Shown here in pieces: positions 1 through 64,000 of a stretch of 64,000 nucleotides of DNA. A program made the translations under genes and the position numbers. The stretch is from an uncultured Bacteroidales bacterium. Its GTDB lineage: Bacteria > Bacteroidota > Bacteroidia > Bacteroidales > P3. Position 1 is the first letter of the stretch. Every line of letters starts with the position of its first letter. Location of the stretch: NCBI GenBank assembly GCA_905233475.1, contig CAJOEN010000012.1, forward strand, positions 62,001-126,000, in the 5' to 3' direction. The notes under the pieces were generated by a model, which was given only the letters and a program-made list of their open reading frames with translations, made no database searches and was not told where the DNA came from.

Positions 1-1233
1 TCAAACTTGATTGATTCTTTTTCCGAATTCAAAGAATTTAAAAACATCGACAGAGAGACGTTGATGCGCATATTGGAAGACGTATTCCGCAGTGCCCTTA
101 CAAAACGTTACGGCACCGACGAGAATTTCGACATAATCGTGAATATCGACAAGGGAGACCTTGAGATTTTCCGTAACCGAGAAATTGTTGAGGACGGACA
201 GGTGAAAGACGACAAAACGCAGATAGCCTACTCCGAGGCAATAAAAATAGAGGCCGACTTCGAAGTTGGTGAAGAACTTTCGGAACGCATAAGCATGAGG
301 GACTTCGGTCGTCGTGAGATACTGGCCATACGCCAAAATCTGGTGGCCAAAGTGCAGGACTACGAACGCACCACCGTTTATCAGAAATACAAAGAAAAAG
401 TTGGACAAATAATTGTTGGAGAGGTATATCAGGTTTGGAACCGCGAAATACTTGTGCAGGACGAAGAGAAAATAGAACTTACATTGCCAAAATCGGAACA
501 AATACCCTCCGACCGCTACCGCAAAGGCGACACAATCCGTGCCGTGGTGCTTAAAGTGGAACCGAAAAACAACAACCTTGTAATAACAATATCGCGCACA
601 TCGCCGGTATTCCTCGAACGCCTTATGGAAGCCGAAGTGCCCGAAATTTACGACGGACTTATAACCATACGCAAGATAGTGCGTGAACCGGGCGAAAAAG
701 CCAAAGTCGCAGTGGAATCCTACGACGACCGCATAGACCCCGTAGGCTCATGCGTGGGAATGAAAGGCGGACGCATACACGGCATTGTACGCGAACTGCG
801 CAACGAGAACATCGACGTCATCAACTTTACATCCAACCCCGAACTATATGTGCAACGCGCGCTGAACCCGGCCAAAGTTACTTCAATCAAAATTCTTGAA
901 GACGAGAAGAAAGCCGAAGTATTCATGCGCTCCGAGGACGTGTCGCTGGCCATAGGAAAAGGCGGACACAACATCAAATTGGCAAGCAAACTTACCGGCT
1001 ACGAAATCAACGTTTACCGTGCCGACGACGAAGGCTACGAAGAGGATGTGGATTTGCAGGAATTCTCCGACGAGATAGAACAGTGGATTATCGACGAGTT
1101 TAACCGCATTGGTTGCGACACAGCAAAAAGCGTACTCGCCATAACACCAGAGGAACTGTTGCAGCGCACCGACCTTGAAGAGGAAACCATCAACAACGTC
1201 ATCCAGATTCTCAAAGCCGAATTTGAAAAATAA
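1..1233 (+). CDS. nusA: Transcription termination/antitermination factor NusA (5' end outside window)
   Basis: NusA binds RNA polymerase and nascent RNA and controls pausing, termination and antitermination. The frame is open from base 1, and the first residues (SNLIDSFSEFKEFKNIDR) match the family just after its usual start, so roughly ten codons are missing upstream; the in-frame TTG at base 7 is unlikely to be the real start. Visible regions are the N-terminal polymerase-binding domain (to about residue 130), an S1 domain (about 135-200, around VGQIIVGEVYQVWNREILV), and two KH domains carrying GSCVGMKGGRIHGI and AIGKGGHNIKLA. The end is acidic, with a helix-hairpin-like tail. It lies 71 bp upstream of infB on the same strand, the conserved nusA-infB order. 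Confidence 0.96.
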   Translation, partial: SNLIDSFSEFKEFKNIDRETLMRILEDVFRSALTKRYGTDENFDIIVNIDKGDLEIFRNREIVEDGQVKDDKTQIAYSEAIKIEADFEVGEELSERISMRDFGRREILAIRQNLVAKVQDYERTTVYQKYKEKVGQIIVGEVYQVWNREILVQDEEKIELTLPKSEQIPSDRYRKGDTIRAVVLKVEPKNNNLVITISRTSPVFLERLMEAEVPEIYDGLITIRKIVREPGEKAKVAVESYDDRIDPVGSCVGMKGGRIHGIVRELRNENIDVINFTSNPELYVQRALNPAKVTSIKILEDEKKAEVFMRSEDVSLAIGKGGHNIKLASKLTGYEINVYRADDEGYEEDVDLQEFSDEIEQWIIDEFNRIGCDTAKSVLAITPEELLQRTDLEEETINNVIQILKAEFEK

Positions 1234-1294
1234 CGGCAGATTGAACGAAATACGAATCAGATAAAAAGTGCAGGTTTAATAGTTTTAAAAAGCA

Positions 1295-1300
1295 AGGAGG
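1295..1300 (+). promoter_or_regulatory. Shine-Dalgarno sequence of infB
   Basis: A perfect AGGAGG lies 4 bases before the infB ATG at 1305. Most starts in this window lack any purine-rich ribosome binding site, as expected for Bacteroidota, so this site stands out and fixes the infB start. Confidence 0.7.
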
Positions 1301-1304
1301 AACA

Positions 1305-4262
1305 ATGTCAGAAGAAACAAAAAGCATAAGATTAAGCAAAGCAGCAAAGGAATTCAACATTGGCGTAACCACAGCCGTTGAGTTTCTTGCCAAAAAAGGT
1401 CATACCATTGATAATAACCCCAACACAAGAATTTCGGAAGAGTTGTACGACTTGCTTTCCAAAAACTTTCAAAAGGAACGCGAAGTAAAGAAAAACGCCG
1501 ACAAAATACAGATTATGACACCGGTGAAGAACTCCGTTGTGGAAATGGACAAGGAAACTGTTACCGAATCCACAGAAACATCGGGCGATGATTCGGAAAT
1601 CATAATCAAAAACTTCAATGACAAACCGGAGGCGAAATCCGAAAAGCCTGCACTTGAACAACCTGCCGACACCGAAAAGGAAATCAGCAAAACAGAAAAT
1701 AAGTCCGAGAAAAAGGAGAAAAAGAAATCTGTTGAAAAACCGGAGGAAAAGCCAGCGGAAGACGAAAAGGTAATAGAAGAGGAAAAAGAAGAGGATTCAA
1801 AGTTCGAGCCTAAGGTCATTGCTCCAGCCGAATCGGGTACGGGACTTGCCGTGAAAGTCATAGACCAGATAGACCTCAATTCTATCAACGACAAAAACCG
1901 TCCGGCAAAGAAAACCAAAGAACAGAAGGAGAAAGACCGCAAAGAACGTCGCAAGAGCAGGGAGGCAAAAATAGAAACGGTTATACCGGCACCAGAACCC
2001 ACACCTCAAACAGAAGTTCCGGCCGAGGCAACAGCAAATGAACCGGAAAACGTGGCTCCACAGCCAAAAGAGACCGAGACCATAAAAACGGTGGCACCAA
2101 AACTCGAAGGACCCAAAATACTCGGAACCATAGACCTGCCTATTGCCGAAAGGACAAAACCATCTAAAAAAGACGAGAACTCGCGCAAGAAAAAACGCAA
2201 ACGTATAGGCGAAGGACCGGTTGATATTAACAATCCGAGCAACCAAGGAAACGGAAGTCCAAAGAAAAAGGAAAACCGTCAGGAGCAACCAACGGAAAAA
2301 AGCAGTGGAAAAAAACGCGACAAAAAAGCAAAAGCCTCGAAACAACCCGTTGCAATCGACGAGAAAGAAATAGAAAAGCAGATACACGACAACCTCGCCC
2401 GTCTGGCTCCGCTCGGCAAATCGAAGACTTCGAAGCACCGCAGGGAAAAACGAAAGAAAATACAGGACAAAATCGAAGGCCAGCAAATGATGGAGGACGA
2501 AAGCAGAAACGTCCTCAAGGTAACCGAATTCGTTACCGCCAACGATCTCGCCACAATGATGAACAAACCTGTAAACGAAATCATCTCTACCTGTTTTATG
2601 GTGGGAATACCAATCTCCATAAACCAGCGTCTTGGTGCCGAAACAATACAGCTCATCGCCGACGAGTTCGGATTCCAGATAAATTTCGTGAGTGCCGACG
2701 TTGTTGAGGCCATCAACGAAATAGAGGAAACGGATAGCGATGCCGACCTTGTGCCGCGTAACCCCATCGTTACCGTAATGGGACACGTCGATCACGGTAA
2801 AACATCGTTGCTCGACTACATTCGCAAATCCAACGTTATAGCAGGCGAGGCTGGAGGTATAACACAGCATATCGGAGCCTATGAGGTTGCAATGCCCGAC
2901 GGACGTAAGATAACATTCCTCGATACCCCAGGCCACGAAGCGTTTACGGCAATGCGTGCCCGCGGAGCAAGTATCACCGACATAGCAATCATAGTAATTG
3001 CAGCCGACGACAAAGTTATGCCCCAAACCGTTGAAGCTATTAACCACGCACAGGCCGCAAATGTACCTATAGTATTTGCTATCAATAAAATAGATAAACC
3101 CGGTGCCGACCCCGACCGCATAAAGACCGAGCTTGCCAACATGAACCTGCTCGTGGAAGAATGGGGCGGCAAATACCAAAGTCAGGACATCGCCGCCAAA
3201 AAAGGTATAAATATCGACCTGCTGTTGGAAAAAGTTCTGCTCGAAGCCGAAATGCTTGAGCTGAAAGCTAATCCCAACAAACGCGCCAAAGGAACAATCA
3301 TCGAGTCGTCGCTCGACAAAGGACGCGGATATGTGGCCAAGATATTAGTGCAGGACGGCACAATACGTCAGGGCGACCCTGTTCTTGCAGGAAGCCATTT
3401 CGGACGTGTGAAAGCCATGTACAACGAACGCAACCAGATTGTGAAAGAGGCAGGTCCCTCAACTCCGGTGTTGCTTTTGGGATTGGACGGCGCACCACAG
3501 GCTGGTGACACTTTCAACGTTATGGAAAACGAGAAAGAAGCCAAGGATATAGCTTCCAAACGTTTACAACTGCAACGCGAACAGGGTATTCGCACACAAA
3601 AACACATCACCCTCGACGAGATAGGCCGACGCATAGCCATAGGCGACTTCAAACAACTCGACCTTATAGTAAAAGGCGATGTGGACGGCTCTGTGGAAGC
3701 TCTTTCGGACTCGTTGCTCAAACTTTCCAACAACGAAGTTCAGGTGAATGTGATTCTGAAAGGCGTTGGACAAATCACAGAATCGGACGTTCAGCTGGCT
3801 GTAGCTTCAAACGCCATTATAATAGGTTTCCAAGTACGTCCGTCGCTTGCGGCACGCAAACTTGCCGAAGCCGAACAAATCGACATACGGCTGTACTCCA
3901 TAATATACACCGCTATCAACGAACTGAAAGACGCTATCGAAGGCATGCTGTCGCCCGAAATTCAGGAAAAAGTTGTTGCAAACCTCGAAGTACGCGAGAC
4001 ATTCAGAATATCAAAGGTTGGTACCATTGCAGGCTGTATCTGCCTCGACGGCAAAATCAGCAAAAATACCAGCGTGCGCGTTATCCGCGACGGCATAGTA
4101 GTTTACACCGGCAATTTGGCTTCGCTAAAACGTTTCAAAGACGAAGTAAAAGAGGTCGTTTCCGGTCAGGATTGCGGACTCAACATAGAGAATTTCAACG
4201 ACATCAAGGTCGGCGATATTATAGAAGGATACGACCAAATTGAGATAAAGAGAAAACTGTAA
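1305..4262 (+). CDS. infB: Translation initiation factor IF-2
   Basis: IF-2 is the GTPase that places initiator tRNA on the 30S subunit and promotes subunit joining. The 985-residue protein begins with an IF2N-type helical domain ([21 protein letters not shown]). A long charged Lys/Glu/Pro-rich linker follows (about 70-400), typical of the long Bacteroidota form. The G domain carries G1 GHVDHGKT near residue 493, DTPGHEAF near 539 and NKID near 594. The C-terminal half has the beta-barrel and C1/C2 domains, which bind fMet-tRNA. The start is fixed by AGGAGG four bases upstream. It follows nusA and precedes an SMR transporter gene by 29 bp, probably in the same transcript. Confidence 0.98.
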
Positions 4263-4291
4263 CTTTGCTGACCGCGAAACCGCTAATATAA

Positions 4292-4621
4292 ATGAATTGG
4301 ATAACTCTAATAGTAGCAGGTTTTTGCGAATGCGGTTTCACCTTTTGCTTGGGCAAAGCCAAACTTGCCACAGGGTGGGAACAGGTTTGGTGGTATGTGG
4401 GATTCGGCATTATATCTCTACTCAGCATGTACCTTTTGGCAAAAGCCACTCAGGGGCCACATTCTATCCCTGTAGGAACCGCATATCCTGTGTGGACAGG
4501 CATTGGTGCTGTGGGTACTGTGCTTTTGGGGATTTTCTTCTTTCACGAGCCGGCAAATTTCCTGAGAGTCTTTTTCATCTTTACCCTGATAGCCTTAATC
4601 ATAGGGCTGAAATTGGTTTGA
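4292..4621 (+). CDS. Small multidrug resistance (SMR) family exporter, Gdx/SugE-like
   Basis: This 109-residue inner-membrane protein has four hydrophobic segments and the SMR fold. The essential proton/cation-coupling glutamate is E13 (AGFCECGF). The segment VGTAYPVWTGIGAVG (61-75) is the signature of the SugE/Gdx branch, whose studied members export guanidinium in exchange for protons. It departs from that branch in having Phe at position 16, where studied Gdx proteins have Trp, and an insertion before VGTAY, so the substrate is uncertain. No guanidine riboswitch is recognisable upstream. It lies 29 bp after infB and converges on uvrB. Confidence 0.85.
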   Translation: MNWITLIVAGFCECGFTFCLGKAKLATGWEQVWWYVGFGIISLLSMYLLAKATQGPHSIPVGTAYPVWTGIGAVGTVLLGIFFFHEPANFLRVFFIFTLIALIIGLKLV

Positions 4622-4665
4622 GAAAACTACACTACTATAATGTGCATTCCACACTACAGAATTTT

Positions 4666-6717
4666 TCAATCTTCCAACTGTTTTTGCAATTCCCGTACAA
4701 GGTCGCGATACTTGGCGGCCTCAATGAAGTCCATCTCCTTGGCGGCTTTCTGCATATTGCGCTGGGCATCACGTAGTTCCTTCCTGATTTTTTCCTTGCT
4801 TTTTCGGTAGGCCGGACGTTGTTCGGAAGCCATGCGGAGTTCTTCTTTGGGCATTTCGTATTCGCGCTTAGTAATATTTTTGCCGTCATCGGCATATTGG
4901 CCGGCACGTTCTATAATGGAGGTCTGTCCCAGTATCGCTTCGGTGGATTTCACTATCTGCCGCGGCACTATGCCGTGTTCCTCGTTGTAGCGTATCTGCT
5001 TTTCGCGATGGCGGTTGGTCTCGTCAATGGCACGTTGCATAGAGGCGGTAATTTTGTCGCCGTACAGGATGGCTTTGCTGTGCACGTTTCTGGCGGCACG
5101 GCCTATGGTCTGTATCAACGCCCTGTCGGAACGCAGAAAACCCTCTTTGTCGGCATCGAGAATGGCCACAAGGGATACTTCAGGCAGGTCGAGACCTTCG
5201 CGAAGTAGATTTACACCAACAAGCACATCGAACACACCCATACGCAAGTCGCGCATAATCTCCACACGCTCAAGGGTGTCCACATCGGAGTGTATGTATT
5301 TGGAGCGTATTCCGAGATTAGTAAGATAACGTGTAAACTCCTCTGCCATGCGTTTTGTAAGCGTGGTAACAAGCACACGCTCGTTTTTTGCCACCACAGT
5401 GTTTATCTCGTCCAACAAATCGTCCACCTGATTTATTGCAGGGCGCACCTCCACCACGGGGTCAAGCAGACCGGTGGGACGTATAAGCTGCTCCACCACC
5501 ACGCCATCGCTCTCGTTTAGCTCGTATTCGGCAGGTGTGGCACTCACGTAGATGGTTTGGTTGCTGAGGGCGTAGAACTCCTCAAAAGTTAGCGGACGGT
5601 TGTCCAAAGCCGACGGCAGGCGGAAACCGTACTCCACAAGCACAGTCTTTCGTGAGTGGTCGCCGCCATACATGGCATGTATCTGAGGCACAGTAACATG
5701 ACTTTCGTCTATTACTATGAGAAAATCTTCGGGAAAATAGTCTATCAAACAGAAAGGGCGTGAACCCTCGCTTCGTCCGTCGAAATAGCGCGAATAATTC
5801 TCTATGCCACTGCAGTATCCCACTTCGCGAATCATTTCAAGGTCATAATTGACACGCTCCTCCAAACGCCGTGCCTCAAGGTTGCGACCTTCGGTATAAA
5901 ACTGGTCGCGCCTTTCAAACATATCGTGCTCAATCTGAAAAAGGGCTTCGGCAAGCCGTTCTTTGGAGGTGAGGAAGTTGCTTGCGGGATAGATTACAAT
6001 GTCGGTCTTTGTTTCCAAACGATGTCCTGTAAGTGGGTCGAAAGTCTCAAGGCTTTCAATTTCGTCGTCCCAAAAGGAAATGCGGTAACAGAAATCGGCG
6101 TAGGAGGGGAACACATCCACAGTGTCGCCTTTTACGCGGAAACGCCCGTTGGAGAACTCTATCTCGTTGCGGGAGTATAACGAATCCACGAGCATAAGCA
6201 AAAACTTGTCGCGTCCCAACCGTTGCCCCACTTTTAGGTATATGGTGCCTTTGGCGAACTCTTCGGGATTTCCTATGCCGTATATACACGACACGGAGCT
6301 TACAACAATAACGTCCTTGCGTCCCGACAGCAGTGCAGAGCTGGCGCGTATGCGCAGCTTGTCGAGTTCGTCATTGATTTGCAGATCCTTCTCAATATAA
6401 GTATTGGTGGCAGGAATAAAAGCCTCTGGCTGATAGTAGTCGTAATACGACACGAAATACTCCACAGCGTTGTCGGGAAAAAACTGTTTGAACTCGCCAT
6501 AAAGCTGTGCAGCGAGGGTTTTGTTGTGGCTAAGTATAAGCGTGGGCTTGTTGAGGCGTGCAATAACATTGGCTATTGTGAAAGTCTTTCCCGAACCGGT
6601 AACGCCAAGCAGCACCTGTCCCCGTTGTCCATCTAAAACACCCTGAACTAACTGTTCGATGGCCTCAGGCTGGTCGCCCATAGGCTGAAAATCCGCTACC
6701 AACTGAAAATCCGACAT
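4666..6717 (-). CDS. uvrB: UvrABC excision nuclease subunit B
   Basis: UvrB is the damage-verifying helicase-like subunit of nucleotide excision repair; it receives damaged DNA from UvrA and recruits UvrC. The protein is 683 residues, normal for the family. It carries Walker A GVTGSGKT (38-45), the YYDYYQPEAFIP beta-hairpin region that clamps DNA, the DESHV helicase motif II, and motif VI around QTIGRAARN. The C-terminal UVR domain ends the protein (FIEAAKYRDLVRELQKQLED) and binds UvrC. uvrA is not in the window. It converges with the SMR gene and has its own promoter-like sequence upstream. Confidence 0.98.
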   Translation of the reverse strand: MSDFQLVADFQPMGDQPEAIEQLVQGVLDGQRGQVLLGVTGSGKTFTIANVIARLNKPTLILSHNKTLAAQLYGEFKQFFPDNAVEYFVSYYDYYQPEAFIPATNTYIEKDLQINDELDKLRIRASSALLSGRKDVIVVSSVSCIYGIGNPEEFAKGTIYLKVGQRLGRDKFLLMLVDSLYSRNEIEFSNGRFRVKGDTVDVFPSYADFCYRISFWDDEIESLETFDPLTGHRLETKTDIVIYPASNFLTSKERLAEALFQIEHDMFERRDQFYTEGRNLEARRLEERVNYDLEMIREVGYCSGIENYSRYFDGRSEGSRPFCLIDYFPEDFLIVIDESHVTVPQIHAMYGGDHSRKTVLVEYGFRLPSALDNRPLTFEEFYALSNQTIYVSATPAEYELNESDGVVVEQLIRPTGLLDPVVEVRPAINQVDDLLDEINTVVAKNERVLVTTLTKRMAEEFTRYLTNLGIRSKYIHSDVDTLERVEIMRDLRMGVFDVLVGVNLLREGLDLPEVSLVAILDADKEGFLRSDRALIQTIGRAARNVHSKAILYGDKITASMQRAIDETNRHREKQIRYNEEHGIVPRQIVKSTEAILGQTSIIERAGQYADDGKNITKREYEMPKEELRMASEQRPAYRKSKEKIRKELRDAQRNMQKAAKEMDFIEAAKYRDLVRELQKQLED

Positions 6718-6750
6718 ATATATGCTGTTAGATTGTTTCTTTGTCTTTTA

Positions 6751-6758
6751 CAAAAATA
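6751..6758 (-). promoter_or_regulatory. Candidate -7 element for uvrB
   Basis: On the minus strand this reads TATTTTTG, matching TAnnTTTG, the Bacteroidota -7 consensus. It lies about 35 bp upstream of the uvrB ATG. No TTTG is present at the expected -33 distance, so the assignment rests on the -7 match alone. Confidence 0.4.
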
Positions 6759-6770
6759 CGCTAATCAATA

Positions 6771-6812
6771 AAAAATGTATTTGCATTCCAATGGAAATAC
6801 AAATACATTTTT
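6771..6812 (-). terminator. Hairpin terminator after the PepSY-like gene
   Basis: A perfect 13-bp inverted repeat (arms AAAAATGTATTTG at 6771-6783 and CAAATACATTTTT at 6800-6812) is followed on the minus strand by a T run. It sits between the end of the PepSY-like gene and the uvrB promoter, so it should end the upstream transcript. The A/T tracts on both sides allow bidirectional action. Confidence 0.75.
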
Positions 6813-6835
6813 GTAATTATCCGTTTTTCGGAACG

Positions 6836-7897
6836 TTACCGAATATCTTTCTCGTCAAGCGGATTGGCCAGAAGTCCGGTAAATTTGCCCACATTGTCGA
6901 AAGTCATGCGGGTGTATTTTTTACCTTTCTTGCCTTTCACTTTCTGGCTGATAACCACGTAGAAATACTGTTTGGGCTTTTTGCCCTCTTCGTTGCGGTA
7001 TTTGGAGTCGTAGTCGTAACGAACAACCTTTTCGATATTGTATTTTTCGCCTTTGAGTTTTTCGGCGAGATACTTTTGTATCGGACGCGGGTAGCGTTCG
7101 GGGGCGAGTGTGGTGCCCACCATTATCATGGAGCCATTTTCGGCCAGCACAGCGTCGAAATTAACTTTGGCGTTATTGGTAAAATAGGCTACATAATACT
7201 CGTTGTCGCGCATAACCCATTCGGGACCCGATTTAACACGGTTTGTGGGGTAGCGTTTTTCAAAATTTTTCTTCACTGCATCGGGAGGCGTTACTTTTTC
7301 AACCTCTGAGTCGATGTCGAGGTCTTTTTTCTTCTTTCCCGATTTGGAGCCGTCTTTGGATGGAGCTTCGGGAGCCTCACGCTCGTTGAGGTCGGCTTCG
7401 GGATTGTTACGTGCTATGAAGTCGCGGCGCACCACTTCGGGGTCGGGAGCGTTGGTTTTGGTAAGTTTTCCGCGAGTGTCGAAAATCAGCTCAAAATCGT
7501 CGGAACCCACGCCTTTTCGGGTGATTATCATACGGTAGTAGTTGTCTCCGCTCATCTCCTCGATATATTCAGTGGAGCGGATTTTGAAACCGGGATAATT
7601 GTCCACAAAATAGGTGTTCATTATTGTGGGGCATTCCGAAATTTCCACAACAAAGGCACTGTACTGCCATTCGCCATCGTCGGTGAAGTAGGCTTTTCCT
7701 TTTTGGCCTTCGGTGGTGAAATCGGCCACATACTGTCCCGGCTGTTCAAACCAAGCACTTACGGAATACGATGTGTAGGTGTTTTCCATAGCCAAAAGCA
7801 CCGCACGCGGCACTGCTGACTCTTTTACCTTTGTTTGGGCGTTGGTGCCCGCAGTTATTGTCATTATCGCCAATAGGGCAAAAACTATTCTTTTCAT
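6836..7897 (-). CDS. Exported PepSY-like domain protein
   Basis: The 353-residue protein starts with a signal peptide (MKRIVFALLAIMTITAGTNAQ, cleavage expected near residue 21). The rest resembles repeated PepSY-like (putative beta-lactamase-inhibitor-like) units of Bacteroidota: short alpha/beta segments in which a residue pattern such as VPRAVLLAMENTY is followed by strands like AYFTDDGEWQYS. At least two units can be seen, about 25-170 and 230-350, joined by a Lys/Glu-rich linker (about 185-225). Proteins of this type are periplasmic or surface located with no established enzymatic role; no function is proposed. It is followed by a clear terminator. Confidence 0.7.
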   Translation of the reverse strand: MKRIVFALLAIMTITAGTNAQTKVKESAVPRAVLLAMENTYTSYSVSAWFEQPGQYVADFTTEGQKGKAYFTDDGEWQYSAFVVEISECPTIMNTYFVDNYPGFKIRSTEYIEEMSGDNYYRMIITRKGVGSDDFELIFDTRGKLTKTNAPDPEVVRRDFIARNNPEADLNEREAPEAPSKDGSKSGKKKKDLDIDSEVEKVTPPDAVKKNFEKRYPTNRVKSGPEWVMRDNEYYVAYFTNNAKVNFDAVLAENGSMIMVGTTLAPERYPRPIQKYLAEKLKGEKYNIEKVVRYDYDSKYRNEEGKKPKQYFYVVISQKVKGKKGKKYTRMTFDNVGKFTGLLANPLDEKDIR

Positions 7898-7971
7898 GGT
7901 ATGTAGTTTTTAATTGGTGTTTCTTTTTTTATAAATTATATCTCAAAACGCGGAATAATTATTTTTATTGT

Positions 7972-9270
7972 TTATCTAAAAAGCACATCTTTGCGGTCGG
8001 GACTTATGGACACTGCCTTGATGGGGGTTTTTACTACATTTTCTATTTGTTTTAGGTAGTTGAGAGCATTTTGCGGAAGGTCGTTGTATGAGGTAGTTCC
8101 CTGCAAGTCGCACTGCCATCCCGGGTAGCTGTCGAATAGCGGTTTTATCTCCACTGAGTTAAACTCGAAAGGTATCTCTTGTGTTTGTTTCCCACCTATA
8201 AGGTAATTGTTGCACATTTTTATTGTCTCGAAATCGTTGAGCACATCAATTTTTGTAACCAGAAGGTCGGTAACTCCGTTGAGCATACAGGCGTATTTAA
8301 GTGCGGGTATGTCTATCCAACCGCAACGGCGTGGACGTCCTGTGGTAGAGCCGAATTCGTTGCCTTTGTTGCGCAATAAGTCGCCGTCTTCGTCGAAAAG
8401 TTCCGTAGGGAATGGGCCACTGCCAACACGTGTGCAATAGGCCTTTGTAATTCCGAATACTTTATTGATTTTGGAGGGTGCCACACCCAGTCCCGAGCAA
8501 ACCCCGGCTGTAACGGTGGTGGACGAGGTTACAAAGGGATACGACCCGAAATCTATGTCAAGCATGGAGCCCTGTGCGCCCTCGGCAAGGACGTTGAGGC
8601 CGTTGGCAAGGCATTCGTTGAGGAAATACTCACTGTTTATCAGTTTGAAATTACTCAGTGTCTCCAACGAAGCAAACCACTTGTCCTCGTACTCCTGCAG
8701 TGTCATGTTTTCTATGCGGAAGTTCTGTATGTCGAAATTAAGCATTTCGGCAATGCGTATATGTTGAAATTTCTGCAGTTCGAAACGTTCGCGGAAATCA
8801 AATTCCAAAATATCGCCCACACGCAGGCCGGTACGTGCTATCTTGTCGGTGTAGGCCGGACCAATACCTTTCAGCGTAGAGCCTATTTTTTCGTTGCCTT
8901 TGGCCTGTTCGTTGGCGGCATCAAGCAAACGGTGAGTGGGCAGTATCAGGTGTGCTTTTTTTGAGATGAAAAGGTTCTTTGTGGCATCCACGTTCTTTTT
9001 GGCGAGACCTTCTATCTCTCGTTCAAATATCACGGGATCTATCAGCACTCCATTGCCAATTACGTTTTTCTTGTCGGGATGGAACACCCCAGAAGGTATT
9101 ATATGCAAAACATGTTTAATGCCGTTGAACTCAAGGGTGTGTCCGGCATTCGGACCGCCCTGAAAGCGTGCCACGACATCGTAGTTGGGCGTAAGAACGT
9201 CCACCACTTTCCCCTTTCCTTCGTCGCCCCATTGCAGACCCAGCAATACATCAACTTTACTCATAAACAT
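7972..9270 (-). CDS. purA: Adenylosuccinate synthetase
   Basis: PurA makes adenylosuccinate from IMP, aspartate and GTP, the committed step to AMP. The 432-residue protein has the P-loop-like GDEGKGK (15-21), the IMP-binding region GGPNAGHTL, and the conserved GSTTGRPRRCGWID segment. The length is normal. An in-frame ATG at 9264 (MSKVDVLLG) fits the family start slightly better than the first ATG at 9270. It stands alone between the PepSY-like gene (74 bp downstream) and an unknown gene (180 bp upstream). Confidence 0.98.
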   Translation of the reverse strand: MFMSKVDVLLGLQWGDEGKGKVVDVLTPNYDVVARFQGGPNAGHTLEFNGIKHVLHIIPSGVFHPDKKNVIGNGVLIDPVIFEREIEGLAKKNVDATKNLFISKKAHLILPTHRLLDAANEQAKGNEKIGSTLKGIGPAYTDKIARTGLRVGDILEFDFRERFELQKFQHIRIAEMLNFDIQNFRIENMTLQEYEDKWFASLETLSNFKLINSEYFLNECLANGLNVLAEGAQGSMLDIDFGSYPFVTSSTTVTAGVCSGLGVAPSKINKVFGITKAYCTRVGSGPFPTELFDEDGDLLRNKGNEFGSTTGRPRRCGWIDIPALKYACMLNGVTDLLVTKIDVLNDFETIKMCNNYLIGGKQTQEIPFEFNSVEIKPLFDSYPGWQCDLQGTTSYNDLPQNALNYLKQIENVVKTPIKAVSISPDRKDVLFR

Positions 9271-9450
9271 TTATTTCTTTTATACGCATAAATCGCTCAT
9301 TGATAATGATATATCGAAAACAATTCGTCTTTTTTGCGTTGTCAATACAAATTGCGAAATTAACAATTTTATCGGACTTTTTGAACAAAAAAATCCAAAA
9401 GATATTATTTTTTTATTGTTAATTTTTATAACTTATTTATTTTTAATGGG

Positions 9451-10065
9451 TTATCTTTTGTCTCTCTGCTGTTTGAACCACTCCACAAAATCGGGAAATT
9501 CGGCGAGTGGCAAAAAGCCTTCGTCTTTGGGTTTTTCGGGCTTGGGGCAAATTTCGAGGTATCCCACAAGGGTAGCGCAATCGAACTCGCCTATCATGGC
9601 CTCGAGAGTTACGTAAGTACCCACAAGCATATCTTCATTGTCGTTGTCGGCGCCATCGAAAGCCACACGCAGTCCGAGAATGTCGGGCTCCTCCTCGCTC
9701 TCGAGTTGCATGAAATACATCTTCTTGGTGTCGAAAAGGTATTGGTCGAAACGTACTTTGCAGTCGTCGCCGCAAGGCTGTTTGAAAGGTACAAATTCCC
9801 ACCAGTCGAGGTCGGGGGCTTCGTCGGTGAGTTTGAGTAGCGGCTCAAAAAGTTCGGTGTCGCCTTCGGCTGTAAACACCACCCTTCGACCGTTGGCCGA
9901 CGGCTCACTGATTTCGAACGTCAATCCCCCGCAATAGTTCTCAAGCTGTTGTTGCATGGTGTTGAGCAGGCGGTTTTGCGTTTCTTCGTCGTACTCCGAA
10001 AGCATTGTCAGCTGTTCGTTGTTTTCATCAAACCATTTCCAAAAGGGTTCTGTGTCGTAGGTCAT
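9451..10065 (-). CDS. Hypothetical protein
   Basis: This 204-residue acidic, soluble-looking protein has no signal peptide and no membrane segment. It opens with FWKWFDENNEQL and closes with FPDFVEWFKQQRD. In between it has a pattern LTFEISEPSANGRRVVFTAEGD and a Trp-rich stretch (PDLDWWEFVPF). I recognise the style of a conserved bacterial family of unknown function but cannot name it. It begins 4 bp after the stop of the DUF4105 gene on the same strand, so the two are almost certainly translated from one transcript. Confidence 0.75.
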   Translation of the reverse strand: MTYDTEPFWKWFDENNEQLTMLSEYDEETQNRLLNTMQQQLENYCGGLTFEISEPSANGRRVVFTAEGDTELFEPLLKLTDEAPDLDWWEFVPFKQPCGDDCKVRFDQYLFDTKKMYFMQLESEEEPDILGLRVAFDGADNDNEDMLVGTYVTLEAMIGEFDCATLVGYLEICPKPEKPKDEGFLPLAEFPDFVEWFKQQRDKR

Positions 10066-10069
10066 ATTG

Positions 10070-11251
10070 TTATTTTTTATTTGTTTCGGTGTCTTTAGAC
10101 GGCAAAATATAACTTGTCAAACGGATTATAAGCGATAGTGCAATGGGAATCACCGCGGTGTTGAACTGTTGCGGAAGCCATGCAAAACCTATCACAACGG
10201 TGGCAACGCAGGCCATTGCGATATAAAGCACTATGCGGTTCGACTTGCGCAAACGGAAAACTATGTACAGGAAAAGCGGATTAAGCCACAGTATATTGAG
10301 GTTGGCCTTGGTACACCAATGTATGGTGAAAAACCACATAACAATCACTATTACAGATAGTAATGCCACTGCCGAAAACAACGGGATGTCGAGCCATCTG
10401 AGTTTCCATTGCTTTATGTATCCCATAACCGAAAGTATGGCCACAATAACAAAAAGTAGCCAAAACACCAAGTCGGGTGAAAGGCTTTCGGCATTGGGCT
10501 CTTTGGTTTCGGGTAGCACCTGTACCGAGGTTTCTGCCAAAGGCTGCGCTGTCGCCGCCATAGGAGTGGTGTCCAGCTGGTTTTCCAAATCGAAAGGAAT
10601 GAACATATAATCGAATGTGGACAGCGGACGGTCGCAACGCATTCCCAACAGCATATCCACGCCAAACTGCCACCACTTGAGGCGTCCCGTGTAGGGATAA
10701 ATCATCTGGCGGAAGGTTTTGTTTGTGTCTGAGCGTTGTTTGGCAAAAACAGTCCTGTCTTCGAGGGCGTTGGCAATCATATCGCGGGCACGGGTGGCAC
10801 AGTTGTCGCGAAAGAAATCGTATAGGTAGAAGCGGTTTTGTGGACGGCAGTTTTCTTCCAACGCAGTGTAAAGCCTGTTGCGTTCGGCAAGGCTCATGCG
10901 CAGGCGTTGCTCTGTTAGGGAACGACCTTCCCACCAATAGTTATTGACAAAATTTCTGTAGCTCGATGCCGATACGCAGTAGTTGAGGTATCCGCGAATA
11001 AATCTCAAATAAAGATGGGGAGTCCCAAAATCGAAAGTGCCGTAATTGTAAACCCTGTCGAGGTTTTGGGATGGGTCGCACACTCTTATGGCGGTGTGGC
11101 CGAAAGCGAGGTAATAGTCGTTGCCCGCACCGCAGGTTATCAGGCTTACAAACGAACTGTCTGAGAGTTTGTCGTCGGCTTTTGCCGACACTCCACAGAA
11201 AAGAAGTGCGGCGAAAAATACTATTATTGTCCGTAATGACGGTTGTTGCAT
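10070..11251 (-). CDS. DUF4105 family membrane protein
   Basis: The protein starts at the ATG at 11251 (MQQPSLRTIIVFFAALLF), which gives a signal sequence; a longer reading from TTG at 11299 would run through the promoter and is rejected. The exported N-terminal half carries the DUF4105 pattern common in Bacteroidota (SLITCGAGNDYYLAFGHTAIRV, NYGTFDFGTPHLYLRFIRG, DNCATRARD). The C-terminal part (from about residue 245) contains four or five hydrophobic helices. The biochemical role of the family is unknown; the conserved Cys/His residues in GHTAIR and DNCATR resemble a hydrolase-like site, which is only an inference. It is operonic with the following hypothetical gene. Confidence 0.8.
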   Translation of the reverse strand: MQQPSLRTIIVFFAALLFCGVSAKADDKLSDSSFVSLITCGAGNDYYLAFGHTAIRVCDPSQNLDRVYNYGTFDFGTPHLYLRFIRGYLNYCVSASSYRNFVNNYWWEGRSLTEQRLRMSLAERNRLYTALEENCRPQNRFYLYDFFRDNCATRARDMIANALEDRTVFAKQRSDTNKTFRQMIYPYTGRLKWWQFGVDMLLGMRCDRPLSTFDYMFIPFDLENQLDTTPMAATAQPLAETSVQVLPETKEPNAESLSPDLVFWLLFVIVAILSVMGYIKQWKLRWLDIPLFSAVALLSVIVIVMWFFTIHWCTKANLNILWLNPLFLYIVFRLRKSNRIVLYIAMACVATVVIGFAWLPQQFNTAVIPIALSLIIRLTSYILPSKDTETNKK

Positions 11252-11269
11252 AATTTGACTTTTAAAATG

Positions 11270-11300
11270 CAAATTTACAAAAAAATTGGCAAACGGCAAA
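11270..11300 (-). promoter_or_regulatory. Promoter of the DUF4105 operon
   Basis: On the minus strand a -7 box TAAATTTG (11270-11277) is preceded by TTTG (11297-11300) with exactly 19 bp between them, the canonical Bacteroidota promoter. The predicted start site lies about 12 bases before the ATG at 11251. Confidence 0.7.
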
Positions 11301-11365
11301 AAAAGTTTACCTTTCCGTAGTTGCTACGGAACACATTTTCGGCTGGCTTCTGTGATAGTTGTTTG

Positions 11366-12610
11366 CTATTCGCTCTTTACCAGGCAGTTGTCCAGCTGGC
11401 GGCAAAGGTCGTCCTTGTCCATTTTCTGGCCGATGAACACGAGTTTTTGCATACGGTCTCCGTACAGGTCGTCCCAGTCGTTGAGCACTTGCGGATTGGC
11501 CATCATAAACATCTGTAGTTCCTCGGGTTGCATTGCCGCATACCATTGACCAACATCACGTAGCGAAACTTGTTTGCCTACTTGGTCGAAAACGTAGCAG
11601 GTATCGTATTCTTCACGGAAATAGCACACGCCTTTGGCACGTATCACATTTTTGGGCAAACGGCTCACGAACTCGTCGAAACGTCTTAGATAGAACGGTT
11701 TGCGGGAATAGTAAACAAATGTGCCAATACCGTATTCCTCGGCCTCACCCTCGTCGTGATGATGGTGGTGATGGTGATGTTCGTGGGATTCTTCGTGGTG
11801 GTGGTGATGGTGTTCGTGTTCGTCGTCATCATGTTCGCCTTCGTGGTGGTGGTGAATGTGTAGGTCGTCGTCATCATCGTGAATATCCTCCACCACACGC
11901 ACCCAAGTGGCCGAAGTCGCAGTTTTCTCGAAATCAAACATGTGGGTGTGCAGTATCTGTCCGAAGTCCACATTGCCGTAATCGCAGGTGATAATGCGCG
12001 CTTTTGGGTTGAGGGTATGCACCAACTGACGTATGCGTCCGAGTTCCGACCCCGATACCTCGGAAGCTTTGTTTATCAATACAATGTTGCAGAACTCGAT
12101 TTGCTGTATTATAAGATTTTCCAAATCATCTTCCTCGAAATTGCGTGCGGTGAGGTCGGTGCCGCCGAAGTCGTTTTGCATGCGCAGAGCATCCACCACG
12201 GTAACTACGCAGTCGATACGCGGCAGGCCGTTGCGGGTGTATTTTTCTTCGATAGTGGGCATGGAACAGATGGTTTGCGCTATGGGTTCGGGTTCGCATA
12301 TACCGCTGGCTTCTATTACGATGTAGTCGAACTTACGTTGGGCGATGATTTCGCTCAGTTGTTCAACGAGATCCATTTTCAAGGTACAGCAGATACAGCC
12401 GTTTTGCAGGGCTACTAAACTTTCGTCCTTTTTACCCACAACACCGCCTTGCTGAATGAGGTCGGCGTCAATATTCACTTCTCCTAAATCATTCACAATC
12501 ACCGCAAAACGCAATCCCTTGCGGTTGTTCAAGATATTGTTTACCAAGGTTGTTTTTCCGCTACCCAAATATCCAGTAAGCAGAAGTACAGGTATGCTGT
12601 ATTGTTCCAT
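11366..12610 (-). CDS. CobW/COG0523-family GTPase with histidine-rich segment
   Basis: COG0523 proteins are GTPases that deliver or manage metals, often zinc. This 414-residue member has Walker A GYLGSGKTT (13-21), the family's metal-binding GCICC (71-75), a Walker B/switch region around DYIVIEASG, and NKASE in the guanine-recognition position. A very histidine/acid-rich segment (about residues 244-290, bases 11741-11880) separates the GTPase domain from the C-terminal CobW_C domain; such segments usually bind zinc or nickel. No partner metal enzyme gene is adjacent. It is 110 bp from ddl on the same strand. Zinc is the likeliest metal, by family analogy only. Confidence 0.9.
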   Translation of the reverse strand: MEQYSIPVLLLTGYLGSGKTTLVNNILNNRKGLRFAVIVNDLGEVNIDADLIQQGGVVGKKDESLVALQNGCICCTLKMDLVEQLSEIIAQRKFDYIVIEASGICEPEPIAQTICSMPTIEEKYTRNGLPRIDCVVTVVDALRMQNDFGGTDLTARNFEEDDLENLIIQQIEFCNIVLINKASEVSGSELGRIRQLVHTLNPKARIITCDYGNVDFGQILHTHMFDFEKTATSATWVRVVEDIHDDDDDLHIHHHHEGEHDDDEHEHHHHHHEESHEHHHHHHHHDEGEAEEYGIGTFVYYSRKPFYLRRFDEFVSRLPKNVIRAKGVCYFREEYDTCYVFDQVGKQVSLRDVGQWYAAMQPEELQMFMMANPQVLNDWDDLYGDRMQKLVFIGQKMDKDDLCRQLDNCLVKSE

Positions 12611-12720
12611 TGCTTTTATGTTTTATGCGCTTTTAAATGAATGTGTTATACTATAAATTGTGCCTATTGCTTTCTTTTTGGTGGTGCAATGTGCAAGATT
12701 CCGCTCGATGGCGTGCAAAA

Positions 12721-13701
12721 TCATAAGAAACTCTCTATCAGCATGGTATATAGCTGTGTAGTGCTTATGCCCATAGCACGTGCCTGTTTTGGAACTATGC
12801 TTTCCGCCGATTGTCCGGGTATAGTGTTGATTTCCAAGAAATAAAGTTGTTTTTTGTTTTCGTTGTAGATAAAATCGATCCGCACTATTCCACGGCAATT
12901 GAGAAGGCTGTACAACTTTTTGGCGGTGTTTTGTATCTCTTCGGCCACCTTTGGTTCCACTTCGGCGGGAGTTATTTCGTGGGATAGTCCGTGGTATTTA
13001 GCCTCGTAGTCGAAAAACTCACGACCTATGGGAATTATTTCGGTAACAGGGAATGCAATAAGTTCTGTCTTGGTTTGGATTACACCGCACCCAAATTCGC
13101 GTCCCTCGATGAACTCCTCTACAAGCACCTGCTCGTCCTCGTGCAAGGCACGGTCAATAGCCGCCGACAGTTCTTCGGGACGTTTCACCTTGGTCATTCC
13201 TACGCTGGAACCTCCTGCGGCGGGTTTTACAAAAATTGGCAGTTCAAGTTCCGAAAGTATGGCTTTTGTATCGACCTGTCCTTCGTATAGAAGCCTCGAT
13301 TTTGCCAAAGTCACAACTCCAAAGCTACGCACCAACGGATTGCAGTAACCCTTGTTGAAAGTCAGTGCCGAGGTGTAAAAACCGCAGGTAGTGTATTTTA
13401 GTCCTATCATATCGAAATATCCCTGAATGCGTCCGTTTTCGCCCGGATTTCCGTGTATTATGATAAAAGCGAGGTCGAAATTGATTTTTTCACCGTCGAG
13501 CGTAATGGAAAAATCGTTCTTATCTACCGGCACGTGTACGCCGTCGTCCGAAAGGAAAAACCACTCATTTGGTTCAATCACAATGCGGTAAGCGGTGAAT
13601 TTCTCTTTGTCAAGAGCCTTGTAAACCTCGTTTCCACTATTTATTGAAATATCGTGTTCTCCCGAAAAACCGCCCATCACAAGGGCTATCTTTTTTTTCA
13701 T
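12721..13701 (-). CDS. ddl: D-alanine--D-alanine ligase
   Basis: Ddl joins two D-alanines with ATP for peptidoglycan precursors in the cytoplasm. The 326-residue protein has the N-terminal GGFSGEHDISINSG motif, the ATP-grasp region KPAAGGSSVGMTKVK, the metal-binding FLEINTIPGQS near the C terminus, and a normal length. The start ATG at 13701 gives MKKKIALVMGG, as expected. It diverges from the NSS transporter gene, with a -7 element about 90 bp upstream. Confidence 0.97.
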   Translation of the reverse strand: MKKKIALVMGGFSGEHDISINSGNEVYKALDKEKFTAYRIVIEPNEWFFLSDDGVHVPVDKNDFSITLDGEKINFDLAFIIIHGNPGENGRIQGYFDMIGLKYTTCGFYTSALTFNKGYCNPLVRSFGVVTLAKSRLLYEGQVDTKAILSELELPIFVKPAAGGSSVGMTKVKRPEELSAAIDRALHEDEQVLVEEFIEGREFGCGVIQTKTELIAFPVTEIIPIGREFFDYEAKYHGLSHEITPAEVEPKVAEEIQNTAKKLYSLLNCRGIVRIDFIYNENKKQLYFLEINTIPGQSAESIVPKQARAMGISTTQLYTMLIESFL

Positions 13702-13791
13702 GATTGCTTAATTTGATTTTGTCGGATAAAATACTTTGTTTTAAGGTTTTAAATAATCTTTAAAGAAAATCTGCCATAGGGCAAGGTTTTG

Positions 13792-13799
13792 CAAAATTA
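13792..13799 (-). promoter_or_regulatory. Candidate -7 element for ddl
   Basis: TAATTTTG on the minus strand matches TAnnTTTG. It implies a leader of roughly 85 bases before the ddl ATG. No well-spaced TTTG lies upstream. Confidence 0.45.
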
Positions 13800-13884
13800 C
13801 AAATTATATTTCAAATGGCGATTCATTTTGGTTAAAAAAGTAAGCAAAACCTAAATTCATGAGCCACAACTAAAAATTTTTTCG

Positions 13885-13892
13885 TAACTTTG
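13885..13892 (+). promoter_or_regulatory. Candidate -7 element for the NSS-que operon
   Basis: TAACTTTG matches the Bacteroidota -7 consensus and ends 25 bp before the ATG at 13918. The -33 box is not obvious. It probably drives the transporter and the queFCDE genes behind it. Confidence 0.5.
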
Positions 13893-13917
13893 CATATCAA
13901 AAACCAACAAAATTATT

Positions 13918-15264
13918 ATGACTGACAATTCGCGTGGATTCACTTCGAGCATAGGTGCTATTCTTGCCGCCGCCGGCGGTGCTGTAGGACTTGGCAACAT
14001 CTGGCGTTTTCCCTATATGCTGGGACAGAACGGCGGCGGCGCCTTCCTGCTGATATACGTATTTTTCGTTATTATGATAGGCATACCCCTGATGATGACG
14101 GAGTTTGTGATAGGACGCCGTTCGCAGAGCAATGTGGTGGGCGCCTACCGCACTATGGGCGGCAAACACAAAGGCTGGATGGCGCTGGGCGTGCTCGGCA
14201 TAGTGGCCGCACTGCTCATCTACGCTTTCTACAGCGTGGTGGCCGGCTGGACTCTCAACTACGTGGTGCTGTCGTGCAGCGGACAACTCAACGGCCTCGC
14301 TCCCGACGCAGTATCGCAGACCTTCTCCGATTTCTCGCAAGGCTCATACCTGCCGCTTATCTATCAGTTTGCATTTCTGGCGCTTACAGGACTTGTAATA
14401 ACTATGGGCGTGCAGAAAGGCATCGAAAAGGTGTCGAAAGTGCTTATGCCTATTCTCTTCATACTTTTGCTGGTGATGTGCGTGCGCTCGCTTACGCTTA
14501 GCGGTGCCTCGCAAGGTCTCAATTTTCTTTTCAAGCCCGATTTCGGCAAGATAACCGGCAAGGGGGTGCTCGAAGCCTTGGGACAGTCGTTCTTCTCGCT
14601 CAGTCTCGGCATGGGTGCCATGATAACCTACGGCACGTACATCCGCAAGGAGGACAAACTACTGAAAACCAGCACTTGGATTGCCGTTTGCGACTCTCTG
14701 GTGGCAATACTGGCAGGCATTGTGATATTCCCCGCCGTGTTCGCCTTTGGCATGGACCCCGCCGGCGGCCCCGAACTGGTGTATATCGTCCTTCCCAACG
14801 TGTTCAACAGCATGCCTTTCGGCAACATCTTTTCCATAGTGTTCTTCGTGCTTCTTGGCATAGCCGCTCTCACCTCCACCATCTCGCTGCTGGAGATTTT
14901 GGTGGCTTTCGCCGTTGAGGAGCTGCACTGGAAACGCGGCGCGGCCTCGGTGGTGGCTTCGCTTATGGTGTTTGCCATCGGTGCGTTCTGCGCATTGTCG
15001 TTCGGTCCGCTGAAAGAGTTCACGATTTTCGGAAAGACAGTCTTCGACCTTTTCGACATGCTCACCGCATCGTACATCATGCCTATAGGCGCCCTGCTGA
15101 TGGTCATTTTCCTCGGCTGGTTCTACCCCAAGGCCGGAGTCAGAGACGAACTTTCGAACGGAGGCACCCTCAAGGCACGTTTCTTCGGCATATACTATTT
15201 CCTGCTGCGATACGTCGCACCTATAGCATTGATTATCATTTTAATATACGGAATAATCGGATAA
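13918..15264 (+). CDS. Neurotransmitter:sodium symporter (NSS/SNF) family transporter
   Basis: NSS transporters (LeuT/MhsT type) import amino acids or related amines with sodium. The 448-residue protein has 11-12 predicted membrane helices. The unwound TM1 signature AVGLGNIWRFPY (22-33) and the following GGGAFLLIY provide the sodium and substrate sites; the TM6-8 regions are present (SFFSLSLGMGAMITYGTY, TSTISLLEI). The substrate cannot be told from sequence. It lies 30 bp upstream of queF, and no terminator is visible between them, so it may share the que transcript. Confidence 0.92.
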   Translation: MTDNSRGFTSSIGAILAAAGGAVGLGNIWRFPYMLGQNGGGAFLLIYVFFVIMIGIPLMMTEFVIGRRSQSNVVGAYRTMGGKHKGWMALGVLGIVAALLIYAFYSVVAGWTLNYVVLSCSGQLNGLAPDAVSQTFSDFSQGSYLPLIYQFAFLALTGLVITMGVQKGIEKVSKVLMPILFILLLVMCVRSLTLSGASQGLNFLFKPDFGKITGKGVLEALGQSFFSLSLGMGAMITYGTYIRKEDKLLKTSTWIAVCDSLVAILAGIVIFPAVFAFGMDPAGGPELVYIVLPNVFNSMPFGNIFSIVFFVLLGIAALTSTISLLEILVAFAVEELHWKRGAASVVASLMVFAIGAFCALSFGPLKEFTIFGKTVFDLFDMLTASYIMPIGALLMVIFLGWFYPKAGVRDELSNGGTLKARFFGIYYFLLRYVAPIALIIILIYGIIG

Positions 15265-15294
15265 CCTACCATCCATTTTAATAAAGACAGAAAA

Positions 15295-15762
15295 ATGAGC
15301 AGAACCAACACCGACGGGATAACGCTTCTGGGCAACCAAGGCACCAAATTCCCTACCGACTACGCCCCTCAGCTGCTGGAGACTTTCGAAAACCAGCACC
15401 CCGACAACGACTACCTTATAACCCTCGTATGTAACGAATTTACAAGCCTCTGTCCCATCACCGGACAGCCCGATTTCGCAAAAATCGTCATCAACTACAT
15501 ACCGGCAGTGCGGATGGTGGAAAGCAAGAGCCTCAAGCTGTACCTCGGCAGTTTCCGCAACCACGGCGATTTCCACGAGGACTGCGTGAATATCATCATG
15601 AAAGACCTTGTGCGACTGATGGAGCCCAAATATATCGACGTTACGGGCATTTTCAACTCTCGCGGCGGCATTGCCATATACCCATTTGCACAGCATGTGG
15701 GCGACCACCGTTTCGACGAACTCGCAAAACAACGTATATTGCAGGCTTTCAACAACAAATAA
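15295..15762 (+). CDS. queF: NADPH-dependent preQ0 reductase QueF
   Basis: QueF reduces 7-cyano-7-deazaguanine (preQ0) to preQ1 in queuosine synthesis. The 155-residue protein is the short, single-domain type. It carries the catalytic Cys and Asp in CPITGQPD (C53, D60) and the QueF NADPH-binding motif ESKSLKLYL (76-84), which separates it from GTP cyclohydrolase I. It is the first of four consecutive que genes; queC follows after 8 bp. The order F-C-D-E places the last step first. Confidence 0.97.
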   Translation: MSRTNTDGITLLGNQGTKFPTDYAPQLLETFENQHPDNDYLITLVCNEFTSLCPITGQPDFAKIVINYIPAVRMVESKSLKLYLGSFRNHGDFHEDCVNIIMKDLVRLMEPKYIDVTGIFNSRGGIAIYPFAQHVGDHRFDELAKQRILQAFNNK

Positions 15763-15770
15763 CAAGCACC

Positions 15771-16427
15771 ATGAAAGACTCCCTGATTATTGTTTCGGGC
15801 GGCATGGACTCCATAACGCTACTCTACGACAAACGCGACGACATAGCCCTTGCCGTTACCTACGACTACGGCAGCAACCACAACCGTCAGGAGCTGGAAT
15901 ACGCCCTCTACCACTGCCGCACCCTCGGCATCGAGCAGCTGGTGATACCCCTCGATTTCTTCTCACGCTATTTCAAATCGTCGTTGCTGCAAGGTCCCGA
16001 CGCCATTCCCGAATGCGCCTACACCGACGAGAGCATGAAATCCACCGTTGTGCCTTTCCGCAACGGCATTATGCTTGCCATCGCCTGCGGTCTGGCCGAA
16101 ACGAGAGGCCTGCACAAAGTGCTGATAGCCAACCACTCCGGCGACCACGCCATCTATCCCGACTGCCGCGAGGAGTTTATCAACGCCATGTCGCACGCCA
16201 TGAGTAGCGGCACTTACGAAAACATCACGGTATCAGCACCTTACACCAACATCTCTAAATCCGACATCGCCAAGATAGGCAAAAGCCTCGGCATAGACTA
16301 CTCCAAGACCTACTCGTGCTACAAGGGCGGAATCAAGCACTGCGGCCGTTGCGCCACCTGCATCGAACGCAAGGAAGCCCTGCGACTGGCTGGAATAAAA
16401 GACAACACGGAATACGAGTTCAGTTGA
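15771..16427 (+). CDS. queC: 7-cyano-7-deazaguanine synthase QueC
   Basis: QueC uses ATP and ammonia to convert 7-carboxy-7-deazaguanine to preQ0. The 218-residue protein has the PP-loop SGGMDS (9-14) and the C-terminal zinc site built from four cysteines (CYKGGIKHCGRCATC). The length is normal. Its stop codon (16425-16427) lies inside the first units of a 7-bp repeat array that fills the gap to queD, so the end of this gene may have been touched by the array. Confidence 0.97.
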   Translation: MKDSLIIVSGGMDSITLLYDKRDDIALAVTYDYGSNHNRQELEYALYHCRTLGIEQLVIPLDFFSRYFKSSLLQGPDAIPECAYTDESMKSTVVPFRNGIMLAIACGLAETRGLHKVLIANHSGDHAIYPDCREEFINAMSHAMSSGTYENITVSAPYTNISKSDIAKIGKSLGIDYSKTYSCYKGGIKHCGRCATCIERKEALRLAGIKDNTEYEFS

Positions 16428-16505
16428 AAATTGAAAGTTGAAAGTTGAAAATTAATTCGGAGTTCGGAACTCGGAAGTCGGAACGAATAATTACTAATTA
16501 CTCAT
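16422..16505. repeat. In-phase heptad repeat array between queC and queD
   Basis: Twelve consecutive 7-bp units keep the same phase but change identity in blocks: AGTTGAA/AATTGAA (4 units), a transition unit AATTAAT, TCGGAAC-like (4 units), then GAATAAT, TACTAAT and TACTCAT. It begins in the last codons of queC and ends just before the queD ATG. The even 7-bp spacing through three different unit sequences cannot be explained by one simple tandem duplication. Confidence 0.75.
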
Positions 16506-16513
16506 TACAAAAA

Positions 16514-16864
16514 ATGTTCTACGTATCAAAAAGAATGGAAATAGCTGGTTGCCACCAACTTACCCTCCCCTACCCCAGCAAATGTCAGGGGATGCACGGA
16601 CACAACTGGATTGTAACCGTTTATTGCAAGGCCGAACAGCTTGACGAGAACGGCATGGTGGCCGATTTCCACGTCATCAAAGAGAAAATCCACGGCTACC
16701 TCGACCACGGCAATTTCAACGACCTGCTGCCTTTCAACCCCACCGCCGAGAACATAGCCCGCTGGATAACCGAACAGATACCCGGCTGCTACAAGGCCTC
16801 GGTGCAGGAGAGCGAAGGCAACGTGGCCGTGTATGTGGTGGACGACAAGTGCTACGAACTATGA
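16514..16864 (+). CDS. queD: 6-carboxy-5,6,7,8-tetrahydropterin synthase QueD
   Basis: QueD converts dihydroneopterin triphosphate to 6-carboxytetrahydropterin in the queuosine pathway. The start is taken at ATG 16514 (MFYVSKRMEIAGCHQL), giving 116 residues, the normal size; the in-frame ATG at 16445 lies inside the heptad repeat and would add 23 repeat-encoded residues. Zinc ligands are the His in GCHQL and the two in HGH. The catalytic Cys lies in CQGMHGH, the CxxxHGH signature. The last bases overlap the queE start in an ATGA junction. Confidence 0.95.
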   Translation: MFYVSKRMEIAGCHQLTLPYPSKCQGMHGHNWIVTVYCKAEQLDENGMVADFHVIKEKIHGYLDHGNFNDLLPFNPTAENIARWITEQIPGCYKASVQESEGNVAVYVVDDKCYEL

Positions 16865-17439
16865 GGGTGAACGAGATTTTCCACTCGCTACAGGGCGAAG
16901 GCTACAACACGGGCAAATCCGCTGTGTTTGTACGTCTTTCGGGATGCAACCTGCAATGTCCTTTCTGCGACACCGACCACGATACTTTCCACGAGATGAG
17001 CGAAGAGCAAATTGCCGAAGAAGTGTCGCAATACACTGCCAATCTGGTGGTTATAACCGGAGGCGAACCGGCTATACAACTAACAGAAACTCTGATAGAT
17101 AAACTCCACGCCATAGGCAAAACCGTGGCGGTGGAAACCAACGGCACCCAGCCTCTGCCCTCCAACATCGACTGGATTACCGTCAGTCCCAAAGAGGATT
17201 TTGTGGGAATTACGGGCCGAGTGGCGATAAGCCGTGCCGACGAGGTGAAGGTGATTTTCGACGGCGAGCACCCCGTGTCGGATTTCGGAATAGCCGCCCG
17301 GCACTACTTTGTGCAGCCCTGCGACACCGGCGACGAAACCAAGAACGGAATCATCACTAAAAAATGTGTGAAGTTCGTAAAACAAAATCCCCGATGGCAA
17401 CTCTCGCTACAGACACACAAATTACTGAATATCAAATAA
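16861..17439 (+). CDS. queE: 7-carboxy-7-deazaguanine synthase QueE (radical SAM)
   Basis: QueE contracts the pterin ring to 7-carboxy-7-deazaguanine using a 4Fe-4S cluster and SAM. The ATG at 16861 overlaps the queD stop (ATGA), giving translational coupling and 192 residues. The cluster-binding motif is CNLQCPFC (CxxxCxxC); the N terminus VNEIFHSLQGEGYNTGKSAVFVRLSGC is diagnostic. GGEPAIQ is the SAM-binding GGEP motif. It ends the que operon, followed at once by a strong hairpin terminator. Confidence 0.97.
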   Translation: MRVNEIFHSLQGEGYNTGKSAVFVRLSGCNLQCPFCDTDHDTFHEMSEEQIAEEVSQYTANLVVITGGEPAIQLTETLIDKLHAIGKTVAVETNGTQPLPSNIDWITVSPKEDFVGITGRVAISRADEVKVIFDGEHPVSDFGIAARHYFVQPCDTGDETKNGIITKKCVKFVKQNPRWQLSLQTHKLLNIK

Positions 17440-17444
17440 AAAAA

Positions 17445-17476
17445 AAGAGGGTCGGTTCCTGAAAACCGACCCTCTT
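17445..17476 (+). terminator. Rho-independent terminator of the que operon
   Basis: A 13-bp perfect stem (AAGAGGGTCGGTT, 17445-17457, with its complement at 17464-17476) has a six-base loop. It begins six bases after the queE stop. The U tract is short on the plus strand, but stem strength and position support termination. Confidence 0.8.
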
Positions 17477-17867
17477 ACATTTAATATACATTTAATAACA
17501 TGGAGAATTTTCTATTTTAACTAATTGATTATAAATTGGTTTTTCATGATGTCAATTGTCAGTTTTTCTTTTGCAAAGATACAATCACAATAAAAACGGG
17601 ACAATACCCAATAATGATGATTTTTTGAAAAAACAGTGGGGTTGTCTTAAATTCATTTATAGGTGCAACACGGGTGGCAAAAAAGAAGCACCAAAAACAA
17701 ATCCAAAAATGTAATAAGACACATTATTTGTCGTTATTGTAATTAAATTTGGCAAATATCCAACAGTGCCACTTGCTTGCGGCGATAGCCATACGCTGAC
17801 GCTAAAGATTTTGCTGGAAAAGACATTTGTATAAATAACTGATATTGAAAAAATAAATTAAGATATT
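17477..17867. other. Gene-free gap between queE and the PAS gene
   Basis: About 390 AT-rich bases with no convincing reading frame. A TAAATTTG sequence (17744-17751) matches the -7 consensus and could start the PAS-ribD-yigZ transcript, which would then have a leader of more than 100 bases; no properly spaced -33 box was found. No riboflavin (FMN) riboswitch pattern was recognised. Confidence 0.4.
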
Positions 17868-18209
17868 ATGAATTACCTTAACGAACTTGATGTGGCCATA
17901 ACTGTATGCGATACTGAAGGCAACATATTGGAAATGAACGAGAAATCGGCTAAAACCTTTGAAAAGTCGGGAGGCAAAGACCTTATTGGCGGCAACCTGC
18001 TCAACTGCCATCCCGAACCGGCACGCTCCAAATTGATTGATATGCTGCACAATCCACGAACCAACGCCTATACCCTAGAAAAAAACGGCATAAAGAAACT
18101 TATTTACCAAACGCCGTGGTACGACAACGGAAAATTCGGCGGTCTGGTGGAGCTTTCGTTGGAAATCCCCTTTGAAATGCCGCATTACGTGCGCAAACCG
18201 CAACAATAA
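17868..18209 (+). CDS. Stand-alone PAS domain protein
   Basis: The 113-residue protein is a single PAS fold with no output domain. The opening LDVAITVCDTEGNILEMNEKSAKTF is the PAS core start. DLIGGNLLNCHPEPARSKL resembles the conserved segment of PAS domains related to DUF438-type sensors. The end is a strand (GGLVELSLEI) and a short tail. PAS domains bind flavin, haem or small ligands, or form dimers; the ligand here cannot be told. It is 5 bp upstream of ribD on the same strand, so it is co-expressed with riboflavin synthesis. Confidence 0.8.
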   Translation: MNYLNELDVAITVCDTEGNILEMNEKSAKTFEKSGGKDLIGGNLLNCHPEPARSKLIDMLHNPRTNAYTLEKNGIKKLIYQTPWYDNGKFGGLVELSLEIPFEMPHYVRKPQQ

Positions 18210-18214
18210 ACGTT

Positions 18215-19285
18215 ATGACTGCCGAAGAGAAAATTATGCTCCGTTGCTTTCAGCTCGCGCGTATGGGGCAGGGGCACGTAAGTCCCAATCCTATGGTGGG
18301 CTGTGTGGTAACTGCTCCCAACGGCATTATAGTGTCCGAAGGTTATCATCAGCAGTATGGCGGCAATCACGCCGAACGCAACGCCCTAACTGCTCACGGC
18401 AACGGAAATACAGACTTCTCTGGCTGTACACTTTATGTCAATTTGGAGCCCTGTTCCCATTTTGGCAAAACGCCGCCCTGTGCCGACCTTATCATTGAGA
18501 AAGGTATAAAAAAAGTGGTTGTCTCCACCCTCGACCCCAATCCTTTGGTGGCGGGTAATGGCATTAGGAAACTAAGAAATGCTGGAATAGAGGTGGTTAC
18601 GGGGGTGCTCGAAAAAGAAGGACGTTTCCTCAACCGCCGTTTCTTCACCTTTATGGAAAAAAAACGCCCTTACATTATACTGAAATGGGCTCAGACACAG
18701 GACGGTTTTATGGACATAGACCGTAATGCTCAACCTCTTGACACTTACTGGATTACCAACGACATACTGAAGACCTTTTCGCACAAATGGCGCACCTGCG
18801 AGGATGCCATAATGGTGGGCACAAACACTGTTGCCAACGACAATCCGCAACTTACAGCCCGTATGTGGCACGGACACAATCCGTTGCGTGTTACTATCGA
18901 CCGCACAGGCCGTCTGCCTCACTCGTTGCACCTCTTTGACGGCTCCGTGCCAACGGTGGTTTTCACCGAAAATACTCATCTTCGAAGTCGCGAAAACATT
19001 ACTTTCGTAAATGTTGGTTTCGAAAAAATGTTACCTTCCGTGCTCGATTTCCTGTATCGCAAAGGAATTCAGTCGTTGATTGTTGAAGGGGGTAAACAGC
19101 TGATATATAGCTTTTTAGAGCAAAATCTCTGGGACGAGGCGCGGCAGCTACAAGGAAGTGTGCTTTTTGGCAAAGGTCTGAAAGCTCCGGGTATCCCGGC
19201 AAATCCCGATAAAACTGAAACTTTTGGCGACAACACCGTCAATTATTATTACAACCCATGTTCGAGGACACATACAAAACCATAA
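18215..19285 (+). CDS. ribD: Bifunctional riboflavin deaminase/reductase RibD
   Basis: RibD carries out the deamination and side-chain reduction that follow GTP cyclohydrolase II in riboflavin synthesis. The 356-residue protein has an N-terminal zinc deaminase domain with HAERNAL and PCSHFGKTPPC (about 1-145), and a C-terminal NADPH reductase domain (about 150-356) including LIVEGGKQL. The length is normal. The last 28 bases overlap the start of yigZ. Other rib genes are not in the window. Confidence 0.96.
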   Translation: MTAEEKIMLRCFQLARMGQGHVSPNPMVGCVVTAPNGIIVSEGYHQQYGGNHAERNALTAHGNGNTDFSGCTLYVNLEPCSHFGKTPPCADLIIEKGIKKVVVSTLDPNPLVAGNGIRKLRNAGIEVVTGVLEKEGRFLNRRFFTFMEKKRPYIILKWAQTQDGFMDIDRNAQPLDTYWITNDILKTFSHKWRTCEDAIMVGTNTVANDNPQLTARMWHGHNPLRVTIDRTGRLPHSLHLFDGSVPTVVFTENTHLRSRENITFVNVGFEKMLPSVLDFLYRKGIQSLIVEGGKQLIYSFLEQNLWDEARQLQGSVLFGKGLKAPGIPANPDKTETFGDNTVNYYYNPCSRTHTKP

Positions 19286-19869
19286 AAGCTCCGTCGCAAG
19301 GCGTTTACAAGGAAAAAGGCAGTAAATTTATGGCCTTTGCCTTTCCTGTTACCACCGAAACGGAGGTAAAAAGTCATTTGGACAGCCTGCGAAAACAGTA
19401 CTACGACGCCCGTCACCACTGTTATGCCTATATTTTGTCCCCCGACAAGGCGGCCTATCGTATCAACGACGACGGTGAGCCTTCGAGTACCGCCGGACGC
19501 CCTATTTATGGTCAGTTACAGTCCTACGACCTTACCAATATATTGATTGTTGTGGTGCGCTATTTCGGTGGCGTAAAACTCGGCGTGCCCGGACTTATCA
19601 ACGCCTACCGCACCGCCGCCAAGGACGCTATAGAAAATGCTGTCATTATCGAAAAAAACATAACCGAGGTGTATAACCTGCGTTTCGACTATAGTGCCAT
19701 GAACAGCGTTATGAAAATACTTAAGGATGAGAATCTTCCGCAAAGCAACCAAAATTTTGAACTCGAATGCTCGTTGGATTTTGCGGTGCGACAATCGGCA
19801 AGTACGAGGGTGTGCGATGAGTTTATAAAGCTTAAAAATGTAAAACTCACCCTGTTACGCGTGGAGTAG
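19258..19869 (+). CDS. YigZ/IMPACT family protein
   Basis: The 203-residue protein belongs to the IMPACT/YigZ family. The N-terminal domain carries the diagnostic GSKFMAFAFPV, DARHHCYAY and DDGEPSSTAGRPIYG, followed by VRYFGGVKLGVPGLINAYR. The C-terminal part (about 130-203) is a ferredoxin-like domain (DUF1949 type). The eukaryotic relative IMPACT modulates Gcn2 signalling; the bacterial function is not settled. The ATG at 19258 lies inside the end of ribD, so translation is coupled. It converges with the ABC-F gene, leaving only 14 bp between stops. Confidence 0.93.
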   Translation: MFEDTYKTIKAPSQGVYKEKGSKFMAFAFPVTTETEVKSHLDSLRKQYYDARHHCYAYILSPDKAAYRINDDGEPSSTAGRPIYGQLQSYDLTNILIVVVRYFGGVKLGVPGLINAYRTAAKDAIENAVIIEKNITEVYNLRFDYSAMNSVMKILKDENLPQSNQNFELECSLDFAVRQSASTRVCDEFIKLKNVKLTLLRVE

Positions 19870-19883
19870 GGTGGGGGAGGAGG

Positions 19884-21818
19884 CTATTTTTCCATCTCCT
19901 CAAGTTGCTCCGACAGTATTTCCCATTCGTACATGCGTTCCTCCAGCGATTTCTGTAGCTTTTGGTATTCGGTGTAGAAATTTGGTTCCGATGTCATTAT
20001 TTCGGGTGACTGTGCAAGTTTGTCGTTTTTTTCGTCAATCGCTTTTTCGAGGGAGTTTATTTCCTCCTCTAATTTACCTATAGCCGACCGCATTTTGCGC
20101 AAGGCACGTTCTTTTTCCTTGGCCTGCTCGTAGTTTTGTTTGTTCGACGAAACTTCCTTGGGTGCGCTTTCCGCCTTGTTTTGTGCCATTTCCAAAGCCT
20201 TTAGGTTCTCGATTTTGCGGTGCTCTAAAAATTCGAAAATATCGCCCTTGAACTCGTGTATCTGCTTGTCGCGAAACTCGTAGATAGTATCGGTAAGCCC
20301 CTCCAAAAAATCGCGGTCGTGCGATACCACTACAAGGGTTCCGGTGTATTGTAGCAGGGCGTTTTTCAGCACGTCTTTCGAACTCATGTCGAGGTGGTTG
20401 GTGGGTTCGTCGAGCACCAACAGGTTGGTTGGGGTAAGCAGTAGCTTGGCTAAGGCTAAACGTGCTTTTTCGCCGCCCGAAAGCACTTTTACTTTTTTGT
20501 CTATGTCGTCGTCGTTGAACAAAAAGCCTCCGAGAATTTTACGCATTTTCGGGCGTATGTCGCCTACGGCCACGCGGTCGATTGTTTCAAAAACGGTGGC
20601 TTCGCCGTCGAGCAGCGCCGCTTGGTTTTGGGCGAAATAACCTACCGACACTTGGTGTCCGAGTTTGAACATCCCGCTGTAGTCCGAAATATCGCCCACA
20701 ATAATCTTGGCCAAAGTGGATTTGCCTTCGCCGTTGCGCCCCACAAAAGCCGTTTTGCTGCTTTTGAGTATGGTTAAATCAATATTATTGAGCACGTTGT
20801 TTGTGTCGTAGGATTTGCTGAGGCCTTGCATCTCCACCACAATTTTTCCGGAGTGCGGTGCCGGCGGAAACTGGAAACGAATGCTTTCGGTACTTACCTC
20901 GTCGATGTTCACAAGTTCCATTTTTTCCAGCTGTTTCACACGGCTTTGCACCTGTTTGGCTTTTGTAGCCTTGTAGCGGAAACGGTCTATAAAACTCTGT
21001 ATCTGAAGTATTTCCCTCTGTTGGTTGGTGAGGGCGGCCATCTGCGAAGCACGCCTTTCCTGCATTAGCTCAAGATAGCCCGAGTACGATGCCTTGTAGT
21101 CGTAAATACGGCCGGCTGTTATTTCTATGGTACGGTTGGTGATGTTGTCCAGAAAAGCCCTGTCGTGCGATACAAGAAGAACCGCGCCTTTGTATGCCGT
21201 AAGGTAGTTTTCGAGCCATTGTATCGACTCAATGTCGAGGTGGTTTGTGGGTTCGTCGAGGAGTATGAAATCGGGGTGTTTGAGCAGTATTTTTGCAAGT
21301 TCCACGCGCATTTGCCATCCGCTGCTGAACTCTGTTATCGGGCGGTCGAAATCGCTATGGCGAAAACCGAGTCCCAAAAGTACCTTTTCGGCCATTTCGC
21401 GACGGCTTTCGCCTCCAAGCATAGCTATGCGTTCCATGCACTCGTGGTGGCGGTTTAGCAGTTGTTCGTACTCCCGGCTTTGGTAGTCGGTGCGGTCGGC
21501 AATTTGTTGTGTCAGTTGCTGTAGTTCGTTATCAAGGGTGTCTATCTGGCTGAAAGCGGTGAGTGCCTCATCTATGACGCTCATAGTGCCGTTGGGTATC
21601 ATCTCCTGAGGCAGGTAGCCCACGCTTTGGTCTTTGGCTATAACGATAGTGCCGGTTTCGGGCGTTTGCTGTCCGGCTATGATTTTCATCAGTGTGGATT
21701 TGCCAGCGCCGTTTTTGCCTACAAGACCTATGCGGTCTTTGTCGCCGATGTTGAAAGTAACATTGGTAAATAGGTTGGTGCCGGTGAATTGTACCGAGAG
21801 TTTATTTATTGCAATCAT
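19884..21818 (-). CDS. ABC-F family ATPase (translation factor type)
   Basis: This 644-residue protein has two ABC ATPase domains in one chain and no membrane segments. Walker A motifs are GKNGAGKST and GRNGEGKST; signatures are SSGWQMR in domain 1 and LSGGEKAR in domain 2; DEPTNHLD occurs in both. The linker between the domains is long and charged (about 240-320), the ribosome-inserting P-site tRNA interaction motif of ABC-F proteins. The C terminus is a coiled coil (about 560-640). Members help stalled ribosomes, and some protect against antibiotics; the subfamily cannot be fixed here. A strong terminator separates it from tonB upstream. Confidence 0.95.
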   Translation of the reverse strand: MIAINKLSVQFTGTNLFTNVTFNIGDKDRIGLVGKNGAGKSTLMKIIAGQQTPETGTIVIAKDQSVGYLPQEMIPNGTMSVIDEALTAFSQIDTLDNELQQLTQQIADRTDYQSREYEQLLNRHHECMERIAMLGGESRREMAEKVLLGLGFRHSDFDRPITEFSSGWQMRVELAKILLKHPDFILLDEPTNHLDIESIQWLENYLTAYKGAVLLVSHDRAFLDNITNRTIEITAGRIYDYKASYSGYLELMQERRASQMAALTNQQREILQIQSFIDRFRYKATKAKQVQSRVKQLEKMELVNIDEVSTESIRFQFPPAPHSGKIVVEMQGLSKSYDTNNVLNNIDLTILKSSKTAFVGRNGEGKSTLAKIIVGDISDYSGMFKLGHQVSVGYFAQNQAALLDGEATVFETIDRVAVGDIRPKMRKILGGFLFNDDDIDKKVKVLSGGEKARLALAKLLLTPTNLLVLDEPTNHLDMSSKDVLKNALLQYTGTLVVVSHDRDFLEGLTDTIYEFRDKQIHEFKGDIFEFLEHRKIENLKALEMAQNKAESAPKEVSSNKQNYEQAKEKERALRKMRSAIGKLEEEINSLEKAIDEKNDKLAQSPEIMTSEPNFYTEYQKLQKSLEERMYEWEILSEQLEEMEK

Positions 21819-21832
21819 GTTTGTATAAAAAG

Positions 21833-21859
21833 CGAAAGAGCCTTTGAAAGGCTCTTTCG
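21833..21859 (-). terminator. Terminator downstream of the TonB gene
   Basis: A 10-bp perfect stem (CGAAAGAGCC with its complement) has a seven-base loop. On the minus strand it is followed by CTTTTT, directly after the tonB-like gene and before the ABC-F start. T residues also follow on the plus strand, so it may work in both directions. Confidence 0.8.
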
Positions 21860-21882
21860 TGAGTTTTTTGTTGTGTCTTGAA

Positions 21883-22575
21883 CTATTCTAATTGGAACAG
21901 AACCGGCAGGTTGTACTGCACACGCACGTTTTTTCCGTGTTGTTTTCCGGGTTTCCATTTAGGCATGCTACGAACCACGCGAAGAGCTTCTTCACCGCAA
22001 CCGCCGCCAATATCACGAAGCACTTTAGGGTTGGCGATGGAGCCGTCTCTCTCAACAACGAAGGTTACATATACCTTTCCTTGTAATCCCAAGTTTCTGG
22101 CCTGTTCGGGATAGTTGATACTGTTGCCAAGGTATTTGTACAGCTCGGTTTCTCCTCCCGGATATTCCGGCATGGATTCTACAACAACGAAAATTTCTAC
22201 TTCCTTTTTTTCGTCTTCAATATCCTCAACTACTGGAGCCACGTAATCTTGTTGAGCAGAATTTGCATTGTCATCGGCATTTACCGGCACAACTTCATTC
22301 TCAATTTCAACGTTATCGTCAACTATTTCGAATTCGGTTGTTTGCTGTTCTTGCTCCGGAGGAGGTGCAACCTCTTCTTGTTGGTCAGTATTTAGAATAT
22401 CATCAAGAACATCCATTATAGGACCATCATAATTATTTGGTTCAATTTTGGATTGGTCATAACTTTTTATGCTGAAAGCCAGCAAAACTATTGCTAAACT
22501 GAAGATCAGACCAATCTCCAAATATAGACCTTTCTTTTTTTCAAGGTCTGCCCGAGGTGATTTCTTTGCTTCCAT
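21883..22575 (-). CDS. Energy transducer TonB
   Basis: TonB links proton motive force at the inner membrane to outer-membrane transporters. The 230-residue protein has a short cytoplasmic N terminus, one membrane helix (about 17-37), a Pro/Glu/Asp-rich periplasmic linker (about 60-130), and a C-terminal TonB domain (about 145-230). The domain carries YPGGETELYKYLGNSINYPEQARNLGLQGKVYVTFVVE and ends VQYNLPVLFQLE. The pattern is of the Bacteroidota type. exbB/exbD are not nearby; a terminator follows. Confidence 0.93.
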   Translation of the reverse strand: MEAKKSPRADLEKKKGLYLEIGLIFSLAIVLLAFSIKSYDQSKIEPNNYDGPIMDVLDDILNTDQQEEVAPPPEQEQQTTEFEIVDDNVEIENEVVPVNADDNANSAQQDYVAPVVEDIEDEKKEVEIFVVVESMPEYPGGETELYKYLGNSINYPEQARNLGLQGKVYVTFVVERDGSIANPKVLRDIGGGCGEEALRVVRSMPKWKPGKQHGKNVRVQYNLPVLFQLE

Positions 22576-22712
22576 TTCATTGATGATTAATCGGTTAGAC
22601 TATTATTTGCTTAAAAAAACGTATTACGTTTCGTTCTGCTAAGATACTACTTTTTTTTAAAATTATTGTGTTTTCTTGAAAAAAAAATGTTAAAAACACG
22701 TATATTATTGAT

Positions 22713-24056
22713 TTATAGTGTATTATTGGTAAAAAATATTTCAATTGTTTTCTTTGTGTGTTTGTCCACTCTGAAAAAATCGTCCATACGCATACCGACA
22801 ATCCATATTATTTTTCCATCGGCGTTGCAGAGTAGCCATTTTTTTGCTTTTTCGAAAAGCGATAGATGGTTGTCCTTGAAAAAATCGCTCACTTTTCGTG
22901 TGCCCTTCATTCCGAAAGGACGGAAGCGGTCGCTTGGTTGCCATTTGCGTAGTGTAAGTGGGTATTGGAGTTTGTCCGCGTCGGCGGTGATAGTATTTTT
23001 GTCGCTTTGTGGAGTTTCTGTATATGCAGTATTTAATTCTTTGAAAATCAGTGTTATCGGGTTGTGGATTTTTTCGGTGCCTTCAGGTATTTGATATTCT
23101 ATGGATTTTTCGTTGCTGTTGTTTTTTATAACAATGTCGTGTCTGTCCACCACTATGGTGTGAGTGGCCGAAAGGAAGCACTTTCCAGTATTGTCGAGTG
23201 AGAGTAGCAGGTCGTTTACCGTTGGAGCGTTGAACCCGAAATCGCGTAGCAGTTCGAACATATAAGTGTTGCACGGTAGCAGTTTGCGTATTTGCGATTT
23301 CGCCACAAAGATCATGCCGTCGCTGTGGCGGAATAGTTGTTGTCGTTTTTCGTCAATGGAATTTCGGAAAATCTGTTCGGCATCCGCTATGTGTGCCATA
23401 TTGTGCCTCATGGTCTGCTCGATGTTTGGGGATATTTCCTTGAGCAGGGGTATAAGTCCGATACGGATTTTGTTTCTAAGAAAAACGGTTTCGCTGTTGG
23501 TGTAGTCCTCGTGGTATGGCAGCTGGTTGCGGGAGGCGTATTCGAAGATTTCTTGTCGAGAAAAGGGTAGAAGAGGGCGTACAATGTTGCCGTTTTTTTG
23601 TGGTATGCCGCGCAGTCCGGCAATTCCGGTGCCACGTATAAGGTTTATAAAGAATGTTTCAATAGCGTCGTTGTTGTGGTGGGCTGTGGCCACATAACGG
23701 TAGCTGTGTTCACGTGCCGTTTTGTCGAAGAAGTTGTACCTCAGTTCCCGTGCGGCCTCCTCGATGGACAGTTTATGCTCTTTGGCGTATGCTTGTGTGT
23801 CGAAAGTGATTTTGTGTATCGTAACCTGATTTTTCTTTGCCAAATAGCCTACAAACTCTTCGTCGCTGTCGGAGTCGGTGCCGCGCAATTGGAAATTGCA
23901 ATGCGCTATGCCGAAGTTAAATCCTGCTTTGGCAAAGAGGTCGGTCATAACCACCGAGTCGATGCCGCCGCTTACTGCGAGCAGTATTTTGTCCGATTCA
24001 CAGAATAGTCCCGTGTTGCGGACGTGTTCCAAAAAGCGTTGTAGCAGTATGTCCAT
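22713..24056 (-). CDS. tilS: tRNA(Ile)-lysidine synthetase
   Basis: TilS adds lysine to C34 of the CAU-anticodon tRNA-Ile, changing both its decoding and its charging; it is essential in most bacteria. The start is taken at ATG 24056 (MDILLQRFLEHV) rather than an upstream TTG at 24068. The PP-loop SGGIDS, the HCNFQLRG segment, and the TAHHNNDAIETFFINLIRGTG signature are present. The C-terminal domains follow (to LSLFEKAKKWLL). It begins 20 bp after the stop of the 11.5-kb exported-protein gene on the same strand, an unusual upstream partner for an essential gene. Confidence 0.95.
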   Translation of the reverse strand: MDILLQRFLEHVRNTGLFCESDKILLAVSGGIDSVVMTDLFAKAGFNFGIAHCNFQLRGTDSDSDEEFVGYLAKKNQVTIHKITFDTQAYAKEHKLSIEEAARELRYNFFDKTAREHSYRYVATAHHNNDAIETFFINLIRGTGIAGLRGIPQKNGNIVRPLLPFSRQEIFEYASRNQLPYHEDYTNSETVFLRNKIRIGLIPLLKEISPNIEQTMRHNMAHIADAEQIFRNSIDEKRQQLFRHSDGMIFVAKSQIRKLLPCNTYMFELLRDFGFNAPTVNDLLLSLDNTGKCFLSATHTIVVDRHDIVIKNNSNEKSIEYQIPEGTEKIHNPITLIFKELNTAYTETPQSDKNTITADADKLQYPLTLRKWQPSDRFRPFGMKGTRKVSDFFKDNHLSLFEKAKKWLLCNADGKIIWIVGMRMDDFFRVDKHTKKTIEIFFTNNTL

Positions 24057-24076
24057 TTGATAGAACAATAATGCTG

Positions 24077-27000
24077 TTATTTGCGGAAAATCATTTTCCT
24101 CATCAGGCGTTGTCCCTCAAATTCAATACCGTAGAAGTATGTGCCGGCCGAAAGGTTGCCTTTGTCAAAGGTTATGGTGTTTTCGCCTTTGGTAAAGAAT
24201 TTGTCCGATTGGTACACCATTTCGCCAAGCGAGTTTATAACGAAGAAACGCACGTTGCCGTCTGCCGGTATCGACAAACTGATTCCGGTTGTTTCGTAGA
24301 ATGGATTGGGATAGTTTTGGTAAAGTTGGAGTTCGGCGTTTTCGGCTACTGGCAGTCCCACAAAGTTGGAGCGTTCCACAACACTTGTTTGGTTGTTGGA
24401 CGGGTCAGCGTCATAGGCTATGGATACCGAAGCCGTACCTGTGTACTGATGGTTACTGTTTTTGGATACCTGCGAGTTCATTTCTATGTTGTACACAAGT
24501 CCGGGATACATGTTGCTGTTGCTTGTTCCTGTAAGTGTGGTACCGTTGATGTTAGCTCTTACGGTGATTGGAGTGGTGGTGATGAGGTTACCCATGTTTT
24601 TGACTTGTACAAACACCCTGCACGACGAGTTTTCGTTTTCCTCCACAAGGGCTTTTACTGCAGCCATATCGGTGAAGGTGGTGCCGAATGTCTCTGTGGT
24701 GTCGTTGCTGGTATTATAGTCGTTTTCTACGCTTAGGAAAGCTCTTACAACCGAATACGGGGCGGGGCGCTGCGGCAGTCTGGCGTTGAATACATGGTAT
24801 CCGCGTGAGAGTGCCGGTATCACGGTGTAGCATGTTTCGGTTACAAGTGTGGAAGTGTCGTTGTCGAAATAATAGGAGACAGAGAAGTTTTCGGCACGTC
24901 GTGCGCCAAGATTGTCTATTGCCAATTCCACTGTTATAAAATTGTGGTCGTATTCGTTGAGTATTATCTCCGAGGCTTGCAGATCAACAAGGTTGTTGGT
25001 TGTGCTTATGTGCCGTGTAAGGGAGTCGTTGTATATGTAGGCGTCGTTGGCAAGGCCTGTAAATACGTGTAGTACCGAATTGCCTATAGGAGCGCGCACT
25101 TTGCGTTTGAATGTGTAGTTGAAACTCTCGAGCGACTGTAGTGCATTGCCGGTAAGTGCTACAAAGTCAATATTTTCCGTTACAAGCGTATTGTTGAAGA
25201 TGTAGGAAATTGGCAATGTGGATATTGCACCACCTCCGAAGTTCTTGATACGTACCGATATAGGTAGCGAGTCTCCGGCAACAACGTGTTCTGCAGGCGA
25301 CTGTATGCTTATCATTCCGGCGTCGTTCTGCAACGGTATCAGTCCGAACGATGTGCATGTGGAGTCGTTGCTTGAATAAATGTCGTCATCGACTATGGTG
25401 TATGCGCAAATGCTGAAGGTGTCGGGCATGGTGCGTTGTACCACAAATGGCGAGCTTGAGAATCTGTAGATGAGAGACTGGTCGGGCGGCAAAGCACCGT
25501 GCCATGTGGCTTTACGCGGCAGGGCAAGACCTTCGGGGTGATAAGCTATCTCGATGGTTCTTAGGGTATCGTATCCGAAATTCTTCACCATTACGCGTGG
25601 AGCGATGGATTGTCCGAAACGCGGTTCGCCGGAAGCCAACATTATAGTTACAACACCAGCGTCTAAGGCGCGTTTTGCACGGCCTATTTCAAGGTCGTCG
25701 ATGGCACAGCCGTCGTGGGTGCGGGCTTTGGTTTTTGCTATAAACACGAAGCGCAGTTGTACTTCTTGCGAGAAGTCGTTGCTGATACGCGAAAGCGGAT
25801 ACTGGAACTGCATGTAGTTGTGGGTGGCGTTGAATCCATCGATAAAGGTGTACCAGGGCAGAGTGTCGTTGGCTTCGCCCACACGCACCCATTTGCCAAG
25901 GTAGTTGCGATATTCCATATACATATATGAACCCGATACGAAATTTGCCGCCAAATTGAATCTTATTGTGTCGGGTTTTATTTGTGATATGTTTATAAGC
26001 GGAGTGTAGAGGTAGCTCTTGTTGCCGAAACCGTAAACGTTTATTGGCGACACGGAGTCGGTAACCCAAGCTAAGGTTCCGCTGGTGGTTCCTGCAAATG
26101 AGTTTTTGTTTGGAGTGCCTTTCTGCCACAGGTTCTGGTTATAGCCGTTTGTTCCTCGCGGAGCAAAAAGCATATCGCTGGCTTCGAAATTGTCGGTGTA
26201 GATAAGTGTTATCACATGGAAGCGGTGGAACAGCTGTCCAACGGTATTGTTGTCGGGCTTGCGGTCTCCGCGTACAATGGCCTGTGCCGTAAATTCGGTT
26301 GAGCCTTCCCCAAAATTGTAGGCAGGCAAAGTTACGGAGGCAAAGGCATTGGGTTGCAATGAGCCTGTCCACTGGTAGTTGGCGTTGAGTACTCCTGTGT
26401 CGCTTATGAAAGAGTAGGCTATGTTTATGGTGTCTATCACGGTATTTCCGAGATTTGACACTTTCAGTGTTATGCGGCGTAGCGTGTTCTGGTTGTTGAT
26501 AATGGGGTCGTCGGGCGAGAGTATGCGCATTATGGCGACATCGGTGTCGGGACGTTGTGTTACATTCACAAGGTAGTCCTGAATTTCACCTTGTTCGATG
26601 TTTGTGGCACATGCTTGACGTGCGTTGCTACCGCCCTGTTCCAAAATAATCCTCATGCGTGAATTGCCAAGCAAGGCTGTGGAAGGCACAGTTACAACTT
26701 TTGCAAGAGTATGCCTTGCGAAAGTGGAGTCGCTGAATATTTGTTCGCTTGCGTCGAACACACCGTTGCGGTTCCAGTCGATGTACACGGTTACGAAGCC
26801 TTTTGTAGTGGAGTCGTTGGGTTTCTCGAAATTCTCACAGCTTATCATAAGAGTGTCTCTTGTGCCTCGGTGCAGTTCAACGGCATCCATCATGGGATTG
26901 TCGAAATTGATGAAATTTACGTATTTACGACCTATTGGCGACATGGGATTATCCATGCGGGCAAAGGTTACGCGCGATATATCTAAACCTGAGGTGTCTT

Positions 27001-30000
27001 TCACTACGGGTGTGCAGTAATTGGATTCGTTGATTGGCGTTACGCTAATCCGCGAGGTGTCGTTGGAACGTGTCATTTCGTTTGGAAGGTCAGTCCAAGC
27101 GGTAATTTCGTAGCTCCAATTCTGACGGTTGGGGAAGTTGGGCAGGGTGTTGAATTTGTAAATACATTCGCCCTGCGGACTTATCTGTGTCGAGCATGTT
27201 TCCGACACTATCTGCAATATACTACCGTTGTTGGTTTCGCGTACAGTGTATTTTACAGGTGTAGATGTGAGTGTTTGCGAGCCGTAGTTCTTGATACGGA
27301 CTTTTACGGTGTCGTAATCCATATATACTTTGGCTGTAGGTTCGGTGATTTGGGCCACCGAAGCGTCGTATGGTAGAGGATTGTTTACATGCACATGTAT
27401 TGGTGCGTAGTAACTTGTACAGCCTGTGCTACTTATCGATGACAAGTAGAATGTGGTGTCGCGGAACAGCAGGTTGGGATGGCTATATGTCTGCGATACC
27501 TGATAGCTGGCCGGGGCGTAGAACGGTGTAGATGTAGAGTCTTTGCTCCAACGTATTGGACGGCTTTGCGATTGCGAGGCGTTGAGTGTGGTCAAAGTGG
27601 CGTAAGGTATGGTTTGGTCTATGCCTACAGGGGTTACGGGAGTATGTTTCGAAGTTACTGTAACCGCCGTCGTTGTGTCGTTGTCGGCCTTGAGGTCGTT
27701 GAGCAGTTTTACCCACGAGCGTACCGAAAGGCGCACGTCCATAAGTGTGTCGTAGGGGTACATGTCGGCATTTTGTGAGAAAGGTAGGGTAATCCGGACA
27801 CCGGTGTTGAGCTGTCGTGGCAGATAAACGGTGTCGCGGAAAGTATAAGGAATATTTCTTAGTTGCACGCCTTGCGAGAGCATGGTTATCTCGTATCCTA
27901 TCTCCATCGGGAGAGTGGTAGGAATGGGTTTGTATCCGGCATTGGCAACGGTTATGGATATAGGCACGTTTTTCATGCGGCATGCCGAAGTTGTTACCGT
28001 TGTTTGATAGGCTTGCATATTGTATGCAGGATATATTAAGAATTTTCCTGTGCGACAGTTGTTTGTGGAGTCTTCGTCGCCTGCAACCGAAAGGCATACC
28101 TTTACCGACTGGGTGTCTATCATTCCCAAAGGCATAGATATATAAGTTGTGTCGTTTACGTACTGACCCATGGCTATTTGAGCAATGGTTTCGGTGTTGC
28201 TTGTAAGTGCAGGGTATCCCACAATTTCGGCGTGCCATGTTATTTGACTTTCGGTGTTGCGTCCATTGTTGTAGAAGCGTGCTATAATCATCAGTTGGTT
28301 GTTTTCTATTGGCATACTTGTGAGAACAGGGTATACGATGTTGTCCACCGATATATCGTGTTGTAGATGAGGTATTTCGTGGGCACCAACGCACGGGCGT
28401 GGAGTTTGCGGGCGGGCGTTGCTGTCAATGTCTATGGTTACCTCGTTGGTGTATTGTCCGGATTCTACAATCGTTGAATATGCGAGGTGCAGGTCGTCGG
28501 TTGAAATGAAGAATGGCTCCTGCTTGAATGAATATCCGTCCATAGATGTGAAATTGCGCAGAGCCGTTGTATCGGCACGGTTGCCTTCCCAGTAAACGAA
28601 ATTGGAACCGTTTGTGTAGTAGTCGTTGTAGTTTGCGGAGGCCACGCTTTGCATGGAATCTACATAGCAGGCGTATCCGTTACAGAAATTGGAGAAGATG
28701 TTGTTCATCGTCTTTATGTTGAGACAGGCCACTATGTCGAGGGCGCGTGTAAGGCTTGCCGATGATGTGGAAGCCATTTTCAAAGTGTTGTAGTAAAGGT
28801 TGGCATATTCCGAATTGTCAAGATATAGGCACGATGAGGTGTTGGCGCCCGATGCGTTTCCGGCGATGCTTACCATGTTGTTGAAAACGCGTATCGGATA
28901 TTGCGATGAACCGGAGCAGTTGAGCAGTTCTATACCGTGTTTGGTTCCGTTACCGTTGCCTTTCAGTACTACTTGGTTCCGTTGCAGGTCGAAGTAGCCG
29001 TGATGGTTGGCCAAGGAAATACCGGTCATTGATGTGGAAACTTCGTTTGCAGAGCGCACTTGGTTGTGTGTGATGTCCAATCCGTTGGCGTTTTGTAAGC
29101 AGATACCGCCAGCTCTGAAGTTGCCGAAACTGTTTTCACGCAATATTATGTTTTGTGTAGTTCCCGAAGAACCGATGTCGGATAGTGCATAGTAACCCCC
29201 GTTGGTAGCATTGTTAATGAAAGTTAAATTGTTCACATTGCCAAGCAGTGTTATGGCCGAACATAGCGGGTCGTTTGTAGATGTGGCAACGGTAATGCTG
29301 TCGTTGGTAAAGTGCAGTTTGTTGGAATTGCTGATAACCACTGCATTACCGAAAGAAGTTCCTGTGGAGGCAATTGTAATTCCGTCGAAAGTGATGTTGC
29401 TGATGTTGTCGAATTTCAGTACGTGGTTATTGGAAATATTTGAAGCACTGTGGTTTAGCACAACGTCGGATTTGTTGCCTGTAGATGATTTGAAAATTAC
29501 GGGTGTTGTGTCGCTAATACCGCCGATTCCGGACAGAAGTATCTGTTCGTTGTATGTTCCGGGCAGTACCAAAAGTGTTACACTGTCGCAGATTCCGCAA
29601 CTGTTGAGTGCATCTACAGCGGCTGTGAAGTTGGCGAAATATCCTCCGTTGCCTATGGTTCTTGGTGTGCGGTCGAAACAGAACAGCATACAGCTTTGCA
29701 TGGTGTCGTTGGAGGCGTAACCGTCGCCTTGGCATGTGAGATAGGCATTTATACAATGGTGTCCCGGTCCAAATATGTAGTCGCCAACATAAACTTCGGC
29801 AGTGTCAAGATAGTTGATATTGCCTGTCCAGTTGAAAGATTGAATGTTGTCGTTGTCCACATTCCAATGAATGGCAACATTGTTCAATGCTGTGGTGCCG
29901 TAGTTTTTGAGTATGAGTTTCACAGGCTGTGTTACGCCCGAGTTGTTTCCGCTTGCCGGAATGTTGGCCACGCCCAGCAGAGCCGCGTCTGTATTGGGGG

Positions 30001-33000
30001 CTCCTATGACATTTACGTAGAACGGACGTTGGTGTCCCTCGCAGTTGTAGGTAACAAATCCGAAACGTATGTCGGGACGGTGGTTGCTTCTTCCGCTAAC
30101 GGTAGTTGCCGAACTTTGGTTTACCGTGCTGCTGTGCGAGTATATAACAGATGTGTTTTCGGTGGTGGAATATGAAACACTTGCACTCGAAGAGGGGGAG
30201 AGTACTGTGTAACATACTTGAATTACTATGTTGGACACGCCGTCCCACAAGTATGGACTGTTCAGTTTATGTTCAACCCAACCTTTGTCGGTGTTGCTTA
30301 ATATGAGGTTGCTACGGGAGTAAACAGGAGATACCGTTTGCCAAGAGTTGGCCGTAGAGTATGCCGAAATAGAGGTAGTGCCTATAGATATGGCGTATTC
30401 AAGGAAAGTGGTGCTTCCGGTCAGAGTTCTTACACTGTCGAGGTGGAATGCTATGGAGGCTATCGGATTTCTGTTGTATCCCAAAGCTCTCATTTCATCG
30501 GCGGTTATAAGATACTGCTCTTTGCGGTATTTTATTCCGCAGTGGTATGCCGAGGGGTAGCCTGCCACGCTTGTGGCCTCAAACTGTCCGAGATGTTCGC
30601 CGGTGATTTTGGTGGAAAGTCCCGATACATAGAAAGTGTCGGTTTGATATAGTTGTGGTGTGGTGAAAGCGTATCCTGTGTCCAAAGCCATGCCGTTTTT
30701 GTCGTACCATACAAGGGTGTCGTTGAAATTTATATCCCTTACTGTTGCGGTAGTGGCGTAGTTGATGGTTTGCGACAGAGGAGTTACATTAGGCAGGTCG
30801 GGAGTGTATAGCGAGGTAACGCTTATGCTGTTGGTGTCGTTGCTCTGATCCGAATCCAAGCTCATTTTTTCAACCCATACCTTTATTGGTATGTTGCGGT
30901 CGGCGGAGTGGTTGCTCAAATCTGCCAAATTGTAGAAAGTATAACTTACTGTTTGATAAGATTCTATTGGAGTTGTGATGTTTTCGGCGGGATAGGTGGT
31001 GTTTCCAACTTTGAAACGTACCGAGATGCCCGTTGCTGTGCTTGCTCCCAAGTTGGTGAGCGAAATCGTTACCGGTTCGTTGTATAGCGAACAGCCTTCG
31101 TTGGGAACCGATATGTCTGTTATTCCGACATTTATCGGTGGAACATTGGTTACGTGTATGTTTATTGCTGAACGATAGCCTTTACAGCCGTTGTCGGGAA
31201 CGATGATGATACCGTTTTCCACGCTACCGAGGGTCATGCGGTTTGAGTTTCCGCATATTGTCCAGCCGTTGCCGGAGTTGTCGTTGATGTTTGTGCGACG
31301 TATGCCGGCGCTTGTGGAAGTGAAATTCACTTGTCCCGAGCAGATGTCGGAGGGTATGTGTTGGTTAGTCCAAACGGATTGCGACATTATGCCGTTTATT
31401 GCCACAGCGTCGATAAGTCCTTGTCCTTTGCGCTTGTAAAGCAATCCCAAACGGGTGTTGTATTGCGGCGATACCGAAGCTCCAAAATAGCATGTGATGG
31501 AATCGCTGTAGCTACCTGCAACATATTGTACAACAACGGAAGAGTAAGGTTTAAGCGTTATTGACGGGAATATGTATGTTTTGTTGTTGTACATGGTGGT
31601 GCTGCTTATCAGCGTAAGAGTATCTCCGCCGATATTTATCGGATGGTTACCCAAATTGGATACCTCTACAGCGAAGTTGGTGTTGGTGTTCATCCAGTTG
31701 GGATAGGGGTTTGTAATACCGTCTTTGGCTTTGAAGAACTGTATTTCTGTTATTCTTATTTCCGGTTGTTCGTGGAAATGAGCCACATAGATATTGGTGT
31801 CGCGGTAAAGCCTGTCGGTGGTGTAGGTGCTGCCTTTGTGGAAAGGCTCTGCGTTCAGGTCGTTGGTGGTGTACCAATAAACGGAGTCGTTGGAGTTCAC
31901 CGAAAGTGTTTGTACCGAAGCGTAGGCAAAAGAAAGGTTTTGGTCGGGCAGTTTAGGTAGCTGGTACAATGCAAGTAGCGAAGCTTCGAGGGTGTCATTG
32001 GTAAAATCGACTTCCTGATCGAAATTTGTCCAAAAACGGAAATGGAACACCGAGTCGGCTCCGTTGGATTCGGGTGAGAGGTTTGCCGAGCTATTGAAAG
32101 TGATATGTATAGTGTCGCTTGGCGGAACCGGACGTGTTATAATTTCGGGAGCCGAAGCCGTGCCTCCGGCCATCTGGAATTGTATTGTTGCTAGACCGGC
32201 GGCTATTGTGTCGGTACCGGTGTTGCCCACCACAACCTTGAAATGTTCGGCAGTGGAAAGTGTACAAGATGTTTCGGGAGCAAGTAGCTCTGTAATCTCA
32301 AAGTTGTATGCCAATGGAGGAAATTCGAAAGCTCCAATACAAGGGGGATTTGCACGTGTACCGCCCTCTATATCGGTGCTTACCTCGGCAATGCTAATGC
32401 CTTTGCCCTGTAGGAAACTATTGTATGTGCGCAAGTCGGCGTGGTAAGACAGCAAGTAAACGGGAGGTATGGTAAGTGAGTTGCTGTCCTGAGGCACGTA
32501 GTTTGTCCAATCCTGCCAAAGGGTGGATAAACCGTTGAATTGGTTGAGCATGTAAGGTACGGCGTTGTAATAATCGTTGTGGTTTATTACAAAAGTAGTG
32601 TCCTGCATTGGGGTGAAATTCAGTGTGTAGTTGCCTGAACCTGTGGTGGATGCAAATATATTGTTAAGTATGCGTACATTTGCGAATCTGCCGATGCCTC
32701 CTATGCTGGCAGATGATATATTGGTGCGGTTGGGGATGTTGAGGTTTATTGCGTTGTAAACGAAATTGAGCCGCTGTACATCGGATATATCCACAGGAGA
32801 ATTGTATGTTCCTGAGCTGCTGTTGCTTGAAGCTTCTATCATGTTGTTTGCAATAAGTGCATACGTTGTGGTATCGCCGACAATTCCCGTTAAGCGGAGG
32901 CCGTAGGCACCGTTGGAAGAAAAAATCCTGTTGCGGGTAATTTTGACAGAATCGTAGCAGTTAGCCACGTAAACCACGGAAAGAGAGTTGTTTTGTGTGC

Positions 33001-35557
33001 TATAGAAATAGTTGGAGTCAATAAGTGGCGAATTTTGTTTTTCCAAACGGAGTGCTACATTCTTCGGCATGTCGAAATAGGAGTGGCACACTATGTTGCC
33101 CGACGACAGGTTGTTGGTGTCGCGTCCCACCAATTGTAAGGCTGTGGCACCGCCGTGGAAATAACATCTGTCTATGGTAAGGTAGTTCATGCTGTTGCTG
33201 TTCACAAGATGGGCAAGTCCGGCGTTAGTGCTGTCAATAAATTGGCACCGCAAGAATTTGCAGTGGTGGCTGTTTTGTGAAAAACGCACCAAGGCGCTGG
33301 TGTTTCCTACCGCACGTGCCGATGTCTCGAAACGTAGGCCGTCGAATACCACGTATGAGGAGCTGTCCATATTGAGGGCGCAACTTGCGGTGGCAGGTAC
33401 GCGTATCACCACGGAGTTGGTGTCGCCGTCAAGCGGACGGAAAGTTATGGTATTGGAGTCCGAAACTCCTTGCACAGGCGGCATGGACATTTGTTGGTTG
33501 TATATGCCTGCCGAGAGGTTCACAGTAAGGGGGCCATTAACGCCGCAACGGTAAAGGGCTTCAAGAAATTCGTCTATGGTGTTGTAGTTGGCGTTTGTTC
33601 CACCAATCTGACGCACTCCCGACATTGGTCCGTCGCAGGCTATGAAAGTGGTTGAGGCGGTGTCGTTGTACGGCTCGTGGTCGCGCAAGCGATTGCCTGC
33701 CACAGTCATGGAGTCTGATGTCCAAGCTGTTACGTGCTTAAAGCCCGGGGTGAATATCTCGGTGCTTGTTATGGTTACCAAGGCTGTGGACAAACCCGCA
33801 ATGGTGCCTGTCCAGTTGAAACTCTGAACAGGGTTGTCGTCCACTTTGAAATATATTGTGGTACCATTTACGGTGTTGGTGCCGTAGTTGCGGAGTTTCA
33901 CAACAATGGGAGTTTGTGTGTATGCCGAAGTAACAATCTTTGGCGAACTTATGGAGTCTATGCCAAGGTCATGTTTCAACGGCTGGTTCTCCACCATTGT
34001 AAACCGCAGGTTGGGACGCAAAGTGCTTGCGTTTCCGGCTGTCGATACCGAAGAGAGGTTACATCCGCTGAGTCCCCTCACGGCGTCCACAGAAAGGAAC
34101 AAGGAACCCTTATTAGCGGCTGTTGGGAAAGAGCGTAGTGCTGTGGCCGGAGGGTTTGACGAGTTATCGTAACATAATTGTATAAGTAGGTCGTAACCAG
34201 CGTAATAGAATGAGTCGATGGCTATTTCACCCCATGTACTTGAGTTGGTGGCTGTTTGGTGTGTTCCCGAAAATACGGTGGTCAATTCTCCCGTATAGAA
34301 CGAGTTGTCGACGGCAGTGGTGTGCAGGGTATCGATATTGGTCATTTTAATGGTAAGCCCATTGATGCTGGTATTACCTCCCGATGCCGTTTGGTAGCCT
34401 ATTTTAGTAATGGCACCATAAGAGTATCCCGCCGCCTGCATGGTGGCTTGGTCGTAAACATACTCTATTTGCGCGTCGCCTAAATTTGGGAATGGGTGAT
34501 CGGTAGAATTGGATGTTGTTCCAGAATACAGTGCCATTTCGTTGGCCACACCTCTGACGCAACGGTATTGCGCAAAGGAAGACTCGTTGGCGGGATAGGT
34601 TATGTAGTTTTGGTTCGTTGATGAATCTTTGGCCATAATGCGGTAGCTTACAATAGTGTCGTAGCCGCAGAAAGGTATGTAGCCAACGTATTGCGACTGT
34701 GTTCCCGCAATTTTTGTCATGATGGTGCGGTATTGTTGCGAGACACCTAATTTGTAAGTGATATAAATGGAGTCTCTGTTCATGCCTTGCAGGGCGGTGG
34801 TAGATATATCGGCCACTATGCGCATGTCCCTGCTGTAGGGGATTTCTGGCATATTGGGGAAAGTTACCATGTGCAGTGTCGGCGTTGTCATGGATGAGGC
34901 ACTGGCTTTGACAACGATATTGTCGATATACCAACCGTCATATTTCTCTACCGAGGCGTTGCGCAGTTGCGGCAAACGGAATCGTATTATCAGCTTGCGG
35001 TTTTGTTGCTGAACGCCGTTGAGGAATGAACTCAGTTTGAAACGCTCCTTTTTCCACCACGTGTTGGCGGGAATGGTGTTGTTTCCGGCATCCCATGTGT
35101 TTTCATAGGTCCGGTCGGAGAAAAATCCGTTGAGGTTGAAGTCGTTGGAACCTCCGCCCCAGTCCATATCGTAATGTGAGCCTGTGAGTTGTGTCCATCT
35201 TGTTGTGTTGGCAAGTCTTACCTCGATCATGCCGCCCGATGGTGGATTGAAACACGACTGTGCACGCACTTTGCATATATGCATAAACTCCAGTGTTGCG
35301 TATTGCAGGTCGAACATGTAGCTCAGGTCGATGGTGTCGAGTAGCACTTCCGCCTCTTCCGACGTGTTTTGGTCGAGGTGTATGGAACGACTTCCGTCGG
35401 AGAAAAGCACTGTGCTTACCGAGGTTGGACCCGATGTCGTGTAGGAGTTGGTGTCGTTTGACTCAAAATGCTGGGTGTAGCGTGTATAAATTTGTGATTG
35501 CACGGGAATGCAGAAAAGCAGACCCATAAAACCTAACAGTATTGTACGCTTCTTCAT
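24077..35557 (-). CDS. Giant T9SS-exported multidomain surface protein (3826 residues)
   Basis: The protein starts with a signal peptide (MKKRTILLGFMGLLFCIPVQS). It ends with a type A T9SS sorting domain (about 3740-3826; LQLYQNYPNPFYETTGISL and NLSAGTYFYGIEFEGQRLMRKMIFRK). Between these, approximate positions are: a MAM/jelly-roll-like domain (22-230); a beta-sandwich module A1 (330-525); CARDB-type Ig folds; a right-handed beta-helix (640-1075); a lamin-tail-like domain near 1264; module A2 (1650-1835); a second beta-helix (1957-2390); more CARDB repeats; a GEVED-type domain (2866-3000, DWNRNGVFDASEQ); and a second MAM-like domain (3119-3294). The A/CARDB/beta-helix block occurs twice, so it was duplicated. 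No catalytic motif is evident. A role in adhesion or glycan contact is inferred. Confidence 0.88.
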   Translation of the reverse strand: MKKRTILLGFMGLLFCIPVQSQIYTRYTQHFESNDTNSYTTSGPTSVSTVLFSDGSRSIHLDQNTSEEAEVLLDTIDLSYMFDLQYATLEFMHICKVRAQSCFNPPSGGMIEVRLANTTRWTQLTGSHYDMDWGGGSNDFNLNGFFSDRTYENTWDAGNNTIPANTWWKKERFKLSSFLNGVQQQNRKLIIRFRLPQLRNASVEKYDGWYIDNIVVKASASSMTTPTLHMVTFPNMPEIPYSRDMRIVADISTTALQGMNRDSIYITYKLGVSQQYRTIMTKIAGTQSQYVGYIPFCGYDTIVSYRIMAKDSSTNQNYITYPANESSFAQYRCVRGVANEMALYSGTTSNSTDHPFPNLGDAQIEYVYDQATMQAAGYSYGAITKIGYQTASGGNTSINGLTIKMTNIDTLHTTAVDNSFYTGELTTVFSGTHQTATNSSTWGEIAIDSFYYAGYDLLIQLCYDNSSNPPATALRSFPTAANKGSLFLSVDAVRGLSGCNLSSVSTAGNASTLRPNLRFTMVENQPLKHDLGIDSISSPKIVTSAYTQTPIVVKLRNYGTNTVNGTTIYFKVDDNPVQSFNWTGTIAGLSTALVTITSTEIFTPGFKHVTAWTSDSMTVAGNRLRDHEPYNDTASTTFIACDGPMSGVRQIGGTNANYNTIDEFLEALYRCGVNGPLTVNLSAGIYNQQMSMPPVQGVSDSNTITFRPLDGDTNSVVIRVPATASCALNMDSSSYVVFDGLRFETSARAVGNTSALVRFSQNSHHCKFLRCQFIDSTNAGLAHLVNSNSMNYLTIDRCYFHGGATALQLVGRDTNNLSSGNIVCHSYFDMPKNVALRLEKQNSPLIDSNYFYSTQNNSLSVVYVANCYDSVKITRNRIFSSNGAYGLRLTGIVGDTTTYALIANNMIEASSNSSSGTYNSPVDISDVQRLNFVYNAINLNIPNRTNISSASIGGIGRFANVRILNNIFASTTGSGNYTLNFTPMQDTTFVINHNDYYNAVPYMLNQFNGLSTLWQDWTNYVPQDSNSLTIPPVYLLSYHADLRTYNSFLQGKGISIAEVSTDIEGGTRANPPCIGAFEFPPLAYNFEITELLAPETSCTLSTAEHFKVVVGNTGTDTIAAGLATIQFQMAGGTASAPEIITRPVPPSDTIHITFNSSANLSPESNGADSVFHFRFWTNFDQEVDFTNDTLEASLLALYQLPKLPDQNLSFAYASVQTLSVNSNDSVYWYTTNDLNAEPFHKGSTYTTDRLYRDTNIYVAHFHEQPEIRITEIQFFKAKDGITNPYPNWMNTNTNFAVEVSNLGNHPINIGGDTLTLISSTTMYNNKTYIFPSITLKPYSSVVVQYVAGSYSDSITCYFGASVSPQYNTRLGLLYKRKGQGLIDAVAINGIMSQSVWTNQHIPSDICSGQVNFTSTSAGIRRTNINDNSGNGWTICGNSNRMTLGSVENGIIIVPDNGCKGYRSAINIHVTNVPPINVGITDISVPNEGCSLYNEPVTISLTNLGASTATGISVRFKVGNTTYPAENITTPIESYQTVSYTFYNLADLSNHSADRNIPIKVWVEKMSLDSDQSNDTNSISVTSLYTPDLPNVTPLSQTINYATTATVRDINFNDTLVWYDKNGMALDTGYAFTTPQLYQTDTFYVSGLSTKITGEHLGQFEATSVAGYPSAYHCGIKYRKEQYLITADEMRALGYNRNPIASIAFHLDSVRTLTGSTTFLEYAISIGTTSISAYSTANSWQTVSPVYSRSNLILSNTDKGWVEHKLNSPYLWDGVSNIVIQVCYTVLSPSSSASVSYSTTENTSVIYSHSSTVNQSSATTVSGRSNHRPDIRFGFVTYNCEGHQRPFYVNVIGAPNTDAALLGVANIPASGNNSGVTQPVKLILKNYGTTALNNVAIHWNVDNDNIQSFNWTGNINYLDTAEVYVGDYIFGPGHHCINAYLTCQGDGYASNDTMQSCMLFCFDRTPRTIGNGGYFANFTAAVDALNSCGICDSVTLLVLPGTYNEQILLSGIGGISDTTPVIFKSSTGNKSDVVLNHSASNISNNHVLKFDNISNITFDGITIASTGTSFGNAVVISNSNKLHFTNDSITVATSTNDPLCSAITLLGNVNNLTFINNATNGGYYALSDIGSSGTTQNIILRENSFGNFRAGGICLQNANGLDITHNQVRSANEVSTSMTGISLANHHGYFDLQRNQVVLKGNGNGTKHGIELLNCSGSSQYPIRVFNNMVSIAGNASGANTSSCLYLDNSEYANLYYNTLKMASTSSASLTRALDIVACLNIKTMNNIFSNFCNGYACYVDSMQSVASANYNDYYTNGSNFVYWEGNRADTTALRNFTSMDGYSFKQEPFFISTDDLHLAYSTIVESGQYTNEVTIDIDSNARPQTPRPCVGAHEIPHLQHDISVDNIVYPVLTSMPIENNQLMIIARFYNNGRNTESQITWHAEIVGYPALTSNTETIAQIAMGQYVNDTTYISMPLGMIDTQSVKVCLSVAGDEDSTNNCRTGKFLIYPAYNMQAYQTTVTTSACRMKNVPISITVANAGYKPIPTTLPMEIGYEITMLSQGVQLRNIPYTFRDTVYLPRQLNTGVRITLPFSQNADMYPYDTLMDVRLSVRSWVKLLNDLKADNDTTTAVTVTSKHTPVTPVGIDQTIPYATLTTLNASQSQSRPIRWSKDSTSTPFYAPASYQVSQTYSHPNLLFRDTTFYLSSISSTGCTSYYAPIHVHVNNPLPYDASVAQITEPTAKVYMDYDTVKVRIKNYGSQTLTSTPVKYTVRETNNGSILQIVSETCSTQISPQGECIYKFNTLPNFPNRQNWSYEITAWTDLPNEMTRSNDTSRISVTPINESNYCTPVVKDTSGLDISRVTFARMDNPMSPIGRKYVNFINFDNPMMDAVELHRGTRDTLMISCENFEKPNDSTTKGFVTVYIDWNRNGVFDASEQIFSDSTFARHTLAKVVTVPSTALLGNSRMRIILEQGGSNARQACATNIEQGEIQDYLVNVTQRPDTDVAIMRILSPDDPIINNQNTLRRITLKVSNLGNTVIDTINIAYSFISDTGVLNANYQWTGSLQPNAFASVTLPAYNFGEGSTEFTAQAIVRGDRKPDNNTVGQLFHRFHVITLIYTDNFEASDMLFAPRGTNGYNQNLWQKGTPNKNSFAGTTSGTLAWVTDSVSPINVYGFGNKSYLYTPLINISQIKPDTIRFNLAANFVSGSYMYMEYRNYLGKWVRVGEANDTLPWYTFIDGFNATHNYMQFQYPLSRISNDFSQEVQLRFVFIAKTKARTHDGCAIDDLEIGRAKRALDAGVVTIMLASGEPRFGQSIAPRVMVKNFGYDTLRTIEIAYHPEGLALPRKATWHGALPPDQSLIYRFSSSPFVVQRTMPDTFSICAYTIVDDDIYSSNDSTCTSFGLIPLQNDAGMISIQSPAEHVVAGDSLPISVRIKNFGGGAISTLPISYIFNNTLVTENIDFVALTGNALQSLESFNYTFKRKVRAPIGNSVLHVFTGLANDAYIYNDSLTRHISTTNNLVDLQASEIILNEYDHNFITVELAIDNLGARRAENFSVSYYFDNDTSTLVTETCYTVIPALSRGYHVFNARLPQRPAPYSVVRAFLSVENDYNTSNDTTETFGTTFTDMAAVKALVEENENSSCRVFVQVKNMGNLITTTPITVRANINGTTLTGTSNSNMYPGLVYNIEMNSQVSKNSNHQYTGTASVSIAYDADPSNNQTSVVERSNFVGLPVAENAELQLYQNYPNPFYETTGISLSIPADGNVRFFVINSLGEMVYQSDKFFTKGENTITFDKGNLSAGTYFYGIEFEGQRLMRKMIFRK

Positions 35558-35652
35558 ATACGTATGTGGTTTTTATTTTTCTGTTTTACAATAATATAAA
35601 TCCATTGCCGGCAGACTTGCTATGCGGTCTCGGACAATAGTGAAATAACTTG

Positions 35653-35683
35653 CAAAGATAATGATTTTTTTGCAATTGTCAAA
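35653..35683 (-). promoter_or_regulatory. Promoter of the giant T9SS protein gene
   Basis: On the minus strand TTTG (35680-35683) is followed after exactly 19 bp by TATCTTTG (35653-35660), a consensus Bacteroidota promoter. Transcription should begin near 35646, giving a leader of about 90 bases. Confidence 0.75.
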
Positions 35684-35789
35684 ATTTTGGTGATTTTTCT
35701 TTGTTTTGTGGTGCTTTCGATGGAAATAAAGTAGGGCTGTATATGTTTGGATTGGTGTTTCACAAAATAGTATTTCCGTGTTGTTTATT

Positions 35790-36020
35790 CCCCTGCTCAC
35801 TTCGTCTCACGAAATATTATAGGTCATTATTAATTTAAGGGGGCTTCTATAAATTGCCTCGGAGAGGCAAACTCTCAATAACCTCGCATGCTAATGTGAG
35901 GTATATCAAGCAAATAAAGAACAGGCGTGTCTAAGTTTGTTAGATTGACCAGATTTCTGCCGCTTTGCGGCTAGGAGTTATTCTCCTGCTCGCATTCGCT
36001 CATGAGAAAGGGTGGATTTT
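35790..36020. other. Gene-free divergent gap with a cluster of short stem-loops
   Basis: The gap 35558-36271 separates divergent genes and has no convincing reading frame. Within it lie several short hairpins: TTGCCTC-GGA-GAGGCAA (35854-35870); ACCTCGCAT with ATGTGAGGT around a four-base loop (35881-35902, one G-U pair); TGCCGC with GCGGC (about 35958-35972); and AGGAG with CTCCT shortly after. Two related stretches starting near CCTGCTC occur at about 35792 and 35984. The cluster could be a structured RNA or the remains of inserted DNA. It lies outside both transcripts predicted from the flanking promoters. Confidence 0.35.
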
Positions 36021-36130
36021 GTTGATTATTAGTAATTTAAATTCGTTTTATCATTGAACTTTGACATAATATACGAAATATACAAATTAAGCACACGATA
36101 GGACAGAAAAATTATAAAAAATGGTAAAAA

Positions 36131-36164
36131 TTTGATAACAATTAAAAAAATATTTGTAACTTTG
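36131..36164 (+). promoter_or_regulatory. Promoter of the S74-like T9SS protein gene
   Basis: TTTG at 36131-36134 and TAACTTTG at 36157-36164 form a Bacteroidota promoter, with a spacing of 22 bp, slightly long. The predicted start near 36171 leaves a leader of about 100 bases before the ATG at 36272. Confidence 0.6.
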
Positions 36165-36271
36165 CAGCGTGGATATAACCACACAAATGAAAAGCCTAAA
36201 ATAACCTAAGTACAATATGCAAAATATCGCAGAAAATACAATAAAAATAATAACCTAAAAAACAAAAAATC

Positions 36272-37468
36272 ATGAATTTAAAAAGCAGAAAATCAAGTAT
36301 TGCATTTATTATCGCAATAGTAATGTTTTTGTCGTTTACGGCAAGCAACTTCGCACAGATGAAAGTAGATTCCTTGGGACGTGTATTGGTAGGCGCACCG
36401 TACACTCCGCACGATGCTTTAGAGGTTACAAGCATGTCGATTTTTGGCAAGTACGGTGTCTATCAAGCCGGTTCAAAACTGAGTTTCGGAGATTTCGGAC
36501 GACGTAACCACAACGGCTGGAACGTCTTTGTTGGCGAATATGGGAACGACGATTCCGACAAATTGTGGCTGCACGGCAAAAACGGCATAGTATTTTCCAC
36601 AGTAAATGGATATGTTATATCTTCTTTAGGAACAAAGCAGATTCAGCGTTTCCCATTCTCGGCAGAGGCGACACCGATTGCCTGTTTTGATTTCAGCACA
36701 CCAATTGCTGCAAGCGGTTTCTCGGTATTTTACGGCAACGGCACAATGTCAGGTTCCGATTTGATGACCGACGCTTTGACGCATATTATGCAGCTTTCGC
36801 CTGTAACATACACTTACACAGTGCCTGTAAATCACTTTGGTGATGACTTAACACCTGTCGAAAATATCTCGGATATTCCAACTGACCAAATTACCGACAA
36901 AACAGCCGACGACTTAACCAAGGACTCGGAACTTCAAGCAAAGATAACAGGTGACAGTTACCGCTACGGTCTTGACTTAGGTAGTTTCGAGGAGCAGTTC
37001 CCTACGCTGGTGTGTACCGACGAGGAGGGCAACAAATACATCGACTATGTGTCGCTTGTGCCAGTGCTTGTATCGTCCATTCAGGAGCAACAACAGATCA
37101 TCGAAAGCCAAAATGCAATAATCGAGGAAATTCGAACACAACTGTATGGTATGCAGGAGGCTTTGCACCATCTTGTAAAGCGTAGCGACAGCCTTGCCAC
37201 AGCCGCCAACTCGTATCTCGACCAAAACATCCCCAACCCCTTCAACGATGAAACTACAATAGGATACTATGTGTCGCCCGATGCCGAATACGCCACTATT
37301 TACATCTTCAATATGACAGGCATACTTATGCAAACTCATGTGATACAATATTTTGGCAATGGTAGCATAGATTTTGACGGCACTACCCTTGATGCGGGAA
37401 TGTATGTCTATACCCTTGTTGTGGACGGAAACGTTGCCGACAGCAAACGAATGATACTTACCCGTTAA
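36272..37468 (+). CDS. Exported protein with S74/endosialidase-chaperone-like segment and T9SS tail
   Basis: The 398-residue protein has an N-terminal signal sequence (about 1-29). A middle part starting MKVDSLGRVLVG looks like the tail-fibre-like proteins of Bacteroidota. The stretch YGLDLGSFEEQFPTLV (near 230) followed by YIDYVSLVPVLVSSIQEQQQIIESQ resembles the intramolecular chaperone (Peptidase S74-like) domain and its coiled coil. Here, however, a T9SS type A sorting domain follows (about 312-398, YLDQNIPNPFNDETTIGYY). An S74 serine site is not obvious, so self-cleavage is doubtful. A surface-exposed trimeric fibre is a reasonable inference. The lipoprotein gene follows 15 bp downstream. 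Confidence 0.75.
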   Translation: MNLKSRKSSIAFIIAIVMFLSFTASNFAQMKVDSLGRVLVGAPYTPHDALEVTSMSIFGKYGVYQAGSKLSFGDFGRRNHNGWNVFVGEYGNDDSDKLWLHGKNGIVFSTVNGYVISSLGTKQIQRFPFSAEATPIACFDFSTPIAASGFSVFYGNGTMSGSDLMTDALTHIMQLSPVTYTYTVPVNHFGDDLTPVENISDIPTDQITDKTADDLTKDSELQAKITGDSYRYGLDLGSFEEQFPTLVCTDEEGNKYIDYVSLVPVLVSSIQEQQQIIESQNAIIEEIRTQLYGMQEALHHLVKRSDSLATAANSYLDQNIPNPFNDETTIGYYVSPDAEYATIYIFNMTGILMQTHVIQYFGNGSIDFDGTTLDAGMYVYTLVVDGNVADSKRMILTR

Positions 37469-37483
37469 AGAAAGGATGTTGTG

Positions 37484-37942
37484 ATGAAAAAGATGTTTTT
37501 ATTAGCAATGGCGGTTCTCGTTATCGGGATATTCGCCTCCTGCGAAAAAACGGAAGACAACAATACGCCGACAATTGTTCACAACGAACTGTACCAAACA
37601 TATTGGGAAGGCTCACTTATAAAAAGATGGCAAAATGGAGAATATGAATGGCATTACACATATTATCTCAATCTTGATTTCTTATCCGATACTTCTGTAA
37701 GGTTTTATGGATCCAAATGGCTTTCGAATAGTTATGGTTGGGATGTTGATATCTATAAAGAAGGGGAATGGAATGACACATTGAAATATTCTTTTTCTGA
37801 TAGTGTGGGCAACATCTATGGTCCAGCAAAATACGTGTGGCGTGGAGATACAACATCTATTCAACTTATCGAAAATAATTCATTGCAATTGAAAACGAAG
37901 GATGGATTAGCAAAAATGACGCGTAAAAAAAGAAAAGAATAG
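37484..37942 (+). CDS. Small lipoprotein of unknown function
   Basis: Taking the ATG at 37484 (after a GTG in frame at 37481) gives 152 residues. A lipoprotein signal ends with the lipobox IFASC, so the mature protein starts at Cys near residue 19 and is attached to a membrane. The mature part is rich in Tyr/Trp/Asp (WHYTYYLNLDFLSDTSVRFYG), likely a small beta-barrel or beta-sandwich; it ends in a basic KKRKE tail. I recognise no family. It probably shares the transcript of the T9SS protein 15 bp upstream. Confidence 0.7.
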   Translation: MKKMFLLAMAVLVIGIFASCEKTEDNNTPTIVHNELYQTYWEGSLIKRWQNGEYEWHYTYYLNLDFLSDTSVRFYGSKWLSNSYGWDVDIYKEGEWNDTLKYSFSDSVGNIYGPAKYVWRGDTTSIQLIENNSLQLKTKDGLAKMTRKKRKE

Positions 37943-38193
37943 CTATTCTCTTTTAAAACATATCTAAGACAGCGTTTTAGCATCAGCCTACATCTCTGGT
38001 TCCACAACCCATTGGAAAAGTTTTTATTCTTTGTGAAACACTATCCTTAAAACCGAGACAAAAGCCAACACCCCCATTACGTTTCGGAGCGTAATGCATA
38101 ATGGAAAAACTTTCAACAATCTTGAACGAGCGAAAAATTCTTCGCTCCTAACAAACTCCTCTAAAAAACTTTTCACTAATCACTAAAAAATCG

Positions 38194-38201
38194 TATATTT
38201 G
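38194..38201 (+). promoter_or_regulatory. Candidate -7 element for the first T9SS paralogue
   Basis: TATATTTG matches TAnnTTTG and lies 35 bp before the ATG at 38237. The gap 37943-38236 also holds two short inverted repeats (arms CATTACG/CGTAATG near 38078-38099 and GAGCGAA/TTCGCTC near 38128-38147) without T tracts; either could end the upstream transcript. Confidence 0.45.
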
Positions 38202-38236
38202 CAAACGAAACACAAATAAGTAAAAATCAAACAACT

Positions 38237-39166
38237 ATGAAAAAAGTATTTTTATTGATGGCAATGGCGGTCTTTGGTTTGGCTGCCGCATACGCACAGC
38301 AGCAGTATCATCCTGTACCGTTCCAAATGGATAATGTTGTATGGTACGAGTATTATGTAGATTTAGAAGCATATGAGACAAAACATAACAAAGGAAATTG
38401 GTATCATTACATACAATTGTCACTGGACACGAGCAATACTATACAAGGTAGCTATAAATACAAGAGGGTTAATATTAAATGGGATTCGTGTAGCGTGTTT
38501 TTGCCAACTAGCATATACGTAAGGGAAGATACAGTGAACAGACGAATCTTTTATAAAAGTACTTATTCATCTGCTGAACATCTCATATATGATTTTTCAT
38601 TGAATGTTGGAGACACAGCTCTTACACAATCATTACTAATAGTACAGTCCATCGACACAGTCAATATTGGTGGTGTGTTGCGCAAAAAAATAAACTTCTC
38701 GCACAATGAGGATATTGATGTTGGGTTTCGCAATGGAGCCAATTACCAGCAGGAGTTGTCTTGGATAGAAGGTATAGGTAGCACGCAGGGTCTTATATAC
38801 CCCATTTGTATTCGCGAATATGGTGCCAATGTCCTTGTCTGCTATTCCTCTAACGACTCGGTAATATACCACAACTCACACTTTACAGATTGCTTCCCCT
38901 CCAACGCCATCGCCACTCCCGAAACCATAGCTCCTGTTACTGCCTATCCCAATCCTGCCAAGGATCGCATTACCTTCGATTTCGGCGGGGCGCAGTTCGA
39001 GACCTTGCAGGTGATAAACACGGTAGGCATGGTGGTACGCGAGGTGGGCATTGGCGGCCAAACGCAGTACTCTCTGCCGCTGAAAGGCCTGCCCGCAGGT
39101 GTGTACGTGTACCGCCTGCAAAATGGAGAAACAGCCACGCAAGGGAAGTTTATAGTTGAGAGTTAA
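38237..39166 (+). CDS. Exported protein with T9SS sorting domain (paralogue 1)
   Basis: The 309-residue protein has a signal peptide (MKKVFLLMAMAVFGLAAAYAQ). A passenger of about 210 residues lacks recognisable motifs. It ends in a T9SS type A domain (about 232-309, YPNPAKDRITFDFGGAQFE to GLPAGVYVYRLQNGE). The passenger pattern (DFSLNVGDTAL, EDIDVG, GIGSTQGLIYPI) is shared in style with the next gene, so the two are paralogues. Their 3' ends are almost identical at DNA level, including the region past the stop codon. Function is unknown. Confidence 0.8.
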   Translation: MKKVFLLMAMAVFGLAAAYAQQQYHPVPFQMDNVVWYEYYVDLEAYETKHNKGNWYHYIQLSLDTSNTIQGSYKYKRVNIKWDSCSVFLPTSIYVREDTVNRRIFYKSTYSSAEHLIYDFSLNVGDTALTQSLLIVQSIDTVNIGGVLRKKINFSHNEDIDVGFRNGANYQQELSWIEGIGSTQGLIYPICIREYGANVLVCYSSNDSVIYHNSHFTDCFPSNAIATPETIAPVTAYPNPAKDRITFDFGGAQFETLQVINTVGMVVREVGIGGQTQYSLPLKGLPAGVYVYRLQNGETATQGKFIVES

Positions 39167-39213
39167 TAATTGATAGTTAAGAGTTTAGAATTAAGAGTTA
39201 AGAGTTGGGCAGG
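38945..39213 (+). repeat. Duplicated T9SS 3' cassette, copy 1
   Basis: These 269 bases cover the sorting-domain codons, the stop, and 47 bases beyond it. Aligned without gaps to 40030-40298 (offset 1085), they differ at about 14 positions. The last 99 bases (39115-39213) are identical. The downstream part is itself a heptad array. Confidence 0.9.
39154..39209. repeat. Heptad repeat array after paralogue 1
   Basis: Eight in-phase 7-bp units (AGTTGAG, AGTTAAT, AATTGAT, AGTTAAG, AGTTTAG, AATTAAG, AGTTAAG, AGTTGGG) overlap the last codons and stop of the gene. The same array follows paralogue 2 at 40239-40294. Confidence 0.75.
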
Positions 39214-39264
39214 TACTATGGAGTCCCATAAGTAAACACACAAACAATTAAAACACAGAATATT

Positions 39265-40251
39265 ATGAAAAGATTAATCGTTTTATTAGTTTTTGCGGTC
39301 TTTGGAGTGGTCGCTACCAATGCACAGACAGGATACCAGTCGTTTCTGAATGGCGACACTATTCAGTGGAATATTGATAATTTTTCTGAATCGGGCATAT
39401 CTCATTATGCCTTTTGCGCTACCGATACTTTTTATATAGACAGCGTTCCCTGTAAAAAACTGAATTGTTTAAGAGTTTATAACCGTAACGGGAATTATTT
39501 TTATCAAGAATATCCTTCTAACACAAGACAATACTTGTGCGAGGACACTGTTACGGGACGGCTGTGGATGTATTTTTGTAACAATAGCGACACAACACAT
39601 TTTACAAAAAAACTATTAGTGGATATGTCGCTTAATGTGGGAGAGACTTTTTCATTACCATTGTATAACTACAGAGGTTATTATCGCGACGATACCTTGG
39701 TTTACATTGTGGATAGCATAAAAAATATTAACGGCAAAAAACATATATTCATGAGTTATATTGATAATCGTCACGATATTTATCCCGCAAACATATTTAT
39801 AGAGGGAGTTGGCAGTGCTCAATTTTTGTTTTTCCCAATAGCAAGTCATTGTCTCAATTTTTCTTATTCTGGGCAAGAGGAACGTTTTTTGCTATGCAAT
39901 TTTAAAGATGGAAACATAGAGTATTATAATTATTATTATTTTTATGAAGAAAATCCAAATGTGTCGGATTGTTTTCCACCTGTCAGCGAAATTACGCAAG
40001 TTGGTTCCACATACATAAAAATCACCGTCTACCCCAACCCTGCCAAAGACCGCATAACCTTCGATTTCGGCGGGGCGCAGTTCGAGACATTGCAGGTGAT
40101 AAACACGGCAGGCATAGTGGTGCGCGAGGTGCGCCTTGGCTGCCAAACGCAGTACTCCCTGCCGCTGAAAGGCCTGCCCGCAGGTGTGTACGTGTACCTC
40201 CTGCAAAATGGAGAAACAGCCACGCAAGGGAAGTTTATAGTTGAGAGTTAA
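39265..40251 (+). CDS. Exported protein with T9SS sorting domain (paralogue 2)
   Basis: The 328-residue protein begins with a signal peptide (MKRLIVLLVFAVFGVVATNAQ). The passenger (about 22-250) is Tyr/Asn/Asp-rich and resembles paralogue 1 in layout: LVDMSLNVGETFSLP parallels DFSLNVGDTAL, and GVGSAQFLFFPI parallels GIGSTQGLIYPI. The T9SS domain (about 252-328) is nearly identical to that of paralogue 1, while the passengers have diverged much more. That contrast suggests gene conversion or recent cassette spread at the 3' end. Function is unknown; surface or secreted location is inferred from the sorting domain. Confidence 0.8.
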   Translation: MKRLIVLLVFAVFGVVATNAQTGYQSFLNGDTIQWNIDNFSESGISHYAFCATDTFYIDSVPCKKLNCLRVYNRNGNYFYQEYPSNTRQYLCEDTVTGRLWMYFCNNSDTTHFTKKLLVDMSLNVGETFSLPLYNYRGYYRDDTLVYIVDSIKNINGKKHIFMSYIDNRHDIYPANIFIEGVGSAQFLFFPIASHCLNFSYSGQEERFLLCNFKDGNIEYYNYYYFYEENPNVSDCFPPVSEITQVGSTYIKITVYPNPAKDRITFDFGGAQFETLQVINTAGIVVREVRLGCQTQYSLPLKGLPAGVYVYLLQNGETATQGKFIVES

Positions 40252-40298
40252 TAATTGATAGTTAAGAGTTTAGAATTAAGAGTTAAGAGTTGGGCAGG
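40030..40298 (+). repeat. Duplicated T9SS 3' cassette, copy 2
   Basis: This is the partner of 38945-39213, with no insertions or deletions. Similarity stops abruptly after GGGCAGG at 40298. The heptad array occupies 40239-40294. Confidence 0.9.
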
Positions 40299-40426
40299 AT
40301 GTCCGTTCGTCCGACACTATGATGTGGAGCGGTCCTGGTGGTTATCAGGACGCCTGTACCGTAAAAGATTACTTATTTGTAAAACAATAGTTTACCTTTC
40401 GGAAGTTTAGGTATATCCTTTAAAAA

Positions 40427-40457
40427 ACGGTTTCTTTCCCAAAAAGAAAGAAACCGT
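40427..40457 (-). terminator. Terminator after the rpoC-DUF3467 transcript
   Basis: A 12-bp perfect stem (ACGGTTTCTTTC and its complement) with a seven-base loop is followed on the minus strand by TTTTTTA. It lies 27 bp past the stop of the DUF3467 gene and should close the long ribosomal/RNA polymerase transcript. Confidence 0.85.
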
Positions 40458-40483
40458 ATCATCAACATTTTAAACAAATTTAA

Positions 40484-40792
40484 TCATGCTTCCGCCAATG
40501 GCGACATATTATAAGGTATAGTCGAAGCCTCATCGTCCTTTATACGTCCGTGAATAGCCTCGTATCTTTCGATGTTTTCGGCCAAAGCCGACAGCAGGCG
40601 TTTGGCGTGTTGCGGAGTGAGGATTATACGCGATTTAACCTTGGCTTTCTGCAAGGCGGGCATCATTCTTATGAAATCCACAATAAATTCCGACGGCGAA
40701 TGTGTTATCATTGCTAAATTGGAATATATTCCCTCGGCCACATCGGCTGGCAAATCGATGTTTATCCCCCTTTTTTCGTCCGTGTTTTCCAT
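40484..40792 (-). CDS. DUF3467 family protein
   Basis: Starting at ATG 40792 (MENTDEKRGINIDLP), the protein has 102 residues. It matches the DUF3467 pattern: GIYSNLAMITHSPSEFIVDFIRMMP followed by KVKSRIILTPQHAKRLLSALAENIERYE. The family is small and cytoplasmic, its function is unknown, and it is often found just after rpoC in Bacteroidota, as here (66 bp from the rpoC stop). The adjacency suggests a role near transcription, but nothing in the sequence proves it. A strong terminator follows. Confidence 0.88.
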   Translation of the reverse strand: MENTDEKRGINIDLPADVAEGIYSNLAMITHSPSEFIVDFIRMMPALQKAKVKSRIILTPQHAKRLLSALAENIERYEAIHGRIKDDEASTIPYNMSPLAEA

Positions 40793-40858
40793 ATTATATT
40801 TTTGATTGAAAAAGCGGCAGACACTTTTCATCGCGTCCGCCGCTTGTTTGTTCTATTG

Positions 40859-43800
40859 TCATTTTTTACCTGAAGCCGCTGTCATTTCGGCGTTGTCGGC
40901 CACAATAATGTCCTTGTACTCACGCAAGCCCGTACCAGCCGGTATAAGGTGTCCTACAAGCACATTTTCTTTCATACCGAGCAGGAAGTCCTGCTTGGCG
41001 CTTATGGCTGCTTCGGTAAGTACCTTGGTTGTCTCTTGGAACGAGGCAGCCGAAAGGAAGCTCTTTGTCTGCAACGAAGCACGTGTTATTCCTTGCAACA
41101 CCTGGCGTGCGGTGGCAGGCTTGGCATCTACGGCCGTGATGGTCTTCTTGTCCTTGCGTTTCAGGGCCGAGTTTTCATCACGTAGCTGACGTGCGGTGAT
41201 AATCTGTCCCTTATGGTAGGTTTCGGAATCTCCTGCGTCTTCGATATATTGCATACCGAAAATTTGGTCGTTCACTTCGTGGAAGTCAATCTTGTTTACA
41301 AGTTCGCCCTCCATAAAGCGGGTGTCGCCCGGATCCTCAATCTCCACTTTGCGCATCATCTGACGAACAATAACTTCGAAGTGCTTGTCGTTGATTTTCA
41401 CACCTTGCAGACGGTAAACCTCCTGAACTTCGTTCACTATGTATTCCTGCACTTTCATGGGGCCTTTTACAGCCAGAATATCGGCGGGAGTGATAGCGCC
41501 TTCGCTCAGCGGTGTACCGGCTTTCACGTAGTCATTATCCTGAGCCAATATCTGTTTCGATGTGGGTATCAGATATTTGCGAGTGTCGCCAGATTTGGTT
41601 GTAATAGTTATCTCACGGTTGTTACGTTTCAGTTTCTTGGCTATTGTAACGATACCGTCGATTTCGGCAACCACAGCGGGGTCGGACGGGTTACGGGCTT
41701 CGAACAGTTCGGTAACACGCGGCAGACCGCCAGTGATATCGCCTGCCTTACCAAACGAACGCGGAACTTTGGCCATAATATCGCCGGCTTTCAGCACATC
41801 GCCGTTTTCCACAACGATATGTGCGTGTACAGGCAAGTCGTAAACTTTCAGAACTTCGCCCTCATTGCTTATAATGCTGATTGTCGGATTTTTAGTGCCT
41901 TTACGCGATTCTATGATAACCTTGTCGTGCAATCCTGTCTGGTCGTCGGATTCAACACGGTAGGTAACATTTTCCACTACATTTTCAAACATAACCTTAC
42001 CGCCCACTTCCGAAAGGATAACGGCGTTGTACGGATCCCAGTCGGCAATGATGTCGCCCTTTTGCAAGGTTTCGCCCACATGTTTGTAAAGGTGCGAACC
42101 GTATGGCAACAGAGCTGTGGCAAGGGTAATGTTGGTGCGTTCATCAACAATACGCATTTCGGCGGAACGTCCGATAACAATGTCGTATTCCTCGTTGGTG
42201 CTTGTTACATAATGTACCGAACGGAGTTCGTCGATTTCGAGCACACCGGAATGTTTGGCTTCCAGTTTTGAGGTAGTACCGATGTTGCCACCGGCCACAC
42301 CGCCGACGTGGAATGTACGCAGTGTAAGCTGTGTACCGGGTTCTCCGATGGACTGTGCGGCTATAACTCCCACAGCCTCACCTTTTTGAACCATCTTATT
42401 GGTGGCAAGGTTACGTCCGTAACATTTTGCACAAACACCTTGTTTAGATTCGCAAGTAAGAACAGAACGTATTTCAACTTCCTCAATCTGAGCAGCTTCT
42501 ATCTGTTTGCAAATTTCTTCGGTAAGCTCTTCGCCTGCAGGCACGATAAGTTCGCCTGTCTCAGGATTGTAAATATCGTGAACCGATGTTCGTCCCAATA
42601 TTCTTTCGCCGAGGGTTTGAACAACCTCATCGTTTTTCATAAGGGCTGTTGTGGGCAGACCGCGCAAAGTACCGCAGTCTTCCTCGGAGATGATTACATC
42701 GTGTGCCACATCAACCAAACGACGTGTCAGATAACCGGCGTCGGCAGTTTTCAAAGCTGTATCGGCCAAACCTTTACGGGCACCGTGTGTTGAGATAAAG
42801 TACTCAAGCACCGAAAGACCTTCCTTGAAGTTAGAAATAATGGGGTTTTCGATAATCTCATTGCCTGTAGCGCCGGCTTTCTGCGGTTTTGCCATAAGTC
42901 CACGCATACCGGAGAGCTGACGTATCTGCTCCTTGGAACCACGGGCTCCTGAATCCAGCATCATATACACTGAGTTGAAACCTTGGTTGTCGTTCTTGAG
43001 CTGGGTCATCACAGCTTCGGTAAGACGGGCGTTGGTGTCTGTCCAAATGTCGATAACCTGGTTGTAACGCTCGTTGTTGGTGATAAGACCCATGGAGTAG
43101 TTCGATATAACCTCGTCCACCTCGGCATTGGCTTGAGCAATGAGTTCCTCTTTGGCTTCGGGAACGATAACGTCGCCCAAGTTGAACGAAAGTCCGCCTT
43201 GGAAAGCCATACGGTAACCCATGTTCTTTATGTCGTCCAAGAACTTGGCTGTTACGGCGTTGCCGCACACTTTGAACACATCGCCTATGATGTCGCGCAA
43301 CGATTTTTTGCCCAACACCTCGTTTATGTATCCGTAGTCATTAGGTACCACTTGGTTGAACAGCACGCGTCCAACGGTGGTCTCTATCATTTCTTCTTTA
43401 CCCTTATTGTTGATTTTCACTTTAATGATTGCGTGCAGATCCACACGTTTTTCATTGTAAGCAATAATCACCTCTTCGGGAGAATAAAATATTTTTCCCT
43501 CACCTTTCATGGGGTGTCCGGGTTCGCTTTTACGCGGTTTGGTCATATAATACAATCCCAACACCATGTCCTGCGAAGGCACTGTGATAGGCGCTCCGTT
43601 GGCGGGGTTGAGTATATTGTGCGATGCCAGCATAAGGAGCTGTGCCTCCAATATTGCGGCATTTCCAAGCGGCACATGTATAGCCATCTGGTCTCCGTCG
43701 AAGTCGGCGTTGAAAGCCGTACATACCAGCGGGTGCAGACGAATGGCCTTGCCTTCTATAATACGAGGTTGGAAAGCCTGAATACCCAAACGGTGTAGAG

Positions 43801-45130
43801 TAGGAGCACGGTTCAGCAATATTGGATGGCCTTTTAGGATATTTTCAAGAATTTCCCATACCACGGTGTCCTTGCGTTCCACAATGCGTTTGGCCGATTT
43901 AACGGTCTTTACAATGCCTCTTTCAAGTAATTTTCTGATAATGAATGGTTTGAAAAGCTCTGCGGCCATATCTTTGGGCAAACCGCATTCGTGCATTTTC
44001 AGTTCGGGGCCTACCACGATAACGGAACGGCCTGAGTAGTCCACACGTTTACCGAGCAGGTTCTGACGGAAACGTCCTTGTTTACCTTTAAGGCTGTCCG
44101 ACAAGGATTTGAGGGCTCTGTTGGAGTCGGTCTTAACGGAACTTGCCTTGCGCGAGTTGTCGAACAACGAATCAACGGCTTCCTGAAGCATACGTTTTTC
44201 GTTGCGCATAATTACCTCTGGGGCTTTAATTTCCATAAGACGTTTCAGACGGTTGTTGCGGATTATCACACGACGATAAAGCTCGTTCAAATCCGAAGTT
44301 GCGAAACGTCCGCCGTCTATAGGCACAAGAGGACGAAGTTCGGGCGGTATCACAGGAACCACTTGAATTATCATCCATTCGGGACGGTTCTCTTTGCGAC
44401 GTTGTCCATCGCGGAAAGATTCCACAATGTTCAAACGTTTCAGGGCATCCTGTTTTCTTTGGTTGGAGGTTTCATTCTTTGCCTTGTCGCGAAGTTCATA
44501 CGACAGGGAATCCAAATCAAGTTCCTTAAGCAGAGTGTAAATGGCTTCAGCACCCATGCCTGCGATGAATTTGTCGGGATTGCTGTCGTCGAGTTGCGAG
44601 TTTTCGGGCAGTCTTTCAATGATATTGTAGTATTCCTCCTCTGTAAGAAGTTCGCGTTTCTCGACAGGCTTGTCGTCCTCTCTCTTTGCCAAACCGGGTT
44701 GTATTACCACGTATTTTTCGTAGTATATCACCTGTTCAAGCTTTTTGCTTGGTATGTCGAGCAGGGTGCCTATTTTGTTCGGCATGGAACGGAAAAACCA
44801 TATATGTGCCACAGGGACAGTGAGTTCGATATGCCCCATACGTTCGCGGCGGACTTTTTTCTCGGTTACCTCAACTCCGCAGCGGTCGCAAACGATACCT
44901 TTGTAGCGGATACGCTTGTATTTTCCGCAGTGGCATTCCCAGTCGCGCACAGGTCCAAATATTCTTTCGCAGAACAAACCGTCGCGTTCGGGCTTATATG
45001 TGCGGTAGTTTATAGTCTCCGGTTTTGTAACTTCGCCAAACGAGCGTTTTTTTATCATCTCCGGCGAGGCCAAACTTATTGTTATCGAATTAAATTCGTT
45101 TTTTATCTGTGATTCGTTTTTAAAAGCCAT
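40859..45130 (-). CDS. rpoC: DNA-directed RNA polymerase subunit beta'
   Basis: RpoC holds the catalytic magnesium and most of the DNA channel of RNA polymerase. The 1423-residue protein has the N-terminal zinc finger ([20 protein letters not shown]). The catalytic [12 protein letters not shown] lies near residues 472-483. The bridge-helix/trigger-loop region and the second zinc-binding cluster ([16 protein letters not shown]) follow. The length matches Bacteroidota. It follows rpoB after 36 bp. Confidence 0.99.
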
Positions 45131-45166
45131 AATTCCAATCTTAAACTAATGAAATCCGTTTAAAAA

Positions 45167-48100
45167 TTATTCAAAACCAAGTTCCAGTCCCAGTCCGCGC
45201 AATTCATGCACAAGCACGTTGAACGATTCGGGAATGCCGGAGTTGGGCATATTGTCGCCTTTTACTATAGCCTCGTATGCCTTGGATCTTCCGGGAACGT
45301 CGTCGGATTTTACCGTAAGTATTTCTTGCAGAATGTGCGATGCTCCGAAAGCCTCCAATGCCCACACCTCCATTTCTCCGAAACGCTGTCCGCCGAACTG
45401 TGCCTTACCGCCCAAGGGTTGCTGTGTAATCAGCGAGTAAGGTCCTATCGAACGTGCGTGCATCTTATCGTCAATCATGTGGTGCAGTTTCAGCATGTAT
45501 ATGTAACCAACTGTAGCTGGCTGGTCGAAACGGTCGCCGGTTTCGCCATCGTAAAGATATGTGCGTCCGTTTTCGGGCAAGCCTGCCTCGCGCATATATC
45601 CGTTTATCTGTTCGAGGGTGGCACCGTCGAAAATCGGTGTCTGGAATCGTTTGCCGAGTTTCTTTCCCGCCCAACCGAGAACAGTCTCGTAAATCTGACC
45701 GAGGTTCATACGCGAGGGCACACCCAGCGGGTTCAGAACTATGTCCATCGGGGTTCCGTCGGCAAGGAACGGCATGTCTTCGGCACGGACAATTTTCGAC
45801 ACGATACCTTTGTTACCGTGACGGCCCGCCATTTTGTCGCCGATACGCAATTTACGTTTGCTTGCAACATAAACTTTGGCCATCTGGACGATGCCTGTCG
45901 GCAGGTCGTCGCCTACTGTGCGAACGAATTTCTCACGTGTGTAACGTCCGAAAATCTCACGATATTTGATGTTGTAGTTGTTCAGCAGTTCTTTTACAAG
46001 GTCATTGGTTTCCTTGTCGGTAGTCCACTTGTTGGGGCTTACTACGGTATAGTCGATGTCCTTGAGGATTTTCTGTGTGAATTTGGCCTTTTTGGATACC
46101 ACCTCTTCTTTGAAATTGGTGTAGACGCCATTACAAACTTTTCCTGTAAGTATTATCACCAATTTATCAACCAGTTTACCTTTGAGTTCTTCGGCTTCGG
46201 CTCTGAATTTACCGTCGAGTTCGGCCAAAATTTCCTTGTCGTGGCTACGTGTCTTGGGAGATTTGGTGATATGTGTGAAAAGTTTCTTGTCGATAACGAC
46301 ACCCTGAACCGATGGTGGCACTTTGAGCGAAGCGTCCTTAACGTCTCCGGCTTTGTCGCCGAATATGGCTCTAAGCAGTTTCTCTTCGGGAGTTGGGTCG
46401 GATTCGCCTTTAGGAGTGATTTTTCCTATAAGTATGTCGCCTTCCTTGACTTCGGCTCCGATACGTATGATACCGTTCTCGTCGAGGTCTTTGGTGGCGT
46501 CGTTGCTTACATTGGGTATGTCACGTGTAAGTTCTTCCACACCACGTTTGGTTTCCCTGACCTCGATGGTAAACTCCTCTACATGCACCGAAGTGAAAAT
46601 GTCTTCTTTTACAACCTTTTCGGAAATCACAATAGCATCCTCGTAGTTGTAGCCTTTCCAAGGCATGAAAGCCACCATAAGGTTACGTCCAAGAGCCAGT
46701 TCGCCGTCTTGTGTGGCATAGCCTTCGCACAGCACCTGACCTTTTTTCACCTTGTCGCCTTTGTTCACAATAGGACGAAGATTTATAGCGGTATTGTGGT
46801 TGGTGCGCTGGTATTTGGTGAGGTTATATGTCTTAACGTCGTCATCGAAAGTAACAAGACGTTCTTTTTCATCGCGTGAGTGGCGTATAACAATCTTGGT
46901 AGAATCAACATATTCCACTACGCCGTCGCCCACAGCGTTGAGAAGCACTCTGGAGTCTTCGGCCACAGCCTTTTCTATTCCGGTGCCTACAATGGGTATT
47001 TCGGGGTTCAGCAGAGGCACAGCCTGACGCATCATGTTCGATCCCATCAGGGCACGGTTAGCGTCGTCGTGTTCGAGGAACGGGATTAACGACGCGGCTA
47101 TTGAGGCTATCTGGTTGGAAGCTATATCCATAAGATTTACATCCTCCGGCGACACTATTGGGAAATCGGCCAAGTTACGGGCTTTCACCCTTTCAGTAGT
47201 TATTGAACCGTCCTCGCTTTGAGGCGTAGTGGCCTGTGCAACTATCTGATTTTCTTCCTCTTCGGCTGTCAGGTAGATGGGTTCCTCACCTATCTGTATC
47301 TTACCTTCAACCACTCTCTGATACGGGGTCTCGATGAATCCCAGACGGTTTATCTTTGCATAAACACAGAGCGAGGAGATAAGTCCGATATTCGGTCCTT
47401 CAGGGGTTTCTATGGTACACAAACGTCCGTAGTGGGTGTAGTGCACGTCACGCACCTCGAATCCTGCGCGTTCGCGCGACAGACCTCCGGGACCCAAAGC
47501 CGAGATACGACGTTTGTGGGTGATTTCGGCCAGCGGGTTGGTCTGGTCCATGAACTGCGAAAGCTGGTTGGTGCCGAAGAACGAGTTGATGACCGACGAC
47601 AGTGTTTTGGCGTTGATAAGATCAACTATGCCAAACACTTCGTTATCCCTTACATTCATTCTTTCGCGTATGGTACGAGCCATACGTGCAAGGCCTACGC
47701 TGAACTGTGCCGAAAGCTGTTCTCCCACGGTACGCACCCTACGGTTGCTCAAGTGGTCTATATCATCAACTTCGGCTTTGGAGTTAATCAGTTCTATCAG
47801 ATATTTGATAATTGATGTTATGTCCTCACGTGTAAGCACACGTACATCTGAAGAAACTGTAAGATTGAGTTTGGTGTTGATTCTGTATCTTCCCACATCG
47901 CCCAAATCGTAGCGTTTTTCCGAGAAGAACAGTTTTTCTATGATTCCACGAGCGGTCTCCTCGTCGGGAGGATCGGCGCTACGCAGTTGTCTGTAAATAT
48001 ATTCCACAGCCTCCTTGGCATTATGGGCTGTATCTTTGTTCAGTGTATTGAAAATAACCGAATAATCCAAAGAATCGTCGGCTTCCTTGTGAACGAGTAT

Positions 48101-48970
48101 GGATTTCACGCCGAGATCCATGATTTTGTCGATATGTTCTTCGGTGAGTTCGGAATCGCGTTCCACAACCACTTCGTTACGTTCCATGGACAGTACCTCG
48201 CCGGTATCTTCATCAACGAAATCCTCAACCCACGACCTTTCCACACGTGCCGCTAATTTGCGTCCCAAAACGCGTTGCAGGTTGGTGGGACTCACTTTTA
48301 TCTCTTCGGAGAGGTTAAATATGTCCAATATATCTTTGTCCGTTTCAAAACCTATTGCCCTGAGCAAGGTAGTGATCGGTAGTTTTTTCTTTCTGTCGAT
48401 GTAGGCGTACATCACGTTGTTTATATCCGTGGTGAACTCCATCCAAGAGCCCCTGAAGGGGATAATGCGTGCGGAATACAGCTGGGTCCCGTTTGAGTGG
48501 AATTGTGTTCCGAAAAACACACCCGGCGAACGGTGCAACTGCGATACAACCACACGTTCTGCGCCGTTGATAACGAAAGTCGCTTTGGGAGTCATGTAAG
48601 GTATCATGCCCAAATATACATCATCGACTTTTGTCTCAAACTCCTCGTGATCGGGGTCGGTACACGAAAGACGCAGTTTTGCTTTCAACGGGACACTATA
48701 TGTCAAACCCCTTTCGATACACTCCTCTATTGTGTAGCGAGGCGGGTCGATGAAATAGTCAAGAAACTCCAAAACATAATTGTTTCTCGTGTCCGCAATC
48801 GGAAAATTCTCGTTGAATACTTTAAACAATCCTTCATTAACACGATTGTCGGGATTAGTCTCTATTTGAAAGAAATCCCTGAACGATTTTAGTTGTATGT
48901 CCAAAAAATCGGGGTAATCAAATTTGCGTACTGTCGCAAAATTTATCACTGTTGAGTTATTTTTTGCCAA
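45167..48970 (-). CDS. rpoB: DNA-directed RNA polymerase subunit beta
   Basis: RpoB forms the other half of the polymerase active cleft and the rifampicin pocket. The most likely start is TTG at 48970 ([21 protein letters not shown]; 1267 residues); no in-frame ATG precedes the conserved N terminus, and a further TTG at 49024 lies inside a hairpin. The rifampicin region reads [20 protein letters not shown] with wild-type Asp, His and Ser at the usual resistance positions. The C terminus ([15 protein letters not shown]) is intact. Confidence 0.98.
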
Positions 48971-49022
48971 GGTATTTATTTTTTTGTGGTTAACGAAACT
49001 AAGAATTATTTTACAAACAAAC

Positions 49023-49062
49023 AAGGAATGGGCTAACCGACTACTCGGAAGCCCTATTCCTT
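49023..49062 (-). promoter_or_regulatory. Hairpin between rplL and rpoB (candidate attenuator or processing site)
   Basis: On the minus strand an imperfect three-part stem (AAGGAAT/ATTCCTT, GGGCT/AGCCC, CCGA/TCGG) occupies nearly the whole 60-bp gap and is followed by a T-rich stretch. Partial termination and RNase III processing between rplL and rpoB are known in E. coli. This structure is in the same place. Confidence 0.55.
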
Positions 49063-49084
49063 ATGGGAATCAATAGGTGTTAGC

Positions 49085-49465
49085 CTATTTGATCTCAACT
49101 TCTGCTCCTGCTTCTTCCAAGGATTTTTTCAAAGCTTCAGCTTCGTCTTTGGAAACGCCTTCTTTAACGGGCTTGGGAGCAGCGTCAACTAATTCTTTAG
49201 CTTCTTTCAAACCGAGGCTTGCAAGATCCTTAACCAGTTTTACAACGGCAAGTTTCTGAGCGCCTGCGGCTTTCAGGATAACGTCGAAAGAAGTTTTCTC
49301 TTCGGCGGCGGCACCGGCGGCGGCACCGGCGGCGGGAGCGGCAACTGCAACAGCGGCTGCAGCGGGTTCGATACCGTATTCTTCTTTCAATACGTCGGCT
49401 AATTCTTTTACTTCTTTTACTGTAAGATTTACTAATTGTTCAGCAATAGCTTTAATATCTGCCAT
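49085..49465 (-). CDS. rplL: 50S ribosomal protein L7/L12
   Basis: L7/L12 forms the flexible stalk that recruits translation GTPases. The 126-residue protein has the N-terminal dimerisation domain (about 1-33), an Ala-rich hinge (about 34-55), and the conserved C-terminal domain ([25 protein letters not shown], ending AEVEIK). It lies 69 bp after rplJ. Confidence 0.98.
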
Positions 49466-49534
49466 GACTTTTTATTTTTTAATGTTTTACAATTTGTTTA
49501 CTTTTTTTTGTTTTTTTGATGTTTGCACATCGGT

Positions 49535-50056
49535 TTATTCGGCTTTTTCCGACATGGTCTTCAAAACTCCGGTCAATGTGTTTGCGCCAGACTGCAACTG
49601 CGAAACCACGTTCTTGATAGGCGACTGCAGCAGTGCCACAACGTCGGCAATGAGTTCGTTCTTGGACTTGATATTTACCAAAGCGTCCAAGTTCTCGTCG
49701 CCAACATAGAAAGCCTCTTCTACATACGCACCTTTGAGTACGGGTTTCTGGTTCTGTGCTCTGAACTCTTTTATGAGTTTTGCGGGAGCATTGTTGGAGT
49801 TCGAAAGCATTATCGAAGTCTCGCCTTTGATAACAGGGAACAACTCGGAATAGTCGAAGCCTGTCTTTTCCATTGCCTTGATGAGCAATGTGTTCTTAAC
49901 AACCAACAGTTTCACCTCGCGGCGGAATGCCAGACGACGCAGTTTGCTTGTCTGTACGGAATTGAATCCTCCGATATCAGCGATATACAGGTGGGAGTAA
50001 TTCTTTATTTCCTCGCAAAGTGAGTCTATCAGTTGGGCTTTCAGTTCTTTTCTCAT
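49535..50056 (-). CDS. rplJ: 50S ribosomal protein L10
   Basis: L10 anchors L7/L12 to 23S rRNA. The 173-residue protein starts MRKELKAQLIDSL, contains VVKNTLLIKAMEKTG, and ends in the L12-binding helix. Only 29 bp separate it from rplA, so the long L10-binding leader of E. coli is absent; autoregulation, if any, must use another site. Confidence 0.97.
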   Translation of the reverse strand: MRKELKAQLIDSLCEEIKNYSHLYIADIGGFNSVQTSKLRRLAFRREVKLLVVKNTLLIKAMEKTGFDYSELFPVIKGETSIMLSNSNNAPAKLIKEFRAQNQKPVLKGAYVEEAFYVGDENLDALVNIKSKNELIADVVALLQSPIKNVVSQLQSGANTLTGVLKTMSEKAE

Positions 50057-50085
50057 AATGTTTCGAAAGTTTACTAATTATTTAC

Positions 50086-50781
50086 TTACAAGCTAATGGA
50101 TTTGGAATCGACTTTCACACCGGGACTCATAGTGCTGGATATTGCTATGCTCTTCACGTATGTACCCTTAGCGGCGGCGGGTTTCAGCTTGATAATGGCC
50201 TGAAGCACCTCGCGTGCGTTTTCCACTATTTTGTTGGGCTCGAAAGACACTTTTGCCACTGCTGTGTGGATGATACCAAATTTGTCAACCTTGAAGTCGA
50301 TTTTACCGGCCTTAGCTTCTGTAACTGCTTTGCCAACTTCCATAGTAACTGTGCCTGTTTTGGGGTTGGGCATAAGTCCGCGAGGTCCGAGGATTTTTCC
50401 CAGCGCTCCTACTTTAGGCATTACGCTCGGCATGGTAATAATAACATCTACATCCGTCCAACCGCCTTTTATTTTTGCGATATAGTCGTCTAATCCGTAA
50501 TAATCGGCTCCGGCTGCCTTAGCTTCTTCTTCCTTGTCGGGAGTGCAGAGCACAAGCACGCGCACCACTTTACCTGTTCCGTGAGGCAATGTAACGCTGC
50601 CGCGAACCATCTGGTTGGCTTTGCGGGGGTCAACGCCCAAGCGTACATCCAAATCAACGGAAGCGTCGAACTTGGTGTAGGTGATGTCCTTTACCACCGA
50701 CACGGCTTCCTCCAAAGAGTAAACCTTAGTCTTGTCGAATTTTGCTAAAGCTTCTTTTTGTTTCTTAGATAGTTTTGCCAT
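50086..50781 (-). CDS. rplA: 50S ribosomal protein L1
   Basis: L1 binds 23S rRNA at the E-site stalk and represses its own operon in other bacteria. The 231-residue protein has the family signature [17 protein letters not shown] and the N-terminal [15 protein letters not shown]. It lies 19 bp after rplK. Confidence 0.98.
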
Positions 50782-50800
50782 GTTTTTTTACTTAATTAAT

Positions 50801-51244
50801 TTATTTAGCCAAGGGGTTCTCACCCGTAACAGTGATACCCATACTTCTTGCAGTACCAGCCACCATGCTCATTGCCGACTCAATTGTGAAACAGTTGAGG
50901 TCGGGCATTTTGGCTTCTGCAATCTGACGCACCTGCTCCCAAGTTACGGAAGCGACTTTGTTGCGGTTAGGTTCGGCCGAACCGCTCTTCAACTTGGCCA
51001 CTTCTTTCAACTGGATGGCTACAGGGGTCGTTTTAATTACAAAATCAAAGGACTTGTCGGTGTAAACAGTGATGATGGCGGGAACTATTTTTCCGGCCAT
51101 ATCCTGAGTTCTTGCGTTGAACTGTTTGCAGAACTCCATGATGTTCACGCCTTTAGCACCCAAAGCAGGTCCCACTGGAGGGGCCGGATTGGCGGCACCG
51201 CCTTTGATTTGCAATTTGATCAATCCTGCAACTTCTTTTGCCAT
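50801..51244 (-). CDS. rplK: 50S ribosomal protein L11
   Basis: L11 binds the GTPase-associated region of 23S rRNA. The 147-residue protein has [31 protein letters not shown] at its start and the C-terminal rRNA-binding domain ending [15 protein letters not shown]. It lies 60 bp downstream of nusG in the conserved order nusG-rplK-rplA. Confidence 0.98.
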
Positions 51245-51304
51245 TTGTGATAAATGCTAAATTTGTTATTACTAATAAAATTGACTTTTTGGCTTTGCCT
51301 ATGA

Positions 51305-51850
51305 CTACTCTTTCTCCACCTGTCCGAAGTTGAGTTCCAAAGGTGTGCGGCGACCGAATATCTTGACCATTACTACAAGTTTTTTCTTGTCCTCCATCAC
51401 CTCTTCCACAACTCCGCTGAAGCTGTTGAAAGGTCCGTCAACAACCTTTACATTCTCACCTACGATGAACGGGTCGGCGTATCCCTCGCCCTTTTCGCGG
51501 TCGTCATCAACCTTGCCTAAGATGCGGTTCACTTCCGAGTCGCGCATGGGAATGGGTTTACCGTCCTTTTCACGCAGAAAATCAATAACATTTGGAACAT
51601 TCTGAATGATCTGAGCTATTTCACCCGCCAAAGCAGCTTCCACCAACACATAACCCGGAAAGAAATTACGTTCTTTCATAACTTTCTTGCCGTTACGTAT
51701 TGACCAAACTTTTTCGGTAGGTATGAGCACCTGCGAAACATATTGCTGCAAACCAAGTCGCGACACCTCGTTGAGGATGTATTCCCTTGCTTTGTTTTCC
51801 TTTCCGCTTATGGCTCTAACCACATACCATTTTTTCACTTGTTCTTCCAT
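51305..51850 (-). CDS. nusG: Transcription termination/antitermination factor NusG
   Basis: NusG binds RNA polymerase and couples it to Rho or to the ribosome. The 181-residue protein has the NGN domain (KKWYVVRAISGKENKAREYI) and a KOW domain at the C terminus (VKVVDGPFNSFSGVVEEV). A short perfect hairpin lies about 25 bp before its ATG. The 139-bp gap to secE is wider than usual. Confidence 0.98.
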   Translation of the reverse strand: MEEQVKKWYVVRAISGKENKAREYILNEVSRLGLQQYVSQVLIPTEKVWSIRNGKKVMKERNFFPGYVLVEAALAGEIAQIIQNVPNVIDFLREKDGKPIPMRDSEVNRILGKVDDDREKGEGYADPFIVGENVKVVDGPFNSFSGVVEEVMEDKKKLVVMVKIFGRRTPLELNFGQVEKE

Positions 51851-51874
51851 ATACCAATTTCTTCTTGTAATTGC

Positions 51875-51889
51875 TGTGGCATTGCCACA
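51875..51889 (-). promoter_or_regulatory. Short hairpin before nusG
   Basis: TGTGGC and GCCACA form a perfect 6-bp stem with a three-base loop about 25 bases upstream of the nusG ATG. It is too weak to be a terminator. It may affect translation, which is only a guess. Confidence 0.25.
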
Positions 51890-51989
51890 TACTTTATTTA
51901 TAAATATTCTCCTATCGCTTGTCGTCGCACGTTTTCAATATTTTTATTGGGAAGCAAAATACGTGCGGCTATCTTCTCACGAAGAAACT

Positions 51990-52205
51990 TTATTTGAATA
52001 TATCGTAAAAGTATCCTAATATTCCTCTCCAACCCATATCTTGTGCTCCGAATATGAAATCCATCAGAAACACTATGAGTGCAAGAATGAGTGCAGCTAC
52101 TGCCACAACAATGGCACTGCTCTGCAGCTCCTGAAACGATGGCCACGACGTTTTGTGAACGAGTTCGTCGTAGCAACTTTTTACGTAATCGCCTATTTTC
52201 GACAT
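51990..52205 (-). CDS. secE: Preprotein translocase subunit SecE
   Basis: SecE clamps SecY in the Sec translocon. This is the short, single-helix form: 71 residues with the conserved amphipathic segment DELVHKTSWPSFQELQSSA followed by one membrane helix (about 30-52). It sits between tRNA-Trp and nusG, the standard location. Confidence 0.95.
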   Translation of the reverse strand: MSKIGDYVKSCYDELVHKTSWPSFQELQSSAIVVAVAALILALIVFLMDFIFGAQDMGWRGILGYFYDIFK

Positions 52206-52224
52206 GTTATCTTTTAATTTTTTG

Positions 52225-52295
52225 CAGGGGCAGAGAGATTCGAACTCCCATCAACGGTTTTGGAGACCGCTATTCTGCCCTTAAACTATGCCCCT
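52225..52295 (-). tRNA. tRNA-Trp (anticodon CCA)
   Basis: The minus strand folds into a cloverleaf: acceptor AGGGGCA/TGCCCCT, anticodon stem GCGGT/ACCGT with loop CTCCAAA (CCA), and T-arm GGGAG-TTCGAAT-CTCTC. CCA is not encoded. It lies 19 bp before secE and 58 bp after tuf. Confidence 0.93.
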
Positions 52296-52353
52296 TTTTC
52301 AAAAAACGGGCAGGGTTATCCTACCCGTTTTCTTTCGTTATAATAACTAATGA

Positions 52354-53541
52354 TTAGTCTAACAGTTTGGTTACCTGACCGGCGCCTACTGTACGACCGC
52401 CTTCGCGGATAGCGAAACGCAGGTTCTCGTTCAGAGCGATTTCGGAGATCAGATCAACGGTGATTGTCAGGTTATCGCCGGGCATTACCATCTCACGGCC
52501 TTCGGGCAGGGAGATTTCGCCGGTAACGTCAGTTGTACGGAAGTAGAACTGAGGACGATATTTGTTGTGGAACGGAGTGTGACGGCCACCTTCTTCTTTC
52601 TTCAGAACGTAAACCTCTGCCTGGAATTTCTTGTGAGGTTTGATTGAGCCGGGTTTTGCAATAACCATACCACGACGGATTTCGTCTTTGTCGATACCAC
52701 GGAGCAACAGACCTACGTTATCACCAGCTTCACCTTCGTCGAGGATTTTGCGGAACATCTCAACGCCTGTAACAACTGATTTCAGTTTTTCAGCACCCAT
52801 ACCGATGATGTCAACGGGGTCGGAGGTGTGGATAACACCGGTTTCGATACGACCTGTGGCAACTGTACCACGACCTGTGATAGAGAACACGTCCTCGATA
52901 GGCATGAGGAAGTCTTTATCTTTGTCGCGAACGGGCAGAGGAATCCATGTATCAACAGCGTCCATAAGTTCTTCGATAACGGGAACCCACTTCGGGTCGT
53001 CGTTAAGTCCGCCAAGTGCGGAACCACGGATGATTGGGGTGTCGTCGCCTTCGAAACCGTAGAAGCTCAGGAGGTCGCGGATTTCCATTTCAACGAGGTC
53101 GAGAAGTTCGGGGTCGTCAACCAAGTCCACTTTGTTCATGAAAACAACCATTTTTGGCACACCTACTTGTTTTGCCAAAAGGATATGTTCACGTGTCTGG
53201 GGCATGGGACCGTCGGTGGCGGCTACCACGAGGATAGCACCGTCCATCTGAGCGGCACCAGTTACCATGTTTTTCACGTAGTCAGCGTGGCCCGGGCAGT
53301 CAACGTGTGCGTAGTGGCGGGTTTCTGTCTGATATTCAACGTGTGCGGTGTTGATGGTGATACCTCTTTCCTTTTCTTCCGGAGCCGAGTCGATGGAGTC
53401 GAAAGACTTTATTTCGGAGAGGCCTTTTGAAGCCAGCACTTTAGTAATAGCGGCTGTCAGAGTTGTTTTACCATGGTCAACGTGGCCGATGGTACCAATG
53501 TTTACGTGAGGTTTTGAACGCTCAAATTTTTCTTTTGCCAT
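52354..53541 (-). CDS. tuf: Elongation factor Tu
   Basis: EF-Tu carries aminoacyl-tRNA to the ribosome as a GTP complex. The 395-residue protein has GHVDHGKT (G1), [12 protein letters not shown] (G3), NKVD (G4) and intact domains 2 and 3. The end [15 protein letters not shown] is standard. It is flanked by tRNA genes on both sides, four upstream and tRNA-Trp downstream, which matches the E. coli tufB locus. Confidence 0.99.
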
Positions 53542-53650
53542 TGTATTTCTGTATTAAACTGTTTATAAATATTTGATTTCATTACACTACTCAATTCCTC
53601 ACCCGAATTGTCTTTTTTCAAGACTTTCCGTCGATGAGGAACCGATTTTG

Positions 53651-53722
<72 letters not shown>

Positions 53723-53797
53723 TTTTTTTTCGATAAAAAAACGAACGAGAAAGATATATTTTGTCTCTCCTTCGTTCGAGCTTTTTTCTCTTTTTGG

Positions 53798-53870
53798 AGC
53801 GGAAGACGGGGCTCGAACCCGCCACCTATAGCTTGGAAGGCTATCGCTCTACCAAATGAGCTACTTCCGC
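53798..53870 (-). tRNA. tRNA-Gly (anticodon TCC)
   Basis: Cloverleaf on the minus strand: acceptor GCGGAAG/CTTCCGC, anticodon stem ATAGC/GCTAT with CTTCCAA (TCC), and T-arm GCGGG-TTCGAGC-CCCGT. It is third in the tRNA cluster. Confidence 0.93.
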
Positions 53871-53878
53871 AAGGCTTG

Positions 53879-53960
53879 TGGGGAAGGGTGGACTCGAACC
53901 ACCGAACTCTTCCGAGGACAGATTTACAGTCTGTTGCAATTGCCACTATGCGACTTCCCC
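53879..53960 (-). tRNA. tRNA-Tyr (anticodon GTA)
   Basis: At 82 bases it is a class II tRNA with a long variable arm (TCCTCGGAAGAG region). The acceptor is GGGGAAG/CTTCCCC, the anticodon loop CTGTAAA (GTA), and the T-loop TTCGAGT. Confidence 0.93.
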
Positions 53961-54000
53961 TTATTTTTCCCTCCCTGTTCGATATTTATCGAAAGAGCGG

Positions 54001-54074
54001 AGCCGATGGAGGGATTCGAACCCCCGACAGGCTGATTACAAATCAGCTACTCTGGCCAACTGAGTTACATCGGC
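54001..54074 (-). tRNA. tRNA-Thr (anticodon TGT)
   Basis: Cloverleaf on the minus strand: acceptor GCCGATG/CATCGGC, anticodon stem GCTGA/TCAGC with loop TTTGTAA (TGT), and T-arm GGGGG-TTCGAAT-CCCTC. It is the first gene of the tRNA-tuf-sec-nus-rpl-rpo run. Confidence 0.93.
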
Positions 54075-54118
54075 TTATGTATCATTTTTTCAAATAACTC
54101 GTTTTATTTTTGAGTTTG

Positions 54119-54149
54119 CAAAATTACACATTTTTTTCGGTTCGGCAAA
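54119..54149 (-). promoter_or_regulatory. Promoter of the tRNA-tuf operon
   Basis: TTTG (54146-54149) and TAATTTTG (54119-54126) on the minus strand are 19 bp apart, a perfect Bacteroidota promoter. The start site would fall near 54112, about 38 bases before the first tRNA. Confidence 0.8.
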
Positions 54150-54305
54150 ACTTTTTTCGTTTTTTTTCTCTGTTATTTTTTTATATTACTGATTTTCAAT
54201 AGACAAAATGTCTAAGTTTTTTTGTGTTTTTTGCGGATTTAATTAATTTTTTTGTGCTGTACTAATAGTCCAATTTCGTTTTTTAAACATCTTTCAACAA
54301 AAAAA

Positions 54306-54325
54306 GCATCTCTAAAAAGAGATGC
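54306..54325 (-). terminator. Terminator after the 154-residue lipoprotein gene
   Basis: An 8-bp perfect stem (GCATCTCT/AGAGATGC) with an AAAA loop is followed on the minus strand by a seven-T run. It lies 29 bp past the gene's stop and insulates the tRNA-tuf promoter region (54075-54305), in which I see only that promoter. Confidence 0.85.
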
Positions 54326-54354
54326 CTTATTATTGTGGTTTTATTTATTTCTGG

Positions 54355-54819
54355 CTATCTATTGCGCAATATGGATATTTTGAAATTTATGTCATACGCC
54401 GGTCTATAGCATTGAAAATCGGAGTCTTCTATAATAAATGATATTTGACCGCTGGTGCAGAAATAGCGGTAGGTTTCTATTCTGTTTGACGGGGTGTCGA
54501 ACATTGGCAGTATGTATGGTAACGGATGGTCTTTGTATATTCCTAATACCTCGTCGTAATAATAGTAAACAACCTGAACCATTCCTTTTTCTATAACATC
54601 CTGCGTAAGAGCGGGAATCGAGCAGTCGTACATCAAGGTACAACCTTCTTCGCCCGGGACTCCGTCAATGCGCCATTGTCTGGGATGTACTGTGATATTA
54701 AAAGTTTGTAGAGAGAGTTCGGGGTAACTACTGCCTCCTGTTTCGTAAACGTCGCCGCCTATGCAGCTTGTCATCAGCATCGTTAGTGCTATGACTACGG
54801 GTAAAATCAATCTTTTCAT
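54355..54819 (-). CDS. Lipoprotein of unknown function
   Basis: The 154-residue protein has a lipoprotein signal ending in MTSC, so the mature chain starts at Cys19. The remainder looks all-beta (LQTFNITVHPRQWRIDG, MVQVVYYYYDEVLGIYK, GQISFIIEDSDFQCYRPAYDINFKISIL). This layout is common in small Bacteroidota lipoproteins, but I cannot assign a family. It lies 9 bp after the exonuclease gene and ends at a clear terminator. Confidence 0.75.
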   Translation of the reverse strand: MKRLILPVVIALTMLMTSCIGGDVYETGGSSYPELSLQTFNITVHPRQWRIDGVPGEEGCTLMYDCSIPALTQDVIEKGMVQVVYYYYDEVLGIYKDHPLPYILPMFDTPSNRIETYRYFCTSGQISFIIEDSDFQCYRPAYDINFKISILRNR

Positions 54820-54828
54820 ATTGTCTTT

Positions 54829-55560
54829 TTATTTAATTGTTATGATATTGTCTTCGTTTTCGAGTCGCTTGTCGGATATGTTTTTTAGCCGGAAAAACAG
54901 TTTAGCGACGGTTATTGTGTCTTTTTCGCAATATTTGGCTATGCGCGGAAGATCTTTGTCTTTCCAATAGACGCCATACACCATACTGCCGTTGATGTCG
55001 TCCTTGGGTGTGGGTATGCCGAAAATAGTGGCCAGAAGTTCGAGGGATGTGTAGTGTTTGTAGTCGCCGAATTTCCACATGTCGAGGGTGTCGAGGTGGG
55101 GGTTCTCCCACGGACGCATGCCCGATATGTTGATGATTTTGGGCAGCGTCATGCCGTTGATGAGCATGCGACGTGCTATAAACGGTATGTCGAACTCTTT
55201 TATGTTATGTCCGCAGAAACGGCTGTTGGCGTCGTTGAAGTAGGTCTCCACTATTTTGGCGAAGTCGGTTAGGAGCTTCTTTTCGTCGTGTCCGACAAAG
55301 GAGTGGACATAGAATTTGTCTTTTTTGAAGAATCCAACCGATATACATATCACCTTGCCGAATTCGGCGTATATGCCGGCACGTTCGTACACTTCGGAGG
55401 GTGAACTTTCGGGACAACTTTCGAAACGTACCAAGTTTTGGTATTTTTTGTCCCAAAGGTAGCGTGTCTGCTCATCGGCATCCTCGTATGTGGGGTAGAG
55501 CGGTGCCGTTTCAACATCGAGAAACAGTATTTTATCAACTACTATGTCGTTGTTTTTCAT
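54829..55560 (-). CDS. DEDD-type 3'-5' exonuclease (PolB-exonuclease-like)
   Basis: The 243-residue cytoplasmic protein has the three exonuclease motifs: FLDVETAP (Exo I, D15 and E17), FCGHNIKEFDIPF (Exo II) and YCEKDTITVA (Exo III). This is the pattern of predicted exonucleases related to the proofreading domain of family B DNA polymerases (COG3298 type). It probably degrades single-stranded DNA ends with two metal ions; its pathway is unknown. It is in a run with a lipoprotein (9 bp downstream) and an exported thioredoxin (9 bp upstream). Confidence 0.85.
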   Translation of the reverse strand: MKNNDIVVDKILFLDVETAPLYPTYEDADEQTRYLWDKKYQNLVRFESCPESSPSEVYERAGIYAEFGKVICISVGFFKKDKFYVHSFVGHDEKKLLTDFAKIVETYFNDANSRFCGHNIKEFDIPFIARRMLINGMTLPKIINISGMRPWENPHLDTLDMWKFGDYKHYTSLELLATIFGIPTPKDDINGSMVYGVYWKDKDLPRIAKYCEKDTITVAKLFFRLKNISDKRLENEDNIITIK

Positions 55561-55569
55561 GGGCTTAGG

Positions 55570-56019
55570 TTACTTCATGTACTTCTTGAGCCAAGTAAGC
55601 AGTTCCGTTTTTGTCATGTAGCCGACGTTACGACCAATCTCCTTTCCATTTTCGAAGACAACAAGGCAGGGGATTGCGCTGATATTGTATCTTTTGGTGA
55701 TGACGGACGCATCCTCTTGTTCGATATTGTACTTTGCCACCACTACTTTGCCGTCCAATTCCTGTGCTATGGCCTCAATGTTAGGGGCAATCATTTTGCA
55801 GGGACCGCACCACGAAGCCCAAAAATCAACCAAAACAAGGTTTTTCTTGTTTTTTATCGTCTTATCAAAATTACGTTCGGAAACAATTTCCTTCACCGAT
55901 ACATATTTATTGGTGTTTGTGGATTTTGCTGATTTTGATTTCTGTGCGTCGGCTTGTTGGGGAACGGCCATCAGCATTGTTATCGTGGCAAGCAGTGCCG
56001 CGTAGAATATTTTTTTCAT
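55570..56019 (-). CDS. Exported thioredoxin
   Basis: The 149-residue protein has a signal peptide (MKKIFYAALLATITMLMAVPQQADAQ) and a Ser/Lys/Thr-rich linker. A thioredoxin domain (about 48-149) follows with the active site WCGPC in VLVDFWASWCGPCKMIAPNI. The cis-proline is in ISAIPCLVVF. It should be periplasmic and act on disulfides there. It lies 9 bp upstream of the exonuclease gene. Confidence 0.9.
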   Translation of the reverse strand: MKKIFYAALLATITMLMAVPQQADAQKSKSAKSTNTNKYVSVKEIVSERNFDKTIKNKKNLVLVDFWASWCGPCKMIAPNIEAIAQELDGKVVVAKYNIEQEDASVITKRYNISAIPCLVVFENGKEIGRNVGYMTKTELLTWLKKYMK

Positions 56020-56176
56020 TGTGTCTTTTTTTTGCTTAGTAAAACGATTATTGTTTCTTGATATTGTATATGAGATACGTTTTTATTTTCTATGCTTTGT
56101 AAATTTTGGTGGCTATTTCTTACTGTGCCGCTCAAAAAAAATGCGAGCCTGAACATATCCGACTCGCTGTTTTCTG

Positions 56177-56247
56177 AGGTCTCTTCCAGATTCGAACTGG
56201 AGTAAACGGTTTTGCAGACCGGTACCTAGCCACTCGGTCAAGAGACC
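56177..56247 (-). tRNA. tRNA-Cys (anticodon GCA)
   Basis: Cloverleaf on the minus strand: acceptor GGTCTCT/AGAGACC, anticodon stem CGGT/ACCG with loop CTGCAAA (GCA), T-loop TTCGAAT, discriminator T. It has its own consensus promoter 16 bp upstream. Confidence 0.93.
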
Positions 56248-56262
56248 TTCTGTTTGGATTTG

Positions 56263-56294
56263 CAAAATTACGACTTTTTTTTCAAACAGACAAA
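56263..56294 (-). promoter_or_regulatory. Promoter of tRNA-Cys
   Basis: TTTG (56291-56294) and TAATTTTG (56263-56270) on the minus strand, 20 bp apart. The start site is predicted within about 10 bases of the tRNA 5' end. Confidence 0.78.
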
Positions 56295-56306
56295 TTTTTT
56301 TTCGCC

Positions 56307-57077
56307 TTAGCCGTAAACCATGACCTCAATTCCCTCATTACGAATAATTTGCGCATAGCTTTCGAGCTCTTCCACAGTGAGTTTTTCGAGCTTTTTTTCG
56401 GGCGTGGCGCGGTCGATGGCGTACAACATTACGTGTTTTGGACGTATTTTTTTCAGTATTTCTACGTATTCGGCAAACTCCTCGTCGGAGACGTTGGAAA
56501 CGGGATGCCCGTCGTTTTCGCCGCGCAGGAGCAGTGTCTGCACTATGCACTTGTTGCCGAAACGCACTAGATTTTCCACCAAGGTGTCGAAGTCGGGACA
56601 TGCGGGGGTGGGTTTGTTGATGGCGGCGCGCATGGCGGCGGTGCCGGCGTCGAGTTTAAGTACGGGGTTGTCCAGCTTTAGAACGGCGTCGAAAATCTCC
56701 GGCCTGCTGAGCTGGGTGGCGTTGGTAAGGAGCGTTACCACGGCCTTGGGGTAGTATTTGTCGCGCATTGCCATCACCATCTGGGCTACCTGCGGGAACT
56801 GCGGGTGCAGCGTAGGCTCGCCGTTGCCGGCAAAGGTGAAGGAATCCACCGGAACTCCCTGTGCCACAAGCTCTTTCAGGCGATTCTCCAAAAGAGTGGT
56901 AACTTCGTCGAGGGTGGGGAGTTTTATTTCGTTGCGTTCGGTTTCGCTGTTCCAGCCGCATTCGCAGTAAATGCAGTCGTAGGTGCACACCTTGCGCTGC
57001 AGGGGCAACAGGTTTACTCCGAGCGACGAGCCGAGGCGACGGCTGTGTATTGGTCCAATTATTGTTTCGAATAACAT
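56307..57077 (-). CDS. Radical SAM protein (COG0731-like)
   Basis: The 256-residue protein starts GPIHSRRLGSSLGVNLLP and binds a 4Fe-4S cluster through CTYDCIYC (CxxxCxxC). FTFAGNGEPTLHPQF supplies the SAM-binding GNGEPT motif. This combination is typical of the COG0731 radical SAM group, related to TYW1-type wyosine enzymes but short and lacking the flavodoxin part. The reaction is unknown. The 50-bp gap upstream of its ATG consists largely of a heptad repeat. Confidence 0.85.
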   Translation of the reverse strand: MLFETIIGPIHSRRLGSSLGVNLLPLQRKVCTYDCIYCECGWNSETERNEIKLPTLDEVTTLLENRLKELVAQGVPVDSFTFAGNGEPTLHPQFPQVAQMVMAMRDKYYPKAVVTLLTNATQLSRPEIFDAVLKLDNPVLKLDAGTAAMRAAINKPTPACPDFDTLVENLVRFGNKCIVQTLLLRGENDGHPVSNVSDEEFAEYVEILKKIRPKHVMLYAIDRATPEKKLEKLTVEELESYAQIIRNEGIEVMVYG

Positions 57078-57081
57078 TTTT

Positions 57082-57116
57082 ACAATTAATAATTAGTAGT
57101 GAGTAATTAGTAATTT
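57082..57116. repeat. Heptad repeat array upstream of the radical SAM gene
   Basis: Five in-phase 7-bp units (ACAATTA, ATAATTA, GTAGTGA, GTAATTA, GTAATTT) fill the space just before the ATG. The complement contains ATTACTAATTACTCA, also found in the array before queD. Confidence 0.6.
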
Positions 57117-57127
57117 TTGATTTCCTA

Positions 57128-57598
57128 TTAAAAAGAGAAACGCAGGGGAAGCAGGGTGTCGATGCCGTCGAACACCAGCACGGTGCCGCCTTCGTTGTAA
57201 AGTATTATCTCGATGTTTTCTCCGGCCACGTCCTGATATTCGGACATCACCTGCCGGCAGGCTCCGCAAGGGGTGGCGGCATATAGCTCGCCTTCGGCGT
57301 TTTTGCCCACAATGGCTATCTTGCGCATGGGCACCTTGGGGTATTGTGCCGAGGCGGCGAACATGGCGGTGCGTTCGGCGCAGAGCCCCGAAGGGTAGGC
57401 CACGTTTTCCTGATTGCTGCCGGTTACCGTTACGCCGTTGGCAAGCAGCACGGCGGCTCCCACGCAGAAATGCGAGTAGGGCGAATAGGCTGTGGAGGTG
57501 GCTTGGATGGCCTTGTCCAACAGCTGGCGCTCCTCGGCGGGAAGGGCGTCGGGCGAGGGGTATTCCTTGTATTTTATCCCTATGGTGCGGTTTTGCAT
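57128..57598 (-). CDS. cdd: Cytidine deaminase
   Basis: Cdd converts cytidine and deoxycytidine to the uracil nucleosides. Starting at ATG 57598 (MQNRTIGIKYKEY) gives 156 residues; a longer frame from 57718 would add 40 residues encoded by low-complexity repeat-like DNA and is rejected. The zinc site is CAERTA plus PCGACRQ, with the substrate segment TAYSPYSHFCVGAAVLLANG. This is the homotetrameric type. Confidence 0.93.
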   Translation of the reverse strand: MQNRTIGIKYKEYPSPDALPAEERQLLDKAIQATSTAYSPYSHFCVGAAVLLANGVTVTGSNQENVAYPSGLCAERTAMFAASAQYPKVPMRKIAIVGKNAEGELYAATPCGACRQVMSEYQDVAGENIEIILYNEGGTVLVFDGIDTLLPLRFSF

Positions 57599-57714
57599 GA
57601 CTTGCAGGTGTTTGACGTGAGAAAAAATGGTTTCTGTGCTTAATAACGACAAGCATTTTATATTATTGTCCGAATGTGCAACTTGAAAGTCGGGACGGTT
57701 TATTAAAGAAATAA

Positions 57715-57756
57715 GCAATTAGTAATGAATAATTTACAATTGACAATGAACAATCC
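57715..57756. repeat. Heptad repeat array between the thioredoxin-like gene and cdd
   Basis: Six in-phase 7-bp units (GCAATTA, GTAATGA, ATAATTT, ACAATTG, ACAATGA, ACAATCC) lie 19 bp downstream of the thioredoxin-like stop. Confidence 0.6.
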
Positions 57757-57775
57757 TTTGACCAACGATTACTGA

Positions 57776-58255
57776 CTACTTAGCCTCTGTTTCCACTGAT
57801 TGTTTGTTCCAGAGGCGGAGGAATTTTTCCACGCGTTTGCGGTTGTAGCCTGTGCCTTCTTCGAGGGATTCGGACTCCTGTATGTGTATGGGCGTTCCCT
57901 CGCTGTTGAGCACCACAAAGACGGGGTAGCCGAAGCGTCCGGGATTGCCGAGGAAGCGCATGGCCTCGAGGTTTTTGTTGGCTTTGGAGTAGTTTACGTG
58001 GATATAGACGTAGTCTTTCTGCATCAACGTGACAACAAGGCTGTCGGTGGTGGCGAACTGGGCAAATCGCAGACACCACGGGCACCAGTTCCCTCCGACT
58101 TGGCACATCACATAGCGGTTGCTTGCTTTTGCCTCGGCAACGGCGTTGCGTATCTGCTCCATGGCGTCGAGGCTTTCGTCGTAAACTTTCTGCTGCGCAA
58201 AGGCCGCGCTTGCTGCGCAGAGGCTCAGCAACAGGGAGAGGAAGAATTTTTTCAT
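57776..58255 (-). CDS. Exported thioredoxin-fold protein (WCPWC)
   Basis: From ATG 58255 the protein has 159 residues and a signal peptide (MKKFFLSLLLSLCAASAAFAQ). The domain resembles thioredoxin_7/DUF255-type proteins. VMCQVGGNWCPWCLRFAQF carries the redox pair in an unusual WCPWC setting, and the cis-proline is in RFGYPVFVVL. It should sit in the periplasm; the substrate is unknown. A -7 box TATCTTTG (58294-58301, minus strand) is 39 bp upstream. Confidence 0.85.
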   Translation of the reverse strand: MKKFFLSLLLSLCAASAAFAQQKVYDESLDAMEQIRNAVAEAKASNRYVMCQVGGNWCPWCLRFAQFATTDSLVVTLMQKDYVYIHVNYSKANKNLEAMRFLGNPGRFGYPVFVVLNSEGTPIHIQESESLEEGTGYNRKRVEKFLRLWNKQSVETEAK

Positions 58256-58649
58256 CGTCATTACGGTGTTTCTGTCGGTTGTTTTTACGGCTGCAAAGAT
58301 ACGACTTTTTGCCGATGTGGCGGAAGTTTTTTTGTAGTAAATTGCAGTCTTGATTTTTGAGTGATTTTTTGTTGTTTTTGTTAAAGTTGTAAGTTGCTGT
58401 ATATTAGCTTATTGTCTTTCAAAATTGGCCAGTTTGAGGCAAATTCGTTGGCCAGTTTGAGGATTTTTTTTGTCCGACTTTTGTCAAAAAAGGAGATGAC
58501 CGTATATCGGTGTGGTTTATGAAATAACTGCGGCGGAGCCTTAGGCTCCGCCGCAGGGTAAATGCAATTAAGCTAATAACAGTTTTGACTACTCTTTTAT
58601 GGATTTTCGGCTTTCTCCTGTTAAGTCTTTTTGAACTTCCGAACAGAAT
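58256..58649. other. Gene-free gap with two repeats and a strong palindrome
   Basis: No convincing gene. Contents are a -7 element (58294-58301, minus strand) for the thioredoxin-like gene, a 15-bp direct repeat of TTGGCCAGTTTGAGG (58425-58439 and 58448-58462), and a 13-bp perfect stem (CTGCGGCGGAGCC, 58528-58540, with complement 58544-58556) with a TTA loop and no T tract. The GC-rich palindrome and the repeat contrast with the AT-rich surroundings and look like remains of inserted DNA. Confidence 0.45.
58425..58462. repeat. Two 15-bp direct repeats
   Basis: TTGGCCAGTTTGAGG occurs twice with a 23-bp period. Repeated short sequences of this kind are typical of the ends of IS21-family elements, but no transposase lies nearby, so this is at most a remnant. 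Confidence 0.5.
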
Positions 58650-58985
58650 TTACATATAAAATATAAATGAGATAATAAGTGCAATGGTAGCAGGTAGGAA
58701 AAAAAATTGGATCCCTAATTTTAAAGCATAGCCAAGTCTATTGTCCAAGAGATCAACATTTCCAGAAATCCAAAATAATCGGGGCGGAAATTCCTCGGCC
58801 CACCCGGTAAAACCTATGAGGACACCGATAAAAGCACATACCCCTCCAAGGATGTATGTTGGTTTGCTGTTCAACACAACAACGTCGTGCCAGTCGGAAT
58901 TATTTAGTACAAGTACGATGTACACAATCCCGGCAATCATTACTAACGGCCCAATTATGCGCCAAATCCAAAGAAGAACTTTCAT
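58650..58985 (-). CDS. Small membrane protein of unknown function
   Basis: The 111-residue protein has three or four membrane helices: about 7-29 (WRIIGPLVMIAGIVYIVLVL), 42-62 (YILGGVCAFIGVLIGFTGWA) and 88-110. No family is recognised. It is the last gene of a minus-strand run in which gaps are 6-8 bp, so it is probably co-translated with the DUF4230 gene 8 bp upstream. Confidence 0.65.
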   Translation of the reverse strand: MKVLLWIWRIIGPLVMIAGIVYIVLVLNNSDWHDVVVLNSKPTYILGGVCAFIGVLIGFTGWAEEFPPRLFWISGNVDLLDNRLGYALKLGIQFFFLPATIALIISFIFYM

Positions 58986-58993
58986 TATTTTTT

Positions 58994-59563
58994 CTATTGT
59001 TTTTGGTTTACAGTTATCTCCACATTATCGAAGCCGAATGATGAAAACATGGCGGTGAGGAGTTTTATGCCGTTTTCCTTGGCTGCAGTGAGTACGCCAT
59101 CGTTGACTGCGAGTTTGGCGATTTCCCCACGAGCCTTGTTTTTCAATTTTGTTGTCCGCTGATGCGACCATGAGCCACTTTCTGTTATTGTTTTGAAACC
59201 GGAAGGATTTACTATCGTATCAAGAATTTTGGCTGGTTGTAGGGTGATTTTAAGTGTGTCGCCTACACTCTCGGTTTCCATCTGCGAGAGGTCGAATCCA
59301 GCGCGTATCTGGCCGTTTGCGGTCATTACTATCTTGTTATATCCCAACAAAATGCCAGGCATTGAGTCCATTACCATAACTCCTTGGAAATAGTTTGCGG
59401 TGCAAAACTCCGATATTTTTTTCATCTCTTCTATAGACTGGCTTATGGAAACCATTTCCGTAGTGCTTTTTTTGAAGAATTTGGCATAGCATGCGTATCC
59501 GATTATTATTATTGCAATGGCACATGCTGCCAATATAACTTTTTTTACTATTCCTTTTGTCAT
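58994..59563 (-). CDS. DUF4230 family protein, membrane-anchored
   Basis: The 189-residue protein has one N-terminal membrane helix (about 7-26) and an external DUF4230 domain. The diagnostic part is GQIRAGFDLSQMETESVGDTLKITLQPAKILDTIV, followed by a helical tail (AAKENGIKLLTAMFSSFGFDNVEI). The family's function is unknown. It is 6 bp downstream of a second, lipid-anchored DUF4230 gene, so the two probably act together at the cell envelope. Confidence 0.8.
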   Translation of the reverse strand: MTKGIVKKVILAACAIAIIIIGYACYAKFFKKSTTEMVSISQSIEEMKKISEFCTANYFQGVMVMDSMPGILLGYNKIVMTANGQIRAGFDLSQMETESVGDTLKITLQPAKILDTIVNPSGFKTITESGSWSHQRTTKLKNKARGEIAKLAVNDGVLTAAKENGIKLLTAMFSSFGFDNVEITVNQKQ

Positions 59564-59569
59564 AATGCT

Positions 59570-60112
59570 TTAGTTTTCAAAGTTAATATTTATTGTGTTA
59601 TATCCGTTTTGGCGTAGCAGAACCTCAAAAAACGTTTTGGCGCTTTCCTTGGCTTCTTTCAAGATGCTGTTTCTGATGTCCTCGTCGCCTTTAATCTCCA
59701 CCTCGGCCGCCTGAAAGACATCCTCTCTTTCTTTTTCTGAGAAATTAGAACGCAAGGTTCCTATATCCGAAAAAATCTCCCTTATTTCGTCGGGAGTAAT
59801 ATTGTACGAGAAAATCTCCGGCTCCGGAAGTTCGATTGTGATTTTGTCGCCATCGGTGTTCACTTTCTCGCTGTTGAACTTATCCATGTCGATACCAGCT
59901 TTTACTGTAGCTTTGCACTCGTATATTTCCGTACGGTTGCCGAGCCATGAATAATCCTCGTCATTAAGGGCAAACACTTTGTTTATCTTGCCCTCTACGG
60001 TGCCGAGTTCGGCCGCTTGTTTGAGCTGCTTTTGAAAATCTGCGTCAGCATTGTTGCTGCTACAGGCAGCCAACAACAGCGGCAATGCCAAAATAAATGT
60101 TGTTTTTTTCAT
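59570..60112 (-). CDS. DUF4230 family lipoprotein
   Basis: The 180-residue protein has a lipoprotein signal (MKKTTFILALPLLLAAC). Its domain parallels that of the next gene: ATVKAGIDMDKFNSEKVNTDGDKITIELPEPEIFSYNI and a C-terminal helix ending in FFEVLLRQNGYNTININF. It is a divergent paralogue with a different membrane anchor. No enzymatic motif is visible. The two genes are separated by 6 bp. Confidence 0.8.
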   Translation of the reverse strand: MKKTTFILALPLLLAACSSNNADADFQKQLKQAAELGTVEGKINKVFALNDEDYSWLGNRTEIYECKATVKAGIDMDKFNSEKVNTDGDKITIELPEPEIFSYNITPDEIREIFSDIGTLRSNFSEKEREDVFQAAEVEIKGDEDIRNSILKEAKESAKTFFEVLLRQNGYNTININFEN

Positions 60113-60165
60113 TTTTTACTGTTGCTTAGTTTGTAAAATTATATTTTAATTGTAAAAGTTTGTAG

Positions 60166-60279
60166 TTATTTTAAATATGATTTACTCAGTCTGTATTGTT
60201 TTGGCAATATGTTGTTTAGCATTTCTTTTTGTTTCAAGTATATTTCAAAGTAAATGTCCGTTTCCTTTTTGTCGCCCAT
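60166..60279 (-). CDS. Possible 37-residue protein
   Basis: A short frame between the DUF4230 lipoprotein and the 226-residue membrane protein encodes MGDKKETDIYFEIYLKQKEM and a basic end (PKQYRLSKSYLK). The composition is protein-like and soluble, but there is no family match and no ribosome binding site. It may be a genuine small gene or chance. Confidence 0.3.
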   Translation of the reverse strand: MGDKKETDIYFEIYLKQKEMLNNILPKQYRLSKSYLK

Positions 60280-60319
60280 TTTTTTTCTTTTTACAATTGT
60301 TATTAATTAGTTTTTGTTA

Positions 60320-61000
60320 CTACGTTCGCCGGCATTTATTATTATAATATTGTACAGCTCCGCCTTTCCCCACTATTGAGAATCCATTTCCGTTCACACC
60401 TCCAAAATGGTAGTAGTCAGGGTTGTACTTCATGCTCCCCAAACGTTGCCCTCGAATATCGAACGACCATACTTGACCTCTGCTGTCGGCAGTAACATAG
60501 AAATCTGAGCCCCACCCCTTAACTTCTCCGCCAAAACTTGGGCCGAACCTCAGAGTCTTGTTTCCTGGTCCTCTTTGGATTAGTAGTTCAACATTTGCAC
60601 TTCCTTTATTTCTAGCATTCATTATAAATTGCTCGTTGTCCATTTCCTTTTTCTTCGCTTCTTCTTTTGCGGCATTATCCTTTGAATTTGTTTTTTTGTC
60701 TCTTTTTTGAATGCTCTTTTGTTGGAGAGAAACATCGTGTCTGCTTGGATTGTGTTGTGTGCTGTGCCTATTGCTGACTTCTTTTCTTAACAGTGTTAGT
60801 TCCTCCAAATCCCTGATTTTCTTCTTATGTGTTCTGCGTGCAACAATAAATGTGACGATAGAGATAGCGACGGCTACAAATTCATGTAGCCAGTTTTTTT
60901 CTTCTGGCAAACAAATGACCATGATTACCCATGATCCGGCAAGTATTAAGCCTGCGACGAATACATCCAAAACAAAATAGAGTGTCTTTCTAACAACCAT
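60320..61000 (-). CDS. Membrane protein with basic linker and unknown C-terminal domain
   Basis: Starting at ATG 61000 (MVVRKTLYFVLDVF) rather than TTG 61021, the protein has 226 residues. Two N-terminal membrane helices (about 7-30 and 38-57) are followed by a very basic, low-complexity stretch (about 60-130, Lys/Asn/Gln/Ser). A compact Gly/Tyr-rich C-terminal domain follows (LRFGPSFGGEVKGWGSDFYV to GNGFSIVGKGGAVQYYN). No family is recognised. The 10-bp gap to the upstream gene implies one transcript. Confidence 0.65.
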   Translation of the reverse strand: MVVRKTLYFVLDVFVAGLILAGSWVIMVICLPEEKNWLHEFVAVAISIVTFIVARRTHKKKIRDLEELTLLRKEVSNRHSTQHNPSRHDVSLQQKSIQKRDKKTNSKDNAAKEEAKKKEMDNEQFIMNARNKGSANVELLIQRGPGNKTLRFGPSFGGEVKGWGSDFYVTADSRGQVWSFDIRGQRLGSMKYNPDYYHFGGVNGNGFSIVGKGGAVQYYNNKCRRT

Positions 61001-61010
61001 TGTATTTGTT

Positions 61011-61289
61011 TTATTTGCCAATATAAAGGCAGTTTTTTATTTTGTCTAATAAGGTATTGTACCAAGCATTCCCTGTATTACCCTTTTTTCGATATAGTAT
61101 GATAAAATTTATTAGGGCGATTAAAATGGACAAAGGCAGTAGAAATGAGTGTAGCAACGATATAATCAACCCACCTACAACCCCAACCACAACAGAAACA
61201 ACGATATAAGCCTTTATATCGGATTTATCTGGGTTGCTGTCGGTTTCTTTCCGCTCTCGTTTAGAGACTTCATTGCTTTTATTCAACAT
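61011..61289 (-). CDS. Small two-helix membrane protein, first gene of the repeat-box operon
   Basis: The start is taken at ATG 61289, about 15 bases after the predicted transcription start; a TTG at 61391 would lie upstream of the promoter. The 92-residue protein has a charged N terminus and a hydrophobic hairpin (about 25-67, AYIVVSVVVGVVGGLIISLL and SFLLPLSILIALINFIILY). No family is recognised. It leads the minus-strand run toward the DUF4230 genes and is preceded by the direct-repeat promoter. Confidence 0.6.
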   Translation of the reverse strand: MLNKSNEVSKRERKETDSNPDKSDIKAYIVVSVVVGVVGGLIISLLHSFLLPLSILIALINFIILYRKKGNTGNAWYNTLLDKIKNCLYIGK

Positions 61290-61310
61290 CTTAACATTTT
61301 TTTTCGCCTG

Positions 61311-61358
61311 CAAAATTACTATAAACCTACCGCTCGTTTTAGGTTCTAATAAGGTTCT
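61311..61358 (-). promoter_or_regulatory. Promoter with two 11-bp direct repeats
   Basis: On the minus strand AGAACCTTATT and AGAACCTAAAA lie head to tail (61337-61358), followed after 18 bp by the -7 element TAATTTTG (61311-61318). No TTTG is present at -33, so the repeats take its place. The 11-bp period matches one DNA turn, as in PhoB/OmpR-type boxes. Confidence 0.65.
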
Positions 61359-61502
61359 AATCGTAAGGCGTTGGTATGATACGAGTTGCAAGGTCGTTGC
61401 GGGGTGGTTTCCCGCACAATCAAAATTTTTTTTGCCTGTTTATGACAAAAGAAATCAATTTTTTTTGAAGTTAGAGGAAAGTTTTTTTACATGGCTGTCC
61501 AC

Positions 61503-62939
61503 TCAATCCCGTCCGCCGATTTCCGCATCAATCGGTTGTTTTTGCCACAGTTCTCCGGTAAATGCTTGGCGCGAGATTTCGTTGTATTGTTCGCCAAGAG
61601 TTTGTCCATCCTTCTGCATTTTAATAAATTCGGGATTATTTAATATGTCTTCACCGCAATTGGAGGTCAGGTTACTGCTGTTGATGTAGGCAGTCATATC
61701 TCTATTGGCTTGTTGATAAGCAGGGTTGATTAGAACTCCCCACATTTTCACAAGCTCGTCGCTTGTCATGGGTGTCATTTTGGGGAAAATCTTTGTGTAT
61801 GCACTGTTTATGATTTCCTGTAAGAGTATTTGTTTTTTCATAAATGCCATGTCGGTGCATAGGTTGTTGTGGCTTTTTACAAAGTTCTGTAGTTCTTCCA
61901 CTGCATTGTCGCAGAGTCTCTGATATTCCCGCTTGGCGGCTTCGAGTTCCTCGTCGGAAATTATGACCGTTGCGGCTGGCGGTGCTGTCGTAATTTCAGG
62001 AGTGCTTACTGCTACAGGCGCCATTGCCGGAGGTATTTCGGTAGCCTCAACGACCTCGGGCAAAGGCACGGCGGCGGTGTCCTTCAGTATCTCGGCAGTG
62101 TCCACGGCGGTGTCCTTCTTTTCTATATTATTAACAATAGGTATCACTACTGCGGCGACGAGTAGTCCCAACGCCACAGCCTTTGTTATAATGCGCAGAT
62201 TGTCGGTGCGTTGCATGGCTTTGGCCACGGCCTGTGCGTCGGCGTAACGCTTGTCGGGGTTGTGTTGTGTGCAGCGACGCACTATGTGACGGTATCTGTT
62301 GGTAAACAGCTGTTTCAGCATCAGTCCGAAAGCATAGATGTCGGTGCGACAGTCGATGGGGGTGCCGTCGGTCATCTGCTCGGGTGCGGCGTAAGCTTTG
62401 GTGTAGGCGGGCTCTTTTAGTATGGCGTAGTCGTCGGTGTCGGACAGACCGAAATCGATGAGTTTCACGTTGTCGCCGTTGCGGGTTATCAGTATGTTGG
62501 CGGGCTTCAGGTCGCGGTGGACAATCTGTAGCGAGTGGAAATAGCGCATGGCGTCGAGCAACTGCATGGCCACTTTGCGACGGAGGGTGGCCGAGGGCTT
62601 CTCTTCGAGGAATTTGTCGAGGGTGCGCCCGTCGATGTACTCCATAACAAGGCAAGGGCCGGCAACGTTGTCATAGTAGGAGCCGTACATGTGCACAATG
62701 TTGGGGTGGTCCATCCGCACTGCCGTGTTGAGTTCTTTTTCCAGCATGGCGATATAGGCGGGGTCGGCGGAGTGCTGCGGTTGCAGACCTTTCAGCACAT
62801 GCCATTTGCCGTAGCGTTGGGCTTTGAACAGCCTGCAATAGCTTTTCGACGGCATCGGCGTGTGGTCGGTGAAATTGTGTGATACGCTGAAATCCAGCCT
62901 CTTGGCAAAACCCGATGTGCTTTGGTCCGTTTCTTCCAT
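61503..62939 (-). CDS. Eukaryotic-type serine/threonine protein kinase with membrane anchor
   Basis: The 478-residue protein has an N-terminal kinase domain: Lys50 (VLKGL), Glu69 for the salt bridge, the catalytic loop HRDLKPAN (141-148), DFG (162-164) and APEQ (185-188). The glycine-rich ATP loop is not recognisable, which is unusual. One membrane helix (about 252-270) is followed by a Thr/Pro/Ala-rich segment (275-330) and a helical exterior domain of about 140 residues (KREYQRLCDNAVEEL onward). It therefore looks like a receptor kinase sensing outside the inner membrane. It is flanked by the two direct-repeat promoters. Confidence 0.9.
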   Translation of the reverse strand: MEETDQSTSGFAKRLDFSVSHNFTDHTPMPSKSYCRLFKAQRYGKWHVLKGLQPQHSADPAYIAMLEKELNTAVRMDHPNIVHMYGSYYDNVAGPCLVMEYIDGRTLDKFLEEKPSATLRRKVAMQLLDAMRYFHSLQIVHRDLKPANILITRNGDNVKLIDFGLSDTDDYAILKEPAYTKAYAAPEQMTDGTPIDCRTDIYAFGLMLKQLFTNRYRHIVRRCTQHNPDKRYADAQAVAKAMQRTDNLRIITKAVALGLLVAAVVIPIVNNIEKKDTAVDTAEILKDTAAVPLPEVVEATEIPPAMAPVAVSTPEITTAPPAATVIISDEELEAAKREYQRLCDNAVEELQNFVKSHNNLCTDMAFMKKQILLQEIINSAYTKIFPKMTPMTSDELVKMWGVLINPAYQQANRDMTAYINSSNLTSNCGEDILNNPEFIKMQKDGQTLGEQYNEISRQAFTGELWQKQPIDAEIGGRD

Positions 62940-62943
62940 GGTG

Positions 62944-62951
62944 CAAAATTA
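62944..62951 (-). promoter_or_regulatory. Candidate -7 element directly before the kinase ATG
   Basis: TAATTTTG on the minus strand ends 4 bp before the ATG at 62939. Transcription would start at or within the first codon, implying a leaderless mRNA or a downstream true start (Met29). Confidence 0.45.
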
Positions 62952-62988
62952 CACTTTTTTTTGGGTAATTTACCGCAACAACATCAAA

Positions 62989-63036
62989 AGAACTTAATAA
63001 GAACCTAAAATTATATGGTATTTTTGGTTACCTTTG
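62989..63036 (+). promoter_or_regulatory. Promoter with two 11-bp direct repeats, divergent to the kinase
   Basis: AGAACTTAATA and AGAACCTAAAA (62989-63010) precede TACCTTTG (63029-63036) by 18 bp. Arrangement, spacing and 19 of 22 bases agree with the box at 61337-61358. The predicted start site lies about 21 bases before the ATG at 63064. Confidence 0.65.
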
Positions 63037-63063
63037 CAAAATCGTAATAATACGTACAAAAAC

Positions 63064-63636
63064 ATGGAACAGGAACATTTACAGAAACTTAAGACGTTGG
63101 TAGAGGAGTCGGCGATGCATCCGCTGAAAACCACCAAGGATTTCGAGGCGTTGCACTGGCAGATGCAGGAACGTGTGCGCGACACCCTGAGCATCAGCAC
63201 GTTGAAACGTATGTGGGGATATGTTGACGGCTACGACACCACCCGCGAAGATACCCTCGACCTGCTGTGCCGTTTTGTGGGCTATCCCGACTGGCACACT
63301 TTCGTCTCCGATTACTGCAATGTGGAGTCGGAGCAGACGTCGCACCGCATAGTTTCGTCCACCTTGTCCGCCGACGAGCTGAAAGTGTCGGAATATGTTG
63401 CCATAGAGTGGAATCCCAACCGCAGGCTGGTGCTGAGCCACAAGGGCAAAGGCGTTTTCGAGGTGATGTACGCCCAAAACTCCAAGATTACCCAGGGCGA
63501 CACATTACACTGCGACCGTTTTATCCTCAACCAGCCGCTGTATATCGACAACCTCGTCCACAACGGCATGCCCTCAGTGATGTTTGTGGTAGGCAAAAAG
63601 GGCGGCATTACCAAAGTGGAAAGGGTGAGGGAATGA
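63064..63636 (+). CDS. Small putative DNA-binding protein
   Basis: From ATG 63064 (MEQEHLQKLKTLVEES) the protein has 190 residues; a TTG at 63034 lies in the promoter. The N-terminal helical part contains ISTLKRMWGYVDGYDTTREDTLDLLCRFVGYPDWHTF, a pattern I recognise from many Bacteroidota proteins and which looks like a compact helical DNA-binding fold. The C-terminal part (about 100-190) is a small beta domain (AIEWNPNRRLVLSHKGKGVFEVM). It is divergent from the kinase and under a direct-repeat promoter. A regulatory role is inferred, not shown. Confidence 0.65.
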   Translation: MEQEHLQKLKTLVEESAMHPLKTTKDFEALHWQMQERVRDTLSISTLKRMWGYVDGYDTTREDTLDLLCRFVGYPDWHTFVSDYCNVESEQTSHRIVSSTLSADELKVSEYVAIEWNPNRRLVLSHKGKGVFEVMYAQNSKITQGDTLHCDRFILNQPLYIDNLVHNGMPSVMFVVGKKGGITKVERVRE

Positions 63637-63644
63637 TTTTTTGA

Positions 63645-63896
63645 AAAATTGCCGAGAGCCTAAGGTGCTTATTAAATCATGCTGCCATAGAACGTAAATG
63701 TGGTGCAGGTAAGCATTCTGCTGAACATTACAGACGCCTATTTATAAAATGTGCAAGGGTTTGGATACCGTGTAAATACAATATATCTTACAAGACGGGA
63801 GAGGTATGTCGGAAAAATCGTATATTTATTTGCAGTTTGATTTATTTCCATTCACATGACAAAAAGAGAATCATTACAGCTGTTTGAGCAGCGGAA
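63645..63896 (+). pseudogene. Possible tyrosine recombinase remnant
   Basis: An 83-codon frame without a start codon includes NHAAIERKCGAGKHSAEHYR, reminiscent of the N-terminal core-binding domain of tyrosine recombinases (a helical SAM-like segment with a conserved Tyr-Arg). The catalytic half is absent, and the frame degrades into unrelated sequence. The similarity is by eye only. Confidence 0.25.
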
Positions 63897-64000
63897 AGTG
63901 CGTACCGTTTGGGACGACAACTATCGAAAAATGGTATTTTTCGATAGTTGATGTGTGTGCTGTATTAACCGGCAGTAATGACCTGCTTACTGCAAGAAAG
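63856..64000 (+). pseudogene. BRO/antirepressor-like gene, frameshifted, runs off the window
   Basis: The frame from ATG 63856 encodes MTKRESLQLFEQRKVRTVWD, the N terminus of a widespread BRO-N/antirepressor-like family, then stops at 63949-63951. The next frame continues the family precisely: KWYFSIVDVCAVLTGSNDLL and TARK at the window end. One extra base lies between about 63911 and 63931. A perfect 14-bp palindrome (63919-63932 with 63936-63949, loop GGT) covers the break. The rest lies outside the window. Confidence 0.75.
63919..63949. repeat. Perfect 14-bp inverted repeat at the frameshift
   Basis: AACTATCGAAAAAT and its exact complement flank GGT. The right arm encodes the conserved YFSIV codons. 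The left arm replaces residues normally conserved in the family. Confidence 0.85.

Follow-up and report, generated by a model that had tools for sequence, protein, structure and literature searches.

The queC-queD locus

The stretch of DNA analysed here (the window, 64,000 nucleotides) belongs to contig C12 of our focal genome, G000, which comprises 2.30 Mb in 60 contigs. It carries queF, queC, queD and queE in a single direction, all with Pfam support; queE is supported as a radical-SAM protein only and takes its name from its position. The open reading frame of queC (15771-16427, plus strand; Pfam QueC PF06508, 1.2e-55) closes with a TGA codon at 16425-16427. Downstream lies queD, of the PTPS family (16514-16864, plus strand; PF01242, 2.8e-24), whose start we set by comparison with congeners. 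The gap between queC and the queD ATG at 16514 is 86 bp in G000. Since queF, queC, queD and queE are co-directional, the repeat array between queC and queD is likely to be transcribed within the que operon. A search of Rfam across 16300-16700 gave no match at E ≤ 1. Elsewhere in the window, a minus-strand gene (11366-12610) encodes a probable CobW/GTPase-like protein with a long histidine-rich stretch in its translation.

A period-7 array of three blocks

Across 16422-16505, 55 of 77 positions are identical at lag 7, followed by 40 of 70 at lag 14 and 27 of 63 at lag 21. The best run of 56 positions holds 42 lag-7 matches, well above the 26-33 seen in 10 first-order Markov shuffles of the whole window, which bears out the original prediction of a period of 7 throughout this interval. 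The lag-7 score is unsurpassed in the window, the runners-up being arrays near 39,147 and 40,232. The three predicted classes of unit, AGTTGAA, TCGGAAC and TACTAAT, indeed follow one another in that order, and TRF reports three blocks of the array as separate repeats.

Block 1 (16422-16449, plus strand) consists of AGTTGAA, AATTGAA, AGTTGAA and AGTTGAA, and reads away from queC. Its first unit, at 16422, includes the queC stop TGA, and the array therefore starts inside queC; the predicted extent from the queC stop to queD was right about the array and wrong about where it begins. Block 2 (16454-16488, plus strand), identified by direct reading and congener comparison, comprises AATTCGG, AGTTCGG, AACTCGG, AAGTCGG and AACGAAT. 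Block 3, TAATTACTAATTACTCATTAC (16488-16508), was assigned by score to the minus strand, on which it reads as AATTAGT and AATGAGT, and stands 5 nt 5' of the queD ATG. This strand call is weaker than those for blocks 1 and 2, because AATT is its own complement. The unit TAACTGA is absent from the array.

It had also been claimed that the heptads run without a phase break. Phase between unlike units is meaningful because the units share the motif ARTT (R, A or G), and on that frame the claim fails: by direct reading, the AATT at 16450-16453 (plus strand) is followed by the next AATT, at 16454, after 4 nt instead of 7. This is the sole break. From 16454 to 16509 the ARTT frame runs unbroken, the five units of block 2 being continued by AATTACT, AATTACT and CATTACA. 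Three units of the array, AACTCGG, AAGTCGG and AACGAAT, depart from the core.

Heptad arrays across the genome and the phylum

The focal array is one among dozens in its genome. Our census sample for G000, the window plus 20 stretches from contigs with repeat matches (464 kb), contained 29 arrays of period 7 at a score threshold of 14, and 0, 2, 2, 1, 0 and 0 arrays of periods 5, 6, 8, 9, 10 and 11, respectively. The original prediction had named shuffled sequence as the check on the intergenic period-7 signal, and the signal passed: at scores of at least 11, 42 period-7 arrays occurred in the real sequence against 0, 0 and 1 in three order-3 Markov shuffles, and intergenic lag-7 identity was 0.300 compared with 0.275 in shuffles, with an additional peak at lag 21.

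Further plus-strand arrays in the window lie at 39147-39206 (ARTT type, beginning AGTTTAT, AGTTGAG, AGTTAAT and overlapping a called stop codon by 20 nt), at 40232-40291 (a second copy of the former), at 57079-57123 (AATTAGT type, filling a short gap) and at 57706-57754 (degenerate). The first two belong to a duplicated segment of 275 bp (38939-39213 and 40024-40298), whose copies are 1085 bp apart and 94% identical and end in the same heptad array. Dispersed motifs, namely GCCGAAGGC-type palindromes and TTTACAAGATTTACAAGAT, are shared in mid-gap among five loci (L032, L034, L133, L142 and L145); amid these heptad-bounded gaps they look like a separate repeat family.

Of 296 genomes from across the phylum, 148 contained a strict pattern of ARTT and four successive NNNARTT. 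Among near relatives it occurred in 30 of 61 genomes, and patchily, with 74-208 matches in the four congeners and none in several sister genera. A 6-spaced version of the pattern was found in 1 of 25 array-rich genomes and an 8-spaced version in 16 of 25, while G000 has 0 matches to the 8-spaced against 74 to the 7-spaced version. The reversed-pattern control of this search is not a clean one in this case: reversing AGTTGAA yields a rotation of the same unit. Octanucleotide arrays with an ARTT core, AGTTAAGT, AATTGTTA and AGTTTATA (L401, L408 and L417), come from genomes that also have heptads, and several contigs of genome G046 terminate in such arrays. Period 7 is thus not absolute.

Unlike units share a core

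When 47 arrays were aligned with strand and rotation left free, they converged on A (.94), A/G (.93), T (.94) and T (.86) followed by three loose positions, with 5.34 bits; 30 column-permuted nulls did not exceed 3.71. ARTT was present in 39 of 49 majority units, taken one per array, where letter shuffles gave a mean of 12.7 and a maximum of 22. Neighbouring units differ at rates of.074 for A,.316 for R,.093 and.098 for the two T positions, and.298,.157 and.282 for the remaining three, so that the ratio of change at A, T, T to that at NNN is 0.36; the lowest value in 500 permutations was 0.66. Unlike units therefore share a core, ARTT plus NNN.

These data qualify two further claims made for the focal array. 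The first, that its period is conserved and its sequence is not, is right for the period only: ARTT is conserved in the arrays, so sequence too is kept in part, ARTT mostly remaining and NNN varying. The second, that slippage would have produced one sequence, is weakened by whole-unit changes and stepwise blocks, which fit slippage combined with point mutation; the conserved ARTT core goes beyond what slippage by itself accounts for.

Arrays point outward from genes

We examined the position of 121 intergenic arrays, of which 43 and 23 came from two G000 samples and 55 from 12 other genomes of the phylum. Genes were called with a home-made codon model, which for example placed the queD start late, and arrays were dropped if they lacked a called gene on both sides or had strong shorter periods; the regions from other genomes surround ARTT matches, and these genomes are mostly draft. 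Read in the ARTT direction, 68 of the 121 arrays lay within 10 nt of a coding edge on their 5' side, 14 on their 3' side and 10 on both. Random placement in the same gaps predicted about 34 near the 5'-side edge. Over 13 genomes, 58 arrays were flush on the 5' side only, as opposed to 4 on the 3' side only, the flush edge being a stop codon when the array is in sense and a start when it is antisense. The flush criterion was picked on the first sample and then tested on the remaining ones. Polarity owes its strength to these flush counts and not to the counts of u5 < u3, which taken alone reached 16 of 23 in sample 2 (p = 0.09) and 34 of 55 in the 12 genomes (p = 0.10). Octad arrays had u5 < u3 in 6 of 7 strand-clear cases; two were flush on the 5' side, none on the 3' side. 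The gradient of unit purity towards the boundary that directional growth of arrays would predict was not significant in G000 (12:11), the 12 genomes (9:13), TAACTGA loci (29:16, p = 0.07) or tRNA-region loci (9:5), which counts against such growth.

Conservation of a core amid variable positions is what one would expect of a binding platform, on which one protein per 7-nt unit of RNA or DNA, recognising ARTT, regulates or insulates the neighbouring genes. MacGregor (2015; PMC4679880) has proposed binding of S1, Csp or CsrA-type proteins for TAACTGA repeats upstream of starts, and RRM proteins have been reported as RNA-binding regulators in Bacteroides. However, arrays that are in sense after stops and antisense before starts present no single transcript strand, and a few arrays also adjoin tRNA genes. 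We consider such a platform an unlikely explanation. In its RRM version it was rejected: none of the four array-rich congeners (G000-G003) matched RRM_1, while the control was positive in Bacteroides. The tRNA edges (129 tRNAs) had 8 arrays nearby, 5 outward and 3 inward; within 12 nt, 4 pointed outward, two of these at a single locus, and 1 inward, numbers too few to serve as a non-translated control.

A filter imposed by translation offers another account, in which arrays arise in any orientation and only those survive that provide a stop downstream of a gene or keep the sequence ahead of a gene free of start codons. It accords with AGTTGAA, AGTTAAG and AGTTAGG, which carry stops in all three frames, and with the finding that queC and another gene take their stop codons from arrays. 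Nevertheless, CGG-type arrays, which have neither a stop nor NTG on either strand, are still polar: 13 had an edge no more than 15 nt away on their 5' side and none had one that close on the 3' side, with u5 < u3 in 20 of 22. Likewise, AGTTATC, the outward strand of TAACTGA, is free of stops and follows the same polarity. These two kinds of array largely refute the translation filter, and we regard it as very improbable.

Gaps with at least two strand-clear arrays numbered 23, and in these the order of arrays was '+-' in 16, '++-' in 1, '+++-' in 1, '++' in 3, '--' in 2 and '-+' in 0. The focal gap agrees with this polarity rule, having block 1 at the queC stop and block 3, of weaker strand, 5 nt before queD. 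The order '+...-', thus seen in 18 of 23 gaps, would also result if the arrays were the two stem arms of an inverted-repeat element or RNA hairpin filling the gap. Arms do tend to match in genomes G093 and G226, and one gap between co-directional genes (G093, L200:7990-8092) is a single long hairpin with matching heptad arms (-33.7 kcal/mol, z -6.6); Rehm et al. (2015; PMC4692102) report convergent pairs from two genomes of Xanthomonas, 70 in one and 75 in the other. In G000, however, arms from the same gap match no better than arms from other gaps, and the focal array RNA has no predicted structure (folding z +0.65). The hairpin as a general cause is ruled out for G000 by these two results, and overall we judge it distinctly unlikely.

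Polarity in cyanobacteria and other phyla

TAACTGA, the repeat known from other bacteria, has the complement AGTTATC, which fits ARTTNNN. Our cyanobacterial sample was fetched via TAACTGA itself, by a four-unit scan that gave 80 loci from at least 111 stretches. In 57 of 65 cyanobacterial TAACTGA arrays the nearer gene was on the 5' side, and 31 arrays lay within 15 nt of an edge on that side compared with 3 on the 3' side. The same preference was seen in Bacteroidota and Balneolota (6 of 6), Parabeggiatoa (3 of 3) and other phyla (4 of 5). Turning outward the 72 cyanobacterial arrays that are flush with exactly one edge, with no assumption of ARTT, yielded 5.21 bits as opposed to at most 4.07 in 20 random-orientation nulls. 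With TAACTGA units removed, the same test on 42 arrays still gave 3.88 bits compared with at most 3.03. The predicted likeness of the focal array to the heptanucleotide repeats of cyanobacteria is thus upheld: the period is equal, and TAACTGA and other heptads there share the polarity rule.

Unit number and recurrence among congeners

We compared G000 with the congeners G001, G002 and G003, one genome per species, in comparisons that are not independent of one another. The array starts within the queC stop codon in all four. Block 1 has 4, 5, 6 and 5 AGTTGAA-type units in G000, G001, G002 and G003, respectively, and by eye the units next to TTCGG are identical in the four species, the extra units lying on the stop-codon side. 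A TTCGG block follows block 1 in every case, exact between G000 and G001, present twice in G003 and one unit shorter in G002. The queC-queD gap measures 86, 294, 302 and 313 bp in the same order of genomes. At the 3' end of another gene there are 4 units in G003, 2 in G002 and 0 in G000; a further gene end has 4 in G003, 3 in G001 and 0 in G000; and at one more, four diverged units are retained in all four species.

The 28-mer at 16456-16483 has an exact copy at the corresponding position of G001 and two in G003. Its identity in three species, at a locus where QueC is about 94% identical, hints at constraint or conversion rather than free drift. The 28-mer TTCGGAGTTCGGAACTCGGAGTTCGGAA is found verbatim at 7 places in G003 and 3 in G001. 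By eye, several of its copies come directly after a stop codon, and a terminator-like hairpin lies 3' of one such copy and of one variant copy. The recurrence is real and may reflect a mobile 28-bp cassette, but the congeners compared differ by whole units at one place, which unit gain would account for equally well.

A gradient of unit types is seen in an array of 18 units at L051:16895-17021, which passes stepwise from AGTTAGG (6 units) through AGTTAAG (7) and AATTAAG (3) to AATTGAT (2) and provides the stop codon of the upstream gene. G001, whose gap is short, lacks a counterpart of this array, and the counterpart in G002 has other tails. In G003, the orthologous gap (L116) is longer by about 760 bp, which lie between heptad remnants and may include a small ORF.

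A proposed directional repeat-making process

Taken together, the whole-unit differences between species, the composite strings recurring at unrelated loci, the retention of ARTT and the outward arrays best support repeat-making at the DNA level, by gain and loss of whole units, dependent on ARTT and directional relative to constrained sequence. We think it somewhat probable that the focal array is a composite member of this widespread, dispersed class of intergenic heptanucleotides, a by-product of slippage-type events with no function specific to queC or queD. Units would be made by slippage or template switching, for which realignment would need ARTT; units that lose the core would, because of this need, cease to multiply. 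Near-identical arrays may exchange sequence ectopically. Growth would proceed towards the 5' end of the ARTT strand, a direction that we infer from the positions of array ends, until purifying selection on coding sequence halts the spread at the gene edge; such directional growth would make arrays pile up there. The queC-queD array would then be a tolerated spacer, transcribed but without any role of its own in connection with the queuosine genes. Against dependence on the core stand AACTCGG and AAGTCGG, which break ARTT and yet persist.

At telomere fusion points, strands of defined polarity meet head to head. The polarity and order of heptad arrays match this arrangement, as would be expected if breaks in gaps had their 3' ends extended with heptads and, once capped in this way, were closed again head to head. 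Against such end-healing, congeners keep the same flanking genes at the few orthologous gaps compared, and RVT_1 has no match in the array-rich genomes G026 (98% complete, 175 strict matches) and G046 (91%, 259), which leaves a telomerase-like or DRT10-type reverse transcriptase unsupported as the maker. We hold end-healing to be highly unlikely. Neither an RRM protein nor a recognisable reverse transcriptase is required for the arrays.

Directional repeat-making could be extended to a single old process, operating across phyla, that adds 7-nt or more rarely 8-nt units in a direction fixed with respect to the border of constrained sequence, with core, direction and period as the marks of one polymerase or end-joining activity. 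This is speculative, and we rate it improbable. If it were true, a defined strand would point outward from genes and meet its mirror image within the gap, the polarity would be that of telomeric repeats at fusion points, and many gaps would be built in this way.

Relation to known heptad systems

Heterocystous cyanobacteria contain STRR sequences, tandem intergenic heptanucleotides in many copies. Our arrays resemble them in being heptanucleotide, tandem, intergenic and numerous; the units of the focal array presumably differ from STRR units. In phase-variation repeats, changes in unit number between strains switch a gene; in our arrays unit number varies between species.

Excess heptamer repeats in bacterial genomes, as cited in PMC4692102, parallel our intergenic period-7 excess; they are cited there in connection with counts and the idea of a polymerase footprint, and not with a core or a polarity. 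The polarity itself is not new. Rehm et al. (2015; PMC4692102) published it for two Xanthomonas genomes, with the unit GGGAATC, and for Nostoc PCC 7120, with GGGGA(C/T)T; these repeats lie nearer the ORF on their 5' side, on average 28 nt as against 160 nt, whatever the direction of the ORF. Our arrays share with these G-rich heptads their period, intergenic position, heterogeneous units, proximity to the 5'-side ORF, convergent pairs, frequent four-unit size and variation in length between related species; the focal array likewise consists of tandem 7-bp intergenic units, with block 1 overlapping the queC stop. Rehm et al. look to G-quadruplexes, and say that the function remains to be found. 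The common period, polarity, convergent pairs and four-unit size would favour a similar structural role here. Yet our arrays are without G-tracts, AT-rich and built on ARTT, with several unit types per gap; most types keep the same polarity without being G-rich, and GGG, on which G-quadruplex tracts depend, is absent from 16422-16508. A G-quadruplex or related structure is therefore extremely unlikely.

MacGregor (2015; PMC4679880) described TAACTGA direct repeats in Beggiatoaceae, cyanobacteria and five Bacteroidetes, with 147 of 170 sets oriented towards a start codon and the largest class ending 1 nt upstream of it; that study favours translational control and treats one unit. As there, our heptads are intergenic and lie near starts, the complement AGTTATC fits ARTTNNN, mixtures with other heptads occur in some species, and gaps of relatives can be array-free; the NNN differs. 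The start-adjacent AAYT orientation may be represented at queD by block 3, 5 nt upstream, but AATT is self-complementary.

Among open-access papers searched by title and abstract, a set in which subscription journals are mostly absent, none connects the present observations with one another or reports an ARTT core. Heptad arrays have so far been reported piecemeal, as STRR, TAACTGA or GGGAATC, each with its own functional idea. To these reports our study adds a shared core, and a polarity that is independent of G-tracts, stops and start codons. If core and polarity rule span phyla, explanations through G-quadruplexes or start codons become unnecessary as a general cause, and the question of why the unit is seven nucleotides long turns into a testable one about directional repeat-making at the edges of genes.

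Follow-up and report, generated by a model that had tools for sequence, protein, structure and literature searches.

The window analysed here, a stretch of 64,000 nucleotides from a rumen-type Bacteroidales bacterium, contains a membrane-kinase gene flanked by two promoters that share the same paired DNA box. One promoter precedes a membrane-protein operon, termed here the target operon, and the other precedes a gene that is divergent from the kinase and whose product we propose as the regulator of the system. The features of the locus are listed below.

58650-58985, minus strand: membrane protein, 111 aa
58994-59563, minus strand: DUF4230 protein
59570-60112, minus strand: DUF4230 protein, lipoprotein-like
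60320..61000, minus strand: second target gene, membrane protein of 226 aa, or 233 aa from an upstream TTG (open reading frame, hydropathy)
61011..61289, minus strand: first target gene, 92 aa, two predicted transmembrane segments (open reading frame, hydropathy)
61318-61311, minus strand: -7 element of the target operon, TAATTTTG
61337-61358, minus strand: minus box, before the membrane-protein operon, AGAACCTTATTAGAACCTAAAA
61341..61347, minus strand: unit 2 of the minus box (AGAACCT), 29 bp before the -7 element
61352..61358, minus strand: unit 1 of the minus box (AGAACCT)
61503..62939, minus strand: Hanks-type Ser/Thr kinase, 478 aa, one transmembrane segment followed by about 200 aa (PF00069, E = 7.5e-35; hydropathy)
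62944..62951, minus strand: possible leaderless kinase promoter, TAATTTTG just before the start codon
62978..62984, plus strand: weaker third unit (ACAACAT), in the 11-bp register of the plus box and 11 bp further upstream
62989-63010, plus strand: plus box, before the regulator gene, AGAACTTAATAAGAACCTAAAA
62989..62995, plus strand: unit 1 of the plus box (AGAACTT)
63000..63006, plus strand: unit 2 of the plus box (AGAACCT), 29 bp before the -7 element
63029-63036, plus strand: -7 element of the regulator gene, TACCTTTG
63064..63636, plus strand: proposed regulator, 190 aa, no Pfam match (open reading frame, profile search, predicted structure)
63190..63213, plus strand: codons 43-50 of the regulator (SISTLKRM), predicted recognition helix (helix 3)
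63340..63342, plus strand: codon of linker Ser93, candidate phosphorylation site

Both 22-mers end 18 bp before a TAnnTTTG element, with the second unit starting exactly 29 bp before it. The original prediction of two 11-bp head-to-tail units per promoter was confirmed in position and spacing, as was the agreement of the two boxes at 19 of 22 positions. Neither promoter carries a TTTG at -33, again as predicted, although this absence is weak evidence by itself because attempts to identify the -33 element in Flavobacterium johnsoniae did not succeed (PMC7366714).

The boxes appear to be private to this locus. The observation that no further intergenic copy occurs in the window extends to the complete 2.3-Mb genome, where a pattern search with the 18-mer core at up to two mismatches returned these two sites only; at three mismatches the genome count equalled that of the reversed-pattern control. 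The random-like genome-wide occurrence for which such a scan had been proposed as a check was not seen at up to two mismatches. In 100 shuffles of the window, the 22-mer had no match at up to three mismatches, and a single one of the 78 TAnnTTTG sites in the window qualified under the strict box definition. Across 1.35 Mb of loci of the same family, 35 sites combined a lag of 10-11 bp between units with a distance of 28-29 bp to the -7 element, compared with 5 for lags of 13-14 bp. The analysis supports a regulatory role for the boxes, their restriction to the kinase locus and a single regulon centred on the kinase gene.

The kinase has intact HRD and DFG motifs in its translation and scores 130.6 bits against the PknB/PASTA kinase equivalog model, below the cut-off of 450. 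A Hanks-type kinase gene lies within 4 kb of the regulator gene at 96 of 108 homologous loci, namely 61 of 68 in the first set, where a few loci represent one region fetched from two collections and the arrangement is most often divergent, and 35 of 40 in the second set. The TAnnTTTG-type element a few bases before the kinase start recurs at L037, L039, L040, L119 and L123, which suggests that the kinase mRNA may be leaderless at these loci; the regulator's box is found approximately 35-37 bp away from these elements, on their opposite side. On the target side, where operon extents were judged by gene spacing only, the 207-bp gap before the genes at 58650..60112 (minus strand) contains no further TAnnTTTG, and these genes are probably the distal part of the target operon.

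The divergent gene beside the kinase is itself the proposed regulator gene, a point absent from the original prediction. Its product consists of an N-terminal helical domain (residues 1-92; five predicted helices, model pLDDT 84) and a C-terminal beta domain (residues 97-190), joined by a linker in which Ser93 is conserved in 66 of 67 aligned homologues. In a fold search with the N-terminal domain, the best match was the XRE-family structure 3f6w (Z 6.5, below 8; rmsd 3.1 over 72 residues), C.Esp1396I was matched at Z 6.1, and the leading rows were mostly lambda-repressor-like or POU domains. With Z below 8 and a Foldseek E of about 1 the match is moderate, and it is supportive, rather than proof, of a lambda-repressor/XRE-like fold for the modelled domain. 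The full-length model gave weak Sm-like and galectin matches to the C-terminal domain (best Z 4.7). At the sequence level, no lambda-repressor-like or other bacterial helix-turn-helix (HTH) model was matched when 44 members were compared with Pfam at E up to 0.1, and searches of Pfam, NCBIfam, PADLOC and PDB sequences found no relatives, while PHROGs gave scattered weak matches. XRE proteins usually bind palindromes as dimers, and direct repeats are unusual for the fold; the sites here are direct repeats with a period of 10-11 bp, and the palindromic operator that is usual, but not obligatory, for XRE proteins is absent. In other Bacteroidales families the N-terminal domain also occurs alone, in proteins of approximately 830 aa (reading frames spanning about 780-895 aa), so this putative DNA-binding domain is used outside the kinase module as well.

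Homologues of the regulator were found in the genus, the family and the order, and across Bacteroidales the same architecture recurs: a direct repeat with a period of 10-11 bp, whose second unit lies 28-29 bp before a -7 element, stands before the regulator gene, before an operon close to the kinase, or before both. The comparison of orthologous promoters that had been suggested as a check shows the two-site layout again. The orthologous locus L037, from a goat-reticulum Bacteroidales MAG matched to JAFSOU010000032.1, carries both copies as AGAACC boxes at 28 and 29 bp, one before the regulator orthologue and one after the kinase, the latter followed by small membrane and lipoprotein genes different from those in the window. 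L038, a paralogous locus of the genome to which the window belongs, carries a different box, AGACCTTATTTAGACCT, which its relatives L039 and L040 use too. This box occurs twice per locus, before the regulator and before the operon after the kinase, and at up to two mismatches it has exactly two sites in the window's genome. Since the orthologous and paralogous loci each have their own box at two sites, the box is private to each locus, and the recurrence of this two-site layout upholds the earlier suggestion of one regulon around the kinase. ATPase-like genes are inserted in the kinase module at L038:6521-7672 and L041:10402-11541, with the box kept.

The spacing was also recovered statistically. 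Among 40 dereplicated regulator promoters, self-similarity at lag 11 reached z = 8.5, compared with -1.1 to 4.7 at other lags. In a motif-free map of lag against distance, 10 of 44 dereplicated loci fell on the peak at lag 11 and distance 29, compared with a mean of 1.07 and at most 5 for other lags; for loci added later from other families of the order, the peak was at lag 10 and distances of 28-30. When unit letters were permuted and a copy of the locus's own box was sought 28-29 bp from another -7 element, the second copy near the kinase had a combined permutation p of about 1.6e-8 over 12 loci, some of them related. Boxes at target promoters keep the distance of 28-29 bp, except for 39 bp in two loci, whereas at the regulator's own promoter the distance varies (18, 26, 29 and 38 bp). 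Given the additional distances of 18, 26 and 38-39 bp, most, but not all, positions are one helical turn apart. Many distant regulator homologues have no recognisable box. At L100, two AGGACC-type boxes follow the kinase (L100:3790 and 4340, minus strand), each with its own -7 element, at distances of 28 and 29 bp; they may mark two target units in one locus.

The sequence of the box varies with residues 43-49 of the regulator's predicted recognition helix. SxSTLKR regulators are accompanied by AGAACC boxes, SxSTLER by AGAAAC or AGAAAT, GTTTLKR by TAGACC, GLTTVKR by CGGACC, GLNTLRR and SPTTLKR by AGGACC, and TDKTLKR or NDKTLRR by AGTACC; by class, SxS corresponds to AGAACC, GxT, GxN and SxT to AGGACC, xDK to AGTACC, and SxSTLER to AGAAAC. 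Under a two-residue rule, in which S or A at both positions 43 and 45 corresponds to A at base 3 of the box, 58 of 59 loci were concordant, with the rule refined post hoc after the second set, the boxes read by eye and not blind, and L043 and L101 left out for their mixed units. None of 5,000 tree simulations reached 58 concordant loci (maximum 51), while independent residue changes on well-supported branches numbered only 3, too few for a sign test. An earlier candidate, residue 43 alone as the specificity determinant, held for 38 of 39 loci in the first set but failed in the second, where base 3 is G in the boxes of 8 of the 9 SPT regulators. The remaining exception to the residue-base match is L203. 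Two family members, L203 and L204, stand in tandem on one contig, 7 kb apart, and the AGAACC box of L203 is a better match to the helix of the neighbour than to that of L203 itself, which may reflect cross-regulation. Taken as correlative evidence from sequences, the tracking of helix 3 by the box is strong.

The genomic comparisons establish, at the level of sequence, that the boxes exist with a fixed spacing and stay within the locus, that the regulator gene is linked to a kinase gene, and that box and helix 3 match. Most likely, an undescribed family of DNA-binding proteins, encoded next to such kinases, lands on the paired box, protein and box versions being matched to each other, and we consider it very likely that the product of 63064-63636 binds the box in the window. 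Regulator monomers would probably bind one per 11-bp unit, arranged head to tail along the same face of the DNA helix. As the second unit lies 28-29 bp from the -7 element, the box stands just upstream of the core promoter, within an activator's reach of RNA polymerase; both units of the target promoter are placed directly upstream of the would-be -33 element, and the bound protein would probably touch the polymerase and activate transcription, much like lambda cI at PRM. The box at the regulator's own promoter would mediate autoregulation, which is well supported. The transmembrane kinase would probably phosphorylate the regulator, with Ser93 in the linker as candidate site, although for control by phosphorylation we see the chances as even. 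A signal from the envelope could in this way pass through the kinase and the phosphorylated regulator to one local membrane-protein operon. Taken as a whole, this reading, in which a self-contained kinase-XRE-like signalling module activates one neighbouring operon while the regulator controls itself, is likely to be correct.

The original prediction placed an activator in the role of the -33 contact, and a box just upstream of a promoter without a -33 element fits an activator; from this position we infer activation, and favour it by some margin over repression. Many XRE proteins are repressors, and the same protein might bind the boxes to repress both promoters, with the kinase relieving repression; in the SVSTLER clade the autoregulatory boxes lie at 18 bp, one turn nearer the promoter, as a repressor would suit. 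The distance kept at the target promoters, upstream of a core promoter without a -33 element, suits an activator better, and repression at both promoters is possible but rather unlikely.

Being head-to-tail 11-bp repeats in a 7+4 layout, placed just upstream of -33, the boxes look like those of PhoB/OmpR, the type of regulator put forward in the original prediction, and they share with OmpR/PhoB regulons the 11-bp direct repeat upstream of a promoter without a -33 element. An OmpR-type gene followed by a histidine kinase gene does lie about 1.2 kb past the plus-strand gene, outside the window (L053:11835-12521, plus strand). However, homologues of this response regulator are absent from the 67 further box-family loci tested, many of which carry boxes; the box sequence tracks helix 3 of the kinase-linked protein instead; and paralogous loci in one genome have different boxes, each confined to its locus. 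As the OmpR-type gene is not common to the loci and the box follows another protein, this part of the prediction fails, and binding by an OmpR/PhoB-type response regulator is improbable. It is still less probable that AGAACC is the -35 element of a promoter for an ECF sigma factor, even though such elements often contain GAAC: the partner element is the housekeeping TAnnTTTG, which at 28-29 bp from the unit start is too far away, no ECF-type -10 element was found at 15-17 bp from GAAC, two units repeat at 10-11 bp, and the unit changes to AGGACC, AGTACC or TAGACC along with the linked regulator. Finally, that the copies, inverted around the kinase in the window, are recombinase sites for flipping the kinase segment is the least credible reading, given the fixed distance to the -7 element in nearly all loci, the differences between the window copies at 3 of 22 positions, and the two copies on one strand at L114.

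With the kinase-linked protein as the proposed binder, the module combines features of several known systems. Like lambda cI at PRM and C.Esp1396I, it has a predicted five-helix DNA-binding domain and putative autoregulation, and its site occupies the position, directly upstream of the core promoter, from which cI activates; unlike lambda-repressor-like/XRE regulators, it uses direct repeats of 10-11 bp in place of palindromes, and its regulator has a C-terminal beta domain, linkage to a Hanks-type kinase and no Pfam match. With PhoB/OmpR two-component systems it shares head-to-tail 11-bp units that would replace the -33 contact and the pairing of a membrane kinase with a regulator, but the kinase is a Ser/Thr rather than a histidine kinase, a receiver domain is lacking, and the boxes are private to each locus. 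Hanks-type kinases that phosphorylate transcription factors are known, as exemplified by PknH-EmbR. Such pairs likewise place a membrane Ser/Thr kinase gene beside a gene for a DNA-binding protein, whereas here the regulator has another fold, a locus-specific promoter code is conserved, and phosphorylation is putative. A literature search in open-licence papers found no description of this regulator family or module.

The cargo of the module differs among loci. At other loci it includes a PvuRts1I-like SRA nuclease with an ion channel, OmpA with TerB, and SPFH/GYF proteins, and elsewhere a KAP NTPase, MreB-like and Mrr-like proteins, PDDEXK nucleases and a UvrD helicase; several of these genes are of kinds common in defence loci. 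The restriction-type nucleases, KAP NTPase, TerB, SPFH and ion channel among them suggest inducible defence or envelope protection as the function.

To our knowledge, Bacteroidetes have few known transcription factors under Ser/Thr kinase control, and for promoters of the TAnnTTTG class few activators with defined sites have been described. The modules may represent a family of stand-alone Ser/Thr signalling systems in Bacteroidales, two-component-like in organization, each with a transmembrane Hanks-type kinase, an XRE-like regulator, a private phased direct repeat, a decodable helix and one cargo operon, a view that we hold as about equally likely to prove right or wrong. The family comprises dozens of regulator-box pairs. 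Within a single genome these appear to be orthogonal, and they come with a residue-to-base rule that can be tested. The signal of the kinase, the part played by the missing -33 contact and what the variable cargo operons do thereby become directly testable, and the family offers orthogonal promoters for Bacteroidales genetics.
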